A DNA stretch of 64,000 nucleotides, from contig JAQGPJ010000071.1 of the NCBI GenBank assembly GCA_028293125.1, forward strand, positions 1 to 64,000. Direction: 5' to 3'. A program made the translations under genes and the position numbers. The DNA comes from Verrucomicrobiales bacterium. Its GTDB lineage: Bacteria > Verrucomicrobiota > Verrucomicrobiia > Verrucomicrobiales > V1-33. Under the pieces are notes generated by a model. It did not search any database and was not told where the DNA came from. It was given only the letters and a program-made list of their open reading frames with translations. Shown here in pieces: positions 1 to 64,000 of this stretch; the first letter of the stretch is position 1, and every line of letters starts with the position of its first letter.

Positions 1-501
1 GTTGACATACAGACCCACAACATCACGCACTTTCTCCACAAAGAATGGATCGGTGGAAAGCTTGAACGTGTCCTGAAGGTGGGGTTTGAGGCCGAAGGCT
101 TTCCAGATCCGCAGGATGGCGTTCTGCGTCAGGCCGGAGGCTTTGGCCATGGAGCGGGTGCTCCAGTGGGTGGCGTTGGCCGGAGTGCTCTCCAGGGTGC
201 GGGTGACCACCTCCTCCACTTTGGTGTCGGTGATTTTGCGTGGCTGGCCGGGCCTTGGCGCATCGGACAGGCCATGCAGGCGCTCCCTGGCAAACCTTGC
301 CCTCCACTTGCCGACGGTTGGCATGGCCACGGAAAGCTTCATCGCCACCTGGGTGTTGGTCAGGCCGCCGGCGCAGTCCAGAATGATGCGGGACCGGAGA
401 GCCATGGCCTGTGAGGTTTTGCGGCGCCGGGCCAGCTCCTCCAGTTTGGTGCGCTCCTCAGGGGTGAGTTCAATAGTGGCGACAGGACGGCCGGAGGACA
501 T
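1..501 (-). CDS. IS630-family transposase, N-terminal part (cut by window edge)
   Basis: The reading frame starts at the ATG complementary to 499-501 and stays open for 167 codons to the window edge, so the C-terminal catalytic part is not seen. The N-terminus has the charged IELTPEERTKLEEL start and a helix-turn-helix segment (TNTQVAMKLSVAMPTVGKWR), followed by a second helical DNA-binding part (RSMAKASGLTQNAILRIWKAFGLKP). This is the usual two-part HTH head of IS630/Tc1-mariner type transposases. The protein would bind the element ends and catalyse cut-and-paste transposition into TA. It lies 54 bp from the stop of the radical SAM gene. I could not define the terminal inverted repeat. Confidence 0.8.
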   Translation of the reverse strand, partial: MSSGRPVATIELTPEERTKLEELARRRKTSQAMALRSRIILDCAGGLTNTQVAMKLSVAMPTVGKWRARFARERLHGLSDAPRPGQPRKITDTKVEEVVTRTLESTPANATHWSTRSMAKASGLTQNAILRIWKAFGLKPHLQDTFKLSTDPFFVEKVRDVVGLYVN

Positions 502-555
502 GCGGTCACCTTAAACTCAATCAAGAGTTTTTCAACGAATTAATCCATCAGGACA

Positions 556-2217
556 CTAGGCCGGTCTGCCGGGATGGGCGGTTTCGGCATCTTCGGTCTG
601 GTGCCGCGCCTGCCGCCGCGTGGTGGCGGGGCGGGAAATCAGGGACTGGGACACTTGGGTGGAATTGAGAGCCTCCGCCATCGGAAGCCACCGGCTGAGC
701 CAGTGCGGCGGGCGCCCGGTGCGCCGGTTGCGCGTGTAGTCGCGCCAGAGCGCGGCGGCCACCGGCTCCGGCGCATGGCCAATCTCCGTGGTCAGAAATT
801 CCAGCATCAGCTCCATCAGGCGCAGCAGGGCCAGCCCATCCACCTGACCAGTGCGAGCGTGGAGCCAGTCACAGAGCCGCATCATGCCCTCGAATGGGCT
901 GCCAGGCACCAAACCATCCCCTCCACTCCTCTGCCCGCTGTCCATCCCGTCCATTGAGGAACCACCACCCACCGGGGAGTGCCACACCATCAAAGCGGTT
1001 TCAGCGAAATTCCCACTGTTGCCGATCAGATCCCAGTATTTGGCGAACCGCCTCAGCCGCTGCATTTCCGCGAACGGAATCAGCCCGTTTTCCAGAATCT
1101 CATAAGGCGGAAAAGCGCTGTAAACCATGCCCCACTGCGCATCGTGCCGCACGATGGGCGTGCCGCGCAGTCGCTTCAGAATGCCGACTTGGATTTCCTG
1201 CGGGCGCAGCGCCAGCAGGCGGTCGAATCCCCTGCCGAAGCTGGCCGCATCCTCACCGGGCAGTCCCACAATCAGGTCGGCGTGCAGGTGCACGCCGGTC
1301 TCCGCGCGCAGAAAGCGGAAGTTGTCGGCCAGCCGGTCGTGGTTGTTGCGGCGCGAGATGTTTTTCGAAGCCGTCTCATTGAAGGTCTGGATGCCGATTT
1401 CAAACTGCATGGCGCCGGGCGGGAAGCGGCGGATGATCTCCCGCAGTCCCTCCGGCAGGCGGTCGGGGATCATCTCAAAATGCAGGAACAGGCCCGGCTC
1501 CAGCCGCTCCAGGAAAAACTCCAGCAGCGCCCGGCTGTGCGCCAGATTCAGATTGAAGGTGCGGTCCACGAACTTGAAGTGCCTGACGCCGATGGCCAGC
1601 AGGCGCTCCAGTTCCGGCTGCATGCGCTCCAGCGGCACGCTGCGCACAGGAATGGCCAAGGAACTGAGGCAGAACTCGCAGGTGAAGGGGCAGCCACGCG
1701 AGGCCTCCAGATACACCAGCCGCGTCGCCGCGTCCTCCGGGCTGTAAAGATGATAGGGCAGCGCCAGATCCTCCATCTTTGGCAGGGACGCGGCGATCAC
1801 CTTCTCCGGCGGGAGCCCGCCCGCCAGCAGGGTGCGGCAGACTTCAGGGAACGTCAGGTCGGCCTCGCCGGTGATGACCACATCCGCCAGCTCCACGATG
1901 GGCTGGCCCTCCCATTCATAGCTCACCTCCGGCCCGCCCAGCACGATCCGGAGATCCGGGCGCAGGCGCCGCAGATTTGACACCACCTCCGTGGTTTCCC
2001 TGACATTCCAGATGTAAACCCCCAGTCCCACGATCACCGGCCGCCGGGACAGGATAGCCTCCACGATGTCGGAGATGCGCTGGTTGATAGTGAACTCCAG
2101 CATCGCCGCGCGGCTCTGGAGATCGCCCAGATTGGCCATCAGATACCGCAGGCCGAACGCGGCGTGCTGGTAGCTGGCGTTGAGCGTGGCCAGCACGATT
2201 TCGGCTTGGGGCGGCAT
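556..2217 (-). CDS. B12-binding domain radical SAM protein (DUF4080 type)
   Basis: A 553-residue protein. Residues about 5-135 resemble a degenerate cobalamin-binding Rossmann domain (start LATLNASYQHAAFGLRYL, then VGLGVYIWN and the LGGPEVSY turn). The CxxxCxxC cluster that holds the 4Fe-4S centre of radical SAM enzymes is C176, C180, C183 (GCPFTCEFC). The TIM-barrel part follows, and the C-terminal 180 residues match the position of DUF4080. The B12-binding half lacks a clear DxHxxG motif, as in other DUF4080 proteins. The substrate is unknown; methyltransferase-like or anaerobic-metabolism roles have been proposed for this group. The last 30 residues are Arg/Gln-rich and end beside the IS630 copy, so the extreme C-terminus may have been altered by that insertion. 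Confidence 0.9.
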   Translation of the reverse strand: MPPQAEIVLATLNASYQHAAFGLRYLMANLGDLQSRAAMLEFTINQRISDIVEAILSRRPVIVGLGVYIWNVRETTEVVSNLRRLRPDLRIVLGGPEVSYEWEGQPIVELADVVITGEADLTFPEVCRTLLAGGLPPEKVIAASLPKMEDLALPYHLYSPEDAATRLVYLEASRGCPFTCEFCLSSLAIPVRSVPLERMQPELERLLAIGVRHFKFVDRTFNLNLAHSRALLEFFLERLEPGLFLHFEMIPDRLPEGLREIIRRFPPGAMQFEIGIQTFNETASKNISRRNNHDRLADNFRFLRAETGVHLHADLIVGLPGEDAASFGRGFDRLLALRPQEIQVGILKRLRGTPIVRHDAQWGMVYSAFPPYEILENGLIPFAEMQRLRRFAKYWDLIGNSGNFAETALMVWHSPVGGGSSMDGMDSGQRSGGDGLVPGSPFEGMMRLCDWLHARTGQVDGLALLRLMELMLEFLTTEIGHAPEPVAAALWRDYTRNRRTGRPPHWLSRWLPMAEALNSTQVSQSLISRPATTRRQARHQTEDAETAHPGRPA

Positions 2218-2251
2218 GGGGGTTTTCAGATGGCTTCAGGCGTGGCGCTTC

Positions 2252-3010
2252 CTATTCACGCGGATCCGTGGGCCGGCTCATGGGGGCGAAGATCGGGGGC
2301 GGCAGCGGGCCCATGCCGGCATCCCCCTCCGCCGCTTGGGCGCGGATGGCGCCGGCGATGGCGTGGGCGAGCTTTTGGCGGTGGCCGCTGTCGGCGATGA
2401 GACGGCTCTCACCGGAATTGCTGAGATAGCCGCACTCCACCAGCACGCAGGGGATTTCCGGATTCCGTGTCAGGCGGATGCGGCGGCGCACCAAGCCCCG
2501 GTTGCCGCGCTCCGACGGCACCACGGCGGACAGGGATCTCTGAATGCGGCGCGCGAGGCTGTAACTGTCGGTGCGCCAGTAGAAGGTCTCCGTGCCGCGC
2601 GAGCCCCCGCCCCCGCTGTTGTAATGCACGCTGACTAGAATGGCGTTTGGCCAGGTGTTGGCCCGGCGCACGCGGTCATCGAGATCCACAAAATAATCCC
2701 CGTCCCGCATGAGCACGACCTGAAAACCGCCGCCCAGCTCCCGCCGGAGCCGCATCACGGTGTCCAGCGCGGCATCCTTTTCCTTCTGACGGGTCCAAGG
2801 GCTCACCGCCCCGCTGTCCTGTCCACCGTGCCCGGCATCCAGAATCACGGTGCGGAACCCACGCGGCCCGGGCCGGTTGCCGTATTCACTGCGCCCCGGG
2901 GATGAGGCGTCTGCTTTAGGACCCGCTCCGCCTCCGCCGCCTGGCGCGGCACAGGAAACCAGCACAGCGGCAAGCGCGCCCACGGAGAATCGGAGAAAGG
3001 CAGTCATCAT
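2252..3010 (-). CDS. N-acetylmuramoyl-L-alanine amidase lipoprotein (Amidase_3)
   Basis: A 252-residue zinc amidase that cleaves the bond between MurNAc and the peptide stem. The Amidase_3 zinc and catalytic residues are visible: His in ILDAGHGG, Glu in the KEKDAAL helix, His in LVSVHYN and the catalytic Glu in VLVECGYLSN. The start is placed at the double Met of MMTAFLRFSVGALAAVLVSC because this gives a lipoprotein signal peptide with the lipobox LVSC; the open frame upstream (to 3088) looks non-coding. A Gly/Pro-rich linker follows the lipid Cys. The enzyme should therefore sit in the periplasm anchored to a membrane. It is divergent from the COG4112 gene and lies 34 bp from the radical SAM gene downstream of it. 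Confidence 0.9.
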   Translation of the reverse strand: MMTAFLRFSVGALAAVLVSCAAPGGGGGAGPKADASSPGRSEYGNRPGPRGFRTVILDAGHGGQDSGAVSPWTRQKEKDAALDTVMRLRRELGGGFQVVLMRDGDYFVDLDDRVRRANTWPNAILVSVHYNSGGGGSRGTETFYWRTDSYSLARRIQRSLSAVVPSERGNRGLVRRRIRLTRNPEIPCVLVECGYLSNSGESRLIADSGHRQKLAHAIAGAIRAQAAEGDAGMGPLPPPIFAPMSRPTDPRE

Positions 3011-3144
3011 GCGGGCACAGTGGCACGGAAAAGTGAAGGTTTTCAGCGGAAATTTCCTTTGGAATTCCCTCCTCTCCCCAGCCCGCACGATTCAGCGCCA
3101 ACCTTCCTTTGCATTTCCGCCCCCCCGCTCCACGATCGGACACC

Positions 3145-3771
3145 ATGCGCTGGCCCAACGAACGTGTCCTTGTCATCCCCCGTGCCCTTTTTGATTCCCT
3201 GGGAGCCTTTGAAGGTCTGGCCACGGAGGTGGACCGTTATCTGGACACCATTCTGGATCCCACCAACAACTCTTTCCTGGCGCGTGACTTGGCGGAGGAC
3301 GACCCCTCGTTCAAGCAGATCATCGCCTACGCCATTTTCCACTGCCGGGGGCGGTTCCTGCATTACGTGCGCGGCGGCAAAAGCGGTGAGCAGCGCCTGG
3401 CCTCCAAGGGCTCCATCGGCATCGGAGGGCATATCGACGCCCAGGATGCGGGACAGGATTCCCTGGGCCGCACCACCTACGTCAACGGTGTGGACCGGGA
3501 GATCAATGAGGAGCTGCTGCTGCACACGCCTTACCGCCAGAAGCTCGTGGCCCTGATCAATGATGACTCCAACGACGTGGGCCGGGTGCATCTCGGCGTG
3601 GTGCATCTTTTCGACCTCGATTCCGAGGATGTACAGGCCAACGAGGCCCCCATCACCGCCCTCGAATTTCTGGATTTGGAAACTCTCACCGCCCGCCGGG
3701 ATCAGCTGGAAACCTGGAGCCAGATCTGCCTGGACCGACTGCCGGAGCTGATTGGCGGATTGGCGGTCTGA
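3145..3771 (+). CDS. COG4112-type predicted phosphoesterase (MutT/Nudix-like)
   Basis: A 208-residue cytoplasmic protein. It begins MRWPNERVLVIPRALFD; the open frame starts 12 codons earlier but those residues are not family-like. The middle contains SKGSIGIGGHID, and a diverged Nudix-box tail REINEELLL lies about 30 residues further on, matching the predicted MutT-family phosphoesterases of COG4112. Such proteins are expected to hydrolyse a nucleoside-diphosphate-linked compound, but no substrate is established. The Nudix box is interrupted compared with classic MutT (Gx5Ex7REUxEExGU), so catalytic activity is uncertain. It is a single gene between the divergent amidase and the convergent FAD oxidoreductase. 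Confidence 0.8.
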   Translation: MRWPNERVLVIPRALFDSLGAFEGLATEVDRYLDTILDPTNNSFLARDLAEDDPSFKQIIAYAIFHCRGRFLHYVRGGKSGEQRLASKGSIGIGGHIDAQDAGQDSLGRTTYVNGVDREINEELLLHTPYRQKLVALINDDSNDVGRVHLGVVHLFDLDSEDVQANEAPITALEFLDLETLTARRDQLETWSQICLDRLPELIGGLAV

Positions 3772-3844
3772 CAGGCGGTGCAGCGAAGCCAGACCGGGAA
3801 TCCTTGGGATTGAACCACAAGGTCTGGTCCGGCAATCGTGCCGG

Positions 3845-5914
3845 CTATTCCTGCTTCAGCCACTGCACAGCATCGGCGATCACAAAGCCGTCGGTGCCGG
3901 CATTGGAGATTTCCACCGTGGCGGCCCCTGCGGGAAGCTGGAAAACACCCAACGGGAAAAACAGATCGTCAGCTGATGCGGCTTTCTGCTGATTCACCCG
4001 CACTGTCCGGGGGCCTTCAGCGGTGGAAACGGTCACGGGCACATTGGTGGCGCGGTTGGGATGAGCACTGTAGGTAATGCTCACGCGGTACTGGCCGGCG
4101 GCGGGGAGGGTGGTTTTGAAAAGCGCGGTCTGAAGTGGTTTGGCACCGGCTTCATGACCGTCGTGGACATATCCCGCTGCGGTAAAGGGTTGGGTGGCGG
4201 AGCTGTGGGTGTCGAATCCTGAGCGCACGGCGGCGGTGTCGTCCACCACGATGCCGGGGATCCGGTCAAGCGCGACACCGGCAGTCCTTTTGTCCGCCGG
4301 CGGGATGAAGTCGAGCACTTGGCCGTCCGCCAGCAGCCGGGCTTTCAGTTTGGCGGGATCCACTTTCTGCACCGTGGTGCGGTCGTCGATGGCCAAGGCG
4401 GCGGCGGTGGCGGCGCTCTGGCCCAGCACCATGAACACCGGCTCCATGCGGATGCTGCCGAAGGCGATATGGGAGGCGCTGAGGGTCAGCGGGGCCAGCA
4501 GGTTGGTGCATTCCGATTCCTTGGGCCGGATGCTGCGGTAGCTGATGGGATAGGGTTTGCTGGGCACCTGGATGTCGCCCTCGTTGCGCACTTTGCCCTG
4601 CGGGGTCAGGTGCCGGCGGACATTGTGGGAGTCCATGTTGTAAGCCCCCATGCCCACGGAGTCCTCCACCACCTCGCGCCGCAGGCAGTTTTTCTCGGTC
4701 ATCACATAATCACTCACCATGCGGCGGGCCTCCCGGATATACAGCTGGCGCGGCCAATGGTCATTGTCCGGGAATTCATCCGCCGCCAGACCCAGCTGTT
4801 GGAATTCCGCGCGCAAGGGCTCCGACACGCGCGGACTGTTGGCCAGGGTCCACATCAGGCCCTGGGTGTAGCTGCGGTGCTCCTTCACGATGCGCTCCCG
4901 CGTGGCATAGTCCCCATCGGGGTAGTGGTGATTCATGCCCAGGTTGTCGGTGCTGAAGGCGAAGTTGTTGTTGGTGTCCGTCTTGCGGTTGGGCATCCAG
5001 ACAGGATTCCACGGCACGCGCCGGTCACCGGCCTCGAAATTCCGCAGCAGCAGCTCAAAGCGTAGTGGGTCGTAATCCGCGGGCTTCGGCCATGGGAGGC
5101 GGTTCTCCGGCACATCCGTGGTGCAGAGCCGGTAATTGTAAGCCTGCACCCGCCGGTCACCGCTCCCGTCCGGTTCCGCCGGATCCAGCTGAATTCCGGG
5201 CAGCACTCCGCTTTTGGGATCGCCGGGCACTATCCAAGGATCCACTTCGTGAGTGAACTGATGTTTCACGGCGCGGGCCGTCTGCACGCCGTTGAGGGTT
5301 TCGCCGTAAACGTTGTTGGCCTCGCGCCCGATATGATAGGTCACGCCGGCTTTGGCCATCAGGTCGCCCTCGTAACCGGTATCAATAAAAACCCGGCCTT
5401 TGAAGACCGCGCCGCTCTCCATCACGATCCCCGTAATGCGCGTGCCCTCCTTCCGGACGCCGTCTTTCAGATTCAGCCGTTCGCTGAAGACGACGGTTAT
5501 TCCCGCTTCCCGGATCCAGTTGTTGTAAGTCTCCGTGGCCACATGCGGCTCAAACGTCCACTGGGCGTCATCGGCGTCCTGACGCGGTCTGGGTTTCAGC
5601 TCGCGGGTCCAAGCGCTGTCGTTCTGATAGTGCTGGCGGATGCGGCGGTAGAACTCCCGGGACAATCCGCCAATCGCCCCCTTGTTGCCGATATCCGTTG
5701 CTCCCAGCCCGCCCGTGGTCAGCCCCCCCAGAAACTTCGTGGGCTCGATGAGGATCACGCTTTTCCCCATGCGCCGGGCCTGAATGGCGGCGGTGACCCC
5801 ACCGGAGGTCCCGCCATAAACGATGATATCCGCCTCCGCCTCCGCGGCCTTGGCGTTCGCAAGCCAGGCCGGGCACTGTAGGAGGATCAGGGCGGAAAGC
5901 AGCGTGCGGTTCAT
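3845..5914 (-). CDS. Secreted FAD-dependent oxidoreductase with golvesin-type C-terminal domain
   Basis: A 689-residue protein. The start at 5914 gives a signal peptide MNRTLLSALILLQCPAW ending near NAKA-A. The FAD-binding Rossmann fold follows at once (DIIVYGGTSGGVTAAIQARR, with GGTSGG in place of GxGxxG) and continues with EPTKFLGGLTTGGLG, the signature of the FAD_oxidored group often labelled xanthan lyase-like. The last 130 residues (from GYVHDGHEAGAKP) form a beta-rich domain like the golvesin C-terminal domain, probably carbohydrate- or surface-binding. Proteins of this design are abundant in polysaccharide-degrading Verrucomicrobiota and Planctomycetota; the substrate is unknown. The gene follows lnt on the same strand after 176 bp. 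Confidence 0.9.
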   Translation of the reverse strand: MNRTLLSALILLQCPAWLANAKAAEAEADIIVYGGTSGGVTAAIQARRMGKSVILIEPTKFLGGLTTGGLGATDIGNKGAIGGLSREFYRRIRQHYQNDSAWTRELKPRPRQDADDAQWTFEPHVATETYNNWIREAGITVVFSERLNLKDGVRKEGTRITGIVMESGAVFKGRVFIDTGYEGDLMAKAGVTYHIGREANNVYGETLNGVQTARAVKHQFTHEVDPWIVPGDPKSGVLPGIQLDPAEPDGSGDRRVQAYNYRLCTTDVPENRLPWPKPADYDPLRFELLLRNFEAGDRRVPWNPVWMPNRKTDTNNNFAFSTDNLGMNHHYPDGDYATRERIVKEHRSYTQGLMWTLANSPRVSEPLRAEFQQLGLAADEFPDNDHWPRQLYIREARRMVSDYVMTEKNCLRREVVEDSVGMGAYNMDSHNVRRHLTPQGKVRNEGDIQVPSKPYPISYRSIRPKESECTNLLAPLTLSASHIAFGSIRMEPVFMVLGQSAATAAALAIDDRTTVQKVDPAKLKARLLADGQVLDFIPPADKRTAGVALDRIPGIVVDDTAAVRSGFDTHSSATQPFTAAGYVHDGHEAGAKPLQTALFKTTLPAAGQYRVSITYSAHPNRATNVPVTVSTAEGPRTVRVNQQKAASADDLFFPLGVFQLPAGAATVEISNAGTDGFVIADAVQWLKQE

Positions 5915-6090
5915 AATGTCAGGAGCGGGATGAATTGCGGAAAAGCGAAACTGCCGGAGTATCCAGCACAGCGCTGGAGCATGAGGAAACAGTCCTGACG
6001 TTACGCGGCCGGCCGCCGCTCTCTTCGTCCGTTTTCCCGGAAGGTTCCAAGGCGCTGCCCATGAGCGGGCCGCAGCCTTGAAACAGGGCA

Positions 6091-7866
6091 TCAGGATGGC
6101 TGCACAATCCGCCGGCGGCCTATCCAAACGCCCCCGCACGCCAGCAGGGCCAGGATGCCCGCAGCCTGGGCGGCGATATCGCCATGCCGCGCATAGAAGG
6201 TGATCCGTCCATCCCCCGTGCTGAAGTCCGTGGAGAGCACGCCCTCCTGAAAATTGGGAATCCGCTCCACCACTCCAACCGCCGAAACGCTGGCGGTGAC
6301 GCCGGTGTTGGAGCTGCGGACCAGGGTGCGGTGCAGTTCGGGCGCGCGCCAGCGGGCGTTGACAAAGTGAATGTCCGTCGCCGGGCTTTCCGCGAACCAG
6401 TTGTCGTTGGTCACATTGACCAGGACCTGCGGCTGCGGCCGGATGAACTTGCGGGCATGCCTGCCGATGGTGTCCTCAAAGCAGACCAGAGGCACCACAT
6501 CAAAAGGCTGGCCCTCGGGCTTTAACGGCTCCAAAGAGCGGCCCGGAGTGAAGTCATAGGGAATCAGGCCGCCCAGCATCCACTCCAGCGGAGGAATCTG
6601 TTTCCGGAAGGGGATGAATTCCCCAAACGGCACGAGGCAGACCTTGTCGTGCAGTTGATGGTTCCCCACCGTCCGCCGCAGGGCCGCCACGCTGTTGTGG
6701 AGTTCGCCCCATTCCTGGGAGTCGGCTCCGGTGACGAGGGTGAAATCACCCTGCTCCAGCTGGGGCGCAAAGGCCCCGCCCGCCACAGCATCGTGGAAAA
6801 ATCCCGGAATGGCGGACTCCGGCCAGACCACCAGATCCACCCGCGCCTTTCCGCCGGCTCCGACGGTGGAGGCCAGCGCCACGTCAGTCTGATGCGCGAG
6901 GTCAAAATAGCGCTGGCTCTGCCTCTCCACATCCGGTGACAATTTCTCCGCCATGGAGACATTCGGCTGGATCAGAAGGGCGTGAAGACGGGTTCCGGAT
7001 GCGGCGGCCGACTCCATGGCGCGGGCGTCCTGCGCGGTGGCCGTCCATTCCAAGGCTCCTCCTGCGGCCAGCACCAGCCCCAGCGTGGCCAACAGCTTCC
7101 GCCGCTGCCGTCCCCGCCGCAGCCGGAGACCGGCGGCAGCCCATAAAGACGGAAGCAGCACCACAGCAGCCAGACCGGTGACTCCGGTATAGGCCGACAA
7201 ATGCCGCAGGCCGTGCAGCGGAAACAGCGGCACCGCCAGCCCGTTCCACGGGAAGCCGGACAGCGCCACGCTGCGCGCCCATTCCAGTCCGCACCACATC
7301 CCGGTCAGGACGGCCGTTTTGCCCAAAGCCGTGAGCCACCGCTCCTCCGGCTTCATCCCCAGCCATGCGGCCACCCCAAGCACCAGAGCGGGATAAAGCG
7401 CCAAATAGGCGCACAGCGCCAGCATGCCGGGAAAGGTGACATACTGCACCCACCACAGCGTGGCGGTGAAGAACACCAGACCGGTGATCCAGCCCAGTCC
7501 GAAGCCGGTCCAGAAAACGTGCTTAAACCAGCCTCCCAACCTCCGCCATGACTTGGCCAAAAATCCTGTCCGGACTTTGTTGCCAAGGCCCGCGGGCAAT
7601 GCGGCCCCGTCTTTGCCAACCGGGTTTTCCGGCGGTGCAGGGCTTGAATTTTTCCTCCTCCGGGTGCCCCAAACCGCCAGCAGCAGCGGGACCGGAGCGG
7701 CAAAAACCAGCGGCCAGGCGTTCAACGGAGGGAACGCCGCCGCCAGCAGCAGACCGCTCGCCACCGCCGCCGCGCGCGCCTGCCAGGCGGTGAACGCGGA
7801 AAAGGGCAGAGCGGGCTCGGAGGGCGGGGCAGTGTGCGGAATCGGAGGCTGGGAAGGAGAATCCAT
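6091..7866 (-). CDS. lnt: Apolipoprotein N-acyltransferase
   Basis: A 591-residue inner-membrane enzyme that adds the third acyl chain to the N-terminal Cys of lipoproteins. The N-terminal half has several hydrophobic helices (ASGLLLAAAFPPLNAWPLVFAAPVPLLLAVW onward). The nitrilase-like half shows the three catalytic residues in their usual settings: Glu in VVWPESAIPG, Lys in DKVCLVPFGEFIP and Cys in PLVCFEDTIG. The start MDSPSQPP at 7866 is preferred; the longer frame to 7950 overlaps the end of the phosphomutase gene. It shares orientation with the phosphomutase and FAD oxidoreductase, and only 38 bp separate it from the former, so co-transcription is likely. The many lipoproteins in this window would be its clients. 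Confidence 0.93.
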   Translation of the reverse strand: MDSPSQPPIPHTAPPSEPALPFSAFTAWQARAAAVASGLLLAAAFPPLNAWPLVFAAPVPLLLAVWGTRRRKNSSPAPPENPVGKDGAALPAGLGNKVRTGFLAKSWRRLGGWFKHVFWTGFGLGWITGLVFFTATLWWVQYVTFPGMLALCAYLALYPALVLGVAAWLGMKPEERWLTALGKTAVLTGMWCGLEWARSVALSGFPWNGLAVPLFPLHGLRHLSAYTGVTGLAAVVLLPSLWAAAGLRLRRGRQRRKLLATLGLVLAAGGALEWTATAQDARAMESAAASGTRLHALLIQPNVSMAEKLSPDVERQSQRYFDLAHQTDVALASTVGAGGKARVDLVVWPESAIPGFFHDAVAGGAFAPQLEQGDFTLVTGADSQEWGELHNSVAALRRTVGNHQLHDKVCLVPFGEFIPFRKQIPPLEWMLGGLIPYDFTPGRSLEPLKPEGQPFDVVPLVCFEDTIGRHARKFIRPQPQVLVNVTNDNWFAESPATDIHFVNARWRAPELHRTLVRSSNTGVTASVSAVGVVERIPNFQEGVLSTDFSTGDGRITFYARHGDIAAQAAGILALLACGGVWIGRRRIVQPS

Positions 7867-7904
7867 CGATCGAAAAGCGCCGGTCGGCACCGGAGGCGCG
7901 CCGG

Positions 7905-9878
7905 TTATTCCGCCAGACGGGCTGCAACGTCCCGCTGAATCTCCTGCCACAGAACCTGAAGACCTGCGGCAGTGTCCGCTTTGATTTTAGGCAGGTCAGC
8001 GGCGTGCAGCCTGCCGCCGGCCTTTGGAGGGTGTTCCCCGAAGAAGTAAACCTTGATCTTCGGCTCCGTGCCCGAGGGACGGATCACAAAGCGGCGGCCA
8101 TCCTCCAGCGTCAGCAGGAACATGTTCTCCTTGGGCACCATGTCGCCCTCCTCGTCCGTGATCTCCATGCCGCCGAAGTTGAGCGCGGCAGTGACCTTCA
8201 CCCCGGCGAGCGTCTCCGGCAGATGGACGGCGAAGGAATCCATCAGCTTGCGCATCTTGGCCGCGCCGCTGGCACCCTCAAACACCAGGTTTTCCGAATG
8301 CTCGTGGAAGTAGCCGTATTCCAGATACACCTCGTCCAGCAGGGCCGGGACCGTCAGCCCCAAGCTGGCGGCATAGGCGGCCAGCTCCGCGAACATGACC
8401 ACGGCCCCATTGCCGTCCTTGTCGCGCAGCCAGTCCGCGCCGAGATAGCCGTAACTTTCCTCTCCTCCGAACACGAAGAATTTGCTGTGCTCCAGCCGCA
8501 CCGCGCGGGACTCCTCATCGCTCAGGCTGCGGTAGCGGGCCTGAATGTCCTCCGGCAGGCCGCGCTCGTATTTGCCGAGCTTGCCGCCGATGTATTTGAA
8601 ACCTGTCAGGGTGTTCACCACGGAGATGCCGTATTGATGGGCCACGGCATCCTGCAGCCGGGTGGTCACAAAGGTCTTCACCAGGACGGCGTTGCGGCGG
8701 TTGGCCTCGTTCAGCCATCCCAGCTCAAACATGGTTTTGGTGCGGTACCAGGCCATGAGGGAACCGATCTGGTTGCCGGTGATGAGCTGCAGCTCACCCT
8801 TGGCGTTGCGGACGGCCACGCCCATGCGGTCGCAGTCCGGGTCGGTGGCGATCACGATGTCCGCCTGCTCCCAGTCCGCCAGCTCCATGCCCATTTTCAG
8901 GGCGGCGGCGTTCTCCGGATTGGGGGAGGACACGGTGGGAAAGCGGCCATCCGGAATGTCCTGCTCCGGCACGGTGAGGTAGTTGAAGCCCAGGGCCTTC
9001 AGCAGGGGCGGCACATGCACCCCGCCAGTGCCGTGGATGGGGGTGTAAACGATCTTCAGCCCGCGCGCCTTCTCCAGCAGGCCGGGGTTCAGCATCACGC
9101 CCTTCACCCGCTCGAAGTAGGCCTCGTCCAGATCCTTCCCGATGATGGTGACCTTGCCCTGCTCACCCTCCGGCACCGGCTCGAAGCTGTCGCTCTGCAC
9201 GGCGTTGACCTCATTCAGAATGCCGGTGGCCACCGGGTCGATGATGGGATCGCCATCCTTGAAATACACCTTGTAGCCGTTGTCGTGTGGAGGGTTGTGA
9301 CTGGCGGTGATCATCACGCCGCCGGTGGCGTTCAGTTGGCGCACGGCGAAGGAGAGCTGCGGCGTGGGGCGGAAGCTTTCGAACAGCCAGGCATCCACCC
9401 CGCTCTCAGCCGCCACTTTGGCGGAGAATTCCGCGAACTCGCGGGAGAAGAGCCGCGTGTCGTGGCTGAAAACCAGGGAGGGTTTTCCGGACAGGCCGTT
9501 TTCCGCGTAGTATTGCAGCACAAAGGCGCACAGGCCGCGGGTGGCGCGGGTGACGTTGTAGAAGTTGAGAGCGTTGGTGCCGGTGCAGGGCTGGTCCGGA
9601 CGCTCCCCCTCCCTGACGTTGCCGCGCTCGGCGGCGGTGACGATCTTCCCGATGGTGCGCCCGCGCAGGCCGCTGGTGCCGAAGGCCAGTTTTTTGAAAA
9701 ACCGGTCATTCAGCTCCTCCCACTGTCCGGCGGCCACCAATTCATCCACACTGGCCCGGAAGGCGGGATTCGAGCTGCCCGCCAGCAGTTCCAGAATGTT
9801 CGCCCGGCTGCTTTCCAGCAGTTTTCCGGCTGACACAGCTTCAGTGAGGGTCGCGCCCAGCGCATCGGTGTTCGTCAT
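7905..9878 (-). CDS. Phosphoglucomutase/phosphomannomutase family protein
   Basis: A 657-residue alpha-D-phosphohexomutase. The four family signatures are present in order: active-site phosphoserine loop MITASHNPPHDNGYKVY, Mg-binding DPDCDRMGV, sugar-binding GGEESYG, and phosphate-binding RPSGTEPKIKVYF. The FGTSGLRG start motif lies near residue 70. The start MTNTDALGATL at 9878 fits the family; the frame extending to 10115 is Pro/Arg-rich and not family-like. The length is larger than the 450-residue bacterial ManB type and closer to the PgcA/PGM2-like branch that interconverts glucose-1-P and glucose-6-P. Glucose-1-P would also feed the RmlA reaction encoded at 13125-14057. Confidence 0.92.
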   Translation of the reverse strand: MTNTDALGATLTEAVSAGKLLESSRANILELLAGSSNPAFRASVDELVAAGQWEELNDRFFKKLAFGTSGLRGRTIGKIVTAAERGNVREGERPDQPCTGTNALNFYNVTRATRGLCAFVLQYYAENGLSGKPSLVFSHDTRLFSREFAEFSAKVAAESGVDAWLFESFRPTPQLSFAVRQLNATGGVMITASHNPPHDNGYKVYFKDGDPIIDPVATGILNEVNAVQSDSFEPVPEGEQGKVTIIGKDLDEAYFERVKGVMLNPGLLEKARGLKIVYTPIHGTGGVHVPPLLKALGFNYLTVPEQDIPDGRFPTVSSPNPENAAALKMGMELADWEQADIVIATDPDCDRMGVAVRNAKGELQLITGNQIGSLMAWYRTKTMFELGWLNEANRRNAVLVKTFVTTRLQDAVAHQYGISVVNTLTGFKYIGGKLGKYERGLPEDIQARYRSLSDEESRAVRLEHSKFFVFGGEESYGYLGADWLRDKDGNGAVVMFAELAAYAASLGLTVPALLDEVYLEYGYFHEHSENLVFEGASGAAKMRKLMDSFAVHLPETLAGVKVTAALNFGGMEITDEEGDMVPKENMFLLTLEDGRRFVIRPSGTEPKIKVYFFGEHPPKAGGRLHAADLPKIKADTAAGLQVLWQEIQRDVAARLAE

Positions 9879-10133
9879 AAAAAGTCGGTGAGGTGGTTTT
9901 GGAATCGGGATTGGGATTCGAAGTGGGAAAAGGGAAAACGGCGGCCAGTGTAGAGGCATCCCCGGACGCTTCAACTGCGATGGCCGGGCCGGTTTCCGCT
10001 TCCCGCTTAACGTCAGCGGACCGGTGCCGGATACCGCAGGCCGCCGGGCGGCGCATGGGCAGGCCGGCGGTGTGGAAACGCGGAAAAAGGAACGATGGCC
10101 ACCCATGGTCACCATGGCCTCCTCCGCCGCGGT

Positions 10134-11885
10134 TCACATGCGCTCCGTGACCCGGATGCCCATGAGGTTCAGCCCGGTGCGGAGCACCCGCGAGGTGGCC
10201 TCGCACAGGGCCAGCCGGGTGGCGCGCACCTGGCCTTCGGCGCGCAGCACGGGACAGGCCTCGAAGAAGCTGTGGAACGCCTGGGCCAGAGTGAAGAGAT
10301 AGCTGGCCAGCAGATTTGGGCGGAAGTCCTCCAGCACCGATGGCACCACCTCCGCGAAGCGGCTGAGGGTCAGGGCCAGCCAGCGTTCGGACTCCTCCGC
10401 CAGCTCATAGGGACCGGGGAATTCCGCCGGCCCGTCGAGCTTGCGGAAAATGCCGCGCGTGCGGACGTAGGCGTTCTGAAGGTAGGGCGCGGTGTTGCCG
10501 TTGAAGGACAGCATCTTCTCCCACGAGAACTTGTAGTCCGTCAGGCGGTGCTGGCTCAGCTCCATGTATTTCACGGCGCCGATGCCCACGGCGTGGCCGA
10601 TTTCCGCCTTCTCCTGCTTCGTGAGCTCCGGGTTTTTCTCCTGCACCACCGCCAGGGCGCGCTCCTCGGCCTCGCCCAGCAACTCCTGCAGGCCGACGCT
10701 TTCCCCGCTGCGGGTCTTCATCATGCGACCGTCCTCGCCGAGGATGCTGCCGAAGGCGACATGCTCCATGCGGGGATGCATGCCCCAGCGCCGGGTGGCA
10801 TCGAAAAGCTGGCTGAAATGCAGGGACTGCGGAGCGCCCACCACATACCAGACCTCGTCCGCCTGCCAAACCTTCACCCGGTGCTCGATAGTCGCCAGGT
10901 CGGTGGTGGCATAGCCGTAGCCGCCGTCGGTTTTCCTGATGATGAAGGGGGCTTTGTCGCCCAGCTCCGGCTGGCCATCGAAGAAGATGCACAGCGCGCC
11001 CTCGCTTTCCCGCGCCAGCCCTTTAGCCTCCAGTTCGGCCACGAGGGAGGGCAGGCGGTCGTTGTAAAAACTCTCGCCGAGGTAGTGGTCAAACTGGATA
11101 TCCAGCTTTTGATAAATGAGACTGAGCCCGGCCAGGGAGACATCCACGCAGCGTTTCCAGATCGCCATGTTTTCCGGATCGCCGGCTTGGAGCTTCACGA
11201 GCTCAGCGCGGCAGGCGTCGCGGATGGGCGTGTCCGTGCGCTCTCCGGCTTTGACAGCCTCCTCCTGCGCCTTGCTTTCGGCGTTCACCGCTTTGTAAAC
11301 CCGCAGCAGTTCCCGGATGGGATCGGCCAGCAGCGCCTCCTCGTTCAGCCCCTGCTTCCAGCCATGCAGCACCATGCCGAACTGGGTGCCCCAGTCGCCA
11401 ATGTGGTTGTCCGTGACCACGGTGTGGCCCAGGAACCGGGCGATCCGCGCCAGACAGTCGCCGATGATGGTGCTGCGGATGTGGCCCACGTGCATCTGCT
11501 TGGCGACGTTCGGGGCGCTGAAGTCGATCACGATGGTTTTGGGCTCCGCCGCCGGCGGCACGCCCAGCTTTTCATCCGCCAGCATCTCCTCCAGCCGTGT
11601 GGCCAGGGCGGCGGGGGTGATGGTGAAATTGATAAAACCGGGTCCGGCGACAGTCGGCTGGGCGGAGATTCCGCTGACGTCCATTTTTTCCGCCAGCTCC
11701 GTGGCCAAGGCGCGGGGATTGGTTTTCAGCGCTTTGGCCAGCACCATGGCGGCGTTGGTCTGGTAGTCGCCGAAACGGGTGTCCGCCGCCGGGTCCACCG
11801 TCACTTGGAATTGGTCAGGCAAAACATGGCCGGAGGCGGCCAGGGCCTGCGCGGCGCGCTGCTGGAGGAGAACAAGAAAAGTCAT
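10134..11885 (-). CDS. argS: Arginyl-tRNA synthetase
   Basis: A 583-residue class I aminoacyl-tRNA synthetase that charges tRNA-Arg in the cytoplasm. The Arg-N domain covers about residues 1-95. The HIGH signature is present as HVGH in APNVAKQMHVGHIRSTIIGD. The KMSKS position reads MMKTRSGESV, a variant loop as in many ArgRS enzymes. The DALR anticodon-binding domain is at the C-terminus, with NTAPYLQNAYVRTRGI as the usual ArgRS landmark. The start is taken at MTFLVLLQQRAAQAL (11885); an alternative in-frame ATG lies five codons upstream (11900). It is followed after 255 bp by the phosphomutase gene on the same strand. Confidence 0.95.
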   Translation of the reverse strand: MTFLVLLQQRAAQALAASGHVLPDQFQVTVDPAADTRFGDYQTNAAMVLAKALKTNPRALATELAEKMDVSGISAQPTVAGPGFINFTITPAALATRLEEMLADEKLGVPPAAEPKTIVIDFSAPNVAKQMHVGHIRSTIIGDCLARIARFLGHTVVTDNHIGDWGTQFGMVLHGWKQGLNEEALLADPIRELLRVYKAVNAESKAQEEAVKAGERTDTPIRDACRAELVKLQAGDPENMAIWKRCVDVSLAGLSLIYQKLDIQFDHYLGESFYNDRLPSLVAELEAKGLARESEGALCIFFDGQPELGDKAPFIIRKTDGGYGYATTDLATIEHRVKVWQADEVWYVVGAPQSLHFSQLFDATRRWGMHPRMEHVAFGSILGEDGRMMKTRSGESVGLQELLGEAEERALAVVQEKNPELTKQEKAEIGHAVGIGAVKYMELSQHRLTDYKFSWEKMLSFNGNTAPYLQNAYVRTRGIFRKLDGPAEFPGPYELAEESERWLALTLSRFAEVVPSVLEDFRPNLLASYLFTLAQAFHSFFEACPVLRAEGQVRATRLALCEATSRVLRTGLNLMGIRVTERM

Positions 11886-12145
11886 GGGAAGGAAACGCAT
11901 TCTGACAGGCCGGGGCGAATTCTCAAGTGCCGCGGGCTTTCTGAATTCCATTGCCCCTGGCACCGTTTCCGGTTGTCAGGCGCGGGCGCGGGCTCAAAAA
12001 GAACAAAACACCGGCGGAACGGCACGAAACGGTTCCGGACCTGGCGGGCAATTCCACCCTTTCCATCCTTACGGGGATTCCACTCTCCTTGCTCATCCCA
12101 TGCAATGCCGGGTGCCGGCCCCGCGCGGTGCGGCAGCGGCCCGGC

Positions 12146-12844
12146 TCAGGGTTTGCCCAGATATTTGTTGATTTCGGAGGCGGTGGCCTGGCTGTTTTTG
12201 ATGCGCTGGAGAATGGTCTGATCCTGGGAGGCGGGGTCGCCGGACTGGGCATTGGCCAGCTTGGGCTTGTCGCGGCCATCGGAGAGTGCTTTCTCCGCCG
12301 GGTAATAATCGTTCACCGGGGCGTTTTTGCCCGCTTCATTGAAATCCTTGGTGGCGGCGTTTTTACCCGCATCCCTGAAGGTTTTGGTGCCGGCCTCCTT
12401 CGAGCCCTCACGGAAGGCCATATTGCCATCCTTGTTCTCCTGAGTGGCGAAAAGCTGGTCATTCCACTTGTTGGGACTATTTTTCCCTCTGTCCTTCCAA
12501 TCGCTGGTTTTGTATGACTTTTTGCCGCCGTACTCACGGGTCAGGAAGTCCTTGGTGGCCGTGTATTCCTTTTTGCTCTGTGACTCCAGTTGGCCGCCGA
12601 ACATTTTTTCGCTCATGGCGTTGAGACCGCCTTTGCCGTCCTTGTTGGAGGCGTTCTGATTGTAGCCGAAAGGATCGGCGCTGTTGAACCGGGCGTCAAA
12701 ACCTCCCGAGCCTTTGGAGCCGGTTTCCTTGATGTCGAGGCTGGTGACGGTTGGTCCGGCCAGAACGGTGCGCTGGGTTTTGCAGGCGCTGAGGCTGGCG
12801 AGAAAGCAGATACCTAGGAAAAGGAGGGGAATCCGGGCAGTCAT
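12146..12844 (-). CDS. Lys/Asn-rich lipoprotein of unknown function
   Basis: A 232-residue protein beginning with a clear lipoprotein signal peptide (MTARIPLLFLGICFLASLSAC, lipobox LSAC). The mature part is unusually rich in Lys, Asn, Gly and Asp and has loose internal repeats of the form EAGxKxFxDAGKNAATKDFNEAGKNA near residues 150-180. No enzymatic motif is seen. The base composition is less GC-rich than the neighbours because of the Lys/Asn codons. It ends 260 bp from the argS start and is probably a single-gene unit. I do not recognise the family; the signal peptide makes an envelope location likely. Confidence 0.75.
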   Translation of the reverse strand: MTARIPLLFLGICFLASLSACKTQRTVLAGPTVTSLDIKETGSKGSGGFDARFNSADPFGYNQNASNKDGKGGLNAMSEKMFGGQLESQSKKEYTATKDFLTREYGGKKSYKTSDWKDRGKNSPNKWNDQLFATQENKDGNMAFREGSKEAGTKTFRDAGKNAATKDFNEAGKNAPVNDYYPAEKALSDGRDKPKLANAQSGDPASQDQTILQRIKNSQATASEINKYLGKP

Positions 12845-13124
12845 GAGCGGCGGAATTGACGGAAATGAAAAGAGGGTTTGGGGAGATCAGCGGCGCTGCG
12901 TCCACAGGCTCGAAAAGGGAGGGCCAGACGCGGACCGGAAAAACAGTCGCGGCGGCGGAATTCGAATGGGACTCAGATAAACAGGTGCCGGCGTAAAAGA
13001 GAAGGAATTTTTTGCCCTTCCATGATCCGACGGCAGGCAGGGTGGAAAAAGGGCTCTGTGGCCGGGCGCAGGATCAGGGCCATGCGCATCGTCTTCGGGG
13101 TGACAGATTTTTTCTGTTGGCTGC

Positions 13125-14057
13125 TCAGCCAGATGTCTCCACCGGGGAAACCGAAGCCGAAGCAGGGGAGGAAAAGGAAGCGATGCGGTCCTTTTCGGCG
13201 AGGACGCCCTCCAGATAGCGGCGGTAGTCCGGGTTGCGGGTTTCAGCGATCACTTGCTCAAAACCGCTCCGGGTTATGAGATTCTGATTGAAGGCGATTT
13301 CCTCCAGGCAGGCGATCTTCAGATTCTGCTGGTGTTCAATGGTGGCGATATAGTTGCCAGCCTCCAGCAGGCTGGCGGGGGTGCCGGTGTCCAGCCAAGC
13401 GATGCCCCGGCCCAGCAGGCGGACCTCCAGCAGTCCGTCTGCAAGATAGGCGTTGTTGAGATCGGTGATCTCCAGCTCATGGCGGGCGGAGGGCTGGAGC
13501 TTTTTGGTGCGCTCCACCACCGTGCCGTCATACACGTACAATCCGGGCACGGCGTAATGGCTGCGGGGAACGCGTGGTTTCTCCTCAATGCTCAGCACCC
13601 GGTGTTCCGCATCGAACTCGACCACCCCGAAGCGCTCGGGATCGCGCACATGATAGCCGAAAATGCAGGCCCCTTGCTGGAGACCCAGAGCGGAGCGCAG
13701 GAAGTCGAGTTTGCCGTAAAACAGGTTGTCCCCCAGAATCAGGGCGGCCCCCGCTCCGGCGAGAAAGCTCTCCGCCAGCAGGAAAGCTTGGGCGATCCCC
13801 TCCGGTGCGGCCTGCTCCTGGTATTCCAGCCTAATCCCCAACTGCCGCCCATCCCCGAGGAGATTGCGGAAGGCCGGCAGATCCTTCGGGGTGCTGATGA
13901 TGAGGATTTCCCGGATCCCCCCGAGCATGAGGGTGGACAGCGGATAATAAATCATCGGCTTGTCGTAAATGGGCAGCAGCTGCTTGCACGCGATGCGTGT
14001 GAGGGGATCCAAGCGGGAGCCGGAGCCGCCGGCCAGGATAATGCCTTTTCGGGTCAT
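13125..14057 (-). CDS. rfbA: Glucose-1-phosphate thymidylyltransferase
   Basis: A 310-residue nucleotidyltransferase that makes dTDP-glucose from dTTP and glucose-1-phosphate, the first step to dTDP-L-rhamnose. The N-terminal signature KGIILAGGSGSRLDPLT, the KQLLPIYDKPMIYYPLS segment and the EEKPRVPRSHYAVPGLYVYD segment are typical of RmlA/RfbA, and the length fits. The start at 14057 puts the glycine-rich loop right at the N-terminus. The rfbB, rfbC and rfbD partners are not in this window. It is divergent from the cysteine desulfurase gene. Confidence 0.92.
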   Translation of the reverse strand: MTRKGIILAGGSGSRLDPLTRIACKQLLPIYDKPMIYYPLSTLMLGGIREILIISTPKDLPAFRNLLGDGRQLGIRLEYQEQAAPEGIAQAFLLAESFLAGAGAALILGDNLFYGKLDFLRSALGLQQGACIFGYHVRDPERFGVVEFDAEHRVLSIEEKPRVPRSHYAVPGLYVYDGTVVERTKKLQPSARHELEITDLNNAYLADGLLEVRLLGRGIAWLDTGTPASLLEAGNYIATIEHQQNLKIACLEEIAFNQNLITRSGFEQVIAETRNPDYRRYLEGVLAEKDRIASFSSPASASVSPVETSG

Positions 14058-14258
14058 GGGGGAAAGCTGAGGGGAAACAGTCAACACACGCCGCTGCGAA
14101 ACAGCGGGCGCGCATGATAACCGTCCGGCCCCGTACCGCAACGGCGGTCCGCCACCGGTTTATAAAACACACGCATTACAAAAGAGGTCTCCATCGGAAG
14201 CGTGTCCGCGTCGGCACACCGGTTTGACGGCAGAGGCCCCCGGCCCCATCCTTGCCGG

Positions 14259-15431
14259 ATGAATGGATATTTTGACTGCAATGCCACCACCCCGCTGCAC
14301 CCGGCGGCGCGCGCCGCATGGCTGGAGGCGTCGGACCGGTTCTGGCACAATCCTTCCAGCCTCTACCATGGGGCCGGAGCGGCCCGGCAGGGGCTGGAGG
14401 ATGCGCGGGAGCAGGTGGCGGACTGGCTGGGCTGCGGAGCGGAGGACATCGTTTTCCTGTCCGGAGCCACGGAGGCCAACAACGCGGTGATGCGGCATTG
14501 CGCCTCTCCGGGCTCGGAATCCGGCATCTTGGCGGCGGTCAGTGGGCTGGAGCATCCCAGCGTAGTGGAGCCGGCGCGGCATGAATTCAGAGACCGTTTA
14601 AGGGGAATTCCATGCACGGCCACAGGGGTGGCGGATCTGGCGGCGCTGCCGGAAATGGTGGCCCGCGACCGCCCGGCGCTGGTTTCCCTGATGGCTGCAA
14701 ACAACGAGACCGGCGTGCTCCAACCATGGGAGGAGGCACTGAGCATTTGCCGGGAGCACGGCACGGCGTTTCACTGCGACGCCGCCCAGTGGATCGGCAA
14801 AATGCCCGCCGGGAACTTGGGCCAATGCGACTGGGTGACCGGCAGCGCCCACAAATTCGGCGGCCCGAAAGGCATCGGGTTTCTGAAAGTCCCGCCCGGC
14901 GGACGGCCCCTGCGCTGGCTGCGGGGCGGCCCTCAGGAGGAACGCCGCCGCGCGGGGACGGAAAATCTGCCCGCCGTGGCGGCCATGGTGGCCGCTTGGG
15001 CAGCACGGGAAAAGGAACTGTCATCCGCCGAAAACCGCGCCGCCGCCCTGGCCGCGAGGCAGGGCTTTGAGCAGCGTCTCCGCACCGTGCTGCCGGAGGC
15101 CGGTATCATCGCGGAGCACAGCCCCCGGCTCTGGAACACTGTGCTCATCACCGTGCCGCTGCCGGAGAACGTGAAGTGGCTCGTCCGCTTGAGCGCGATG
15201 GGATTCCAAGTCTCCACCGGATCCGCCTGCAGTCAGGGCGGCGGAGCCTCCGAAGTGCTGCGCGCCATGGGCCTGTCCACTGAAAAACTGGGTCAGGTCC
15301 TGCGCCTCAGCGGCGGCTGGGAGACGACCTTAGCCGACTGGCTGGCCTTGGCGGATGCCTTCGCCACCGTGGCCGGCACCATTTCCCAGCGCCCGCCGGG
15401 GTTGTCCACAGCAGCAGCAGTATTAAGTTAA
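14259..15431 (+). CDS. Cysteine desulfurase family protein (class V aminotransferase)
   Basis: A 390-residue PLP enzyme of the NifS/IscS type that takes sulfur from cysteine for Fe-S or tRNA thiolation. It starts MNGYFDCNATTPLHP, the usual beginning of the family; the frame upstream to 14202 is not conserved. The substrate-binding His is in GLEHPSV, the PLP Lys in GSAHKFGGPKGIGFL and the catalytic loop Cys in STGSACSQGG. The short loop around the Cys with SQGGGASEVL fits group I enzymes. No iscU or iscR is next to it. It is divergent from rfbA with 201 bp between the two starts. Confidence 0.92.
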   Translation: MNGYFDCNATTPLHPAARAAWLEASDRFWHNPSSLYHGAGAARQGLEDAREQVADWLGCGAEDIVFLSGATEANNAVMRHCASPGSESGILAAVSGLEHPSVVEPARHEFRDRLRGIPCTATGVADLAALPEMVARDRPALVSLMAANNETGVLQPWEEALSICREHGTAFHCDAAQWIGKMPAGNLGQCDWVTGSAHKFGGPKGIGFLKVPPGGRPLRWLRGGPQEERRRAGTENLPAVAAMVAAWAAREKELSSAENRAAALAARQGFEQRLRTVLPEAGIIAEHSPRLWNTVLITVPLPENVKWLVRLSAMGFQVSTGSACSQGGGASEVLRAMGLSTEKLGQVLRLSGGWETTLADWLALADAFATVAGTISQRPPGLSTAAAVLS

Positions 15432-15832
15432 GGCGTGACTCCGGAATGCCGCCGCCATGCACGGCGGCTGGGAAAATATTAAAGCGGTTGCGGCATTCAG
15501 CAACGGACGCCAAAGTTCAGGCGGAACCATGATTTCACACAGGCAACTGATTCCGCAGCGGACCGGAGAGAAAAATATTGAAACACAATAAGCTTTATTA
15601 TCGGGTTGGCTGACCGGTCAATCCGGGGAGCCCCCGCTGCGTCACTTTGAAAATTAATCTGGCTGAAAAGGTTTTCCTTCGAATCTCCGGGGAATCTGAC
15701 TGCCCAGTTGGAGGTTCATCAGATTTGAACCGTCCTGACGCTCATATTTGAGCGTTGTCCAGACACATACACGCGGCACGCGGGGCGCATTGCCTTTGGC
15801 CGGTGAAAAGTTCCTCGCTTGAAACCATTAAT
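15432..15832. other. Intergenic region before the sensor kinase
   Basis: No gene is seen in these 400 bp. A hairpin GCCGCC-atgcac-GGCGGC lies just after the cysteine desulfurase stop (about 15448-15465) but has no T-tract. A small perfect inverted repeat CGCTCA-tatt-TGAGCG at about 15741-15756 lies about 75 bp upstream of the kinase start and could be an operator. An AT-rich stretch around 15570-15605 contains promoter-like hexamers, but the TTGAAA and TATTAT pair is only 12 bp apart, too close for a sigma-70 promoter. Confidence 0.4.
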
Positions 15833-17383
15833 ATGTCCCTGTTCCCGAAGACAGCTTCCGCGGCCGAGCTTGAGACGATCCTGGCCGCCATCGTTTCCTG
15901 CTCCGACGATGCCATCATCGCAACGAATCTCGATGGCATTGTGCAAAGCTGGAACCCCGCCGCTGAGCGGATTTTCGGATATGCCCCGGAGGAGATCATC
16001 GGCAAGCCGCTCACTGTCCTCTTTTCGGAGGACCGCCTTGCCGAGGAGGAGGCGATTCTTGCCAAACTTCAGCGGGGCGAGCGCATCGATCATGTAAACA
16101 CGGTCCGCCTCCACAGGGATGGCCATCCCGTCGCGGTTTCGGTCACCATCACACCCATTTGGAACGCGGACGGGCACGTGATCGGGGCTTCCAAGGCCTG
16201 CCGTGAAATTTCAGCGCAATCAGCGCTGGAGGGGATGTGCAAGGCCATCATTTCCTCTTCGGACGACGCCATCATTTCCAAGAATCTCGACGGCGTCGTT
16301 CAGAGCTGGAACCCTTCGGCGACGCGGATATTTGGGTACACCGCCGAGGAAATGATTGGAAAATCAATCACTGTCCTTTTTCCTGAGGACCGGCTGGACG
16401 AGGAGACAAGAATTATGGAGCATATCCGCCGTGGCCAGCGCGTGGACCATTTCGAGACGGTCCGCATCCGCAAGGACGGGCGGAAAATCGAGGTTTCAGT
16501 CACCTTTTCCCCCGTGACGGACGCCACAGGCAAAGTGGCTGGTGTCTCCAAGGTTGCCCGCGATATCACCGGGATCAAACGCCACCTCCGCGAGCTCGAG
16601 GCGCTGCTGGCCAGGGAGACCGCTGCGCGGGCGGAGGCCGAACGCGTCGGCCGCATGAAGGACGATTTTCTCTCCACCCTCTCCCATGAGCTGCGCAGCC
16701 CGCTGAGCGCCATTCTCGGCTGGGCCAGCATGCTGAGCAGTTCCGGCGGACATGTTGAGGAGGAGGAGCTGCGGGAAGGGTTGGAGAGCATTGAGCGCAG
16801 TGCCCGGTCCCAGGCCCGGCTCATTGATGAACTGCTGGACATATCGCAGATCATCAATGGCAAGCTTTGCCTTGATCTGCAGGAGATCGATCCGGCCCCG
16901 GCAATCACCAGCGCCATTGAATCCGTGCGTCCTGCGGCCGATGCGCGGGGAATCCGCATCACTCCGCTCTTGGATCCCAGCTTTTGCAGGGTCAAGGGTG
17001 ACCTCAAGCGCCTGCAGCAGGTCTTCTGGAACCTGCTTTCCAACGCTGCCAAATTCACGCCGCCCGGCGGACGCATTCAGGTTCTCCTCCAGCGTGTCAA
17101 TTCGCATGTGGAGATCACGGTGTCCGACAACGGGCAGGGAATTCCCCGCGAGTTTCTCCCCCAACTGTTTCACCGGTTCTCACAGGAGGAAACGGATTCA
17201 ACCCGCCGTCACGGCGGCTTGGGGCTCGGGCTGGCCATTGTCAAATCCATAGTCGAGCTTCATGGAGGCACGGTCACGGCATCAAGTCCCGGAATCGGCC
17301 AAGGGTCCAGTTTCACAGTGGCTCTTCCCCTCGCTGCTGTCCGCAGTCCTTTTCCGGCACCCGCCGTTCATCCACAAGGCTGA
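15833..17383 (+). CDS. PAS-PAS sensor histidine kinase
   Basis: A 516-residue cytoplasmic kinase with no membrane segment. Two PAS domains with PAC tails (about residues 17-128 and 137-247) are close copies of each other; both contain SDDAII, LDG-V-QSWNP and FGY-EE-IGK. HisKA follows with phospho-acceptor His285 (FLSTLSHELRSPLSAILGW). HATPase_c shows the N box FWNLLSNAAKFT, G1 DNGQGI and G2 GLGLGLAIV. The start MSLFPKTAS at 15833 just precedes the first PAS domain. The frame stops at 17381-17383 just after the ATPase domain, while a receiver domain continues in the +1 frame, so the ancestral protein was probably a hybrid kinase. The signal is unknown. Confidence 0.9.
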   Translation: MSLFPKTASAAELETILAAIVSCSDDAIIATNLDGIVQSWNPAAERIFGYAPEEIIGKPLTVLFSEDRLAEEEAILAKLQRGERIDHVNTVRLHRDGHPVAVSVTITPIWNADGHVIGASKACREISAQSALEGMCKAIISSSDDAIISKNLDGVVQSWNPSATRIFGYTAEEMIGKSITVLFPEDRLDEETRIMEHIRRGQRVDHFETVRIRKDGRKIEVSVTFSPVTDATGKVAGVSKVARDITGIKRHLRELEALLARETAARAEAERVGRMKDDFLSTLSHELRSPLSAILGWASMLSSSGGHVEEEELREGLESIERSARSQARLIDELLDISQIINGKLCLDLQEIDPAPAITSAIESVRPAADARGIRITPLLDPSFCRVKGDLKRLQQVFWNLLSNAAKFTPPGGRIQVLLQRVNSHVEITVSDNGQGIPREFLPQLFHRFSQEETDSTRRHGGLGLGLAIVKSIVELHGGTVTASSPGIGQGSSFTVALPLAAVRSPFPAPAVHPQG

Positions 17384-17819
17384 CCTGCCTGCGGGCGAGC
17401 TTTTTGATACACCAAAACTGGAGGGATTCCGCGTGCTGGGCGTCGATGATGAGCCCGATGTCCGCAAAATAATCCAGCGCATCTTTGAACGGTGCCACGT
17501 CACTGTCACCACGGCTGGGAGTGCGGCCGAGGCCGTGGAGATCCTCCGGCGGGATCGTCCGCACCTGCTGCTGAGCGATGTGGGAATGCCAGACCGGGAC
17601 GGCTGCGATCTGCTGAGGGCGGTGCGCACCCTGCCGCCCGGAGAGGGTGGGAATACGCCTGCCGTGGCGGTAACGGCCTTCGCCCGGTCCGAAGACCGCC
17701 GCCGCGCCCTCTTGGCAGGCTTCCAGATGCACCTGCCCAAGCCCATCGAGCCTGCCGAACTGATCGCCATCATCACCCAACAATACAGTGCGCACTGCCG
17801 TGCCGAGTTCCGAGCCTAA
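17262..17819 (+). CDS. Response regulator receiver domain, probable detached C-terminus of the upstream kinase
   Basis: The receiver domain covers about 17410-17800: acidic pair in VLGVDDEPDVRK, phospho-acceptor Asp in LLLSDVGMPDRDG, Thr/Ser in AVAVTAFAR and Lys in MHLPKPIEP. The only ATG of this frame (17262) lies 122 bp inside the kinase gene and would add about 50 residues that are only the kinase ATPase sequence read in another frame. No ATG, and no well-placed GTG or TTG, lies between the kinase stop and the domain. The frame is +1 relative to the kinase, and skipping one base at the kinase stop (TGA C to GAC) would join them. I read this as a hybrid kinase split by a frameshift; a separately translated regulator is the alternative. 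Confidence 0.7.
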   Translation: MEARSRHQVPESAKGPVSQWLFPSLLSAVLFRHPPFIHKADLPAGELFDTPKLEGFRVLGVDDEPDVRKIIQRIFERCHVTVTTAGSAAEAVEILRRDRPHLLLSDVGMPDRDGCDLLRAVRTLPPGEGGNTPAVAVTAFARSEDRRRALLAGFQMHLPKPIEPAELIAIITQQYSAHCRAEFRA

Positions 17820-18077
17820 TAGAAAAAAGGCGCGGTGGATTTCGGGACCAAGTGGGGTGGTCAAGCATGTTCAGAGGCGGCAGATTCCCATCGACCGTAG
17901 GTGCTTCACCTGCAGCGGCATGGTACGATGCATGAGGTGATAAGCATTATTGGCATTGCCCCCTCCGCAAATGATTTTCCAACCGGTGCTGGAGCCGCTT
18001 CTGCACCGCCGCCCAGTGGAGCCGGGGCAGCTGTTTCACCTGTTTCCCTTGGCACCAGGCCTGAGCAAATTCTGAGT

Positions 18078-20111
18078 TTACTGGGCGGTGCAGCGCAGGA
18101 TGGTGACATGCCAGCGGCCTTGCTCGGGATGGCCGGAGGGGGCTTTGGCGGGTTCGGAGCTCAGAATCTGGAAAGGGCGGGGGGAGAAGGCAGGGCTCGC
18201 TTCGTTCACGAAGCGTTCGGGCCGCGGGAGGGTTCCGTCCCCGGCGGCGGCTTTTTCGAGCTGGAGCAGCGTGGGCTGAGTCAGGGTGGCGTTGGTGTGG
18301 GCAAGACGAAGCTGGAGCTTTCCTTTTCCGGGCTCGCCTGCCGGGAGGAAGTCAGGAGAGTTGCTGAGAGGGTCGCTTTCGAATCCGGGCTCGCCTGCTG
18401 GCAGGAGGGCAAGGGAGTTGTTCAGGGAGTATATTTCGAACTCGGTGGGCAGAAGAAGTCCGGCTGCGGTGCGGAGGCTGCCGAGAGGGATCGGAGTTTC
18501 GACCCCGGCCAGGATCTCCGGTCGTGAAGCGGCATCGCCGGCGATCTGGAGGTAGGCAAGACTGTGGGCCGTCCCCTCCTCCGTCAGGCGCTCCAGCAGG
18601 GCTTTGGCCTGCACGGGTGAGTCGCGGAGGATTTTGAGTTTGGCCGCATCACCCGGGGTCAGGGAGATAATCTCGCTGGAGAGTTCGGGCTGGGCACCGG
18701 CTGCTGATTTGTGCTGGGTGCTGCTGTCACCGCCTGCCCCGACGACTTTCAGAAGGCTGATCTGCATCACGCTTTGCTCCGAATGCTGGTCTTTGAAAAA
18801 GGAGGGCAGCGTGACCGCGCCCAGACAGTAGGCGCCTCCCGGGCGCACGTTGAGCACCGCCGAGAGTTTCAGGACCGGGAAGGAAGGGCAATGAACCTGG
18901 GCACCGGGGCCTCCATTTTCCGGGGATTCCGGCCAGGAAAATATTTCTGGCGCGGCATACGATTGAAGCCCGATGCGGAGCCGCGTCAGGCCGGAAGCAT
19001 TGGGTTTGTCCGCAGTAACCTCGAAGGTGCGGCCGAGATTTTTGAATTCAAATGATTTTGGCGTTAGGAAGTCGCTATGTTCCGTGGCGTACATAAATTC
19101 TTCAATCGTCTCGAGGCTGGCCGTTGTCGTTGCGGAGGCAAAAGGATCATTTGGCTTCGGTGCAGGGGCCGCCTGGGAGGGTTCCACCCGCAGAATCGAA
19201 TGGTCGTGGAGCACCGCTTTTTGCGTGGCGCTAGCCTGCAGGAGGCTGTCAAGGAGCGCGTGGTCATCGCCGCTTTGCTGACGGAGGTCCAGCAGATGGC
19301 GGCCGTCGGCGGTGGGCAGGCGGAAAGTGATGGCGTGAAGGCGCAGGGCGGTGCCTCTGCCGGATTTGGCGGCGGGTTTGCCCATTTCCGGGGCGGCTTT
19401 GGCGAAGGTGAGGCAATATTCGTCGTTTTTCTCCAAAGTCTCACCGGCACGGCGGACCACGGAGATCAGATGGTGCCGGGCATCGGTGCTTTTAAAAAGC
19501 GCATGCGTTTTTTCCGTGAGAAATTGCGGGCCGTCCAGGCTGCCGGTGGCGGAAACGGAAACGGAGGGAAGGCTCACGGGCAAGGAGCGGATCCGGTCGC
19601 TCCGGATGCTCTCCACGGACAATGAACCGAGCACTCCGGAGGAGGCCGGGTTGCCGGGGTTTCGTGGCAAGAGTTTGAATTCCGCTCCCACGGCAAGACC
19701 GCAGTTTCTAAATTCAAAAGACTGCGGGACCATTTCGAGACCGCCGCGCTGAAGGGTGTATTCCGAGGGGTAGGGTGTTTCCTTGACGCTTTCGAGACTT
19801 TGGCCTCCGAAAACTTCGGCTCCTGTGCTGGCGGGAATGGTGTAATGCTGGTCGGCGGTGAGTTCGGCGCCGCCGTCGCTGACCATGCCGGCGAGACGGA
19901 TAAAGAGCGCCTCATCGGAGTCGGGCGCTTCATGGAGCAGGGTGAGTGGAAGAGCGGGTCCGGTGACTTTGAAAACCGTGGTCTGCACTTGGATATTTCC
20001 AGGGGGAGCCGTTCTTTCGTTTTCCTGTGCCCTGACAGTCGAAAGGCTGCACCCGGAAAAAAGAGCAATAGCCAGAGCCAGAGCCGGAGCAAAGGACAGG
20101 GAGGATTTCAT
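18078..20111 (-). CDS. Lipoprotein with three related modules, partner of the membrane-anchored sigma factor
   Basis: A 677-residue protein. The start at 20111 gives a signal peptide with lipobox FSGC (Cys21). The rest appears to contain three diverged copies of one beta-rich module (roughly 38-230, 255-450 and 460-677). Copies 1 and 2 share the motif SFEF-(R/K)-N-x-G at residues 131-138 and 353-360. Residues 374-394 of copy 2 (G-L, then YAAPE at 385-389 and WP at 393-394) match the extracytoplasmic part of the adjacent sigma factor with the same spacing. I do not recognise a named domain. The start lies 5 bp after the sigma-factor stop, so translation is probably coupled. It likely sits in the envelope and works with that sigma factor. 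Confidence 0.75.
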   Translation of the reverse strand: MKSSLSFAPALALAIALFSGCSLSTVRAQENERTAPPGNIQVQTTVFKVTGPALPLTLLHEAPDSDEALFIRLAGMVSDGGAELTADQHYTIPASTGAEVFGGQSLESVKETPYPSEYTLQRGGLEMVPQSFEFRNCGLAVGAEFKLLPRNPGNPASSGVLGSLSVESIRSDRIRSLPVSLPSVSVSATGSLDGPQFLTEKTHALFKSTDARHHLISVVRRAGETLEKNDEYCLTFAKAAPEMGKPAAKSGRGTALRLHAITFRLPTADGRHLLDLRQQSGDDHALLDSLLQASATQKAVLHDHSILRVEPSQAAPAPKPNDPFASATTTASLETIEEFMYATEHSDFLTPKSFEFKNLGRTFEVTADKPNASGLTRLRIGLQSYAAPEIFSWPESPENGGPGAQVHCPSFPVLKLSAVLNVRPGGAYCLGAVTLPSFFKDQHSEQSVMQISLLKVVGAGGDSSTQHKSAAGAQPELSSEIISLTPGDAAKLKILRDSPVQAKALLERLTEEGTAHSLAYLQIAGDAASRPEILAGVETPIPLGSLRTAAGLLLPTEFEIYSLNNSLALLPAGEPGFESDPLSNSPDFLPAGEPGKGKLQLRLAHTNATLTQPTLLQLEKAAAGDGTLPRPERFVNEASPAFSPRPFQILSSEPAKAPSGHPEQGRWHVTILRCTAQ

Positions 20112-20116
20112 AGCGG

Positions 20117-21631
20117 TCAGGAGGGATTGAGAGTGACAAAGAGGAGGAGACTGCGGGGCTCGGGAAAGGCGTCGGGGAGGACGGAGGAGGGCAGGTGCTG
20201 GATGAAAAGCAGGCGTGGTTCGTTCTCCTGGAGATTCCCGCTGCGGCCGCTGGCGGCAGCCTCGTGAAAGTCCTCCATTTTGATGCTCCGTTCGGGATCG
20301 GCTGTGGGTTTTTCCAGTGAGATCGGCCAGGCGTGAGGCTCCGGCGCGGCGTAGTGGTGGCGGATCCTCCAAGTCAGTTCGAGCCCGTCCGCTTCGGATG
20401 CGCTGACGGTGCCGCCGATCCAGGTGCCCAATTTTTTGGTCTCCTTGTTCGACTCCATGGCTTTGCCCACATCGTTCTCCTGGTCCCAGAACCAACCATC
20501 GGCGTAATCATAGTCGTGGGTCTTTTCGAATTGGACCGCGCGGCCCAGGGAAGCGGAAAGGTCAAAATCCTCCAGCTTTCCGCCGGATTGGGACAGACCG
20601 CGCGCTTCCGCCAGCAGGGCGGCGTCATTCGCCGGGCTGGTTTGGTAAGTCAGGAGCCGGACGGCGAGAAATTTGGCGGGAAGGTCCACGATGGTGTAGC
20701 GCAGAAGGAGGGTGGGGCCTTGGGCGGCGGGTTTATTTCCGGATGGGGCCGCCGCGCTGGAGGCAGTGGCCAAAGCCGCCGGTCCGCCGCTGAACCAGCC
20801 GCTTTTGGCGACCGCCCAGACGCCGCCGGCGAAAATGAGAATCACGGCGGCGGCAGGCAGGGAAAACCGGCGCATCAGGGAGATAAGAGGCTTGGTGGCC
20901 GCCAGCGGACCGGCGGCGGTGGCTTGCCGCCATGCGGCTCCAGGCAGCGTGGCGGCGGGACCGACGGGGACGGAGGCGCTGGCGTGCTCGGTAAGAAACT
21001 GGGCGAGCAGCGCGGCGGTGAGGAGGATTCCCCGGCGGCGGAAAAGCGTCCGCAGTTTTTCGAGGGCGCGGGTGATGCGTTTGCGGGCGGCCTCCTCGGA
21101 ATATCCCAGCGCGGCTCCGACGGAGCGGAGATCCTGCCGCTGGTAAAACCGGAGCAGCAGGACCTCCCGGTCGGCTTTGGAAAGCTGGTCCAGGGCGGCG
21201 TCCAGGAAAGGGCCGGCCTCCGACCAGGCGGAGTCTGAGCCAGAGGCGTCGGCGGCAGAGGAGGTCATAGGGTTGTCCTGATCAATATCACGGCGGAGTT
21301 CAGCGGCGCGGTGCTCGCGGGCGCGGCGGCGGATTTCCGTGCGCACCATCTTGCGGGCGGTGAAACAGGTGTGCCGGTGCAGCCAGCCGGCGGCCACGGT
21401 GCCGGGCGGGAGTTGAGGCGCCTTCCGGGCAAAATCCGTCAGGACAATCTGCGAGACATCCTCGGCCAGGGCGGCGTCACCATTGACCAGGCGCCGGGCG
21501 GTGGACCAGATCAGGGGGAGATGCCGGCCCGCCAGCAGGCGGAAAGTCTCTCCGGTGGGCGCGGCTTGATAGCGTGTGAACAGCGCGGCATCGCTGTCCG
21601 GCGGGAGGAGGAGGGAATCACGGTTCGACAT
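20117..21631 (-). CDS. ECF-type RNA polymerase sigma factor with transmembrane helix and extracytoplasmic extension
   Basis: A 504-residue protein. Region 2 (about residues 28-102) contains GDAALAEDVSQIVLTDFARKA. Region 4 (about 143-198) contains LSKADREVLLLRFYQRQDLRSVGAALGYSEEAARKRITRALEKLR, the promoter -35 binding helix-turn-helix. A linker leads to one hydrophobic helix at 257-275, then about 225 residues that should lie outside the cytoplasmic membrane. In that part G416-L, YAAPE at 427-431 and WP at 435-436 match the neighbouring lipoprotein. Sigma factors fused to a membrane domain in this way are known in Verrucomicrobiota and related phyla; the fusion could replace a separate anti-sigma factor. 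The target promoters are unknown. Confidence 0.85.
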   Translation of the reverse strand: MSNRDSLLLPPDSDAALFTRYQAAPTGETFRLLAGRHLPLIWSTARRLVNGDAALAEDVSQIVLTDFARKAPQLPPGTVAAGWLHRHTCFTARKMVRTEIRRRAREHRAAELRRDIDQDNPMTSSAADASGSDSAWSEAGPFLDAALDQLSKADREVLLLRFYQRQDLRSVGAALGYSEEAARKRITRALEKLRTLFRRRGILLTAALLAQFLTEHASASVPVGPAATLPGAAWRQATAAGPLAATKPLISLMRRFSLPAAAVILIFAGGVWAVAKSGWFSGGPAALATASSAAAPSGNKPAAQGPTLLLRYTIVDLPAKFLAVRLLTYQTSPANDAALLAEARGLSQSGGKLEDFDLSASLGRAVQFEKTHDYDYADGWFWDQENDVGKAMESNKETKKLGTWIGGTVSASEADGLELTWRIRHHYAAPEPHAWPISLEKPTADPERSIKMEDFHEAAASGRSGNLQENEPRLLFIQHLPSSVLPDAFPEPRSLLLFVTLNPS

Positions 21632-21652
21632 GGGGGATAGCGGCGTTTCCCA

Positions 21653-22669
21653 TTAGAACCCGCCCAAGCCGGGACCGGACAGACTATTTTCGAATCCCTT
21701 GGAAGCGTCTCGGAGAGGCCGTTTTTCCGTCTCCCGGTTCCAGCGCGCGCGGCCGCCTGCGGAATTCTGTATCAGCTCTCCCGCCCTGAAGCTGGCCGCC
21801 TCCGGGCCTTCACTCATTTTTGCCAGCGCGGCCAGGGCGGCGGCGGGGTTATGATCCCAGAGTTTTAAAAACAGAGTGGCGGCCCAGGGCTCGGGCAAGC
21901 CCGCCAGATCCCGCCGCTAGTCCCGATCCTCAGGAAGTTTCTCCTGTGTCAGATAGTGGAAAGTCCCATAAGCGGCCCAGGCGGCGGCGGGATCCTGAGT
22001 GGACTGAAGCCCGAGGACCACGGCGATGAGATGCGCCTTCGCGGCGTCATCCTGCGGAAGCGCGGCGGCCCAGTCCAGAGCCCCGGCGAACTCCGCAGGT
22101 TTGAGAGCCGAAAGGCGCAGGGAGGCCCGGGCTTTGGCGGGGCGGTCCGCGCCTCATTTCAAATCATGGGCGGCTTCCGTGATCAGCGTGCGCCAGTCCC
22201 CCGCCGGACCGGCCAAGGCAAATTCAAGAGGACGGAGCCCGCCCAAGGTTCCGGAAGGAGTGCTGATATTGACGGCACCACTACTAGCAGCGGCGGAGGA
22301 CGCGGGAGCCGGATTTTCCAAGGCCGCCGCCGCGTATCCCGCCGCAGTTGCGCAGGCTCTGGCCAAGGTCAGGATGGCGGCGCGTCCCGCCAAAGGCAGA
22401 GTCAGGAAGACCGGTGCCGGGGCAGGCGGCAGGACATCGGCCGGTGCGGAACCCTGCAGGCTGGAGGAGAGTCCCGCCGCCAAGGCTGCCACGGGCACCA
22501 TCAGAACTTGGCGACGGAAAATGACGGCCAGTTTCTCCAATGCCCGTGAGGCCCTGCGCTGCACCGCCGCCTCCGTTTCTCTTCTCATCTCCGCTTCTTT
22601 GGATTGCCGTGTGGCGAAGTCGCCGCGCTTTAGCCGCACGTTGGCGCTCCGGCGCATAGATTGCGGCAT
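21653..22669 (-). pseudogene. Decayed sigma-factor-related gene with DP-x-A-A repeat C-terminus
   Basis: One reading frame runs through this span but contains two stops (TGA at 22154-22156 and TAG at 21917-21919). The N-terminal part keeps a remnant of sigma region 4 (SKEAEMRRETEAAVQRRASRALEKL followed by AVIFRRQ), as in ECF factors with an extension. Then come a hydrophobic stretch and Ala-rich segments including DWAAALPQDDAAKAHL, STQDPAAAWAAY and LWDHNPAAALAAL, the same repeat style as the long repeat proteins at 28805 and 55499. Region 2 is missing. The frame ends 21 bp upstream of the intact sigma gene. It is most likely a non-functional relic of a second membrane-anchored sigma factor. 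Confidence 0.65.
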
Positions 22670-22869
22670 TACGCTGCAATTGATGGTGGTTTTGAGGCAA
22701 ACCGCATTTGCGGATCGCGCCCACGGGCTACGCCGCCTGAGATTTTCCCCGTAGAACTGCTCTCAAAAAGAGTTGGTTCGATTACTGCAAAGCCATGCAG
22801 GTCAGCCTGCGGGATAAAAAGTCCCGGCGGTCAGCAACACCTGAACCCATCCAATAACCCCACAATACC

Positions 22870-23397
22870 ATGAAGCTGCATTCCACGATCGGTTCCCTCT
22901 CCCTCGCCCTGATCCTGTCCGCCAGCGCGCAGGTGACGGAGACGAAGACAGAAAAAACGACGACCACCGCCTCCGATGGAACCGTCCAGCAGAGCTCCAA
23001 GACCACCACCACCTTCAACCCGGAGGTTCAAACCAAGGTGGTTCAGTATTTTGACACCTATAAAGCCAATCCCAATGGCCTTCCGCCGGAATGGGCGGCC
23101 CGGATCAAAATCCAGCAGCTGCCCCCCGCATGGACCACAACCCGGATCGCCCCCGGCACCATCCTGACCGAGGATACCCGCCCTTATCTGGTGGAGGCGC
23201 CTCCGGCCCTTGTGAAAATTCTGCCCCCCGCCCAAACCGAGGTCCGCTACTATGTCGCAGGTGGCAATGTGGTGGCCATCGACAAGACCTACAAGGTGGT
23301 GGATTCCGTGCGGATTCCCACTGTGAGCCTAGCCCCGGCCCCGACAGTCGTCACGGAGGAAACCGTCACCGAAGAGGTCGTAACGGAAAAGAAATAA
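22870..23397 (+). CDS. Secreted protein of unknown function (DUF1236/RcnB-like features)
   Basis: A 175-residue protein with signal peptide MKLHSTIGSLSLALILSASA. The mature N-terminus is Thr/Glu/Lys-rich and probably disordered. The centre has LPPEWAARIKIQQLPPAW, then IAPGTILTEDTRPYLVEAPPALVKILPP and VRYYVAGGNVVAIDKTYKVVDSV. This spacing of a PG-x-x-L turn and a YYVAGGNVVAID strand resembles the DUF1236/RcnB group of small periplasmic proteins, but I am not certain of the assignment. It ends in repeated VTEE. A strong terminator follows 60 bp downstream. Confidence 0.75.
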   Translation: MKLHSTIGSLSLALILSASAQVTETKTEKTTTTASDGTVQQSSKTTTTFNPEVQTKVVQYFDTYKANPNGLPPEWAARIKIQQLPPAWTTTRIAPGTILTEDTRPYLVEAPPALVKILPPAQTEVRYYVAGGNVVAIDKTYKVVDSVRIPTVSLAPAPTVVTEETVTEEVVTEKK

Positions 23398-23456
23398 TCA
23401 CGGATTGATAGAAACCCCTGGTGCTTCCACGGGTGCGGCAATTTCTTTCGAAAGGG

Positions 23457-23487
23457 GGACACACATTGACTTGTGTGTCCTCTTTTT
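23457..23487 (+). terminator. Rho-independent terminator
   Basis: A 9-bp perfect stem GGACACACA (23457-23465) pairs with TGTGTGTCC (23472-23480) around a 6-base loop and is followed by TCTTTTTT. It ends the transcript of the secreted protein gene at 22870-23397. Confidence 0.85.
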
Positions 23488-23615
23488 TGGATTGGCGGCT
23501 GAGGATGCCGTGAGACGCGGTGGGTTGAATTCATGGATGGCACGCGTCAAAAACGGTGGATGAATAAAACCTGAAAGGAAAGCGTCCCAAACAGCCAACC
23601 CCCAAAAATCCCATT

Positions 23616-23834
23616 ATGACCTCCCTTCAAATCAATCCGGCCCAGATCACCTCCTTGGAGCGCAATGGCAATACCCTGCATGTGAGGATGAGCGACCGAT
23701 CCGAAATCATCGTGGAGGGCTGGGAGGAGCCTATGGAAGCGCTCACAACCCAGCTTTCAAGATCCATGGTTGAGATTCTCCAAGGCAACTGCACGGCAAA
23801 AATTATGCCATGTTCCGGCATGGCGACAGGGTGA
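23616..23834 (+). CDS. Small hypothetical protein
   Basis: A 72-residue frame with no recognised domain. The predicted product (ITSLERNGNTLHVRMSDRSEIIVEGW) looks like a small beta-sheet followed by a helix, and the codon usage is less extreme than in the shadow frames. It lies between a terminator (23457-23487) and the sterol desaturase gene, in the same direction. No Shine-Dalgarno sequence is evident. It may be real, but support is limited to composition and position. Confidence 0.4.
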   Translation: MTSLQINPAQITSLERNGNTLHVRMSDRSEIIVEGWEEPMEALTTQLSRSMVEILQGNCTAKIMPCSGMATG

Positions 23835-23926
23835 GCCGCAAAGTCTTTTGGCGGGCCAAGTAAAAATTGAGTTGACTCAATTAATGCTGCGGCTCCATTG
23901 GCTCCGGCACCAAACAACCTTGCATC

Positions 23927-24739
23927 ATGAGCGATTTAAGCTGGCCGGAACTGTTGATCGGCGCGGGCGTTGTGACCGCCCTGCGTTATCTTCTCTTGGC
24001 AGGCGCAGCCTGGGTGCTGGGCTATGTCTGGTTCCGCCGCAAGTGGTTTCACCGCAAGATCATCCAGGCGCTGCCCTCCTCCAAACAGGTGCGGCAGGAA
24101 ATACTTCATTCGCTGCGGACCCTCCTGATCTTCACCGGGGCGGCCTTGTTGACGATTGCGGCGGCGCGGCGGGGATGGACGCAGCTGTACTGGAACGTGG
24201 AGGAGCATTCCTGGGGCTGGTGGTGGGCCAGCATCGGGCTGGCCATCCTGCTGCACGACACTTGGTTTTATTGGACCCACCGGGCGATGCACCATCCGCG
24301 CCTGTTCCGGCATTTTCACCGCACGCACCATCTCTCCACCAATCCCACTCCGTGGGCGGCCTTCGCTTTCAGTCCTGGCGAGGCAGTGGTCCAAGCGGCC
24401 ATCTTCCCCCTCGCGGTCACGCTCATGCCCATGCATCCGATGGCCTTCAGGGTCTTCATGCTGTGGCAGATGGTTTTCAATGTGATTGGACACACCGGAT
24501 ATGAGTATAATCGCAATGGCTTCATGCGCTCGCCGCTTCGCCTCATTCTCAACACGCCGACCAACCACATCATGCACCACGATAAAGTCCGTGGGAACTA
24601 CGGCCTCTACTTCAATTTCTGGGACCGCATCATGGGCACCAACCATCCTGATTATGAGCGCCGCTTTGAAGAAGTGACCACGCGGGCGCCTGAGCCCTCC
24701 GCGGAGGGCCGGCCGCATCCTGTCCGGCAACCTTCGTGA
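23927..24739 (+). CDS. Sterol desaturase/fatty acid hydroxylase family protein
   Basis: A 270-residue membrane di-iron enzyme. Four hydrophobic stretches flank the histidine clusters that bind the two irons: HDTWFYWTHR, HHPRLFRHFHRTHH, and C-terminal NHIMHHDKVRGNYG with FWDRIMGT after it. These are the hallmarks of the fatty acid hydroxylase superfamily, which hydroxylates or desaturates lipids such as sterols, hopanoids, carotenoids or sphingoid bases. The substrate cannot be told from sequence. It is convergent with pstB with 91 bp between the two ends. Confidence 0.92.
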   Translation: MSDLSWPELLIGAGVVTALRYLLLAGAAWVLGYVWFRRKWFHRKIIQALPSSKQVRQEILHSLRTLLIFTGAALLTIAAARRGWTQLYWNVEEHSWGWWWASIGLAILLHDTWFYWTHRAMHHPRLFRHFHRTHHLSTNPTPWAAFAFSPGEAVVQAAIFPLAVTLMPMHPMAFRVFMLWQMVFNVIGHTGYEYNRNGFMRSPLRLILNTPTNHIMHHDKVRGNYGLYFNFWDRIMGTNHPDYERRFEEVTTRAPEPSAEGRPHPVRQPS

Positions 24740-24830
24740 GCATGGCCGCGTCCGGGTGTGGGATAACGCTGCTTTGGTGAAGCAGTGACAAATGCGGTTT
24801 ATTTCGTTTTCCTTGGGATCCCACAAACCG

Positions 24831-25667
24831 CTATCCTCTGGCGCCACTGAGGTAAAGTCCGGCATCGGGATCGGCCGGGGAGGAAAAGACCCGCGCGGCG
24901 GGACCGTGCTCAACCATGGTGCCCGCGCCGTCGCGCACCCAGAAAACGGCGGCGTGATCGGCGATCCGGCGGGCTTGGGCCAGATTGTGGGTGACGATGA
25001 CGATAGTCAGCTGGCCGCGCAGGGAATGGATCAGATCCTCGACGACGCCGGAAGCCAAGGGATCGAGGGCGCTGCACGGTTCATCGAAAAGAATGACTGC
25101 GGGTTCCAAAGCCAAGGCCCGGGCGATGCAGAGGCGCTGCAGCTGGCCGCCGGAGAGGGCGATGGCGCTTTTATGCAGACGGTCGTGGACTTCATTCCAC
25201 AGGCCGACCTGCCGGAGCACGGTTTCCATGCGGTCCGGGATATCCTCTTTGCTCCAGCCGTGTTCCCGGAGCGGGATTTCAAAGTTGCGGCGGATGGACT
25301 GCGGAAAGGGATTGGGTCGCTGGAAGACAATGCCAACCCGGCCCCGCAGGGTCAGCACATCGGCTTTCGGGTGGGTGACCTCGGTGCCGTCGGCGAGGTG
25401 GATGGAGCCGGTGACGCGGCAGCCCGGAACGAGGTCGGTGAGACGGTTGAGGCTGTGCAGAAAACTGCTTTTGCCGCATCCGGACGGGCCGACAAGAGCG
25501 GTGATTTCCCCTTCCGGGATATCGATCGTGATATCCCGCAATGCGGTGAAACCACGGTATTGAACTGTCAGGCCCGTCACGCGCAGGCAGGCGGTGGCAT
25601 CACCGGTCGCCGGGCTGCCGGCCGGGACATCCGCCGGGAAGGGGAGGGAAATGGAGGGGGCGTTCAT
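24831..25667 (-). CDS. pstB: Phosphate ABC transporter ATP-binding protein
   Basis: A 278-residue ABC ATPase that powers high-affinity phosphate uptake. Visible are Walker A GPSGCGKSS, the PstB-type Q-loop region FQRPNPFPQSI, signature LSGGQLQR and Walker B AVILFDEP. The start MNAPSISLPF at 25667 overlaps the pstA stop by 4 bp (ATGA), so the open frame further upstream, which runs through pstA in another frame, is spurious. It is the last gene of pstSCAB; no phoU follows, as the next gene is convergent. Confidence 0.95.
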   Translation of the reverse strand: MNAPSISLPFPADVPAGSPATGDATACLRVTGLTVQYRGFTALRDITIDIPEGEITALVGPSGCGKSSFLHSLNRLTDLVPGCRVTGSIHLADGTEVTHPKADVLTLRGRVGIVFQRPNPFPQSIRRNFEIPLREHGWSKEDIPDRMETVLRQVGLWNEVHDRLHKSAIALSGGQLQRLCIARALALEPAVILFDEPCSALDPLASGVVEDLIHSLRGQLTIVIVTHNLAQARRIADHAAVFWVRDGAGTMVEHGPAARVFSSPADPDAGLYLSGARG

Positions 25668-26542
25668 GAGGTCTGATGGCGTTTCAGCAGCCAACGCTCC
25701 GACAGGGTGACCGCAGCGGAGTTGACCACAAGAATAAGGGCCAGAAGCACCAAGGCGCTGGACGAGGCCATGGGGCCGCCATTGGCCACGTTGAGGGCGA
25801 GGTCGTAAATGTGCACGGAGAGGGCGCGCCCGGAGTCGGAGAGCGTTTCCGGCCAGCGGGTGGAGTAGCCGCTGGTGAAGATAAGCGCGGCGGTCTCCGA
25901 AAGCGCCCGGCCGATGCCGAGGGTGACGCCGATGACAATGCCGGGCAGTGCGGCGGGAAGCAGCACTTTGGCGATAGTGGTGCTGCGGGTCATGCCCAGC
26001 CCGGCGGCGGCGGGCCGCAGATCCGCGGGCAGCGCTTCCAAGGCGGACAGGGTGGTGCGCACCAGCATGGGCAGAATCATGCAGGCCAGAGTGAGGCCTC
26101 CGGAAAGGATGGAGAAGCCCATCCTCAACGTCTGTCCGAAAAACACCATGCCGAACAACCCGAAGACAATGGAGGGCACGCTGGCGAGCAGATCGACCCC
26201 GCCGGTGACGAGGCGCGCGGGAACGCTTCCCCGGCGCGCGTATTCGGCCAGCCAGAGGGCGCAGCCGGTGCCCAGAGGAATGGCCAGTCCCAGGCAGCAG
26301 ACGAGAATGAGGACCGAGGAAACCAGGACCGGGCCGATGCCCCCGCTCCGTCCGGCATCCGCCACTTCTGCGGTGAGGAATTCCCAGGAAATCCGGGGCA
26401 TTCCCAGCCGGACAAGATCCCGGATCAGCCAAGCGAAGAGGCCGAAGCTGACCAATGCCGCCATTCCCCCTGCAACGGCGAAGGAGCGGTCCAGCCACCG
26501 GAAGGAGGCGCGTCTGGCGGCGGGCTTGGAAACGGAGGGCAT
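25664..26542 (-). CDS. pstA: Phosphate ABC transporter permease PstA
   Basis: A 292-residue inner-membrane permease with about six hydrophobic helices. The binding-protein-dependent transport EAA loop is in LRPAAAGLGMTRSTTIAKVLLPAALPGIVIGVTLGIGRALSETAAL, matching PstA. IPLGTGCALWLAEY near residue 90 is another family landmark. It overlaps pstB by 4 bp and lies 39 bp after pstC, in the order pstS-pstC-pstA-pstB. Confidence 0.95.
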   Translation of the reverse strand: MPSVSKPAARRASFRWLDRSFAVAGGMAALVSFGLFAWLIRDLVRLGMPRISWEFLTAEVADAGRSGGIGPVLVSSVLILVCCLGLAIPLGTGCALWLAEYARRGSVPARLVTGGVDLLASVPSIVFGLFGMVFFGQTLRMGFSILSGGLTLACMILPMLVRTTLSALEALPADLRPAAAGLGMTRSTTIAKVLLPAALPGIVIGVTLGIGRALSETAALIFTSGYSTRWPETLSDSGRALSVHIYDLALNVANGGPMASSSALVLLALILVVNSAAVTLSERWLLKRHQTS

Positions 26543-26581
26543 GAAGGAGGAAAGTGGTTGGCGCGGCGGACCCGCAGACCG

Positions 26582-27484
26582 TCATGCGCCGCCGGTGCCG
26601 GGGTCGGAGTCGGCACGACGAAAGGAGATCCAGCCAACCAGCAGCGCGGTGCAGAGCACAAGAATGAGGCCGGCACAGAACAGCAGCGCCTTGTGCGAGG
26701 CGGTGGCATAACCCATTTCCAAGGCAATGGTCGACGTGATGGGACGCACCGGGTCAAACAGGCTTTTGGGAATTTGGGGAATATTGCCGCAGACCAGAAC
26801 CACGGCCATGGTTTCACCAATGGCGCGGGCCAGCGCCAGCAGCACCCCGGTGCCAATGCCTCCTTTGGCGGCGGGCAGTACAACACACCATATAGTGCGG
26901 GCGCGTCCCATGCCCAATCCTGCGGCCGCTTGGAGCTGCGCCGCCGGTACCGCCTGCAGGGCGGCCTGGCTGGTGAGGGTGATGATCGGCAGGATCATGA
27001 ACCCCAGCACGATGCTCCCGGCCAGCAGGCTTTGTCCGGGGGTTCCAGGAGCCAGGCGGATAAGCAAGGGCACCACCACCATGAGCCCCCAGAAACCGAA
27101 GACCACGGCAGGCACGCCGATCAGCAGCTCCAGCATCCGGCGGTTCCAGCGCTCCAGCACGGGCGGGGCGTAGAAACGGTGGAAAATGGCGCATGCGAGA
27201 CCCACCGGAAGAGCCAGGGCCACGGCCAGGAAGGTCACGAGGAAGGAGGCGGTGAGCATGGAGACCACGCCGAACCGGGGATCGCGCTGCGAACCGGGCT
27301 GCCATTTGGTGTCCGTGAAAAAACCGCCGAGCCGCCCCGCCTGGATGGCGGGCCAGGCATTGGTGAGCAAATAGCCGATGATCAGCAGCACCATGCCTCC
27401 GGCAACAAGGGCGAGGAGGCCCATCACCCCTTGTGCGGTCCGGTCAATTGACCGGGACAAAGAAGTGTTTCTGGATGATGTCAT
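26582..27484 (-). CDS. pstC: Phosphate ABC transporter permease PstC
   Basis: A 300-residue permease with six hydrophobic helices and the EAA-type loop in QLQAAAGLGMGRARTIWCVVLPAAKGGIGTGVLLALARAIGETMAV, typical of PstC. GVVSMLTASFLVTFLAVALALPVGL is the conserved second helix region. The start at 27484 overlaps the end of pstS by 41 bp. An alternative GTG-ATG start at 27427/27424 would remove the overlap and the first 19-20 residues. I keep the longer form because a charged N-terminus before helix 1 is usual. Confidence 0.93.
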   Translation of the reverse strand: MTSSRNTSLSRSIDRTAQGVMGLLALVAGGMVLLIIGYLLTNAWPAIQAGRLGGFFTDTKWQPGSQRDPRFGVVSMLTASFLVTFLAVALALPVGLACAIFHRFYAPPVLERWNRRMLELLIGVPAVVFGFWGLMVVVPLLIRLAPGTPGQSLLAGSIVLGFMILPIITLTSQAALQAVPAAQLQAAAGLGMGRARTIWCVVLPAAKGGIGTGVLLALARAIGETMAVVLVCGNIPQIPKSLFDPVRPITSTIALEMGYATASHKALLFCAGLILVLCTALLVGWISFRRADSDPGTGGA

Positions 27485-28265
27485 TGATGGCGGGGGAGGT
27501 CAGGTGGTCAAGAAAGGCTTTCGCGGCGGGCGAGGTCAGGGCGTCCTCGACAATGTTGAGCGGCCGGGTGATGGGGAAGGTGCCGTTGGCCACATTCTCC
27601 GTGGTGGCGGCCACCCCTCCGGTGGAGACCAGTTTGATGGGAGTGCCCCCTTTGGCCTCGCTGGCGGCGGTGCCGATGGAGACGTAGCCAATGGTGTTGG
27701 GATTGGCCACGACGGAGTTGATCACATGCAGATTCTCCCCGACCACGACGTCGGCTTTGACGTCGGCATTGTCGAGGCCGAGGTAGTGAAGGAAAACTTC
27801 CAGCGTGGAGCGGCCCTCCGCTTTGTTGGCGACCACAATGGTGGCGTCCGGCCCGCCGAAATCCTTCCAGTTGGTGGCTTTTTTCGTGTAGATGCTGATC
27901 AGCTGCTCCCTGCTCAGTTCGCTGACCGGATTGTCCCTGTGCACCACCACGCAGACCCCGTCCGCGGCGATCCGGTGGGCGGTCAGCTTCGCCGCCTCGT
28001 CCGCGGAAAGCGCCCGCGAGGCCATCCCGAGATCCGCAGTGCCGGAAAGGGCATCCGCGATGCCGCGCGAGCTGCCGCCGCTCTGCACTTCGATACGGAC
28101 ACCGGGGTTGGCCGCTTCATAACGCTTCGCCACATCGGAAATAACCGGAGCGATGGTGCTGGATCCGGTCAGCACCACCACCGCGCCCGTTTCTTTTTTC
28201 CCACAGGATGCCACCGTGAGCGAAACAAGTGCCGCCAAATTACGGAGAAACTGAAGTTTTGACAT
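27444..28265 (-). CDS. pstS: Phosphate ABC transporter substrate-binding lipoprotein PstS
   Basis: A 273-residue solute-binding protein. The start MSKLQFLRNLAALVSLTVASC at 28265 gives a lipoprotein signal with lipobox VASC. Phosphate-contacting motifs are present: VLTGSSTIAPV near the N-terminus, QSGGSSRGI and DLGMASRAL in the middle. It binds phosphate outside the cytoplasmic membrane and hands it to PstCA. The upstream region is AT-rich and may hold the operon promoter, but I see no convincing Pho-box repeats. Confidence 0.93.
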   Translation of the reverse strand: MSKLQFLRNLAALVSLTVASCGKKETGAVVVLTGSSTIAPVISDVAKRYEAANPGVRIEVQSGGSSRGIADALSGTADLGMASRALSADEAAKLTAHRIAADGVCVVVHRDNPVSELSREQLISIYTKKATNWKDFGGPDATIVVANKAEGRSTLEVFLHYLGLDNADVKADVVVGENLHVINSVVANPNTIGYVSIGTAASEAKGGTPIKLVSTGGVAATTENVANGTFPITRPLNIVEDALTSPAAKAFLDHLTSPAINDIIQKHFFVPVN

Positions 28266-28441
28266 GTATGCGCAACAGAGCATAAAATGCCATTTTTTCA
28301 GAATTTTTTTGATCCGGGCCTGAAATTCCCTGCCCGGCTGGTCCACAGGTGCGCAGTGACGCCCCACCCGTACTGGACACCGCTGTCATCTGCGCCAATA
28401 TTCCAACTCCCATGCCAGGCTCGTCCCAAGAGGTGAAACCG

Positions 28442-28790
28442 ATGGATCGGCCCTGTCCGGAATGTGGAACTTCAACCGTAGCTGGCCGCTTTTATGCGGG
28501 CGAGTTGGGAACCGTCCCCAAGTGGATGGGGCCAGCCAACCTTTTGGAGCCAGCCAACCTTTATTTTAAATCGGACGAAAAAGGGGCGCTTTCCAAAGTG
28601 GAGTTACTGACCAACTGGAGCAAGCCGCATAGGCTGGATATGCCCGGAGTGCGGGTGTGCTCTGATCCGCAGTTTCAAAGCACTGAAAGTGCTGAAGGGG
28701 GAAAACACCGTCAACCCTCCGGGACGAACCCGAAAGAATGAAGGGGCTGAGGGAGGAGTGGTGGAAGAAGTACTACTGACCGAATGGTAA
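28442..28790 (+). pseudogene. Zinc-ribbon protein (DUF6487-like) with a +1 frameshift
   Basis: A good Shine-Dalgarno AGAGGTG (28429-28435) lies 6 bp before ATG 28442. The frame encodes MDRPCPECGTSTVAGRFYAG, then PKWMGPANL, the first half of a two-knuckle zinc ribbon of the DUF6487 type. In this frame the second knuckle is missing and the protein would end at 28741 with unrelated residues. In the +1 frame, from about 28638, the sequence reads ICPECGCALIRSFK, exactly the expected second knuckle, and runs to TAA at 28788-28790. An extra base near 28600-28637 is the simplest explanation, either a real mutation or an assembly error. Confidence 0.55.
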
Positions 28791-28804
28791 CCGGAAAAGA
28801 TGTC

Positions 28805-30121
28805 CTAACTCCGGCGGCGGCCTCCGCCGTCACGGGGCGGATTGAGGATGGCTTCGCGCACAGCCGGAGGGACATTGGAGGTCTGCAGCCAGTTGCTGGC
28901 GGACGCCGGGTCACGGCGGAACCACATCTGGCCGGTGCGCGTCAGCGTCTGGTTGCGGGATTGGGGATCACTGATGGTTTTAGCCCAGATCAAAGCGGAT
29001 TCGGGATCCTCGCGGGACAGGGTGCGGACGAATCCGCCGACGGCGGAGTCCTTGGCCGGGGAGTTGGGCATATCGGCGAGATACTGGCTGGCGGCCATAG
29101 GGTCCTTCTGCGTCCATTCGCGCAGGGCGGAAAAGCTGCCCTCCGACCGGCTGTTGCCTTCTTGGAGCGTGTCCAACCATGCCATGGCGGCCTTTGGGTC
29201 ACGGCCCGCCCATTGCGCTCCAATCTCCTCCACCACCTGCGTTCCGTAGTCCGTGGAGGCGAATTTGGCGGCCCATGCCGAGGCGGCGGCCGGATCCCGG
29301 CGGGCATACGCCTCGGCGATACTCTCAAGGGCCTCTCCTTTGAGGGTGCCCTCCGGCAGCGATTCCCCCCAGGCGGCGGCGGCGACGGGACCGCTTTTGC
29401 GCAACTGCTCGGCGGTCACGGTTTCAAGATAGGATTCCGCCTGCTTGTCGCCGGCCTTGGCACGCGCATAGGCGTAGTCGGTCGCCCTGCCGATATCATG
29501 GTCGGCGAGACCGGCCACCAGGTTGCCGCGCATCCGCTCCTTGTCCTCGCCATCCTTCTGGGTGTCGAGCCAGGCGACGGCGGCATCCGGATTTTTTCCG
29601 GCCCAGCCGGGCAGGATCTCGTTCAGGAAACGGTTTTTGCGCCCACCCTCCAAGGTTTCGGCATGGGCCAGGGCCCCTTTGCCGTCCATGGCTCCCCACG
29701 CATAAAGAAAGAGACGCCACTGGTCGCCTCCGGCCTGATTGCCGCGCATGGTCTCCATCAGGGAGGTCACATTCTCCGGGGTCATGGATTCCAGCAATTT
29801 GGAGAAAGCCAGATTCCGGGTCAGGGGATTCGGATCGCTGAAGGCGTCCTTGGAGAGTTTTTCAAGCTGCGCCTTTGTCAGAATGGCTTTAAGGGCGGCC
29901 TGATTTTCCCCTCCGCCGGCTTTGCCGTCCTTCTGAGCGCCGCCCGGAAGGCCGCGGGGATTCAGAGCATCGGACTGGGCCTGCATCCGGAGCGCGGTGA
30001 GGCTGTTGGAGGCGGTGGTGTCCGGCTGCTGGCTCCGTGCCAGATAATAGCCAAAGACAAAGGTTCCGGCCGCGAACAGGGTCCACAGCGCGTGCGTCCG
30101 GATCAGTCCTTTTTTGTTCAT
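28805..30121 (-). CDS. Membrane-anchored DP-x-A-A-x-x-W repeat protein
   Basis: A 438-residue protein with one N-terminal hydrophobic segment (ALWTLFAAGTFVFGYYLA), a signal anchor or uncleaved signal peptide. The C-terminal 330 residues are short helical repeats of about 30-35 residues with signatures such as GKNPDAAVAWLDT, RRDPAAASAWAAKF, GRDPKAAMAWLDTL, QKDPMAASQYLADM and REDPESALIWAKTI. It is a paralogue of the longer protein at 55499-57661. Repeats of this kind should form an alpha-solenoid for protein binding in the periplasm; no enzyme motif is seen. The frame ends at Arg/Ser-rich GGGRRRS. Confidence 0.8.
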   Translation of the reverse strand: MNKKGLIRTHALWTLFAAGTFVFGYYLARSQQPDTTASNSLTALRMQAQSDALNPRGLPGGAQKDGKAGGGENQAALKAILTKAQLEKLSKDAFSDPNPLTRNLAFSKLLESMTPENVTSLMETMRGNQAGGDQWRLFLYAWGAMDGKGALAHAETLEGGRKNRFLNEILPGWAGKNPDAAVAWLDTQKDGEDKERMRGNLVAGLADHDIGRATDYAYARAKAGDKQAESYLETVTAEQLRKSGPVAAAAWGESLPEGTLKGEALESIAEAYARRDPAAASAWAAKFASTDYGTQVVEEIGAQWAGRDPKAAMAWLDTLQEGNSRSEGSFSALREWTQKDPMAASQYLADMPNSPAKDSAVGGFVRTLSREDPESALIWAKTISDPQSRNQTLTRTGQMWFRRDPASASNWLQTSNVPPAVREAILNPPRDGGGRRRS

Positions 30122-30445
30122 GGGGGGAGAATCGGTTGAGGGGTTTGAAAACCGGACCGGGCCGCGGCCTAGCTTTTTGCCGGAATCCGGCGTGGTGCCG
30201 CCGGGGAAACACCTTGGCAGGCTGGGATTCCGCCGCCGGGAGTGAAGCAGGAATCACGTAATGATACTTTGATTTCGGCTTTGTAAGCGTTACGCGAAGC
30301 CGGAAGAGGAGCTTGTCTTGGGAAAAGCGGAGATGGGAACGGTGGGCTCAGCAGCAGGCAAAGCCATGCTCCGTAGAAACAGCCGCCGCTGCTGTGATGG
30401 AATAGGATCGCCGGCTTGCCCCCACAGTGAGAGTCGGAGGACGGT
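30122..30445. other. Intergenic region without a recognised gene
   Basis: About 320 bp between the repeat protein start and the EF-hand protein stop. The only structure I see is an inverted repeat at 30276-30302 (CGGCTT ... AAGCCG, with an inner GTAAGCGTTAC), which has no T-tract and could be an operator for the repeat-protein gene. I find no tRNA or recognised riboswitch here. Confidence 0.35.
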
Positions 30446-31102
30446 CTATTTGGCTGCGGAGTCGCCAGCCCCGTCCGCCGGCGCCGGCTCAAGTTTGGCC
30501 ATGGCATTGTCCTCAATCTCCAGACGCCGGCGCTTGAATTCCGGGTCGAAAGCGCGGCGTTCCTTCTGGGTCACGTTGCCGTCGTCATTTTTATCGTATT
30601 TCAGCACCAGTTCGGTCCGCAGAGTAGTCAGCTGGGCGGCAACCTGTTTCCAAGCCGCTTGGAAGCGCTGCTTCTCCGCATCGTCCAGCTTGCTGTCCCC
30701 ATTGGTGTCCAGTTTGGCGAAGTGGCGCTTCCGGCATTCACCTTGGAAATAATCCAGCACCCCCTGCCAGTCATCCGTGCTCATTTCCGGAGCTTTGCCA
30801 CCGCGGTTGAACGCCTGCCGGGCCAGATGCAGCTCCATGCCGCTCAGTTTGCCGTCCTTGTCGGTGTCATACTTCCGCAGGGGCCGTGCCAGAGCCTCGG
30901 AGGGCTTGCCGGGCGGTGCGGGGGCGGGAGGGGGAGCAGGATTGGCAGCAGGAGTGGGGGAAGCCGGTGCTGGAGGAGTGGGGGGAATGGGAGCAGTCGC
31001 TGCGGGCTGGGAGGCTGGTGCCCCCTCAGCGGCCGGAGCCGGCGGCTCCAGAGCCAGCAGGGGAGCGGTGGCTGCCAGACAGAGAAAAGCAGAAAGTTTC
31101 AT
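30446..31102 (-). CDS. Secreted EF-hand protein
   Basis: A 218-residue protein with signal peptide MKLSAFLCLAATAPLLA, then a long Pro/Ala linker (residues 18-70). Three canonical calcium-binding EF-hand loops follow: DTDKDGKLSGME, DTNGDSKLDDAE and DKNDDGNVTQKE, with Asp at positions 1, 3 and 5 and Glu at 12. Export plus EF-hands suggests a periplasmic or surface calcium-dependent structural or regulatory protein. Small EF-hand proteins of this kind are common in Verrucomicrobiota and Planctomycetota. It lies 82 bp downstream of the VWA protein gene and could be read from the same transcript. Confidence 0.88.
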   Translation of the reverse strand: MKLSAFLCLAATAPLLALEPPAPAAEGAPASQPAATAPIPPTPPAPASPTPAANPAPPPAPAPPGKPSEALARPLRKYDTDKDGKLSGMELHLARQAFNRGGKAPEMSTDDWQGVLDYFQGECRKRHFAKLDTNGDSKLDDAEKQRFQAAWKQVAAQLTTLRTELVLKYDKNDDGNVTQKERRAFDPEFKRRRLEIEDNAMAKLEPAPADGAGDSAAK

Positions 31103-31184
31103 GACGGGGAAGACGCGGTCCGGCCGGTCAATCTATCCTCCTTTGCCGGCCCTGAACGCGGGCGCTTTCCGGGTGGCACAGGGC

Positions 31185-33044
31185 TCACTTCCGGGCAGGA
31201 GCCGGCGTTTTGGCCTTATTGCGGACGGCCAGCGGGCCGGGCACGCCTGCCGCCTGTCCTGACAGGGAGGAGCGGGAGATAAACCACCAGCTGAGTCCCA
31301 GCAGTCCCAGCAGTCCCAGCAGCCAAGCCCGCCAGGCGGGGTCCTCCCGACTGTGGCGCTGGGTCACCGCCGCCGTGGTGACAGAGAGGTCCCGGCTGGT
31401 GGACCGGGTGGTGAAATCAGCCTCCCGCACATCTGCGAAGTGGGAGGCGGTGCGGAGCAGCAAACGTCCGCCCTGACGGACCTCCATGATGGCCGGGACG
31501 TGTGGAGCCCGCAGCAGCGGTGCCTGGGATGACGGCAGGGAAAGATCGGCGCCGCCCCCCTCCGTGTGAATGACCAAGGCGGGGGAGGTGGCTCCGGAAT
31601 CGGCGGCGGCCTCCAGCTTCTGACCGCATTCGGAAAGCGTCCACTCCTCGCGCGGCAGCCTGCGCCGCACTTGGTCGAGATACCGGTGGATGGCGATGAT
31701 GAATCCCGGCAGCCGCCGGGCGTTGCTCTTGCGCAGGTCGAAGTTGAACACCAACTGCTGAGTGTCCTGGTTTTGGCCGGTGCCGCGCAGGAAAAGAAGA
31801 GCCCGGTCCCCCTGCCAGATCAGCGGCTCGTCCTCCTGGCGCAGCGGCAGGCGGATGCCGTCCTGGCAGATGAGGCTGTGCCAATTCAGCTCCGTGGTCA
31901 GGGGATGCTTCTCCACCAGCAGGGTGCCCGTGAGCACCGGCGAAGAAGGCTTGGGATCCTCTACAAAAATCACAGCCGGCCCCTCCGGCAGAACGGGGGA
32001 CAGGGGATTGTAGCCGGTCACGGCGACGTCGGCTCCCGCCCCCGTCAATTCCACTCCCGGCAGGCTGCGGAAAATGGGATCGTAAAGCGGCCCGCCTCCT
32101 CCGGAGACACCGGCGGCGTCCGCGGCGGGCAGCGAAACCCTGACGGTTTTCGGGCGGGGCTTCAGCACCGGGGCACGGTCATCCAGATCAAACCTGTCCG
32201 GTGAAAGCGCGATGGTGAGCGATTCCATGCCGTCGGCGAACGGGGCCTGAATCTGCCGCACCTGTTCCGGCTCCAAGGTGATGGACTCCGGCGCGGAGGC
32301 GCGGCCTCCGGACTCGATCGTCCAAGTGCGGGTCTCCAGGGTTTTGGCGTAATTGCGCACCGTGGCCCGCCAGACGGTTTTGCCGCCCGCCTCCTCCACC
32401 GTCACGCCGGCGATGCCGACATTGCCAAGGGGCTCGCCGCAGGCGTAAAGCTGGACGCCGGGCGGCAGGTCCGGGGTTTCGCCGTCGGTCACCATCAGCA
32501 CCAGACCATCGCGGCCCGCCAGATTCCGCGCCAGGCGCAGAGCGGGGGAAAAGTCATGGGTGCCGGCGGCGGGATCCCAGGAGGTCAGCGCGGTGGTGAA
32601 CTCCGGGCCCGCCGGTCCATGGTAGAGCGGCTCCGCGCCGCGCCGGCTGTCGAGCAGGAAAAGCTCGGTCTGCGCCGTGGCCGAGGCCAGCCGGTGGATA
32701 TCGCCGGGCAGGGCCTCCAGCACCGCTTTTTTGGCGGCGCGCATGGAGGCGGAGCCATCCAGCACCACGGCGATGCGCTGCACGCTGTTTTTCTCCAGCC
32801 AGCGCGGTCCCGCCAGCACCCACGCCAGCACCAGCACCGCCAAGAGCTGCAGCCACAGTGGGATGGAGGCCCGCAGCCGCTCCACGCGCCGGCCGCCCTG
32901 GCTTTCCCGCTGCAGCTGCTCCAGCAAAAACAGGGTGCTGACCGGGATGATGCGCGCCCGGCGCTGCAGCAGATGGATGGCCAGAATGGCGGGAATGCCC
33001 AGCAGGGCCAGCAGCCCCCAGGGATTGGCGAGGGTCAGGCCCAT
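31185..33044 (-). CDS. BatA/VWA-domain membrane protein
   Basis: A 619-residue protein. It starts MGLTLANPWGLLALLGIPAILAIHLLQRR, the BatA-type N-terminal membrane domain, with a second hydrophobic helix near residue 65 (WLQLLAVLVLAWVLAG). The von Willebrand A domain has a MIDAS motif DGSASM with VTDGE further on. A C-terminal helix WRAWLLGLLGLLGLSWWF anchors the other end. The gene overlaps the upstream DUF58 gene by 10 bp, in the common permease-DUF58-VWA order; a MoxR ATPase would normally complete the set but is not in this window. Its partners are unknown; such sets are thought to act in folding or assembly of envelope complexes. Confidence 0.88.
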   Translation of the reverse strand: MGLTLANPWGLLALLGIPAILAIHLLQRRARIIPVSTLFLLEQLQRESQGGRRVERLRASIPLWLQLLAVLVLAWVLAGPRWLEKNSVQRIAVVLDGSASMRAAKKAVLEALPGDIHRLASATAQTELFLLDSRRGAEPLYHGPAGPEFTTALTSWDPAAGTHDFSPALRLARNLAGRDGLVLMVTDGETPDLPPGVQLYACGEPLGNVGIAGVTVEEAGGKTVWRATVRNYAKTLETRTWTIESGGRASAPESITLEPEQVRQIQAPFADGMESLTIALSPDRFDLDDRAPVLKPRPKTVRVSLPAADAAGVSGGGGPLYDPIFRSLPGVELTGAGADVAVTGYNPLSPVLPEGPAVIFVEDPKPSSPVLTGTLLVEKHPLTTELNWHSLICQDGIRLPLRQEDEPLIWQGDRALLFLRGTGQNQDTQQLVFNFDLRKSNARRLPGFIIAIHRYLDQVRRRLPREEWTLSECGQKLEAAADSGATSPALVIHTEGGGADLSLPSSQAPLLRAPHVPAIMEVRQGGRLLLRTASHFADVREADFTTRSTSRDLSVTTAAVTQRHSREDPAWRAWLLGLLGLLGLSWWFISRSSLSGQAAGVPGPLAVRNKAKTPAPARK

Positions 33045-33955
33045 GGCTCCACCGCCCCCAGCGGGAGCGCCTCCAGTTGCAGGGCCTGGGGAAAAGCGGG
33101 CTCCGCGGGAACGCGGGCCAGCACCACGCCGTGCCGGCGGCAGGCGGTTTTCCAAAGTTCAAAATGCCGTCCGTAGGCCTCGGTGTAGCGCTTCAGCAGT
33201 CCGGGCTCCACGCGCCGGGGATGGCGGGAGCCGCTCTCCACATCGTGAAAGTCGATGTTTCCATCCCAGCCGGGATCGGCCTCCGCCTGGCAGAAGGGGG
33301 CCAGAATGAGGCCGCGCCCCTGCCGGCTTGAGAGCGATCCGGCCAGCGCCTCCGGAGACCCGGGGAAAAGCAGGTCGCTGATCAGAATGCGCAAAGACTT
33401 CGCCCGCCATGGCACGCGGTCCATGGAGGGAACCGTCATCGGCGGCGCGGGCGCGCTGGATTCCTCCGCCGGCAGCAGACCGGTCCACTGGCCGGCCACT
33501 GCGGCCTCGGGCGGCACCGGGGCCAGCCACGGGCCCCGGCTCAGCCATACCTGTGGGGAGGCCCCCGCGCGCAGCGATCCCTCCACCGTGAAGGCCATCA
33601 GCTCCGCCGAGCGCCGGGCCTTGACCGGATCGAACCACATGGAGGCGGACACCTCCCACACCAGATCGATCACCGGCCGCACCTCCTCGCGGAAAAGCTT
33701 CATGGAGTAGTTCCCCGTCCGGGCGTAGGCCTGCCAGTTGATGTGGCGGGGATCGTCCCCCGGCGCATAGGCCCGATGGTCCTGGAAGTCGAGGGAGCTG
33801 CCGGTGCCCTGGCCGCTGTATTCGCCGGCCATGCCGCGCCACGACTGCTGGCGCAGCGGCAGGCGGAACAGCCCGGACCAGGCCCGCGCCCGCGCATGGG
33901 CCTCGCGGACCATGCCGGCCTCGGGCAGGGTGGGGGGATGGGGGATTTCGGTCAT
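33035..33955 (-). CDS. DUF58 domain protein
   Basis: A 306-residue protein. DUF58 landmarks are GMAGEYSGQGTGSSLDFQDHRAYAPGDDPRHINWQAYARTG followed by MKLFREEVRPVIDLVWEVSASM, where the last part is a degenerate VWA-like strand. There is no transmembrane helix. The start at 33955 overlaps the permease stop by 4 bp (ATGA), and the end overlaps the VWA gene by 10 bp, so the three genes form a translationally coupled operon. DUF58 proteins occur with MoxR AAA ATPases and VWA proteins. Confidence 0.9.
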   Translation of the reverse strand: MTEIPHPPTLPEAGMVREAHARARAWSGLFRLPLRQQSWRGMAGEYSGQGTGSSLDFQDHRAYAPGDDPRHINWQAYARTGNYSMKLFREEVRPVIDLVWEVSASMWFDPVKARRSAELMAFTVEGSLRAGASPQVWLSRGPWLAPVPPEAAVAGQWTGLLPAEESSAPAPPMTVPSMDRVPWRAKSLRILISDLLFPGSPEALAGSLSSRQGRGLILAPFCQAEADPGWDGNIDFHDVESGSRHPRRVEPGLLKRYTEAYGRHFELWKTACRRHGVVLARVPAEPAFPQALQLEALPLGAVEPWA

Positions 33956-35403
33956 GCGGGGGAAGGGGAAGAGAAGGGGACAGCGGTGGGCGGGTTCCCG
34001 CGGCGGAAGGTCCGCAGCAGGCGCAGGGCGTTCAGGGCGCACAGCAGCATCGCGGTCCAGGCCACCATCACGGTGATATCCGGCTGGTCCGGGGCCAGCA
34101 GGGCCAGCGGGCTGGGAATAAAGGCCGCGGCGGACAGCCAGGCGTCGTTGCCGCCCAGCAGATTGCCGGCGAGCTGCACGGAGCCGTGGATCAGCGTGAG
34201 AATAAGGCCCGCCACCAGGAATCTCCCCGGACCGGACTGTCCGCTGCCGGGCATCAACCACAGAAGCAGCCGTGTGGAGAACAGCCAGGCCGCAAGGCGG
34301 TGCACGGAGAACTCCAGCACCGGGTGGGAGCCGGTGGCGATGACCGAAATGGCCAGGCTCCAGACCAGGCAGGCAAACAGCACTCCCTGCGGCTGACCGG
34401 GGGACAGCGGTGTCCACCACGGCAGGCGGGATCCGAATGCGGAGCCGGAGCCGGAAGCTGGCCGCCCCGGACCGGGCCTGTGGCGGAACTGGTCTGTCAG
34501 GGCGAAGAGGGAAACTATGAGGGCGGTCACCAGCCAGAGGGTCCGCAGGGTGATGCCGTAAATGGAATCCCCGCTGCTGGCCAAGGTCAGCACGGTCAGG
34601 GCCAGAGCGGCCACCCTTGGCGCGGTGCTGTGGTTTTCCTCGGGGGCCAGGCGGGTGGCGGTGGCCTCCAGAAACACCAACCCCGTGACGGTCATGCCAA
34701 TGGCCTCCGAAACTGCGGCTCCCGGCATGCCGCCAAAAGACGGGACCTGGCGGGACCACCACAGCAGCACCTCGCCGCCCGTCATCGGCTGTCCGTTGAT
34801 CAGCTGGGCCAGCAAGGGAACCAGATGGCCGGCGATGACCATCGGCGCCAGCAGCAGGGCCAGCCCGGACCGGATCAGCCAGGAGGAATGCCAGGAGAAG
34901 CTGACGAACAGGGCCGTCAGCAGCAGTCCGGTGAGCCACAGCCGGAAAAGCGTCAGCATCAGCTCCGCCAAGGGCAGGCTGCGGCTGAAATACATCATCA
35001 GCACATAGGGGATCACCGACACCGCAACGAGGGTGATCTGGGCGGCGATGGCCAGCCATTTTCCCCGGATGATGCGTCCGGCGGTGAGATTGGTCAGCAC
35101 CAGGCAGTCCAGGGTGTCCCCCCGGCGCTCATCCACCAAGGCCGACAGGCCGCGCAGCGGCAGGATGAAGATCATGAACGCCGAGAACATCCACCACATC
35201 AGCCAGGTCATGCGGGTGCCGGCCTGCTCCTGCGAGTCCGTGGCCATAATGACCCACAGGAGGCCGTGAAAGCCCACCGTGAATTCCACAAAATACTTGG
35301 CCCGCAGACCCTGCCGCAGCTCCTTCACCAGCACGGGGGACAGGCGGTCCGGGAAATCCCGCACGCTGGAGAGGCTGGCCGGTGCTGCCGGGGAGTCGTT
35401 CAT
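33952..35403 (-). CDS. ABC-2 type permease-like membrane protein
   Basis: A 483-residue protein with about twelve hydrophobic helices. The N-terminal part (LSPVLVKELRQGLRAKYFV, then LRGLSALVDERRGDTLDCLVLTNLTAGRIIRGKWLA) is the typical start of ABC-2 type permeases, in which DERR-G-TL-LL lies between the first two helices. No ATP-binding partner gene is next to it. It leads the permease-DUF58-VWA operon. It may form an exporter with an ATPase encoded elsewhere. Confidence 0.85.
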   Translation of the reverse strand: MNDSPAAPASLSSVRDFPDRLSPVLVKELRQGLRAKYFVEFTVGFHGLLWVIMATDSQEQAGTRMTWLMWWMFSAFMIFILPLRGLSALVDERRGDTLDCLVLTNLTAGRIIRGKWLAIAAQITLVAVSVIPYVLMMYFSRSLPLAELMLTLFRLWLTGLLLTALFVSFSWHSSWLIRSGLALLLAPMVIAGHLVPLLAQLINGQPMTGGEVLLWWSRQVPSFGGMPGAAVSEAIGMTVTGLVFLEATATRLAPEENHSTAPRVAALALTVLTLASSGDSIYGITLRTLWLVTALIVSLFALTDQFRHRPGPGRPASGSGSAFGSRLPWWTPLSPGQPQGVLFACLVWSLAISVIATGSHPVLEFSVHRLAAWLFSTRLLLWLMPGSGQSGPGRFLVAGLILTLIHGSVQLAGNLLGGNDAWLSAAAFIPSPLALLAPDQPDITVMVAWTAMLLCALNALRLLRTFRRGNPPTAVPFSSPSPA

Positions 35404-35479
35404 GCGGTGCCATCCATAACAGATGACCTGCGGAAGTAAATCGTGGAGCTTGACGCCGGAGCGCGTTCCGTCCTCCCGG

Positions 35480-36733
35480 TCAGATGCGCAGGAAGATGCG
35501 GCGTGAGTAAAGGAACCATGCCAGCAGGAGGCTCAGCCCCACCACGCCCACGGCGATCACGGTATGGTGCCAGACGCCGAACGCATTGGCCAGCGGCCCG
35601 CCAAGGAGGTCGCGGCTTACATCCCCGTATTCCACCACATGGTGCGACAGGTAAAGGGTGATGGGATTCATGCCGATCCAGATGAATGGCTGCACCCCGC
35701 GCCGCACACCCAGACCATCCACCACGGCCACGGCCAGTGCCAGCAGCAGCAGGCTGTATCCTCCGGCCACGAGCACGAAAGAGGAGGTCCACAGCTTCTT
35801 GATGACGGGGAACTGCTCATTCCACAGCCAGCCGGCGGCCACGCAGACCACTCCGGCCAGGGCCAGACTGCCGGCTTTCGCCCACAGGCCGCCCGGACCG
35901 CGCTTCAGCCACTCGCCCGCGAAAATGCCCAGCAGGGCGCTGCCGATGGCGGGCAGGGTGCTCAGCAGGCCCTCCGGATCATGGTCGCCATCCCATTTGT
36001 AGCCGCCCAGACAGTGGGCATCGATCCAGTTGGCCAGATTTTTCCCCTCCTCAAAATTTCCCGCGCCGAATCCCGGCACCGGCACAAACGACATCAAAGC
36101 CCAGTAACCCGCGAGCAGTCCCAAGAGCAGATACACCCGTTTTGCCTGCGGCATATACAGATAGGCCAGTCCGCCGGCCAGTCCGCAGATGGCCAGCCGC
36201 TGCAGCACCCCCAGCCACCGGGCATCGGGGTGGGCCACCTGCGCCAGCCCGCCGTAAAGGAAAACTCCCAGCAGATACAGAATCACCGAGCGTTTCACCA
36301 GTTTCCACGCCGCCGCCTTTCTTCCCACCGTGGCCACCGCCTTATCCAGCGAAAACACGGCGGAAACTCCGGAAATGAACACAAACATCGGGAAAATCAG
36401 GTCCAGAAAGTGAAATCCAGCCCATGGCACATGGTCCAGCTGCTGCCCCACAAACCGGGCCCACGGCGCATTCGAAGCTTTGGCGATGGCCGCGCCCACC
36501 TCCTCCATGCCGAGAATCCAGAACATATCGAAGCCCCGCAGGACATCCAGACTGACCAGCCGCTGGCTTGGAGCCGGCGGCGGCGGGGATATGACTGTTT
36601 CCGTGGCGGCGGACGTGGTGGTGACGGTGTCCGTGCCCACCGCTTCCACTGGTTGTATTTCTGTTCCCGTGCTGAGGCTCATATTGGTGTCTGTGAGGGC
36701 AGGAAGCATGCACATTCCCTCACTCGGAGTCAT
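35480..36733 (-). CDS. DUF5009/heparan-alpha-glucosaminide N-acetyltransferase-like membrane protein
   Basis: A 417-residue protein. After a Thr-rich cytoplasmic N-terminus of about 55 residues comes QRLVSLDVLRGFDMFWILG, the signature of the acyltransferase-like DUF5009/NagX group, then about ten hydrophobic helices. FLDLIFPMFVFISGVSAVFSL and LGVLQRLAICGLAGGLAYL are further landmarks. The start at 36733 has AAGGAAA about 10 bp upstream; internal Met codons at residues 7 and 18 are alternatives. Homologues transfer acetyl groups to amino sugars across a membrane. The leader 36734-36912 can form alternative hairpins (see separate entry). Confidence 0.88.
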   Translation of the reverse strand: MTPSEGMCMLPALTDTNMSLSTGTEIQPVEAVGTDTVTTTSAATETVISPPPPAPSQRLVSLDVLRGFDMFWILGMEEVGAAIAKASNAPWARFVGQQLDHVPWAGFHFLDLIFPMFVFISGVSAVFSLDKAVATVGRKAAAWKLVKRSVILYLLGVFLYGGLAQVAHPDARWLGVLQRLAICGLAGGLAYLYMPQAKRVYLLLGLLAGYWALMSFVPVPGFGAGNFEEGKNLANWIDAHCLGGYKWDGDHDPEGLLSTLPAIGSALLGIFAGEWLKRGPGGLWAKAGSLALAGVVCVAAGWLWNEQFPVIKKLWTSSFVLVAGGYSLLLLALAVAVVDGLGVRRGVQPFIWIGMNPITLYLSHHVVEYGDVSRDLLGGPLANAFGVWHHTVIAVGVVGLSLLLAWFLYSRRIFLRI

Positions 36734-36769
36734 GAAAATTTCATTTTCCTTTTCGGGGCATCCTGGACC

Positions 36770-36848
36770 CCTCACTTCGGTGCGGCATGGTACCGGATAA
36801 CCCGGCAGGATTCCGGTTCCCCCGCTCACCGGGCTCAGTGAGGCGGGG
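36770..36848 (-). promoter_or_regulatory. Possible structured leader with mutually exclusive hairpins
   Basis: Upstream of the DUF5009 gene, CCTCACT (36770-36776) is complementary to AGTGAGG (36837-36843), closing a domain of about 74 bp. The segment 36839-36848 can instead pair with CCCCG-CTCA (36820-36828), with one bulged base. The two pairings share bases and exclude each other, as in attenuators and riboswitches. I could not match it to a known riboswitch class. In a GC-rich genome such pairing can arise by chance. Confidence 0.25.
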
Positions 36849-36912
36849 TGCGGGAAATCCCCGGCCAAAAGCTGGCGGGTAGGGGTTTTTGGCGTTTTTC
36901 CCTGAGACAGCC

Positions 36913-37824
36913 TTACCGGCATATGTCCTCCAGGACTTGTTGAAGACCGCTGAGCGAGGTTACAGGCAAGGCTTTGATCCTTTCCAAAGAAGCGTGGTAG
37001 GAGGATGCCGACCTTCCTCCAATCAGGACAGGCACGCCCGATGGAAGCAAATTCCGCAGTTTTTCCAGTTCACGCGGAAGATTCGGATCATCCGCCGGAT
37101 AAATAATGCTCAGGGCCACGGCTTTGGCCCGGGTCGTGATGGCCGCCGCGGCGATTTCCTCAGAGGGCAGTGAAGCTCCCAGGAAACTCACCCGCCAGCC
37201 GACATTGCAGGCGGCGGCACCCGCAAGAAACGCCCCCAGATCATGATGCTGTCCTGCGGGAGTGCAGACCAGCAGCAGCGGCGCGGAGGGTCCGGGCTTG
37301 GAATCCTGTATAAATCCTCCCAGAAAAATCCGGAGCGCCGCTGTGGCCAAGTGCTCATGGGCAATCCGCAGACTTCCCGATCTCCATCGGTCTCCAATCT
37401 GTCCGGTCAGGCGGGCGATGTTCTCCAACACCCACGAATGGCCGTTTTGCAGGACCGCCTGCTGCAGGCGGTCAAGCAGGGCGGAGGTGTCCAGCGATTC
37501 AATGGCCACGAACGTGTCCTCAAAAAAATCGCCATCCCCCTTTGGATGGCCGCCTGCGGCTGGAAGCGGAAGGTTGGCCGCGCTTTCCAGCAGTCTGCGC
37601 AGTTCGGCCTCAGGAAGAGTGGCGATCCGGCTGATGGCATGCCCCTTTCGCGTCAGTTGATGCAGCAGATCCAGACGGGTGATCTCCTCCTCCGAATAAA
37701 GCCGGCGGTGGGTATCGGTGCGGACCGGAGTGACCGCCGCATACCGCTTTTCCCAAGTCCGCACGAGCTGAGGGGAGAGGCCGGTGCGCTGGCAGACAAG
37801 TTTCAGGGAATGGAGGGGCCTCAT
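36913..37824 (-). CDS. MerR-family regulator with B12-binding domain (CarH/LitR-like photoreceptor candidate)
   Basis: A 303-residue protein. A MerR-type winged HTH covers residues 5-70 (VCQRTGLSPQLVRTWEKRYAAVTPVRTDTHRRLYSEEEI). The middle is a four-helix cobalamin-cap domain with the W-x9-EH motif (W147, E157, H158) that lines adenosylcobalamin in CarH photoreceptors. The B12 Rossmann domain has QHHDLG (192-197), the position of the ExHxxG motif whose His binds cobalt. The residue after Trp147 is Arg rather than the His that caps cobalt after photolysis in Thermus CarH, so the light response may differ. CarH-type proteins repress DNA in the dark and release it in light. The start at 37824 overlaps an ATAAACAAAAT repeat. 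Confidence 0.88.
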   Translation of the reverse strand: MRPLHSLKLVCQRTGLSPQLVRTWEKRYAAVTPVRTDTHRRLYSEEEITRLDLLHQLTRKGHAISRIATLPEAELRRLLESAANLPLPAAGGHPKGDGDFFEDTFVAIESLDTSALLDRLQQAVLQNGHSWVLENIARLTGQIGDRWRSGSLRIAHEHLATAALRIFLGGFIQDSKPGPSAPLLLVCTPAGQHHDLGAFLAGAAACNVGWRVSFLGASLPSEEIAAAAITTRAKAVALSIIYPADDPNLPRELEKLRNLLPSGVPVLIGGRSASSYHASLERIKALPVTSLSGLQQVLEDICR

Positions 37825-37833
37825 AAACAAAAT
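37823..37833 (+). promoter_or_regulatory. 11-bp direct repeat copy 1, candidate CarH-type operator
   Basis: ATAAACAAAAT, overlapping the start codon of the MerR-type gene. It fits the half-site pattern nTnnACAnnnn that I recall for CarH DNA-binding domains. The next 11 bp (GTGAACGGCTG) keep T at position 2 and AC at 5-6. Confidence 0.5.
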
Positions 37834-37887
37834 GTGAACGGCTGGAGCCTCCCCTAGGACGCTTAACGGGCATAGTGAAAAAAAATT

Positions 37888-37898
37888 ATAAACAAAAT
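37888..37898 (+). promoter_or_regulatory. 11-bp direct repeat copy 2, candidate CarH-type operator
   Basis: An identical ATAAACAAAAT exactly 65 bp after copy 1, in the middle of the divergent intergenic region, followed by GTTTCCAAATG, a weaker match. It is in the same orientation as copies 1 and 3. Confidence 0.5.
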
Positions 37899-37952
37899 GT
37901 TTCCAAATGTTCACCACAGGCGTTTTTTGAATGGCGGATACTCTGCCGAAAC

Positions 37953-37985
37953 ATAAACAAAATCCAAACAGATATGAAACACAGC
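37953..37985 (+). promoter_or_regulatory. 11-bp direct repeat copy 3 with two weaker tandem units
   Basis: ATAAACAAAAT exactly 65 bp after copy 2, followed by CCAAACAGATA and TGAAACACAGC. All three units have AAACA at positions 3-7. The array covers the start codon of the fasciclin gene (37974), so a bound regulator could block its transcription or translation. Confidence 0.5.
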
Positions 37986-38453
37986 AAACTCTTCACTTTG
38001 GCTTCCGCGCTCTTTCTGTCCCTTGGCACCATCACCACCCAAGCCGCTGAAAAAAACATCGTGGCCGTCGCGGTCGATGCCGGCCAGTTTAAAACCCTTG
38101 TTGCCGCCGTGAAAGCCGCCGGACTGGCGGAGACTTTGAGTGGCAAAGGACCCTTCACCGTGTTCGCGCCCACGGACGAAGCCTTCGCGAAGCTGCCGAA
38201 AGGCACGGTGGAGAACCTGCTCAAGCCCGAGAACAAGGAAAAGCTGGTGGCTCTGCTGACCTACCATGTGGTCCCGGCCAAAGTCATGGCTGCCGATGTC
38301 ACCACCGGGAAGGTCAAAACCGTGAATGGCAAGGAAGTGTCCGTGAAAGTGACCGACGGCAAGGTGACGGTGGACAAGGCCAAGGTGGTGAAAACGGATA
38401 TCGTGGCGGAGAACGGCGTGATTCACGTCATTGATTCCGTCATCATGCCCTGA
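37974..38453 (+). CDS. Secreted fasciclin (FAS1) domain protein
   Basis: A 159-residue protein with signal peptide [24 protein letters not shown]. The rest is a single FAS1 domain: [37 protein letters not shown] (H1 region) and the C-terminal VHVID-type end [12 protein letters not shown] (H2 region), with LTYHVV between. FAS1 proteins mediate adhesion or carry small ligands; in bacteria they are secreted. The start at 37974 gives the signal peptide, while the longer frame from 37875 would include non-signal sequence. It is divergent from the CarH-like gene and shares its repeat-containing regulatory region, so light or B12 control is plausible. A strong terminator follows. Confidence 0.92.
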
Positions 38454-38477
38454 GGGAGATCCGCGGATATTCAAGTA

Positions 38478-38509
38478 ACGGGCAGCGGAAATTTCCGCTG
38501 CCCGTTTTT
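38478..38509 (+). terminator. Rho-independent terminator
   Basis: A 28-bp perfect palindrome (38478-38505; left arm ACGGGCAGCGGAAA) is followed by TTTT. It ends the fasciclin gene transcript 25 bp after its stop. Confidence 0.85.
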
Positions 38510-38532
38510 GTTTCACCGCCATCCCTGTTCGC

Positions 38533-39195
38533 TTACCAAGTCAGGAAGGCCACTCTGACGCACGCCCCGGCATTGCCGAAGTGAGAACAGGTTGCTTGGC
38601 CGCTTGTTTCCGACCGGTGCGTGTCGAAGGCTTCCGCCGTGATTATTTCACAGGTTTTCTGGAGCCAGCTCAACCAAAGTGACATCGCAGCTGGGGGCGT
38701 GGCGTTGTGCATGGAAATGTCCAGGATGTGGGCTCCGGCAGCCAAAGTGCCGGGGATGGAAAACGTCTGAGCAGAGTTTCGTCCTCGCCGCTGACGGCCT
38801 TCCCCCAGTTTTGCGCAGGTAGGGCGGAAGGGTTTTACAGCGTGCGGACAGCACTCTTTCAAAAAGCGGTATGGCCTCCTTCATAAGACCCTCCCGATCA
38901 AGGGGTGTGGCGGGATCCCGCATCGCGGTAAAGGCATAACGTCTGGAGGCCACCTCCTCCGCCCCGTCGCGCTCAGGTGGAGCTTAAGCGTTTCCTCCCG
39001 CAGTTTGAGAGCATCGGAGTGGAGGCCTGCCTTATAGAAAGCGGCACCCGGATTGTTTCTGATACTTGGCGTAACGGTATGAAGCGCGCCATTGGCTTCC
39101 TGGCTGAGCCTGAGCGCCTCCTGAAACAAGCTCCGCCCCTCGTCAGGCCGGTCGGAGTTGAAAAGGGGCGGCGGCCACCGCATCCATCGATTCAA
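38533..39195 (-). pseudogene. Decayed tetratricopeptide-repeat gene
   Basis: Three overlapping minus-strand frames carry successive parts of one TPR-like protein. The first (39195 to about 38970) has RSLFQEALRLSQEANG and NNPGAAFYKAGLHSDALKLREETLKL. The second (about 38960-38830) has LDREGLMKEAIPLFERVLSA. The third (about 38830-38533) has GTLAAGAHILDISMHNA and SWLQKTCEIITAEAF. At least two frameshifts separate them. The repeat style is that of kinesin-light-chain-like TPR proteins often attached to Ser/Thr kinases. The N-terminus of the ancestral protein is not visible upstream. Confidence 0.5.
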
Positions 39196-39428
39196 TGGTG
39201 CGTGATCCGTTTGGTGTCCTCTGTCATCCCGCCAGGGCAGGCAGCTTTAGGACCGGTCTCCGGCGGGCTGTGTGGCCGGCCAGTGAGGAAATCCCGGGAA
39301 GGGAAAAAATTATTCACGGCAGGTGTAACGGCCCCCCCGCGCCACGACATGACTTGGTGAAGCGGCGCTTCCGACCGCTTGAGACCAGCAAAAACAAAGC
39401 ATGAAACAACAACAAAAAAACCAACAAA

Positions 39429-39456
39429 CCAATCAATCAACCAACCAACCAACCAA
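39429..39456 (+). repeat. Tetranucleotide repeat (YCAA)7
   Basis: Seven consecutive YCAA units, the last four perfect CCAA (39441-39456). They lie between two possible ATG starts (39401 and 39461) of the protease gene. If translation began at 39401, a change in unit number would shift the frame; a start at 39461 would be unaffected. Confidence 0.8.
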
Positions 39457-39460
39457 TGCC

Positions 39461-40240
39461 ATGAAAACGAAAATCAAATCCACCCGCTCCCGTCTTATCC
39501 TGGCCGCCGCAATCGCCGCTGCCCCATTCCTGGCCGCTGGAAGCGCCGCCGCCCAAGCTTCGCCAACCTCCGTGAACGCCCTTCGCAACTACAATCCCTA
39601 CTACTATGTGGGACGTCTCACCTACAAGGACGGCACGATTCCCAGGCAGGGTTCCGGCACTGTCATCAAGCCCTACTCCATTCTGACCGCCGCCCATTGC
39701 CTGTGGTCCAGAGGCAACGGCTGGAGGACCAATTTTGTCTTTCAGCGGGCTTACAGCAACGGCACCTGGGCCAGCAGCTCAACCGCCAGACAGCCCTTCA
39801 TTCTGGGAGGCTACACCACGGCCGTCATCAACAGCGGGGCCAACAACACCGCCGCCGCTTTTTCCCGGGACACCGGCGGCATCATCTTTTTCTCCCGCCC
39901 CATGAACGGCGGCTATGCGGGCTGGTGGCAGAATCCGGCCCTGCTGACAGGCCCCTCCTACAATATGTGCCTGGGATACGGCTCCGAGTGGCATAACGGA
40001 CAGGAAATGCTGCGCAGCGCGCCCTCCAGCGCCTTCATCGGACAGACAGCGTCGTGGTATACGAACACCTCCTGCGCCATCGAGGCCGGCATGAGCGGCG
40101 GACCGGTTTTTGCCCAGTACAACAATCTCTGGTATGTCTGCGCAGTGAATGTCAGCGGAACCGCTTCCCGCACCAGTGGGGGAGGCGTGCGCGCCATCGA
40201 CGCCGACACCTCCGTACTGATCAAAAACTACCTCCAGTAA
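39461..40240 (+). CDS. Secreted trypsin-like serine protease
   Basis: A 259-residue protein of the trypsin (S1) type. The start at 39461 gives the signal peptide MKTKIKSTRSRLILAAAIAAAP ending near AAAQA. An ATG at 39401 would add 20 Gln/Asn/Thr residues from a tetranucleotide repeat. The catalytic triad is visible as His in ILTAAHCLW, Asp in SRDTGGIIFF and Ser in AGMSGGPVF. The fold ends at GVRAIDADTSVLIKNYLQ. It should act outside the cytoplasm; no inhibitor gene is adjacent. The next gene follows after 63 bp in the same direction. Confidence 0.9.
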   Translation: MKTKIKSTRSRLILAAAIAAAPFLAAGSAAAQASPTSVNALRNYNPYYYVGRLTYKDGTIPRQGSGTVIKPYSILTAAHCLWSRGNGWRTNFVFQRAYSNGTWASSSTARQPFILGGYTTAVINSGANNTAAAFSRDTGGIIFFSRPMNGGYAGWWQNPALLTGPSYNMCLGYGSEWHNGQEMLRSAPSSAFIGQTASWYTNTSCAIEAGMSGGPVFAQYNNLWYVCAVNVSGTASRTSGGGVRAIDADTSVLIKNYLQ

Positions 40241-40303
40241 TCCTATCGCTCCATCACTTCCATTTCATTTCACTTCACTTCACTCCGAACCCCGCCCGCT
40301 GTC

Positions 40304-41530
40304 ATGAAAAAACCATTGCTGACCATCGGTGCTCTCACGCTGAGTGCCGCCCTGCTGGGAATCCTGCTCCACACGCACAATTCCCCTTCCGGCCCGCCCT
40401 CCTCCATCTCAAAAGCGGAAACCGTTCCCGCCGGCGGAACCCTGAAATCAAAGGTTGAAAGCATGACAGCGGCGGGGGCCGGGGCGGCGGTCGGCATCAG
40501 CCTGCAGCGCCTTCCCTCCCGGGCGCTGACCAAAGGTGAAATCCTTGAGGTGATCGATCAGGTCATGGAGGTGCTGCGGACCGGGGATCCGGAGGCTGTG
40601 AAGGAGGCTTTGGGCAGACTGGATGATGTCCTTGCCGGCAAACATCATAATGCGGCCGCCGGCATCGCGGCCATTGTGGAATTCCTTAAATCCGGCCGCG
40701 ACGTCCGCACCGGGCAGGCATTCATCGTGGGGGAGGGCGGCATGCTCACGGAGGCCACCACCCTGCGGGTGAAACTGATGGACCGCCTCGGCGGCCTGTC
40801 GCGGGAGGCTGGAAGCGCGGCCGCCGCCCTAGAGGTGGCGCGGGAGGTCCTCGGCCGCACCGGTTCCGCCGACGAGTGGGCTCTCTCCATGCGCAACATG
40901 GCGTGGCTGGATCCGGACAGCCGCGGGTTTCTGGCCGACCGCGTCACCGCCATGCTGGAGTATGAACCGTGGCGGAGGAATCCCTCCCAAGGCATGCTGG
41001 AGGCCTTCGACCTCATCGTGCACACCGGGGCCCTCAACAATGTGCCGGAACTGAGCCGCCTGATCGCCGGGGAGGAGCCCTCCCTCGGCCGCGCCGCCTC
41101 GGTGGCGCTTGACCGCCTCGCCGCCGCTAAGCCGCTGGAACTCACCACCATGCTCAATCAGCAGCCCGGACTTCTGGCCAATATGCCTCTGCTGCGCGCC
41201 GATCTGGTCTCGCGGGTGGATCTGGGCGACGTGGAGCAGCGCCAGCAGGCCGAGAATTACCTGGCCCGCCCGGATATCACGCCTGAGGAGCGGGAGAAAT
41301 TCCTCTCATCCCTGATCCAAAAAGGACAATTCATCAGCCACAATCTGACCACCACTTCAGCCCCTCCCGAAAATGAGGACGCGGCCGGGGCCCGGATGGA
41401 GGTGCTGGCCTCCACCGTCAGCGGATGGCTTCAGGATGAGCGTTTTGCGGCTTACCGCGCCGAACTCACCCACCTGGGCACCACCGTCAATCAGATTGAC
41501 GACGAGATAAACGCCGATCGGGCACGCTGA
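40304..41530 (+). CDS. Membrane-anchored helical protein of unknown function
   Basis: A 408-residue protein with one N-terminal hydrophobic segment (LLTIGALTLSAALLGILL), then an Ala-rich, mainly helical body. Short segments such as GKHHNAAAGIAAIVEFLKSGRD and LGRAASVALDRLAAAKPLEL look like HEAT- or TPR-like helices, but there is no clear repeat period. It lies in the same direction as the protease, 63 bp apart, and is followed by a terminator. I do not recognise a family. Confidence 0.75.
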   Translation: MKKPLLTIGALTLSAALLGILLHTHNSPSGPPSSISKAETVPAGGTLKSKVESMTAAGAGAAVGISLQRLPSRALTKGEILEVIDQVMEVLRTGDPEAVKEALGRLDDVLAGKHHNAAAGIAAIVEFLKSGRDVRTGQAFIVGEGGMLTEATTLRVKLMDRLGGLSREAGSAAAALEVAREVLGRTGSADEWALSMRNMAWLDPDSRGFLADRVTAMLEYEPWRRNPSQGMLEAFDLIVHTGALNNVPELSRLIAGEEPSLGRAASVALDRLAAAKPLELTTMLNQQPGLLANMPLLRADLVSRVDLGDVEQRQQAENYLARPDITPEEREKFLSSLIQKGQFISHNLTTTSAPPENEDAAGARMEVLASTVSGWLQDERFAAYRAELTHLGTTVNQIDDEINADRAR

Positions 41531-41561
41531 GCGCACCGCCGCCGCGGCGGACAAAGTATAC

Positions 41562-41593
41562 TCCCGCCGGATACTGCGTCCGGCGGGATTTTT
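41562..41593 (+). terminator. Rho-independent terminator
   Basis: A 10-bp perfect stem TCCCGCCGGA (41562-41571) pairs with TCCGGCGGGA (41579-41588) around a 7-base loop, followed by TTTTT. It ends the transcript of the gene at 40304-41530. Confidence 0.85.
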
Positions 41594-41619
41594 AAATGAC
41601 AACTCCGGGGTTCTGATTC

Positions 41620-42408
41620 ATGTTATGCTTATATCATGCACCAACCAGGGCAGGCCAGGGATGGCTGGCTCCAGATATTCACAACCCGGTGAAAACCCCA
41701 TCAAACCCTCCGATCTCCGATGGCGTGCCGGATGCCGTATCCGGCTTGGACACGCGTTTCTCACTGCTGGCGGGACTGCAAAGCGGCGGCGGCGAAAATT
41801 CGTGGCGCGAGTTTTACACGAAATACCGCCATTACATTCTTTCCATGGCTGGCAGAATGGGGCTGGACGCGGACCGCTGCCATGATGTCCTGCAGATGGT
41901 TATGATGGTGGTAATCCGCGAAGCCTGCGGCTTTCTTTATGATCCCGAAACGCGGACATTCCGGAATGCCGCTGTCGTCCGTGACGGGGAAACCCACGCC
42001 TTTGTCCGGTTCCGTTCATGGCTGAAGGGGGTGGTGCAAATCAAGGTTTGGGAGATCCGGAAATTCGCCGCACGCGGGGGCCTTCCGGTGCCGGACGGCG
42101 AAGAGGGGGCCATGGAGCGCCTGCCGGATCCGGCGCCGCAGCCGGACGAGGCGGCGGATGAGGCCTCGGAAACCGCCTTCCGGCAGTCCCTGCTGGAGCA
42201 GGCGCTCGTTATTCTGCGGGAATCCTATCGCGGCAGCGGGCGCAATGTGGAGGTTTTTGAAAGCATCGTGCTGCGTGGCATGACGGGCGCGGAGGCGGCG
42301 GAGACTTTCGGCATCACGGAAGTCCACGCCCGCCAGATTGTCCACACGCTGAAGCAAAAGTTGAAGCGGATTTTAGAGGATCTCATGCGAGGGAAAACAG
42401 ATTCCTGA
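41620..42408 (+). CDS. ECF-type RNA polymerase sigma factor
   Basis: A 262-residue protein. Region 2 is in REFYTKYRHYILSMAGRMGLDADRCHDVLQMVMMVVI, and region 4 is in VFESIVLRGMTGAEAAETFGITEVHARQIVHTLKQKLKRIL, which forms the promoter-binding HTH. The two are joined by a long acidic linker (PDPAPQPDEAADEASE). The first 40 residues are Pro-rich; a GTG at about 41689 (VKTPSNPPISDG) is an alternative start. A gene for an FHA-domain protein follows 22 bp downstream, so the pair is probably co-transcribed. Such sigma factors often act with phospho-signalling proteins. Confidence 0.85.
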   Translation: MLCLYHAPTRAGQGWLAPDIHNPVKTPSNPPISDGVPDAVSGLDTRFSLLAGLQSGGGENSWREFYTKYRHYILSMAGRMGLDADRCHDVLQMVMMVVIREACGFLYDPETRTFRNAAVVRDGETHAFVRFRSWLKGVVQIKVWEIRKFAARGGLPVPDGEEGAMERLPDPAPQPDEAADEASETAFRQSLLEQALVILRESYRGSGRNVEVFESIVLRGMTGAEAAETFGITEVHARQIVHTLKQKLKRILEDLMRGKTDS

Positions 42409-42430
42409 CTTTTTATTTAACTGCAAACCC

Positions 42431-42928
42431 ATGAGCGAAACCACTCCATCCCTTACCGACGGCGAACTGGACGCCCTGCTGGCCTCCGGCGGCACCGGGA
42501 TGGCCACCATGATGGCCGTTCCTCTGGAGGACAATCTGGAGCGGCGGTTGAAATTGGTGGCTGAAATGCTGTCCAGTCTCGCCTCCCTGCCTCCGGAAGC
42601 CTCGCTGATCACCATGCACGGACCGGAAATGGCTACGGTCACGCTGGTCAGGGAATCCCTCATCGTGGGCCGCTCAGCCTCCTGCGGTCTGATTTTTCAA
42701 ACCGATAAAGGTCTCAGCAAAAAACACTTCGAGGTGTTTCCGCAGGATGGGGAATACTTTCTGCGCGATTTGAATTCCACCAACGGAACCAAGCTGAATG
42801 ACCGCCCTTGCCTAGTTGGAGAAGTCCGTCACCTGCTCGACGGCGATGTGATCCTCGCTGGAGGCCGCAGCCTCGTCTTTCTTTCCGCGATGAACCGGGC
42901 TCCTCTTCCTCGTCCTCCCGAGCCTTGA
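42431..42928 (+). CDS. FHA-domain protein
   Basis: A 165-residue cytoplasmic protein. The C-terminal half is a forkhead-associated domain with VGRSASCGLIF, LSKKHFEVF and LRDLNSTNGTKLN, the phosphothreonine-binding signature (GR, SxxH, NG). The N-terminal half is a helical tail with GELDALLASGG. The coupling to the ECF sigma factor 22 bp upstream suggests it links a Ser/Thr phospho-signal to that sigma factor; no kinase gene lies nearby. Confidence 0.88.
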   Translation: MSETTPSLTDGELDALLASGGTGMATMMAVPLEDNLERRLKLVAEMLSSLASLPPEASLITMHGPEMATVTLVRESLIVGRSASCGLIFQTDKGLSKKHFEVFPQDGEYFLRDLNSTNGTKLNDRPCLVGEVRHLLDGDVILAGGRSLVFLSAMNRAPLPRPPEP

Positions 42929-42953
42929 AGGATTCTGCAATAACCTTGGAGCG

Positions 42954-43775
42954 TGTCGTCACAAGACTTTCTTGACTTGGCTTCCTGAACAAGGAAATTC
43001 TGACTTTATGTCTGAGAACTATCATCGTCATGATCTGCCGGACCGGGTCTGGAATGTTTTGGAGCCGCTTCTTCCTGGAAGAGCGGGAAGCTGGGGCGGA
43101 GTGGCCCACGACAACCGTCTCTTCCTCAATGCCGTGATGTGGATTCTGCGCACCTGCTCCCCATGGCGGGATCTGCCGGAGGATTACGGGGATTGGAAAA
43201 ACACCCACCGCCGCTTCTGCCGCTGGAGGGACAAAGGGCACTGGGAAAAACTGCTGGCGCAGCTGGTGAAGGATGCGGACTATGAGTGGCTCCTGATCAA
43301 TGCCAGTTATGTGAAGGCCCGTCCCCATGCGGCGGGGGGAGCTGGCGGCAATGAGGCGGTCAGCCTCACAAAAGGGGGCGCAGCACCGAAATACATTTGG
43401 CCGTGGATGCGCATGGTATGCCGGTGCGAATCATTGTTACAGCAAGTCCCGTGGCTGATTGCACGCAGGCTGACGGCCTGATTAAGGGGATTGAGGCGAA
43501 AGCTCCTGATCGCCGGCAAAGGCTGCGACACCAGCACCATTGTGGCGGTGGCGCAGGGAGGGGGATGGAAGGGGTGATCCCTCCGAAGTCAAACCGCAAA
43601 ACCCTGCAGGACAGTGATCAATTCCCCTATAAATTGAGGCACTTGGTGGAAAACGCCTTCATGCGGATCAAGGAATGGCGCGGAATCGCCCGCGCTATGC
43701 GAAACGCGCGGCCTCCTACTTGGCCGCGGTCCAGTTCCGCTGCGCCATTTTATGAACATCTATCTCATGACGACA
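42954..43775 (+). mobile_element. IS5-type (IS427 group-like) element, decayed
   Basis: The ends carry imperfect inverted repeats: TGTCGTCA at 42954-42961 and its complement TGACGACA at 43768-43775, with further matches inward. The size of 822 bp fits the IS427 group. The internal transposase is split between frames and interrupted (see separate entry). The right end lies 4 bp from the stop codon of the IS630-type transposase, so it may have inserted into the end of that gene. I see no convincing target duplication. Confidence 0.65.
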
Positions 43776-43783
43776 TAATCTAG
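43008..43783 (+). pseudogene. IS5-family transposase, frameshifted
   Basis: The first frame (MSENYHRHDLPDRVWNVLEPLLPGRAGSWGG to about 43385) gives the N-terminal DUF4096-like domain with WILRTCSPWRDLPEDYG. The catalytic part continues in the -1 frame (EIHLAVDAHGMPVRIIVTAS, PPKSNRK, LRHLVENAFMRIKEWRGIA), with a possible slip site A-AAA-GGG near 43371, as expected for IS427-group programmed frameshifting. Beyond that, about 43504-43560 is read only in another frame (LLIAGKGCDTSTIVAVAQ), and the last 60 bp need yet another shift (RYAKRAASYLAAVQFRCAIL). At least three indels make it non-functional. The second ORF ends at 43783. Confidence 0.75.
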
Positions 43784-44931
43784 CAAGAACAGCAAGGCCG
43801 CAGCCTGCCCCTGCGCAATACTCCAGCCCATGCGTTGGCGGCGGACTCCCTGATTTTAAAAGTTATCCAGGGCCGCCCGATCAGACTGGGCACGGCAGCG
43901 GAGTCATCCCACCAGCGCGTGAGCGCCGGGGCCATGGCCTTTCGCAGTTGACGCACCGTGGCGAACACTTTGTTGCCGATGCTGTCGCGCATCACATCCC
44001 CAAGCTGCCCATAGGGGTTGAGCTCCGGAGTGTACGGGGGGAGGTTCAGGATGCGCACCCTGTCCGGAAGCCGCGGATTACCGTCCCTCAAATGGAATCC
44101 CGCCTGGTCGCGGATGACCACATGCACGGCATTTGTGGCCATGGCCGCAGGGTCCTTCAAACAGGCGCGGTCCCACTCCTGGCTGACGGAGGGAATATGG
44201 GCGGAGTGGGCCTGTCCGCCCATGATGTCCAGGGAGCCATCCAGATAATCCCACACATACTTCATCTGGCGGCTGACCACGGGTCGGCTCCTTTTGAGCG
44301 CCCATAGCCGGCACCTCTCCGTGCGCAGGCCCAAGCTGACCTCATCCATTATCCACAGTCCCACCTTTGATCCGGCGGGGAGTTCCAGCGCCTCCATCCT
44401 TTGAACCAGTTCCTCTTTGAACTTTCCGGCCGCGGCGGGATCCTTTCTGGAGTGCGCCGGCCGCGGCCTCAGCAGCACTCCTGCGGCTTTTTTCAGCCAT
44501 GACCACACGGTGTTACAGGGACGGACCACCCCGTCCTCCGCCTCCAGCCACCGGCGGGCGTCGTGCACGGTGGTGAATTCCCCGGCTTCAAGTCTGTGGA
44601 TCAGTTCCGCATGGGTCTCCGGAGCCAGCCCGCGCGGAGGTCCGGGCCTCGGACCCGGCGGACCCCGGGTGAGCAGGGCCTCAATCCCGCCTTCGCGCAC
44701 CGCCGCGGTCCACCGGAAGAGGTGCCCGTGGGCGATCCCGCAGATGCCGGCCACCTCCGCGGAGGTGTATTTCCCCCTTGCCGCCAGCTTGACGGCCAGC
44801 AGCCGGGTTTTGCGCCAGCCGTCGCGTTCGGCGGTGTGCAGTTTGTCGATGACGGCGGCCACCTCCGGCAAATCCAAATGAAGCCGGGCTCCGGCCATGC
44901 CGGATTTTGCCACTCCTGCCATAATTGTCAT
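43780..44931 (-). CDS. IS630-family transposase with altered catalytic motif
   Basis: A 383-residue protein. The N-terminal HTH part has YTSAEVAGICGIAHGHLFRWTAAVREGG. The DDE domain shows the first Asp in GLWIMDEVSLGL, the second in HVVIRDQAGFH and the final block as LPPYTPELNPYGQLGDVMRD. The family norm for that block is PELNP-x-E-x-LW, so the catalytic Glu position reads Gly and the Trp also reads Gly. The enzyme is therefore probably inactive. The C-terminal end (RLRPCCSC) abuts the IS5-type element and may be truncated. The start MTIMAGVAKSGMAG at 44931 is preferred over the ATG at 44991. Confidence 0.85.
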   Translation of the reverse strand: MTIMAGVAKSGMAGARLHLDLPEVAAVIDKLHTAERDGWRKTRLLAVKLAARGKYTSAEVAGICGIAHGHLFRWTAAVREGGIEALLTRGPPGPRPGPPRGLAPETHAELIHRLEAGEFTTVHDARRWLEAEDGVVRPCNTVWSWLKKAAGVLLRPRPAHSRKDPAAAGKFKEELVQRMEALELPAGSKVGLWIMDEVSLGLRTERCRLWALKRSRPVVSRQMKYVWDYLDGSLDIMGGQAHSAHIPSVSQEWDRACLKDPAAMATNAVHVVIRDQAGFHLRDGNPRLPDRVRILNLPPYTPELNPYGQLGDVMRDSIGNKVFATVRQLRKAMAPALTRWWDDSAAVPSLIGRPWITFKIRESAANAWAGVLRRGRLRPCCSC

Positions 44932-45056
44932 TTTCTTTTGAGGAAATCGTATGACTTCGTGATGCGTATGATCGGAGAGCCTGACCGTCATTCCGAGGCG
45001 ATCAAGCTTGCAGTCACAAACGGGCCCAGAGGTGTGCCGACAACTTGGAATGCCTC

Positions 45057-45190
45057 AGAAGCTGTTTGGTTAAACCGATGAGCGGTTCAAAATCGTTTCA
45101 ACCTCCTCCCCGCAACGTTAATTTTGGGTGCATTTTGCGGGTGTTTTGAATGTTTGATCAGTGATTCCTCGTTTTAACCAAACAGCTTCT
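45057..45190. mobile_element. MITE-like element with 18-bp terminal inverted repeats
   Basis: AGAAGCTGTTTGGTTAAA at 45057-45074 is perfectly repeated in inverse orientation at the other end (complement 45173-45190), and the repeat extends by a few further bases with one mismatch. The 134-bp span has no ORF and is AT-rich. The ends start GAAGCTGTTT, similar to GAGGCTGTCT of the IS5-type element 37 bp away, and are flanked by TCA and TTA, consistent with the TNA target choice of IS1031-group elements. It looks like a non-autonomous miniature element. Confidence 0.65.
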
Positions 45191-45226
45191 TACAAACGAC
45201 TTAACATTAATTAGTTAGTAAACTCA

Positions 45227-46133
45227 GAGGCTGTCTTAAAAATAATCAGCGGGTGATTCCGGCGAGCATCCGTTTGATCATGGAAATGTGAATCATGGAC
45301 TCGGAATGACTGATTTTGGACTCGTAATCGCGGACCAGCCGGCGTGGCTGAATGAGCCAGCCGAAGGTTCGTTCCACAGCCGGAGCATAGCGGAGACAGC
45401 CGCAGGCAATCCACCGCCTGGGCAGCACTTTGAAGCCTTTGACATCATCGGAGCGCCTCACGATCTCCAGCTTGACTTTGCGGTGGCGGGGAATGCTCCG
45501 GACCTCATCCTGCAAAGGGCCTCCGCAAGCGCTGTCGGCCAAATGATTTTGAGCCAGCCGGAAGCCAGCATGAGGATGGCCGGCAGCATTCGGGCCCCGT
45601 CGCGGTCCTGCACATCTGCAGGGGTGACTTTCAGCGCCAGGAGAAATCCGCAGGTGTCGGCCAGGACATGTCTTTTTCGTCCAGTAATTTTCCTGGCCGC
45701 ATCGTAACCACGGGGTCCGGGCTGGCAGGCCGTCCGAACGCTTTGACTGTCGATAACCGCAGCGGTCGGGGCTTTTTTTCAAGGGCAGTGCGGGCCAGGT
45801 CCGGATGGCATCATGAATTTTTTCCCGGTATCCCAGCTTTGACCACAGCCGGAAATAATGATAACACGTCTTCCAGTGTGGCAGGTCATTGGGCATCATC
45901 CGCCATGAGCCTCCGGTGCGCAGGATGTAAAGGATGCCGTCAACGATGCTGCGGCGGGAGTTCTCCTCCGACCGGCCGCGCAGGGTGTCCGACCGGGGCG
46001 GGAGGAGGGGACTGAGAATTTCCCATTCAGAATCACTGAGGCTGGAGGGGTAGGCATTTACGCCCGAATTTTAGCCGGAACGGGCCATTTTTCACCTTTT
46101 GGACCAAGTTATCGCGATTTTCCAGACAGCCTC
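45227..46133 (-). mobile_element. IS5-type (IS1031 group-like) element with TCA target duplication
   Basis: The perfect terminal repeats GAGGCTGTCT (45227-45236) and AGACAGCCTC (46124-46133) bound a 907-bp element. The flanks are TCA on both sides, a 3-bp TNA-type duplication as expected for the IS1031 group of IS5. It carries one decayed transposase on the minus strand. The right end is 30 bp from the tRNA-Val gene. Confidence 0.8.
45246..46070 (-). pseudogene. IS5-family transposase, frameshifted
   Basis: The N-terminal part (about 46060-45900) reads YPSSLSDSEWEILSPLLPP and RRSIVDGILYILRTGGSWR in frame with MMPNDLPHWKTCYHYFRLWSKLG, so the true start is upstream of the ATG at 45899, but the expected start region needs another shift. 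After EKIHDAI the frame is lost and the middle (DDE core) is only read in other frames. It returns with ADSACGGPLQDEVRSIPRHRKVKLEIVRRSDDVKGFKVLPRRW and VERTFGWLIQPRRLVRDYE near the end. Several indels make it non-functional. Confidence 0.75.
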
Positions 46134-46163
46134 TCAGCGTTTTGAGTTTGCAAACTGGTAAAT

Positions 46164-46238
46164 TGGTGCGCGCTGCAGGGTTCGAACCTGCGACCCCATC
46201 CGTGTGAAGGATGTGCTCTACCACTGAGCTAAGCGCGC
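46164..46238 (-). tRNA. tRNA-Val (anticodon CAC)
   Basis: On the minus strand a full cloverleaf is visible: acceptor GCGCGCT pairs with AGCGCGC, D-arm TAGCTCAGTGGTAGAGCA, anticodon stem CATCC/GGATG with the 7-base loop TTCACAC (anticodon CAC, valine codon GUG), T-arm with GGTTCGAACC, discriminator A and an encoded CCA. An IS5-type element ends 30 bp downstream, and the tRNA itself is intact. Confidence 0.95.
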
Positions 46239-46566
46239 GTTTGATTCGCGGTTTTTTACCGGGAGCGCTGACCTTAGAAGGCTTGCGCGACGGTGCAAGG
46301 GAAATTTGAATTAGGGTAAGTGGTTTTTGTGCCCGGCGCAGGGCAGCGCAGGGCTGCAGATGGGAAAAATGAACGCCATTGGTGCCTCCTTGGCGCGGAC
46401 AGGCGTATGGGCAGGGCAATTGGCCCGCAAAGGCGGAGAACCCGGAATGGGGTTGAGTTTCCATGCGCGAGGGAGTTGGATGGGAAAAGGCGGCAGCGGT
46501 TTTCGCGTATGTCCCGTGATTGATTGCCACCGCCTGCCTATCCCTTCCTCTCCCTGTTTTCCTGCC
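46239..46566. other. Intergenic region between tRNA-Val and the aldehyde dehydrogenase gene
   Basis: About 330 bp with no supported gene; the frames here look random. On the minus strand, a TTGCAC (46293-46298 complement) and TAAGGT (46271-46276 complement) pair with 16-bp spacing, about 30 bp before the tRNA, is a weak promoter candidate for it. Nothing else is recognised. Confidence 0.35.
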
Positions 46567-48015
46567 ATGTCCGAGCTTCCTGAACTTCCCCTGCTGCGCC
46601 ACGGTGTGCCCTACACAAGTCTGGACGTTTCCGAAATTCAAGGCGTCTCCACCGGCGAACCGGTGCTGCGCGTCAGCCAAGCCAACAGCGGCTTGGTAGC
46701 CCGCGAGCTGACCAACACCAAAGCGGCGCGGGCGGAGCTTCAGAAAATTCCGATGCGCCAGCGCATGGAGATGGTGAAAAAGGCGGGCGAAATTTTCCTG
46801 AATGACACCCTGCCGCTGGGCACTGACGGGCGGATGCAGTCACCGGAGGACTATGTGAAACAGCTCTCCTCCACCGGCGGCCTGCCGCACCGGCTCATCC
46901 GCATGAACATGCAGCGGCTGGCCGCGGTGTTCGGGCAGATCGATATCATCCTGCGCGGGCTGACACGCGGACTGGACCCGGATGTGCTGGACCGCGGCTA
47001 CGGTGAGCAGGGCGGCGCGCCGGTCAGCTTCGGCTGCGTGACGGACCATCTGGCGGTGATCCTGCCAAGCAATTCCCCGGCGGTGAACGCCCTGTGGATT
47101 CCCGCCATCGCCATGGGGGTGCCGGTGATTCTGAAGCCGGGCCGCGAGGAGCCGTGGACGCCCTGGCGCATCATCGAAGCCATGATCAAAGCCGGCTTCC
47201 CGCGCTCGGCATTCAGCTTCCTGCCCTGCGGGCATGACGGATCGGCGCTCATCGTCCGGCGGGCGGGGCGGGTGATGATGTTCGGAGATGACGCCACCGT
47301 GGCCCAGCACGCCAGCGACCCGCGCGTGGAGGTCCACGGCAGCGGCCGGAGCAAGATTCTGATCGGCGAGGACAAAATCGAGCAGTGGCGCGATTTCCTG
47401 CCGGTGCTGGTGGAGAGCGTCAGCGCCAACAGCGGCCGCAGCTGCATCAACACCAGCGCCATTCTGGTGCCGAAATACGCCGCCGAGATCGGCCAGGCGA
47501 TGGCCGAGGCGCTCAAGGACATGCTGCCCCGCGCGTCGGAGGATCCCGAGGCCACGCTGTCCGGCTTCGCCAACCCGGCCATGCCGGAATGGATCGACGG
47601 CACCATCACCGACGGCATGCAGGCCAAAGGGGCCGTTGATCACTCCGCCGCCCTCCGCGGCAACACTCCCCGCCGGGCGGCGCATCAGGGTATGAACTAC
47701 CTGTTGCCGACCATCGTGGGCTGTCCGGATTTTGACCATCCCTTGGCCAACCGCGAGTTCCTGTTCCCCTTCGCCAGTGTGACGGAGGTGCCGCAGGCGC
47801 AAATGCTGGACGTGATCGGGCCCTCACTGGTGGTCACCGCCATCACCGAGGACCAGTCGTGGATTCCGCTGCTCCTGGAGTGTCCCCACATTGACCGCCT
47901 GAATCTCGGGCCCACCCCCACCAACCGGGTGCAGTGGGACCAGCCGCACGAGGGGAATCTGTTTGAGTTCCTCTTCCGCCGCCGCTCCATCGGGGTGCCG
48001 GCGGTCGCAGCCTAA
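46567..48015 (+). CDS. Aldehyde dehydrogenase family protein
   Basis: A 482-residue member of the NAD(P)-dependent aldehyde dehydrogenase superfamily. The nucleotide-binding part includes HLAVILPSNSPAVNALWIPAIAMGVPVILKPG, and the catalytic Cys is in NSGRSCINTSAI. The C-terminal oligomerisation part ends at FRRRSIGVPAVAA. The start MSELPELPLLRHG at 46567 is chosen because the longer frame to 46327 has no family similarity. The absence of a classical FTGS-type glycine motif suggests it is a divergent member, and the substrate is unknown. The gene is monocistronic as far as can be seen. Confidence 0.85.
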   Translation: MSELPELPLLRHGVPYTSLDVSEIQGVSTGEPVLRVSQANSGLVARELTNTKAARAELQKIPMRQRMEMVKKAGEIFLNDTLPLGTDGRMQSPEDYVKQLSSTGGLPHRLIRMNMQRLAAVFGQIDIILRGLTRGLDPDVLDRGYGEQGGAPVSFGCVTDHLAVILPSNSPAVNALWIPAIAMGVPVILKPGREEPWTPWRIIEAMIKAGFPRSAFSFLPCGHDGSALIVRRAGRVMMFGDDATVAQHASDPRVEVHGSGRSKILIGEDKIEQWRDFLPVLVESVSANSGRSCINTSAILVPKYAAEIGQAMAEALKDMLPRASEDPEATLSGFANPAMPEWIDGTITDGMQAKGAVDHSAALRGNTPRRAAHQGMNYLLPTIVGCPDFDHPLANREFLFPFASVTEVPQAQMLDVIGPSLVVTAITEDQSWIPLLLECPHIDRLNLGPTPTNRVQWDQPHEGNLFEFLFRRRSIGVPAVAA

Positions 48016-48058
48016 TCGTCCAAAGAGCGGGTGTGCTGTAAACATCATTCCGGAGGCC

Positions 48059-48444
48059 ATGGCTGTTGCCACCAAAAAACGCCGGCGGCTCATCAGGGAG
48101 GGGAGACTTTTTATCTGGTATGTCCTGCCGGATGAGGACAGCACAGACCGCATCCTGCATGTCTTCAGTGACGACAAGCGGTTTATGGTTCATTATGTCC
48201 TTGGCCAGGATGAATCGAGAGCGCTGGTGGCTGGACGCGCTTCCGGTGCCCTTCGTTTGATAAGCATGGGGTTATCGGGCCGGGGGGTGTCCGCCGCCTG
48301 ATTGACTGGTGTCTTTCGGAGGATCGCCCACGGCAGCTGTTGGATGTGGGAGAGTTCCCCAACGCCTTCTATGGATCCCAGCCGGATGTGGCGGCCTATA
48401 GGGCATCCACCAACCGCACAGCGGGCTACGGGAGCGATCCATGA
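48059..48444 (+). pseudogene. Frameshifted gene of unknown function
   Basis: GGAGG lies 3 bp before ATG 48059, and the frame encodes RRRLIREGRLFIWYVLPDEDSTDRILHVFSDDKRFMVHYVLGQDES. The protein-like sequence then moves to a second frame (NRERWWLDALPVPFV, 48210-48260) and to a third (KHGVIGPGGVRRLIDWCLSEDRPRQLLDVGEFPNAFYGSQPDVAAYRAS, to TGA 48442-48444). No family is recognised. Two frameshifts in 200 bp suggest a decayed gene. In the first frame alone the product would be an 80-residue protein ending at 48301. Confidence 0.4.
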
Positions 48445-48486
48445 CACTGGCTTGCAGCCGGGGACATTCCGGCGGAGACTGTGCGG

Positions 48487-51066
48487 ATGACACGGGATGC
48501 TGACACGGCTCTGGAGCTTTTGGCTCCGGCGGGGAACTGGGAATGCGCAAGGGCCGCGGTCGCCAATGGAGCGGACGCGATCTTTTTCGGCATGCCCCGG
48601 TTCAATGCGCGCATGCGGGCGGACAATTTCACGGAGGAGGATCTGCCGAGGCTGATGGAGTATCTGCACGCCCATGGCGTGCGCGGTCTCGTGACCATGA
48701 ACACCCTCATTTTCACCGGCGAGCTGGATGACGCCGTGCGGCAGCTGCGGCGGCTGGAGGCGGCGGGGGTGGACGCCATCATCGTGCAGGACATTGGTCT
48801 GGCGCGGCTGGCGCGGGCGGTGGCGCCGAGGCTCAACCTGCACGCCAGCACCCAGATGACCATCACCTCGCCGGAGGGCTTGGAGTTTGTGGACCGCAGT
48901 ATCGGGCTGGACCGTGCGGTGCTGGCCCGCGAGCTGTCGCTGCGGGAGCTGGAGCGGTTCCGCGCCACGGAGGTGCCGCTGGAGGTTTTTGTCCACGGGG
49001 CGCTGTGCGTGGCCTATTCCGGCCAGTGCCTGACCAGTGAAAGCCTGGGCCGCCGCAGCGCCAACCGGGGCGAGTGCGCGCAGGCCTGCCGCATGCCCTA
49101 TGAGCTCATTGTGGATGGTGAAAAGACAGATCTGGGGGACCGCCGCTATCTGCTGTCGCCCCAGGACTTGGCGGCGGTGGAGGAGGTCCCGGCATTGCTG
49201 GCGCGGGGCGTGCGCAGCTTCAAAATCGAAGGCCGTCTGAAGTCCCCGGAATATGTGGCGGCGGTGACGGCGGTTTACCGCAAGGCGCTGGACGCGGCCA
49301 TGGCCGGGAAAACGGAGGGGCCAATGGCCACTCCAGAGGACCGTTATTCGCTGGAGATGACCTTCAGCCGCGGGCTCTTCAGCGGCTGGATGCACGGTGT
49401 GGACCACCAGCAGCTGGTGGGTGCCCGGTATGGCAAAAAGCGTGGAGCGCTGGCGGGCCGGGTGCGGAGCGCCGGCCCCGGCTGGGTGGAACTGGAATCG
49501 CTGGGGGCCGGCCTCAAGCCCGGCGATGGCGTGGTTTTCGACACTGGCGGCGACACCAATGACGAGCAGGGGGGGCGTGTGTTTGAAATCCTGGGCCGCC
49601 GTCTGACCTTTGCACGGGGCAAGGTGGATTTTTCAAGCATCAAACCCGGTGACCGCGTCTGGAAAACCAGCGATCCCGCCTTGGAGAAGCGCCTGCGCGC
49701 CACCTTTGAGAAGGAGGCTGCCTGGCAGCCGGTCCACGGCCTGCGGCTGGCTGTTGCCGGTCGGGAAGGGGAGCCGCTGCGCATCACGGAGAAAGGCTCC
49801 GGAGCGGCGGTGCAGTCGGCCATGCCTCTGACCCAGGCACTGAAGCGCCCGCTGACGGAGGAGACGCTGCGCGATCAGCTGGGACGGCTGGGCGGCACCG
49901 GCTTCAATCTGGCAACCTTGGAGAGCACGGTGGAGGGGGAGATGATGCTCCCGCTCAGCGAATTGAACCGCCTGCGGCGGGAGCTGGTGGAGCGCATTCA
50001 GGCAGCCGGGCCTGCCGCTGACGGTTCCACTGCCACTGCCGATGCCTCCGCACCCGCCGCCAGTCCGGAGCGGCCTTGGCGGGAAATCTTCCGTTTTGAT
50101 GGCACAGGCCGGATTGTGCAAAGAAGGATGGATCCACAGGAAAATCCGGAGATTCCAAGCCATGACCTGCGCCCTCAGGAGGATCAGGGGCCTGCGGAAT
50201 TCATAACCCCGGACAACGGCTTTGAACTGTCCGTGCTATGCCGCACCCTGGAGCAGGTGGAGATCTGCGCGGCGGAGGGAGTGGCGGTGGCCTATGCGGA
50301 TTTCGAGGATGCGCGAGCTTATGCCGCTGCTGTCAAACAGGTGCGGGACACCTCGGCCATGCGCCTGCTGCTGGCCACGCCGCGCATTCAGAAGCCCGGC
50401 GAGCAGGGGTTTTTCAAACTCATCGAGCGCGCCAATCCCCAGGGCGTGCTGGTGCGGAATCTGGGCGCGGTGCCGTGGTTCACCCACCGGGGCATGGAAA
50501 CAGTGGGCGATTTCTCCCTGAATATCGCCAACCCGCTGACCGCCGCGTTTTTCCGGGAGCAGGGGCTGGAGGTGCTGACGGTCTCCTACGACCTCAATAT
50601 CGCCCAGGTGCTCGACCTGCTGGCCGCCGCGCCGCCGGAGTGGTTTGAGCTGACGCTGCATCAGCATATGCCCATGTTTCACATGGAACACTGTGTGTTT
50701 GCCGCTTTTCTCTCAAAAGGCAAAACCTTTCTCGACTGTGGCCGGCCCTGCGAGAGCCACTCCGTCAAGCTGCGGGACCGCGTGGGCATGGAGCATCCGC
50801 TGAAGGCGGATGTCGGCTGCCGCAACACTCTCTTCAACTCCCAGGCTCAGACCGGAGCCCGCTACTTCACCCAGCTGCGCGCCGCCGGGCTCCGCCGCTG
50901 CCGGATCGAGCTGCTGGAGGAGGATGCCGAAGGCGTCCGCCGCCTGCTGCGCACCTACCGCGCCCTGCTGGACGGGCATGCCGACGGGGCCGATCTCTGG
51001 CGCAGCCTGCGCGCCCAGAGCAAACTGGGCGTGACGCTGGGCACGCTGGAGGAGCAGACAGTCTGA
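48487..51066 (+). CDS. U32 family peptidase-like protein (DUF3656-type C-terminus)
   Basis: An 859-residue protein. The N-terminal TIM-barrel starts LELLAPAGNWECARAAVANGADAIFFG. The U32 signature is present as EVFVHGALCVAYSGQCLTS, with further cysteines in NRGECAQACRMPYEL; these four Cys bind an Fe-S cluster in studied members. Homologues such as RlhA, UbiU/V and TrhP act in RNA or ubiquinone hydroxylation rather than proteolysis. The middle and C-terminal halves (to about residue 859) resemble the DUF3656 extension and a second barrel, including DLLAAAPPEWFELTLHQHMPMFHMEHCVF. The ATG at 48487 is preferred over the in-frame GTG at 48481, because GGAG at 48473-48476 is better spaced. Confidence 0.88.
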   Translation: MTRDADTALELLAPAGNWECARAAVANGADAIFFGMPRFNARMRADNFTEEDLPRLMEYLHAHGVRGLVTMNTLIFTGELDDAVRQLRRLEAAGVDAIIVQDIGLARLARAVAPRLNLHASTQMTITSPEGLEFVDRSIGLDRAVLARELSLRELERFRATEVPLEVFVHGALCVAYSGQCLTSESLGRRSANRGECAQACRMPYELIVDGEKTDLGDRRYLLSPQDLAAVEEVPALLARGVRSFKIEGRLKSPEYVAAVTAVYRKALDAAMAGKTEGPMATPEDRYSLEMTFSRGLFSGWMHGVDHQQLVGARYGKKRGALAGRVRSAGPGWVELESLGAGLKPGDGVVFDTGGDTNDEQGGRVFEILGRRLTFARGKVDFSSIKPGDRVWKTSDPALEKRLRATFEKEAAWQPVHGLRLAVAGREGEPLRITEKGSGAAVQSAMPLTQALKRPLTEETLRDQLGRLGGTGFNLATLESTVEGEMMLPLSELNRLRRELVERIQAAGPAADGSTATADASAPAASPERPWREIFRFDGTGRIVQRRMDPQENPEIPSHDLRPQEDQGPAEFITPDNGFELSVLCRTLEQVEICAAEGVAVAYADFEDARAYAAAVKQVRDTSAMRLLLATPRIQKPGEQGFFKLIERANPQGVLVRNLGAVPWFTHRGMETVGDFSLNIANPLTAAFFREQGLEVLTVSYDLNIAQVLDLLAAAPPEWFELTLHQHMPMFHMEHCVFAAFLSKGKTFLDCGRPCESHSVKLRDRVGMEHPLKADVGCRNTLFNSQAQTGARYFTQLRAAGLRRCRIELLEEDAEGVRRLLRTYRALLDGHADGADLWRSLRAQSKLGVTLGTLEEQTV

Positions 51067-51114
51067 CGGTCGGTTTGAAACACGACGGTTCCGGCCCGCT
51101 GACGCCAGCGGCTC

Positions 51115-51498
51115 TCAGCGGGTGCCGTTGCTGCCGGGATGGCGGTCGATGCGGTCCACCCGGGAGTAGTGGACGCTGTCGTAGCCCACAGCCACGGAGA
51201 TGCTGCCGCTTACCGTGGTTTTATCAAGGTTGAGGAAACCGGTGGGAGGCTTCTCCAGTCCGGTGACCGGCAGGGGAGTGATACTGCCGGGACCTTGGTA
51301 TTTATCCGGAGCCACAACCAGATGTGCCAGTGATGGAGCCGGCGCAGGAGCGGGAAGCCCTTTGGGAGCCACTGATGCCGGGGTGGTCAGAACCGGTCCC
51401 GTCGGCGGGCCAGTGTGAGCCACCTGCCTGCGGGGTGCGATGGTGCCCGCGCAGCTGCACAGGAACAGAAACACAAAACAAGGAAGAGCCTGACGCAT
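51115..51498 (-). CDS. Small Pro-rich lipoprotein of unknown function
   Basis: A 127-residue protein. The start MRQALPCFVFLFLCSC at 51498 gives a lipoprotein signal with lipobox LCSC. The mature part is rich in Pro, Ala and Thr and has no recognised domain; a short strand-like segment near the end (TVSGSISVAVGYDSVHYSRVDRIDR) may be folded. The frame extends upstream to 51555 without a signal peptide. It is convergent with the U32 gene. Confidence 0.65.
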   Translation of the reverse strand: MRQALPCFVFLFLCSCAGTIAPRRQVAHTGPPTGPVLTTPASVAPKGLPAPAPAPSLAHLVVAPDKYQGPGSITPLPVTGLEKPPTGFLNLDKTTVSGSISVAVGYDSVHYSRVDRIDRHPGSNGTR

Positions 51499-51611
51499 GG
51501 GTGCCAGAATAAGGTGCCCCGACCGGTTTTGAAAGCCGGATTTCAACACGGGCAAAACCGAGGGCGGGGGAAGTAGGGAGGGGGAAGGGAAAGGGAAGAG
51601 GATTTCCCGGT

Positions 51612-52892
51612 TCAGGAGGCGCGGGATCCGGATCCGGAGATTTTTTTACCGGAGGGGGAAACCGAGGACTGGGCCGGAGGCGCGGCGGAGGGATCGCCGG
51701 GAATAGGGATGGGCTCCAACTCCGGATTTTCGAAGGGGTTCAAAACCGGGGCTTTGTCCTTACCGGTGGCAGGTCCGGTTTTGACAGAAGGGGCCGGAGG
51801 AGGCGGGATCGAGGGGGAGGTGACGGAGGAGGCAGGCACTGCCGCGGGAGCCGGGGAGGGAATGGGCGTGGAGGAGGCCATGGACTGCTCCTTTTTGGTC
51901 TTCAGAAGGCCGCTCATTTCCGAAATCCACCCGGCCGCGTTCCGGTTGCCCAGATTGGCTTTGATCAGGGTCAGCATGGCCGCCATGCCGGTGTCCTCCT
52001 GGCCGGCGTTGAACATTTCCCGAGCCATGCCCCACTTCAGCACCGGCAGGCGCTCGCGGTTGAAGGACTCCACCTTTTCCGGCACTTTCCCGGCCTCCAC
52101 CATGGCGGTCTCCTGACTGATGAGCTTCTGCCAGGCAGCCACCAGAGCCGATACCTGCCCCTTGTCGCGGTAATAGGGGAAAATGGCGCGGTCGTAGATC
52201 TCGAAGATATTGCCGGGCCGGTAGGCGTCGTTGCGGTCGTTTTTGCCGCCACTGTCCTTCACTTTGGCCAGACTGTTGTCCAGTTTGAGGTGTTTGGCAA
52301 TCACGCCGTCCAGTACACTGCGGTTCAGTTCGTCCATCTGCCCGTCCAGCTTTTTCGCGCTGCCCGCCAGATCCTCCAGATAGGCCACCGCCGCGGTGAT
52401 GGCCTCGGTCCTGGCGAATTCCGTGTGGGCGTTGGCATACAGGATGAGCACGGACAAATACCGCACCTGGAGGCGCAGACCGGTCATGAAAGGGGGATTG
52501 TGCAGTTCCTTGCCCTTCGTGCGCTTCCACTCCGCAAACTCGGTCGAGGTTTTCCCTTTTTCGTCGAATTCGAACTCCTTGGTGCCGTCGAGCCAAAGCT
52601 GAAAGGATTTCTCCTCGGAGTTTCCCGCCTCCTTCAGCTGGGACAGGAGGCTGTTGTTGTAGGTGGAGCGCTTCCCCTGCAGATCGTCCTGGATCTCCGA
52701 CAGTTGCTGCAGCAGCCGGTCCACATCCTCCTGTTTCAGCGGGCGGGGCGGACCGGGAGCGGCCGGCGGAGTGGCCGACGGCCCGGTCTGCGGGACGGGA
52801 GCGGGTTTGCGGGGAATCAGCTGCGCCGGCAGCAGGGTCAGGCAGGCCAGGCTCAGGCAAAGGCTGGTGAAAAACGGGGAAAGGCGGGGCAT
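51612..52892 (-). CDS. Secreted protein of unknown function with helical core
   Basis: A 426-residue protein with signal peptide MPRLSPFFTSLCLSLACLTLLPAQ. A Pro-rich linker leads to a helical middle (VDRLLQQLSEIQDDLQGKRSTYNNSLLSQL, coiled-coil-like, and FELWLDGTKEFEFDEKGKTSTEFAEWKRTKGKELHNPPF). It ends with another Pro/Ser/Ala-rich tail. The codon bias and signal peptide support it as a real gene. Similar proteins are hypothetical in Verrucomicrobiota; I see no catalytic motif. It is divergent from the YlbF-family gene. Confidence 0.8.
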   Translation of the reverse strand: MPRLSPFFTSLCLSLACLTLLPAQLIPRKPAPVPQTGPSATPPAAPGPPRPLKQEDVDRLLQQLSEIQDDLQGKRSTYNNSLLSQLKEAGNSEEKSFQLWLDGTKEFEFDEKGKTSTEFAEWKRTKGKELHNPPFMTGLRLQVRYLSVLILYANAHTEFARTEAITAAVAYLEDLAGSAKKLDGQMDELNRSVLDGVIAKHLKLDNSLAKVKDSGGKNDRNDAYRPGNIFEIYDRAIFPYYRDKGQVSALVAAWQKLISQETAMVEAGKVPEKVESFNRERLPVLKWGMAREMFNAGQEDTGMAAMLTLIKANLGNRNAAGWISEMSGLLKTKKEQSMASSTPIPSPAPAAVPASSVTSPSIPPPPAPSVKTGPATGKDKAPVLNPFENPELEPIPIPGDPSAAPPAQSSVSPSGKKISGSGSRAS

Positions 52893-53030
52893 GGTGGAAA
52901 GAAGCGGGGAAAGGGTGCGGGTGGTGCGGTGTGTGAAAGGGCGGCCGGCGGGGAGACAAGGGACCCGCCGTGAAAAAGACGCAAATCCGCATTGCCGTTA
53001 ACCGCATGGCACGCGTAGATCGGTACAATT

Positions 53031-53486
53031 ATGAGCCTTATTATCGGAGTTGATGATGAAGAAATGCCGAAAGTGGACCTCGGCGAGAAAATTCGCGAAC
53101 TTTGCGAAGCCTTGGCCGACGATGACAATGTGATCGCCGCCCGCCGCCGGGTGGAGCGTTTCCTCAGTGACTCCGACGCCACCGCCAGCTATGCCAAATT
53201 GGTGGAGAAGAGCGAGGCGCTGCAGCGCCAGGAGATGAGCGGCACCCCCATCACCGAGGAAGACGCCAAGGCTTTCGAGGATCTGCGCCGCAGCACCCTC
53301 ACCGAGCCCGCCGTGCAGTCCTTCATGGAGGCCCGCGGCATGCTGCAGGAGATCGAGAGCTTTATCATGGCCTACGTCAGCCGCACCCTCGAACTGGGCC
53401 GCGTGCCCAGTGAGAAAGAGCTGACCAGTGGATCCGGGGGCGGCGGCAGTGGTGGTGGATGCGGCGAAGGCTGCGGATGCCACTGA
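53031..53486 (+). CDS. YlbF-family protein with Gly/Cys-rich tail
   Basis: A 151-residue cytoplasmic protein. The helical core IRELCEALADDDNVIAARRRVERFLSDSDATASYAKLVEKSEALQRQEMSG and ITEEDAKAFEDLRRSTL fits the YlbF/YmcA (DUF964) family, which in Bacillus forms part of a complex guiding RNase Y and competence regulation. The C-terminus is unusual: SGSGGGGSGGGCGEGCGCH, a Gly/Cys-rich tail that could bind metal or a cluster, as in the YlbF-YmcA-YaaT complex. A shared terminator lies between this gene and transaldolase. Confidence 0.85.
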   Translation: MSLIIGVDDEEMPKVDLGEKIRELCEALADDDNVIAARRRVERFLSDSDATASYAKLVEKSEALQRQEMSGTPITEEDAKAFEDLRRSTLTEPAVQSFMEARGMLQEIESFIMAYVSRTLELGRVPSEKELTSGSGGGGSGGGCGEGCGCH

Positions 53487-53525
53487 TGCGACGATCCAGC
53501 CTTCAGGCTGTTTATTTCCAAACTG

Positions 53526-53559
53526 AAAAAGGCGGAATCCTCACGGATTCCGCCTTTTT
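53526..53559. terminator. Bidirectional Rho-independent terminator
   Basis: A 15-bp perfect stem (AAAAAGGCGGAATCC at 53526-53540 with its complement at 53545-53559) around TCAC. It has T5 on the plus strand and, read from the other side, T5 on the minus strand. It serves the YlbF-family gene and the convergent transaldolase gene. Confidence 0.85.
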
Positions 53560-53629
53560 CCTTATCATTTTTTTACCTCCGGATGCGCACGGCGGTTGAA
53601 TCGCCGTGCGCATCCGGCAGCCACCGGGC

Positions 53630-54583
53630 TCAGAGAGCGGCGGCAAGAACTTTTTCCAGTTTGACGATGTCGATGGAGAACTTGCGGATGCCCTCGGCAG
53701 TCTTCTCGGTGGCCATGGCATTGTCGTTCAGCTCCAGCCTGAAGGTCTTTTCATCGTAAACGCGCTTCGCGATATCCAGTCCGCTGGAGGCGGCGGGTTC
53801 CAGCCTGCGGGTGAGGGGCTCGTCGCTGGCGGCCAGTTCGCCCAGCAGGGAGGGGGCGATGGTGAGAAGGTCGCAGCCGGCGAGTTCGGTGATTTCACCC
53901 TTATTGCGGAAGCTGGCGCCCATGACCTCGGTCTTGTGGCCATACTTTTTGTAATAGTGGTAGATCTCGGTTACGGACAGCACGCCGGGATCCTCAGCGG
54001 GGGTGTAGTCCTTCTTCTCGTTGGCCTTGTACCAGTCGAGGATACGGCCCACGAAAGGGGAGATCAGCGTCACGCCGGCATCGGCGCAGGCCACCGCCTG
54101 AGGCAGGGAGAAGAGCAGGGTGAGATTGCAGTTGATGCCCTCCTTCTGGAGGATCTCGGCGGCCTTGATGCCCTCCCAGGTGGAGGCGATTTTGATCAGG
54201 ATGCGCTCTTTGGCGATGCCCTCGGCGGCGTAGTCGGCGATCAGCTTGCGGGCCTTGTCCACGGTGCCGGCGGTGTCGAAGGAGAGCCGGGCGTCCACCT
54301 CGGTGGAGACGCGGCCGGGCACGATGTTGAGGATTTCCTTGCCGAAAAGAATGAGCACGCGGTCGATGATGCTGCCCAGCAGGTCCCCGCCGGCGAGGTC
54401 GCTGGATTTGTGCTCGCTCAGAGCCTTGTCCACCAAGTGGCGGTACTGCGGTTTTTCCGTAGCCTGCAGAATGAGCGAAGGGTTCGTCGTGGCATCCTGC
54501 GGCTGGTAGGCGCGCATGGATTCGAAATCACCCGTGTCGGCGACAACGGTGGTGTATTTCTTCAGTTCGTCGAGTTGGCTCAT
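53630..54583 (-). CDS. tal: Transaldolase
   Basis: A 317-residue enzyme of the pentose phosphate pathway that moves a dihydroxyacetone unit between sugar phosphates. The N-terminal signature DATTNPSL and the Schiff-base Lys in [13 protein letters not shown] are conserved, and [32 protein letters not shown] is a further block. The length matches the E. coli TalB type (subfamily 1). It is convergent with the YlbF-family gene and divergent from the membrane protein at 54724. Confidence 0.96.
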
Positions 54584-54723
54584 GATATCGTGGTTGGGAA
54601 AAAGAGGTGCAGAGCGTCCCGGTCAAAGCGGGGAGCCGCTGATTTAAGCGCTCAGGGGACGGGTGCAATCGGTTTTCGGTCCGGGTTGCGCGGGGCGGGC
54701 ATCCGTGCTCGTGGTGGCGTTCC

Positions 54724-55434
54724 ATGTCCGAAGCAGACTCCTCCCCTCCCGCCGGCGCCCCGTCATCCCCGCGGATGACCACCGGCTGTTTCATGCTGGT
54801 GCTGGTCGCCTGCTGGCTGCTGGCCTTGGGGGTGTGGATGATCTGGCACGTCTATGCGCAGGTGCGGGAAATGCGGACCTTCACTCAGCCCACCGCTCAA
54901 GTGATCCACCCCGACCAGCCGACGGGCGATGATTTGGCGGCGCTGCGCGCCAAACTGGCGGCGTTCGGCAACTCCATCGACGCCCGCACGGCGGACAAAC
55001 TGGAGCTCACAGTGGTCGACCTGAATCACCTCCTCTCCGCCCAAGAACCGGTGAACCGGCTGAAGGACATCGCCAAGGTCGAGGAGATCACGGACGTGGT
55101 GAAGGTGAAAGTGGCGCTGGCGCTCAACGGCGTGCCCTTCAGCGGCGAGCGGCTTTACCTGAACGGCTTCATAACAGTGCGGCCGGAGATCAAATCCGAC
55201 AGCGGGCTGGTGCTGCTGACCCGCAGCGTGGAGGTGCCGGACAAAACGCTGCCCCCGGGATTCTCCGGCAGTTATCTCCAAGCAAACCATCTGGACGGGT
55301 TGGCGCTCGATGAAGTCCGGAAGGACAACCGCCTGAAAAGCCTGCTCACCCAGATCACCAGCACCCGCTGTGAGCCGGGCAAGGTGGTGCTGGAGTACAC
55401 TCCGCAGGTGAAGCCTGCGACGCCAGGGAAATAA
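54724..55434 (+). CDS. Single-pass membrane protein of unknown function
   Basis: A 236-residue protein. After a short Pro-rich cytoplasmic N-terminus comes one hydrophobic helix (CFMLVLVACWLLALGVWMIWHVY). The C-terminal 190 residues are beta-rich, with TADKLELTVVDLNHLLSAQ and VKVKVALALNGVPFSGERLYLNGFITVRPEI, and probably lie outside the cytoplasmic membrane. No family is recognised. It ends 64 bp from the convergent repeat-protein gene. Confidence 0.7.
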   Translation: MSEADSSPPAGAPSSPRMTTGCFMLVLVACWLLALGVWMIWHVYAQVREMRTFTQPTAQVIHPDQPTGDDLAALRAKLAAFGNSIDARTADKLELTVVDLNHLLSAQEPVNRLKDIAKVEEITDVVKVKVALALNGVPFSGERLYLNGFITVRPEIKSDSGLVLLTRSVEVPDKTLPPGFSGSYLQANHLDGLALDEVRKDNRLKSLLTQITSTRCEPGKVVLEYTPQVKPATPGK

Positions 55435-55498
55435 GCAGGACCGGAGGAGCCTGCCGCGGATCCGCACCAAGCCAACCCCGGACTGGCCGCTCCGCAGA

Positions 55499-57661
55499 CT
55501 ACTGCAGCTTGCGCATCAGCTCCTGGCGGTCGGTATCGTTGAAGCCGGCGGCGTCCAGAGCGGCATGGGCGGCCTCGCGGTTGCCGTTGGCTTTCCAGCC
55601 TTGGAGGGCAGTGGCGGCGGCCTCCCGGCGGCGGGAATCGTCACCGATGCTGAGCGCCCAAGTCCAGGCGCTTTCAGGATCGTCGCGGGCAATGGTGCCG
55701 ACCAGATTGCCGGTGGCCAGATCGCGGCTTTTGCCTTCGGGCAAATTCTGCACCCACTGGGAGGCGGCCACAGCATCGTAGCCCGCCCAGGCGGCGACCA
55801 CGCCGGCGGAGGCCTCGTCGCGCGCTCCGCCTTCGGGAAGGGTCAGAGCCCAGGCGGCGGCCTTCGCGGCGTCGGTCTGCGCCAGTTGGGCCGCCACATT
55901 GCGGGCCACGGCCTGGTTTTCGGATTTGGCGGCGTCCTCCGCCGTCATGCCGGAGGCGAAGCGCGCATACAGCGACTGCACCCGGTCCGGGTCTTGGGAG
56001 GCGGCCTGCTCCACCACTTTGCTGAGAGCTGCGGTGCGGTCGGAGCCGGTCAGCCCGGAGGCCCACTTCTCGGCCTCGGACAGGCTGCGTCCAATGAGGC
56101 TGTCGGCCACGCTGCGGGTGATCTCAGCGCGGGTGTCAGGATTGGAGATTTTGGCGATCTCCTGACCGGCTTTCTCCGGATCGGTCTGGGCCCAGATGCC
56201 GATGGCGGAGGTCAGCGCGGCTTTCCGCTGGGCCTCGGTGCCCAGCCCCTGGGCCCACTCCACGGCCTTCTCCGGACTGCTCCAGGCCAGATTGGAAACC
56301 ACTTGGGCCGCCACCTCCGGAGTCTGGGAAACCGGCTGCAGTTTGCCGAAAAGATTCATGGCCTCCTCCGGCTGGGAATAGCCCAGCGCGCCCACCGCCC
56401 GCGCCATCGCCTGCTCCCGGATGGAGGCGATGGGAATGTTCTTGAGCGAGGCCACCAGCTTGGACGGATCGGACTCCAGCTGATTCCAGAGTCCTCCCTC
56501 ATAGATGGTGCGAGCCAGATTGGCGGGCAGGGTGGCCGCCAGTTTCAGCAGCTTGTCCCGGTTCTCATCGGTCACGTTTCCCGCCAGCGCACCCAGCGCG
56601 GCGGCCTTGTCGCTGAAATTTTTGAACTCCGACACCCGGCCCATGGCGCCATCAAAATCCCTGAGCGCCAGGGAGCTCATGGCCTGATTGATGATGCCGG
56701 TGCGGTTGTTGCCGACATCCGCTTTCCTCAGGGCCGCCAAGCATTTATCCGGATCGATCTGACTCAGGGTCTGAATGGCGGCCGAGGTGGCATTCACCCT
56801 CTCGTGGGCGGTGGGCAGCGCGGAGGCCCAGGCGGTTGCGGATTCAAAATCCGAAGCCGCCCAGCGGGAGGCCAAGCCGCTGATGGCGGAGTTCCGGGTC
56901 TGGCCCGCCGGCAGCTTCATGGTGGCGGCACCCGCCGCCTGCGGATCCCGTGTCCCCCACTGGGCCATCAGATTCTGCATGGCCCAGGGCCGGTCCGCAG
57001 TTTGGCTGTTGGAAGCCAGATCAAAAGCCTTTTGAGGATCCGTGGCGCTGAGGGCGTTGAGGATGATCCGCCGGGACTCATTCCGCATGGTTCCCATTTT
57101 ATTGGCGGTTTCCCAAGCCTGATTGGAGTCTTTATTTGCCAGGACCGCAAAGGCCGCGTTCATGGTCTGATACCGGAAAAACTGATCGCCGGTGGTTTTG
57201 GCGGCTTGGAGCACCGCCTCGGGATCCAGCTCCGCCCAGCGGGTGAACACGGCATCGTAAAGCTGATAGGAATTCCGGTCACCGAACCACCCCTTGCCCA
57301 AGGAGGACATGGCGGCGGCGCGGGCGGAGGCGGCGTCGAGACCGGCGGCGAACTGGAGGATGGCGGCTTGGTTTTTCAGCCCGCCGCCCGGAGTCAGCGA
57401 CTTCAGCAGTTTCTGCGCCCGGTCTCCCGCCGCGCCTGCCGGAGTGGCTGTTTTACCAGCCGCCCCCGGACCCGCCGCCCCCGGCGGGAGTTTCTGTTCC
57501 TCAGGAACCGGCACCAGGAGGGTGCTGTTCCCGACACCCCTGACAGCGGCTCCCAAGGGAGCTGGGCCACGGCCGGGCGCGGTGTATCGGCCGGCTGCGA
57601 AAACAGCAGCGGCGGAAATGGTCAATAGAGCACCGGTGCGGAGTCGGGAGGATAGGCGCAT
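55499..57661 (-). CDS. Long DP-x-A-A-x-x-W-A repeat protein, exported
   Basis: A 720-residue protein with a signal peptide or signal anchor (TGALLTISAAAVFAAGRYTA). A Pro/Gly/Ala linker leads to many helical repeats of 30-40 residues with signatures ELDPEAVLQAA, STDPQKAFDLA, RDPQAAGAAT, SDFESATAWASALP, SSPEKAVEWAQGL, TDPEKAGQEIA and RDDPESAWTWAL. It is the longer paralogue of the protein at 28805-30121; the two share N-terminal architecture and repeat consensus. An alpha-solenoid scaffold in the periplasm is the likely form, of unknown partners. It is convergent with the small membrane protein gene. Confidence 0.85.
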   Translation of the reverse strand: MRLSSRLRTGALLTISAAAVFAAGRYTAPGRGPAPLGAAVRGVGNSTLLVPVPEEQKLPPGAAGPGAAGKTATPAGAAGDRAQKLLKSLTPGGGLKNQAAILQFAAGLDAASARAAAMSSLGKGWFGDRNSYQLYDAVFTRWAELDPEAVLQAAKTTGDQFFRYQTMNAAFAVLANKDSNQAWETANKMGTMRNESRRIILNALSATDPQKAFDLASNSQTADRPWAMQNLMAQWGTRDPQAAGAATMKLPAGQTRNSAISGLASRWAASDFESATAWASALPTAHERVNATSAAIQTLSQIDPDKCLAALRKADVGNNRTGIINQAMSSLALRDFDGAMGRVSEFKNFSDKAAALGALAGNVTDENRDKLLKLAATLPANLARTIYEGGLWNQLESDPSKLVASLKNIPIASIREQAMARAVGALGYSQPEEAMNLFGKLQPVSQTPEVAAQVVSNLAWSSPEKAVEWAQGLGTEAQRKAALTSAIGIWAQTDPEKAGQEIAKISNPDTRAEITRSVADSLIGRSLSEAEKWASGLTGSDRTAALSKVVEQAASQDPDRVQSLYARFASGMTAEDAAKSENQAVARNVAAQLAQTDAAKAAAWALTLPEGGARDEASAGVVAAWAGYDAVAASQWVQNLPEGKSRDLATGNLVGTIARDDPESAWTWALSIGDDSRRREAAATALQGWKANGNREAAHAALDAAGFNDTDRQELMRKLQ

Positions 57662-57753
57662 AGGGATAGGAATGCTCTCCTATCAGACAATTGAGTCGTG
57701 AAAATGTCACGACTTTAATTTTTGAACGAGGATGCCGTTATTTTGTCCGGATG

Positions 57754-58434
57754 TCAGGCTGCCGGAGCCGGATGGTGCCAGACGCCCAGCCAGTTATTGA
57801 AGGGAGTGCGGCCCCAGAGGGGGCGGAGGGAGCCGTTCAGGCCGGCCCCGTGCAGGCAGGAATCGAGAAAATCCGCCGTGGGATAATGCAGGGCGTGGTC
57901 CTGCATCCATCGGGTGGCCTTGGCCAGGCGGTCGCCGGCGCGGGTCAGGCGGCTGCGCCAGTTGCGGGACGCCAAGCCATTGCGCAGAATCAGCCGTCCG
58001 CCGGGAGCCACCCGGTGAGCTGCCGCCTGCAGCAGGCCGCGCTGCTCGTCCGGGGTGAAATACTGCAGAATATCCAGAATGGTCACGCTGCCGCGGTGAT
58101 CCGGCAGGCCGGTGCGGGCATCGCCGGCGTGGAATTCCGTGTCCGGTCCCCACTGGTCCGCCACCCTGCGGGCACTGTCGATTTTCCGGGGGTCGTAGTC
58201 CAGACCGGAAATCCGGTGCCGCCATCCGCGGGCGCGCAGGTAAAAAGCCAGCACCCCCATGCCGCAGCCCACATCCAGCAGAGGCTGGGAGGTGGGGGCC
58301 AGCTCCCGGAAAACCGCATCGTAGAGGGGATCGGACGCCAGCTTGGAAATAACATACCACCGTTCCGAAACGGCGGGAAAAGCACGCGCCAGCCCGCGGA
58401 GGGCCGGAGAGTTGAAAGGGGAGGGAGCTTTCAT
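57754..58434 (-). CDS. Class I SAM-dependent methyltransferase
   Basis: A 226-residue protein with the SAM-binding motif I LLDVGCGMGVLA, acidic loop SGLDYDP and motif GSVTILDILQYF. The rest is the usual seven-stranded Rossmann fold, with no membrane segment. It overlaps the upstream glycosyltransferase by 4 bp (ATGA), so both are translated together. The substrate is unknown; the pairing with a GT2 enzyme suggests a step in a glycolipid or polyene-type lipid pathway. Confidence 0.88.
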   Translation of the reverse strand: MKAPSPFNSPALRGLARAFPAVSERWYVISKLASDPLYDAVFRELAPTSQPLLDVGCGMGVLAFYLRARGWRHRISGLDYDPRKIDSARRVADQWGPDTEFHAGDARTGLPDHRGSVTILDILQYFTPDEQRGLLQAAAHRVAPGGRLILRNGLASRNWRSRLTRAGDRLAKATRWMQDHALHYPTADFLDSCLHGAGLNGSLRPLWGRTPFNNWLGVWHHPAPAA

Positions 58435-59255
58435 TCAGCAGGCAGGGATTTACCGGACAGCCGTCCCGCGATGAGCCCCGGCCAGCGCAGAATCCCTCCG
58501 GGCATCAGACGCAGGAACAGCGACACCAGCCGGACGTTGTCCCGCAGATAGTGATAGTGTGAGACGCCGCCCTCCGCGGCATTCAGATAGCGCACCGGCG
58601 TGGGCACATTGATGAGGGGCACCCGCCGCCAGCACAGGCGGATGCCGGACTCGCATTCAAAATCATACCGCCGGCCAAACCGGGTGCTGTTCATCACCGC
58701 CAGCAGATCCCGCAGGGGGAAGACCCGCATGCCGAACATCACATCCCCGATGCCCCACCAGCCGCTGTGGAAGTCCGTCCAGAAATTCGCCACCTTCCGC
58801 CCCAGGATGCGCTCGCGGGGGGCATTTTCCGGAAACACCGGCTTGCCCAGAATCAGCGCCTCCGGATGGGCCTGCGACAGCGCCATGTAGCGGGGAATGA
58901 AATCCGCCGGATGCTGCCCGTCGGCATCAAACGCCAAGGCGTGGGTGAAGCCAGCCTCCAGCGCCGCCTTGGCGCCGGTGCAGATGGCCGCGCCCTTGCC
59001 GCAGTTCCGGTCGTGGTGGATCACGCGCAGCCGGGGCTCGGTGCGCGCCAGTTCGTCCAGCATGGCGCCGGTGCCGTCGTCACTGCCGTCCACCACCACC
59101 CACACCGGTGCCCACTGCTCCAGCACGCCGCGCACCACCTCCAGCACGCGGAGACCGGTGTTGTAGGTGGGGATGAGGACGAGACGGTGTGTGTCGGGGG
59201 CGGGAGGCACGGGAGCCCGGACTGTGACGCAACTTTCGCAAATGGAAAGTTCCAA
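58431..59255 (-). CDS. Family 2 glycosyltransferase
   Basis: A 274-residue protein with the GT-A fold. The N-terminal LVLIPTYNTG, the nucleotide-binding VVDGSDDGTGAML and the DAD-type motif AFDADGQHP (metal and sugar-nucleotide binding) are clear, as in polyprenyl-phosphate glycosyltransferases. LGRKVANFWTDFHSGWWGIGDVMFGMRVFPL is a conserved downstream block. One C-terminal amphipathic helix may attach it to the membrane. It overlaps the methyltransferase gene by 4 bp. The acceptor is unknown. The start at 59255 is the only ATG before the fold. Confidence 0.9.
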   Translation of the reverse strand: MELSICESCVTVRAPVPPAPDTHRLVLIPTYNTGLRVLEVVRGVLEQWAPVWVVVDGSDDGTGAMLDELARTEPRLRVIHHDRNCGKGAAICTGAKAALEAGFTHALAFDADGQHPADFIPRYMALSQAHPEALILGKPVFPENAPRERILGRKVANFWTDFHSGWWGIGDVMFGMRVFPLRDLLAVMNSTRFGRRYDFECESGIRLCWRRVPLINVPTPVRYLNAAEGGVSHYHYLRDNVRLVSLFLRLMPGGILRWPGLIAGRLSGKSLPAE

Positions 59256-59315
59256 ACCGCCGGATGCCCTGCTCCCCCGCAGAGGCTCCCGCCCCGCCTT
59301 CGGTGCCGTTTTGGG

Positions 59316-60638
59316 TCAGACCTTCAGACCGGGGATTTCCCATCCCTTGCGGTAAGTGCGGCCCACGAAGGCGTTGGCCTCAGCCTTGTTTTTGAATTTC
59401 AGAGCCGCGGTGTCGAACTCCAGCGGCTGATCCGGGAAGATGCTGGACAGACAGCCGAGGAGCACCGCTTCGGTGAGCGGGCCGGAGTAGTCGAAGTTGG
59501 CGGATGGCAGCTTGCCGCCGTTGCGCACGGCGTCGAGGAACTCGTGATAGTGGTTCCGCTTCTCCAGGGTGGGGAATTTGTATTCCTTTGCTTTTTCCGC
59601 AGGCAGAATGACCGGGCGGCTCATATGGCCGAAAACGATCACGCCCTCGGTGCCGATGAAGACACTGCCTTGGGAGGGCAGCTTGCCGCCGGCCAGATCG
59701 GCCACCTCCTGCGGCGGTCTGGCCTGACCGTCCGTCCAGGTCACTTTGACCTCGGGGCCGGCGGTGTAAGCGGTGGCGGGGAAGGTGTACTCCACCCGGC
59801 CGCCGATGGCCCAGTTGTCCTTGCCGGGGGCGGGCCCCGTGCTTTTCACCAGCGTGGGGCTGGTCAGCGCCAAGGCGCGCATCCAGCCGCTGAACATGTG
59901 ACAGCCCATGTCGCCGAGAGTGCCGGTGCCGAAGTCGCGGCGCTTGCGCCAGTTGCCGGGGTGATAGTAGCCATTGATATAAGGCCGCTCCGCCGCCGTG
60001 CCCAGCCACAGATCCCAGTCCAGGGTGGAGGGCACGGGATCCTGCCGTTGCGGCACGGGCTCCGGATCACCCCACTCCTTGTTGCTGAAGGTGTGGACTT
60101 CCTTGATTTTGCCGATGACACCGCTCTGCACCATGTGCACCGCATAGCGCTCATAAAAGTCGCTGGAGACCTGGATGCCCATCTGGGTCATCAGTTTCTT
60201 TTCCCGGGCCAGCTCGGTGATGAAGCGGCATTCACGGAGGTTCTGGGTGAGCGGCTTCTGGCCGTAAAGGTGCTTGCCCAGCTGCAGGGCGGCGGCACCG
60301 ATGGGGGCGTGCATGTGGTCGGGCACGGAGACGTTCACGGAGTCGATGTTCCCGACCTCCTTCTCCAGCAGCTGCCGCCAGTCCTGATAGCATTTGGCCT
60401 GCGGCCAGAGCTTTTTGATCTCCGCGAAGTTGGCGGTGTCCACATCGGCCACGGCCACCAGTTCGAAATCCGGGTGGGAGGCGAAGCTCTGGAGGTCGCT
60501 CATGGCCTGTCCGCCACCGCCAAAGCTGGCGTGACGGACCTTGCCGTTGGGGGAGGCGGCCCGGAGATTCCGGATGAAGGCGGGAGCGGTGACCGCGGCG
60601 GCGGCGGCGGTGGTTAAAAATCGGCGGCGTTGCATCAT
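59316..60638 (-). CDS. Tat-exported Gfo/Idh/MocA family oxidoreductase
   Basis: A 440-residue protein. The start at the double Met (60638) gives a twin-arginine signal MMQRRRFLTTAAAAAVTAPAF. The NAD-binding part follows (VRHASFGGGGQAMSDLQSF, VAVADVDTANF), with the family motif GKHLYGQKPLTQNLRE that holds the catalytic Lys (EKP replaced by QKP). Exported members of this family are very common in Verrucomicrobiota and Planctomycetota and use a tightly bound NAD(P); they act on sugars or inositols. The start is 132 bp from the divergent FAD oxidoreductase gene. Confidence 0.9.
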   Translation of the reverse strand: MMQRRRFLTTAAAAAVTAPAFIRNLRAASPNGKVRHASFGGGGQAMSDLQSFASHPDFELVAVADVDTANFAEIKKLWPQAKCYQDWRQLLEKEVGNIDSVNVSVPDHMHAPIGAAALQLGKHLYGQKPLTQNLRECRFITELAREKKLMTQMGIQVSSDFYERYAVHMVQSGVIGKIKEVHTFSNKEWGDPEPVPQRQDPVPSTLDWDLWLGTAAERPYINGYYHPGNWRKRRDFGTGTLGDMGCHMFSGWMRALALTSPTLVKSTGPAPGKDNWAIGGRVEYTFPATAYTAGPEVKVTWTDGQARPPQEVADLAGGKLPSQGSVFIGTEGVIVFGHMSRPVILPAEKAKEYKFPTLEKRNHYHEFLDAVRNGGKLPSANFDYSGPLTEAVLLGCLSSIFPDQPLEFDTAALKFKNKAEANAFVGRTYRKGWEIPGLKV

Positions 60639-60769
60639 GTGGGATTGGTTGAAACGAAAACGCATGACCGGGTCGTAATCTGACAACCAATCAGACCACC
60701 CCCGCGTCCCCGCCAGCCAACCGGAACCGCTTTGATCAGGCAAGTTTTCCTTTTGATACATTTCCAACC

Positions 60770-62269
60770 ATGTCCAGTGTTCCGCAAAGCGGTGAGTATG
60801 AGGCGGTGATCGTGGGAGCTGGGCCTAACGGACTGGCCGCGGGTATCACCCTGGCGCGGGAGGGCCTGCGGGTCCTGATCCTGGAGGCGGCGGACCGGCC
60901 GGGCGGGGGCACGCGGACGGTGGAGCTGACCCTGCCGGGATTCCACCACGATGTGTGCAGCGCCGTGCATCCCATGTCCATGATCTCCCCCTTCCTGCGG
61001 TCGCTGCCCCTGACGAAGTTCGGGCTGGAATGGGTGCATCCCGAGATCCTGCTGGCGCATCCCTTGGACGGCGGGCGCGCGGCGACCATGTGGCTGGATC
61101 TGGACCGCACGGCGGAGGCTTTGCCGGGGAGGGATGGAAAAGCCTGGAAAAACTGGCTGGCTCCTTTTCTGCCGCACGCACATGGGCTTTTCAAGGATCT
61201 GCTGGGAGCTCTGCCGGTGCGCCCGCGGCATCCGCTGCTGCTGGCGCGGTTCGGGCTGGACGCCATGAAGTCCGGCCTGTGCCTCGCGCGGGGGAAATTC
61301 AAATCGGACGAGGCCCGCGCGCTGGTGGCCGGCAACTGCGCCCACAGTGTCCGGCCGCTGGACCAGTGGTTCACCGCCGCCATCGGCGTGGCCCTGTCGG
61401 TGGCCGGCCACGCGGGAGGATGGCCGGTGGCCGCCGGCGGCAGCGCGTCGATCACCCAAGCCATGGCCCGCTACTTCGAGGCTTTGGGCGGGGAGATTGT
61501 CTGCGGAGCGGAGGTGCGGGACATCCGGGACCTGCCCAAGGCCAGGGCCGTGCTTTTCGACACCGGCCCGCAGGCCATGGGCCGCATCGCTGCCGCCCGG
61601 CTGCCGGCGGGATACCGGCGACGGCTGGAGAAATTCCGCTACGGCCCCGGTGTCTTCAAACTGGACCTCGCCGTCAGCGAGCCCATTCCTTGGACCAATC
61701 CGCTCTGCCGGAAAGCCGGCACCGTGCATGTGGGCGGCACGCTGGAGGAGGTCGCCGCTGCCGAGCGCGCCTGCCGGACGGGCAATGCGGGGCCGCGGCC
61801 TTTCGTGCTGGTGGCCCAGCAGAGTATTTGCGATCCCCGGCGCGCGCCCGCCGGAAAGCATACCGTCTGGGCCTACTCCCATGTGGCCAGCCGGTGCGGC
61901 ACGGACCATTCCGAGGCCATTCTCAACAGCATCGAGCACTACGCGCCGGGCTTCCGCCAGACCATTCTCGCCACCCACGCAATGGGCCCGGCGGCTATGG
62001 AGCGGCACAACGCCAACAATGTGGGAGGGGATATCACCGGCGGGGTGATGGATCTTTCCCAGATGTTCACCCGGCCCGTCGCCCGCTGGAATCCCTGGAC
62101 CACGCCGGACCGCGGGATCTTCATCTGCTCCAGTTCCACGCCCCCCGGAGGCGGTGTCCACGGCATGTGCGGGCACCACGCGGCGCTGACGGCCTTGAGA
62201 AAAGTCTTCGGCCTCCGGCCCCAGGGATTCGGCAGCGTGGACCCGGCGGAGACGGGATCCCGAGCCTGA
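60770..62269 (+). CDS. FAD-dependent amine-oxidase/phytoene-desaturase-like protein
   Basis: A 499-residue protein. The FAD-binding motif is EAVIVGAGPNGLAAGITLAREGLRVLILEAADRPGGGTRT, the phytoene-desaturase/PYROXD2-like type. A second conserved block is GGWPVAAGGSASITQAMARYFEALGGEIVCGAEV. The C-terminal FAD loop is GIFICSSSTPPGGGVHGMCGHHAA. It may act in carotenoid or lipid metabolism, but no carotenoid genes are next to it. It is divergent from the Gfo/Idh/MocA gene. Confidence 0.88.
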   Translation: MSSVPQSGEYEAVIVGAGPNGLAAGITLAREGLRVLILEAADRPGGGTRTVELTLPGFHHDVCSAVHPMSMISPFLRSLPLTKFGLEWVHPEILLAHPLDGGRAATMWLDLDRTAEALPGRDGKAWKNWLAPFLPHAHGLFKDLLGALPVRPRHPLLLARFGLDAMKSGLCLARGKFKSDEARALVAGNCAHSVRPLDQWFTAAIGVALSVAGHAGGWPVAAGGSASITQAMARYFEALGGEIVCGAEVRDIRDLPKARAVLFDTGPQAMGRIAAARLPAGYRRRLEKFRYGPGVFKLDLAVSEPIPWTNPLCRKAGTVHVGGTLEEVAAAERACRTGNAGPRPFVLVAQQSICDPRRAPAGKHTVWAYSHVASRCGTDHSEAILNSIEHYAPGFRQTILATHAMGPAAMERHNANNVGGDITGGVMDLSQMFTRPVARWNPWTTPDRGIFICSSSTPPGGGVHGMCGHHAALTALRKVFGLRPQGFGSVDPAETGSRA

Positions 62270-62387
62270 TCGGGGAATGTGCGGCCAAGCCGCACCGGGC
62301 GGCACGATGGGGTTGACCTCCGGCGGCGGCGGCGTTATGCGACCAGCCCCACCGATCCGATTTTCAACCCTCACCGCACTCCCTGTT

Positions 62388-62882
62388 ATGGCACTCGCAC
62401 CCGGCACCAAGGCTCCTGATTTCAAGCTCACCACCCTCGGCGCCAACGGCCCTGAGTATGTCACCCTGAGCGACCAGGCCGGGAAAACCAACACCCTCCT
62501 GCTGTTTGTGCCCATGGCCTTCACGGGTGGCTGCACCAAGGAGCTTTGTGAAATCTCCGCGGGTCTGAATGACTTCACGGGCCTGAACGCCACCGTGCTC
62601 GCCATCAGCGGCGACAACCCCTTTGCCCAGGCGGCGTGGGCTGAGAAGGAGAACATCAAAGTTCCCCTGCTCAGCGATTACGACCACACCGTCGCCAAGG
62701 CCTACGATGTGGCCTACGACAGCTTCCTGCCGGAGAAAAACCTCGGCCAGGCCGGCGTGGCCAAGCGCTCCGTCTTCATCGTGGACCGCGAGGGTGTGAT
62801 CCAGTATGCCGAATCCTACGATTCCCCCAGCGAACTGCCCGACTTCGCAATCATCAAAACCAAACTTGAGGCCCTGAAGTAG
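62388..62882 (+). CDS. Peroxiredoxin (AhpC/TSA family, redoxin domain)
   Basis: A 164-residue thiol peroxidase. The peroxidatic Cys is in FVPMAFTGGCTKELCEIS, and a second Cys lies five residues on. A conserved Arg is in GVAKRSVFIVDREGVIQY. The length and the FTGGCTKELC motif fit the AhpE-like branch. It detoxifies peroxides in the cytoplasm. The start MALAPGTKAPDFKLTTLG at 62388 is chosen because the longer frame to 62277 is not conserved. An FmdB-type gene follows 67 bp downstream. Confidence 0.93.
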   Translation: MALAPGTKAPDFKLTTLGANGPEYVTLSDQAGKTNTLLLFVPMAFTGGCTKELCEISAGLNDFTGLNATVLAISGDNPFAQAAWAEKENIKVPLLSDYDHTVAKAYDVAYDSFLPEKNLGQAGVAKRSVFIVDREGVIQYAESYDSPSELPDFAIIKTKLEALK

Positions 62883-62949
62883 GAACCAGCAAGTCCCGGC
62901 CTTTTTTGCCCCTGTTTCTGTTTCTGTCTCTGTCCATCATTCGTCCGCC

Positions 62950-63342
62950 ATGCCCCATTACGATTACGTCTGCGAAAAATGCGGCCACGAGTTCGAAATC
63001 TTTCAGTCGATGAACGACAAGCACCTCACCAAGTGCCCCCAGAAAGGCTGCAAAGGCAAGGTGCGCCGCAAAATCGGCACCGGCGCCGGCCTCGTGTTCA
63101 AGGGCAGCGGCTTCTACATCACCGACTACCGCAGCGAGTCCTATAAAACCGCGGCCAAACAGGACAGCGCGGCGGCTTCCTCCGCAGCATCGCCAGCGTC
63201 CTCATCCGAGCCCTCCGCAGCCTCATCTCCCGCCTCCGGGAGCGGAAGCGGCAACAGCGGCGGCGGCGGTGAGAAAAGCACTCCCGCCCCCAAAGCGGAA
63301 AACAAGACCCCCGCCGCGAAAAAATCCAAGCCGGAGACGTAG
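62950..63342 (+). CDS. FmdB-family zinc-ribbon protein
   Basis: A 130-residue protein. It starts MPHYDYVCEKCGHEFEIFQSM, then KCPQKGCKGKVRRKIG, the CxxC plus CPxxxC zinc knuckle of the FmdB/CxxC_CXXC_SSSS family, and GSGFYITDY, the conserved end of that domain. The rest is a low-complexity Ser/Ala/Pro/Lys tail, common in this family. It is thought to regulate or support metal- or C1-related genes, but the role is not known. It lies 67 bp after the peroxiredoxin gene and is probably co-transcribed. Confidence 0.92.
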   Translation: MPHYDYVCEKCGHEFEIFQSMNDKHLTKCPQKGCKGKVRRKIGTGAGLVFKGSGFYITDYRSESYKTAAKQDSAAASSAASPASSSEPSAASSPASGSGSGNSGGGGEKSTPAPKAENKTPAAKKSKPET

Positions 63343-63487
63343 CCGCAGAGGGTTGGATACAGGCGGGAACAAACGGCCGGCTGACATTTCCCGTGCGCTG
63401 ACACAACGGTATTCTGTTGATGGCGGGAACCGGCATCCGTGCCGAATGCCCGGAATAGAAGCCCGAACAAGCACTCTGCCACCTGTC

Positions 63488-63853
63488 ATGAAGCGGATCC
63501 GGAACTCCGAAGACCATGAGAAGGCGCTGAAGCGTCTTGCGGAGCTCATGACAGCTGATTCCGAAGGGGGCTCCAAAGAGGAGATGGAACTCGGCCTCCT
63601 TGCTTCCTTTGTGGAGGATTACGAGAAACGCACGGTCATGATCCCCGCACCCACTCCTGCGGAGGCCATCCGATTCCGCTTGGAGCAGGCAGGGCTGAAA
63701 CAGCGGGATCTGATTCCCTTCATCGGCTCAAAAAGCCGGGTGTCCGAGGTGCTGTCGGGAAAACGCGAACTGACTCCTGAAATGGTCTACAAACTTCATG
63801 CAGGTCTGGGCATACGGGCAGCGATGGTCAAAGCCGGGAACTGGCCTGACTGA
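63488..63853 (+). CDS. HigA-like XRE-family regulator, orphan antitoxin type
   Basis: A 121-residue protein of the COG5499 type. The C-terminal half is a helix-turn-helix (AIRFRLEQAGLKQRDLIPFIGSKSRVSEVLSGKRELTPEMVYKLHAGLGI). The N-terminal part (MKRIRNSEDHEKALKRLAELM) is the usual start of this group, whose members are mostly HigA antitoxins of HigBA systems. A HigB toxin gene would normally lie directly upstream, but the 145 bp before the start contain no such frame. It may regulate other genes or be a remnant. The longer frame to 63269 overlaps the FmdB gene and is ignored. Confidence 0.85.
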   Translation: MKRIRNSEDHEKALKRLAELMTADSEGGSKEEMELGLLASFVEDYEKRTVMIPAPTPAEAIRFRLEQAGLKQRDLIPFIGSKSRVSEVLSGKRELTPEMVYKLHAGLGIRAAMVKAGNWPD

Positions 63854-64000
63854 TGATGGGGGATGGCGATGCCTTTGGAGGCCCCTGCTCCACTATGTTA
63901 TGAAAAATGATCAGCGCCATCAGGGCGGCGGTGCCGAAGGTACAGATTTCCGTGATGGGGACCCGCTTCAACCTGCGTTCAAGACCAGGATTGACCCTCA
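63828..64000 (-). CDS. Possible C-terminal end of a membrane protein (cut by window edge)
   Basis: On the minus strand a frame is open from the window edge to TGA at 63828-63830. It encodes LERRLKRVPITEICTFGTAALMALIIFHNIVEQGPP and a Pro/Ser-rich end, with one hydrophobic helix. It overlaps the end of the HigA-like gene by 26 bp in convergent orientation. The upstream part is outside the window, so the identity is unknown. Confidence 0.3.
   Translation of the reverse strand, partial: RVNPGLERRLKRVPITEICTFGTAALMALIIFHNIVEQGPPKASPSPIISQASSRL

Follow-up and report, generated by a model that had tools for sequence, protein, structure and literature searches.

We find by computational analysis that a locus in the window studied here, 64,000 nucleotides of a Verrucomicrobiales genome, encodes in a single protein an ECF sigma domain, one transmembrane helix and, beyond the membrane, a secretin-like beta-module, and that this gene is tightly coupled to a second gene for an exported partner with two, possibly three, such modules. 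With confidence just short of even, we read the locus as a one-protein envelope sensor plus a matched partner, in which partner contact on the outer module would keep the sigma factor intact and signal-triggered proteolysis would free the sigma domain. Control of sigma factors normally falls to separate anti-sigma proteins, and in the Verrucomicrobiales, relatives of Akkermansia, regulation has to our knowledge been little studied.

The sigma factor gene and its parts are arranged as follows, together with a remnant that lies directly upstream.

20117..21631, minus strand: membrane-anchored ECF sigma factor, 504 residues (open frame; Pfam, NCBIfam)
21338..21532, minus strand: sigma region 2, residues 34-98 (PF04542)
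21050..21196, minus strand: sigma region 4, residues 146-194 (PF04545)
20927..21037, minus strand: linker preceding the membrane helix, residues 199-235, RRG..LTAALLAQFL...VP (from aligning the membrane-anchored sigma factors examined)
20804..20884, minus strand: predicted transmembrane helix, about residues 250-276 (hydropathy maxima 249-267 and 256-274)
20120..20740, minus strand: sigma outer module, residues 298-504, secretin-like beta-domain (hhalign, AlphaFold2, PDB fold search)
21653..22669, minus strand: remnant of another membrane-anchored sigma factor (region 4, linker, helical WADPxxA-type repeats) with in-frame stops

The protein carries regions 2 and 4 without region 3, as an ECF member of the sigma-70 family (Pfam Sigma70_r4, 6.1e-11; Sigma70_r2, 5.7e-6; NCBIfam sigma70-ECF, 1.5e-16). 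PF04542, PF04545 and PF08281 all exceed their cut-offs, and TIGR02937 scores 60.4 bits against a cut-off of 42.9. Hydropathy places one hydrophobic helix and an extension of about 225 residues C-terminal to region 4, so that open frame, Pfam and hydropathy agree with the membrane-anchored sigma factor and 225-residue extension that an earlier note on this DNA had described. The Pfam and NCBIfam matches of the frame are confined to the sigma regions, and Pfam returned no zinc-finger or FecR anti-sigma segment ahead of the helix at E<1.

The partner gene begins with an ATG at 20111, five bases past the sigma stop, just where the earlier note had put it.

20112..20116, minus strand: 5-bp gap from sigma stop to partner start (sequence)
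18078..20111, minus strand: partner gene, exported protein of 677 residues (open frame; module HMM)
20049..20111, minus strand: signal sequence with lipobox FSGC, residues 1-21 (sequence)
19371..20021, minus strand: partner module 1, about residues 31-247 (HMM i-E 7.1e-6 over 31-119; self-match to module 2, P 1.7e-4)
18726..19364, minus strand: partner module 2, residues 250-462, secretin-like (HMM i-E 1.2e-8 over 349-444; AlphaFold2; secretin Z)
18081..18689, minus strand: possible third, degenerate partner module, about residues 475-677 (weak self-match of 534-568 to 107-142, P 0.0065)

Pfam and NCBIfam gave no match for this protein, and the HMM of secretin-like modules matched it as a whole at 2.4e-17. 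Modules 1 and 2 are well supported; the third of the three copies that had been claimed is suggestive only (the same P of 0.0065 here, and i-E 0.47 in the paralogous partner). The partner had also been called a lipoprotein, and the lipobox is indeed present at residues 18-21, but the signal sequence of the paralogous partner lacks the lipobox cysteine, and the lipid anchor, on this comparison, is not conserved. With a signal sequence and lipobox at its start, the partner here lacks the cytoplasmic anti-sigma domain of a classical anti-sigma factor.

A short stretch of identical letters had first linked the two proteins, and its positions proved to be as described.

20324..20386, minus strand: G416..YAAPE..WP stretch of the sigma factor (sequence; in the model, the strand after a long hairpin)
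18930..18992, minus strand: G374..YAAPE..WP stretch of partner module 2 (sequence; the paralogue keeps WP, not YAAPE)

In sigma factor and partner, respectively, YAAPE occupies residues 427-431 and 385-389 and WP residues 435-436 and 393-394, and the SFEF-R/K-N-x-G motif does recur in two partner copies, as SFEFRNCG (131-138) and SFEFKNLG (353-360). By themselves the YAAPE letters are weak evidence, because NSLVE stands in their place in the paralogous partner and 23% of shuffled sigma/partner pairs share some 5-mer, and both observations would suit a coincidental resemblance between unrelated proteins. We nevertheless hold a coincidence to be very improbable, as the full-length profile alignment was better than all 300 shuffles and the models of both proteins match secretins along their whole length. 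Shuffled pairs with a common 5-mer plus at least four identities nearby amounted to 1.1% (five identities were observed). By profile and by fold, the relation between sigma factor and partner is well above chance.

The fold that the two proteins have in common is not an unknown or new one. Sequence profiles and predicted structures identify the module as a degenerate form of the secretin beta-domain; the sigma extension holds one copy, the partner two and perhaps a third. Aligned by hhalign against 51 secretin-like modules, the sigma outer module gave P 5.8e-5, and none of 300 shuffles was as good; the extension alone yielded no significant HMMER match with the 51-module model, and two-sequence hhalign of extension against partner (P 0.0048 and 0.024) was not accepted alone. 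AlphaFold2 models of the sigma module (pLDDT 83.9) and of partner module 2 (pLDDT 90.5) have an identical order of strands and helices, with the qualification that the input alignment consisted of secretin-like modules, own-genome paralogues left out, and could bias the sigma model. In PDB fold searches, secretins were all the leading matches for both modules, with the match spanning the whole module: Z was 11.3 for the sigma module (133 aligned residues, 3.5 Å; best unrelated fold 6.7) and 12.1 for partner module 2 (141 aligned residues, 3.8 Å; best unrelated fold 4.7). Profile and structural match thus both place the predicted modules in the family of the secretin beta-domain (PF00263; GspD, PilQ, InvG, pIV), whose fold they have over the full module. 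Compared with PF00263 secretins, they have diverged below Pfam detection, and their carriers are a sigma factor and an exported protein, with no evidence of pore formation; their close solo relatives do score on PF00263, but below the cut-off. The sigma outer module is predicted to be tethered to the inner membrane, unlike the ring oligomer of secretins, which spans the outer membrane. Among the remaining sigma extensions and coupled partners, a single-sequence hhalign control revealed no other secretin-like case, and an own-genome sigma factor (L028) that looked secretin-like by eye was supported by neither the module model nor hhalign. The fold comparison on which the earlier proposal depended therefore came out in its favour, as sigma extension and partner are both secretin-like: the sigma factor crosses the membrane, its outer fold is common to the coupled gene's product, and no classical anti-sigma gene adjoins.

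Given this fold, the outer module might read secretin assembly, with sigma factor and partner joining, or mimicking, the rings that secretins build in type II secretion or type IV pili, and reporting faulty secretin subunits. Secretin domains self-associate (PMC11637429), and secretin-like modules, full-length secretins included, occur in 257 of 289 genomes of the order. Yet the locus has no visible link to a secretion operon, and the identical sigma chassis also bears helical-repeat and other outer modules, so that such a readout cannot be its general job; we regard this explanation as distinctly unlikely.

The exact pair is present in two copies within its own genome, duplicated together, and is absent from all other sampled genomes. 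When the extension was scanned against the family and the phylum, only the own-genome pair was retained, and the partner as query found no relative in the named genomes; two marginal extension matches (E 0.004 and 0.005) overlie unrelated genes and were discarded. Solo and tandem secretin-like module proteins, exported and built of the same module, are found in nearly all sampled genomes of the order (Luteolibacter, Haloferula, Rubritalea; L084-L102, L184-L263). Unlike the pair here, they had no adjoining membrane-anchored sigma factor in 19 contexts, on which we rejected the idea that such genes lie beside these sigma factors. As for the conserved pairing expected in relatives, the exact pair is thus restricted to one genome, but its architecture is widespread in the order.

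Indeed, the locus belongs to a large Verrucomicrobiales family of membrane-anchored sigma factors with variable outer modules, for which the product of the next gene often carries a matching module. A gene starts at most 60 bp away from 40 of the 76 membrane-anchored sigma factors examined, and in 27 of these 40 coupled pairs the partner falls into one sequence cluster with the sigma extension, compared with a mean of 17.6 and a maximum of 24 upon 20,000 permutations of the pairs. Strong direct pair matches exist outside the helical-repeat class (phmmer 9.7e-21 for L146, 5.6e-7 for L123); within that main class, sigma factors do not clearly resemble their own partners more than those of others, and in some coupled pairs the partner shows no match to the sigma module (the thioredoxin-like L111, and L116/L118). 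Of the 40 next genes called, 36 have an export signal that begins within the first 13 residues, and therefore the partner appears to have no cytoplasmic anti-sigma domain in these cases and to be no classical anti-sigma factor. The partner might instead serve chiefly as output, as a surface or structural protein in an operon driven by the sigma factor, with the shared module stemming from gene duplication without direct contact. The solo secretin-like genes form arrays with no membrane-anchored sigma factors alongside, which would agree with this, and coupling also fits simple autoregulation. However, the matching of modules within pairs exceeds permutation for more than one module type, and in many pairs the start of the partner gene overlaps the stop of the sigma gene (gap -4), which implies that their translation is coupled; we consider a pure output role unlikely. 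The layout of a sigma factor plus look-alike partner across the order suggests a modular way of sensing the cell envelope. Somewhat more tentatively than for the locus itself, we propose an undescribed Verrucomicrobiales signalling class, in which a common membrane-anchored sigma chassis bears interchangeable outer modules (secretin-like, helical repeat, others), each with a translationally coupled exported copy that would set the sensor state by like-with-like contact; here, a secretin-like partner would regulate the sigma factor instead of an anti-sigma factor.

In the mechanism that we consider most likely, by analogy with IutY and TonB-transducer signalling, the matched periplasmic modules would bind each other and gate proteolytic sigma release. 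The sigma factor would be kept inactive at the membrane, where the partner would bind its outer module via like-with-like contacts so that it stays intact. An envelope signal would alter this contact, upon which the sigma factor would be cut close to the membrane, first by a periplasmic and next by a site-2 protease, and the released sigma domain would join RNA polymerase. A precedent is offered by the transducer signalling domain and the anti-sigma STN domain, which are alike in fold, bind to one another and give protection from proteolysis (PMC11637429). A site-2 protease family is found in the own genome; its presence is weak as evidence because it is also found in all 14 control genomes. 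In a ToxR/CadC-type scheme, by contrast, the sigma factor would work while held at the membrane and the partner would tune its oligomeric state without proteolysis. The linker at residues 199-235, moderately conserved across sigma factors bearing unrelated outer modules, could be a working tether. We judge this scheme quite unlikely, given that the characterised membrane-fused sigma factor IutY requires proteolysis for its release (PMC8999054) and that a holoenzyme at the membrane would presumably reach few promoters.

Across the order, many sigma factors appear to act as membrane sensors in their own right, and the exported partner coupled to them often shares their outer module. Should the partner be the regulator, this would be a general, modular signalling design in a group with little-studied regulation, and the secretin fold would gain a use outside secretion. 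Since the modules match one for one, swapping them would test partner specificity directly.

The earlier statement that no description of such a pair exists is too strong, because anti-sigma factors and TonB transducers share the STN fold and IutY is a membrane-anchored hybrid (PMC11637429, PMC8999054); the literature searched contained no description of this arrangement of sigma factor and look-alike partner. In cell-surface signalling (FecR/FoxR/PupR-type anti-sigma factors with TonB-dependent transducers, and the hybrid IutY, ECF243), as here, a secretin-related fold is common to a membrane-anchored regulator and its coupled partner outside the cytoplasm (PMC11637429, PMC8999054). IutY, a sigma/anti-sigma hybrid (PMC11637429), is moreover itself membrane-anchored and freed by proteolysis (PMC11637429, PMC8999054). 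Those systems share the short STN domain, whereas the pair here shares the secretin beta-domain: the STN on both proteins and the TonB-dependent receptor barrel of a cell-surface signalling pair are missing, with no STN, FecR, plug, barrel or TonB receptor domain in either protein by Pfam and an exported partner that lacks a receptor barrel. Measured against membrane-fused ECF sigma factors of the IutY and ECF48/52/53 kind, the protein has the helix and outer domain C-terminal to region 4, without a recognisable anti-sigma segment before the helix. ECF48, ECF52 and ECF53 differ in being actinobacterial, in their expected zinc-finger anti-sigma segments and in having no described matched partner gene; like the sigma factor here, they (e.g. 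SCO4117 of ECF52) combine an ECF sigma domain, a membrane helix and an outer domain and do so without a separate anti-sigma factor (PMC8999054).

The sigma gene and its exported partner lie in tandem on the minus strand, and the gene positions, the residues of the G/YAAPE/WP motif and the SFEF occurrences reported in the earlier note were all confirmed in the sequence:

20117-21631, minus strand: sigma ORF, 504 aa, with Pfam sigma regions 2 and 4
18078-20111, minus strand: partner gene, starting at 20111, five bases past the sigma stop; 677 aa, with a signal sequence and the lipobox FSGC
Sigma residues G416, 427-431 (YAAPE) and 435-436 (WP): shared motif
Partner residues G374, 385-389 (YAAPE) and 393-394 (WP): shared motif
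Partner residues 131-138 (SFEFRNCG) and 353-360 (SFEFKNLG): repeats

In the sigma factor, a hydrophobic helix at about residues 250-276 is followed by about 225 residues. By themselves, the YAAPE/WP letters would be no proof of a relation between sigma and partner, because shuffling at constant composition gives a common 5-mer in 23% of pairs and because YAAPE is absent from the paralogous partner; with at least four further nearby identities, the shuffled level was 1.1%. In the paralogous pair, which lies on contig C5 of this genome, the sigma retains YAAP..WP, while its partner has NSLVE instead of YAAPE and keeps WP alone.

Profile evidence identified the module as secretin-like. A search with a two-sequence partner profile turned up one distant relative, in a different genome of the order, whose proteins are exported tandem modules of ~230 aa with a sub-threshold match to PF00263 Secretin (E 4.4e-4). 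A model built from these modules matches 257 of 289 genomes of the order, including frames of 860-918 aa that we take to be full-length secretins. A 51-sequence model matched modules 1 and 2 of the window partner (2.4e-17) and its paralogue (5.5e-16), with E-values that refer to a database of 16 sequences. HMMER gave no significant match between this model and the sigma extension. In a profile-profile comparison, the two-sequence sigma extension aligned end to end with the 51-module alignment (3-195 of 199, P 5.8e-5) at a score of 35.7, compared to a maximum of 25.1 among column shuffles (0/300 reaching 35.7). As a control, other sigma extensions and coupled partners, each searched singly, gave no comparable match to the secretin-like module.

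Structure prediction agreed with this assignment, bearing out the earlier proposal that the sigma extension and the partner share a fold. AlphaFold2 models of sigma residues 298-504 (pLDDT 83.9) and partner residues 250-462 (pLDDT 90.5) showed an identical order of elements, with the motif stretch located on the strand after the long hairpin in both, and the top PDB matches in Foldseek were all secretins. VIA-align placed the sigma module on a secretin with Z 11.3 (133 aligned, 3.5 A; best unrelated chain 6.7) and partner module 2 with Z 12.1 (141 aligned, 3.8 A; best unrelated chain 4.7). Because the AlphaFold2 alignment input consisted of secretin-like modules, the sigma model cannot count as independent evidence for the homology, as the column-shuffle test can. 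Of the three module copies proposed in the partner, the first two stand, backed by the module model and by self-comparison (256-367 versus 40-145, P 1.7e-4), while the third is only suggestive (534-568 versus 107-142, P 0.0065).

Solo secretin-like module genes also occur in Verrucomicrobiales in tandem arrays of 2-6 (loci L084-L102, e.g., L085:7667-10564), some adjoining a gene for an exported protein that looks VIT-type by eye. In a few relatives (L088, L090, L095 and L252), such solo genes have a short ECF sigma gene, lacking a long extension, at a distance of about 0.5-3 kb.

The exact type of the window pair is rare: scans of 12 other genomes of the family recovered neither the sigma extension nor the complete partner, and a scan of 388 genomes of the phylum gave no convincing further sigma fusion of this type. 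Among the genomes scanned, the conserved pairing expected in relatives was thus confined to the two pairs of the own genome. In the second pair, the sigma is 53% identical over residues 14-501 and the partner 37-39%, and the partner start abuts or overlaps the sigma stop. Its signal sequence has no lipobox cysteine, so the partner's description as a lipoprotein does not extend to the paralogue and a lipid anchor is not essential. Directly upstream of the window sigma gene (21653-22669, minus strand) lies a decayed copy of another membrane-anchored sigma that has lost its N-terminal half; a single frame, interrupted by in-frame stops, still holds region 4, the linker, a membrane segment and WADPxxA-like repeats. 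A second broken copy, interrupted internally by TGA and TAA codons, lies on the same contig (L035, G000 contig C88:171502-172328), which suggests ongoing birth and loss of these sigma genes.

The pair belongs to a wider family. In the own genome there are 14 related sigma genes that carry long extensions; among their outer parts are helical WADPxxA repeats, further helical types and the secretin-like one. Membrane-anchored sigmas occur in 43 of 192 genomes of the order (E<=1e-40), with at least 18 in several genomes. Two further window proteins (28805-30121 and 55499-57661, both minus strand) resemble helical repeats of the WADPxxA type, and neither has a Pfam hit that passes the cut-off. Sigmas whose outer modules are unrelated still show moderate conservation of the linker joining region 4 to the helix, pointing to a shared sigma chassis. 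Sequenced context was at hand for 76 sigma loci; in 40 of them, our own gene-calling script found a same-strand next gene starting at -46 to +36 bp, often with a 4-bp overlap.

Sigma extension and own partner fell into one cluster in 27/40 pairs (single-linkage clustering of sequence hits), compared to a mean of 17.6 and a maximum of 24 in 20,000 permutations. Adding a helical-repeat profile raised this to 31/40 (permuted mean 24.8, maximum 29), a relabelling that drops L146 despite its own-pair match at 9.7e-21. The helical-repeat class makes up the majority of matched pairs, and within it similarity is not clearly higher in own pairs than in non-partner ones; across all classes, 14/40 own pairs matched at phmmer E<0.01 versus 15.6% of other pairs. 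Sigma and partner also match for L146, L123 and the window pair, which represent three more module types. Mismatches exist: the partner is a thioredoxin-like exported protein at L111, and at L116 and L118 it is a lipoprotein of another type that carries DKN..YY repeats. These partners may serve as a different kind of adaptor.

For 36 of the 40 next genes, the best hydrophobic segment begins no later than residue 13. The exceptions are L176 and three doubtful calls, which are probably a spurious frame (L162), an unrelated neighbour (L117) and a miscalled start (L034); in L034, an internal start would restore an N-terminal anchor. Judged from such topology, partners with an N-terminal export signal would lack space for a cytoplasmic anti-sigma domain, and hence any control by them has to run through the membrane or periplasm.

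Our computational data show the domain order, the common fold, the gene coupling and an exported partner. We hypothesize that the outer modules of sigma and partner would bind each other and that this binding would control sigma cleavage, a full mechanism that we hold to be possible but put slightly short of an even chance. A site-2 protease family is present in the own genome, which is weak support because it occurs likewise in 14/14 control genomes. A literature search that took in few subscription papers and not the 2021 ECF classification, so that absence is no proof, gave no paper on this Verrucomicrobiales sigma family and none on sigma factors with secretin-like modules.

The best precedent for the proposed mechanism is cell-surface signalling, where the periplasmic STN domain of the anti-sigma factor and the signalling domain of the transducer share a fold and bind, which without signal shields the anti-sigma factor from proteolysis, and where the sigma/anti-sigma hybrid IutY is released via proteolysis (PMC11637429, PMC8999054). 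Membrane-fused ECF sigmas are already known (IutY, ECF48/52/53); what would be most novel is the general matched-module design of sigma and partner.
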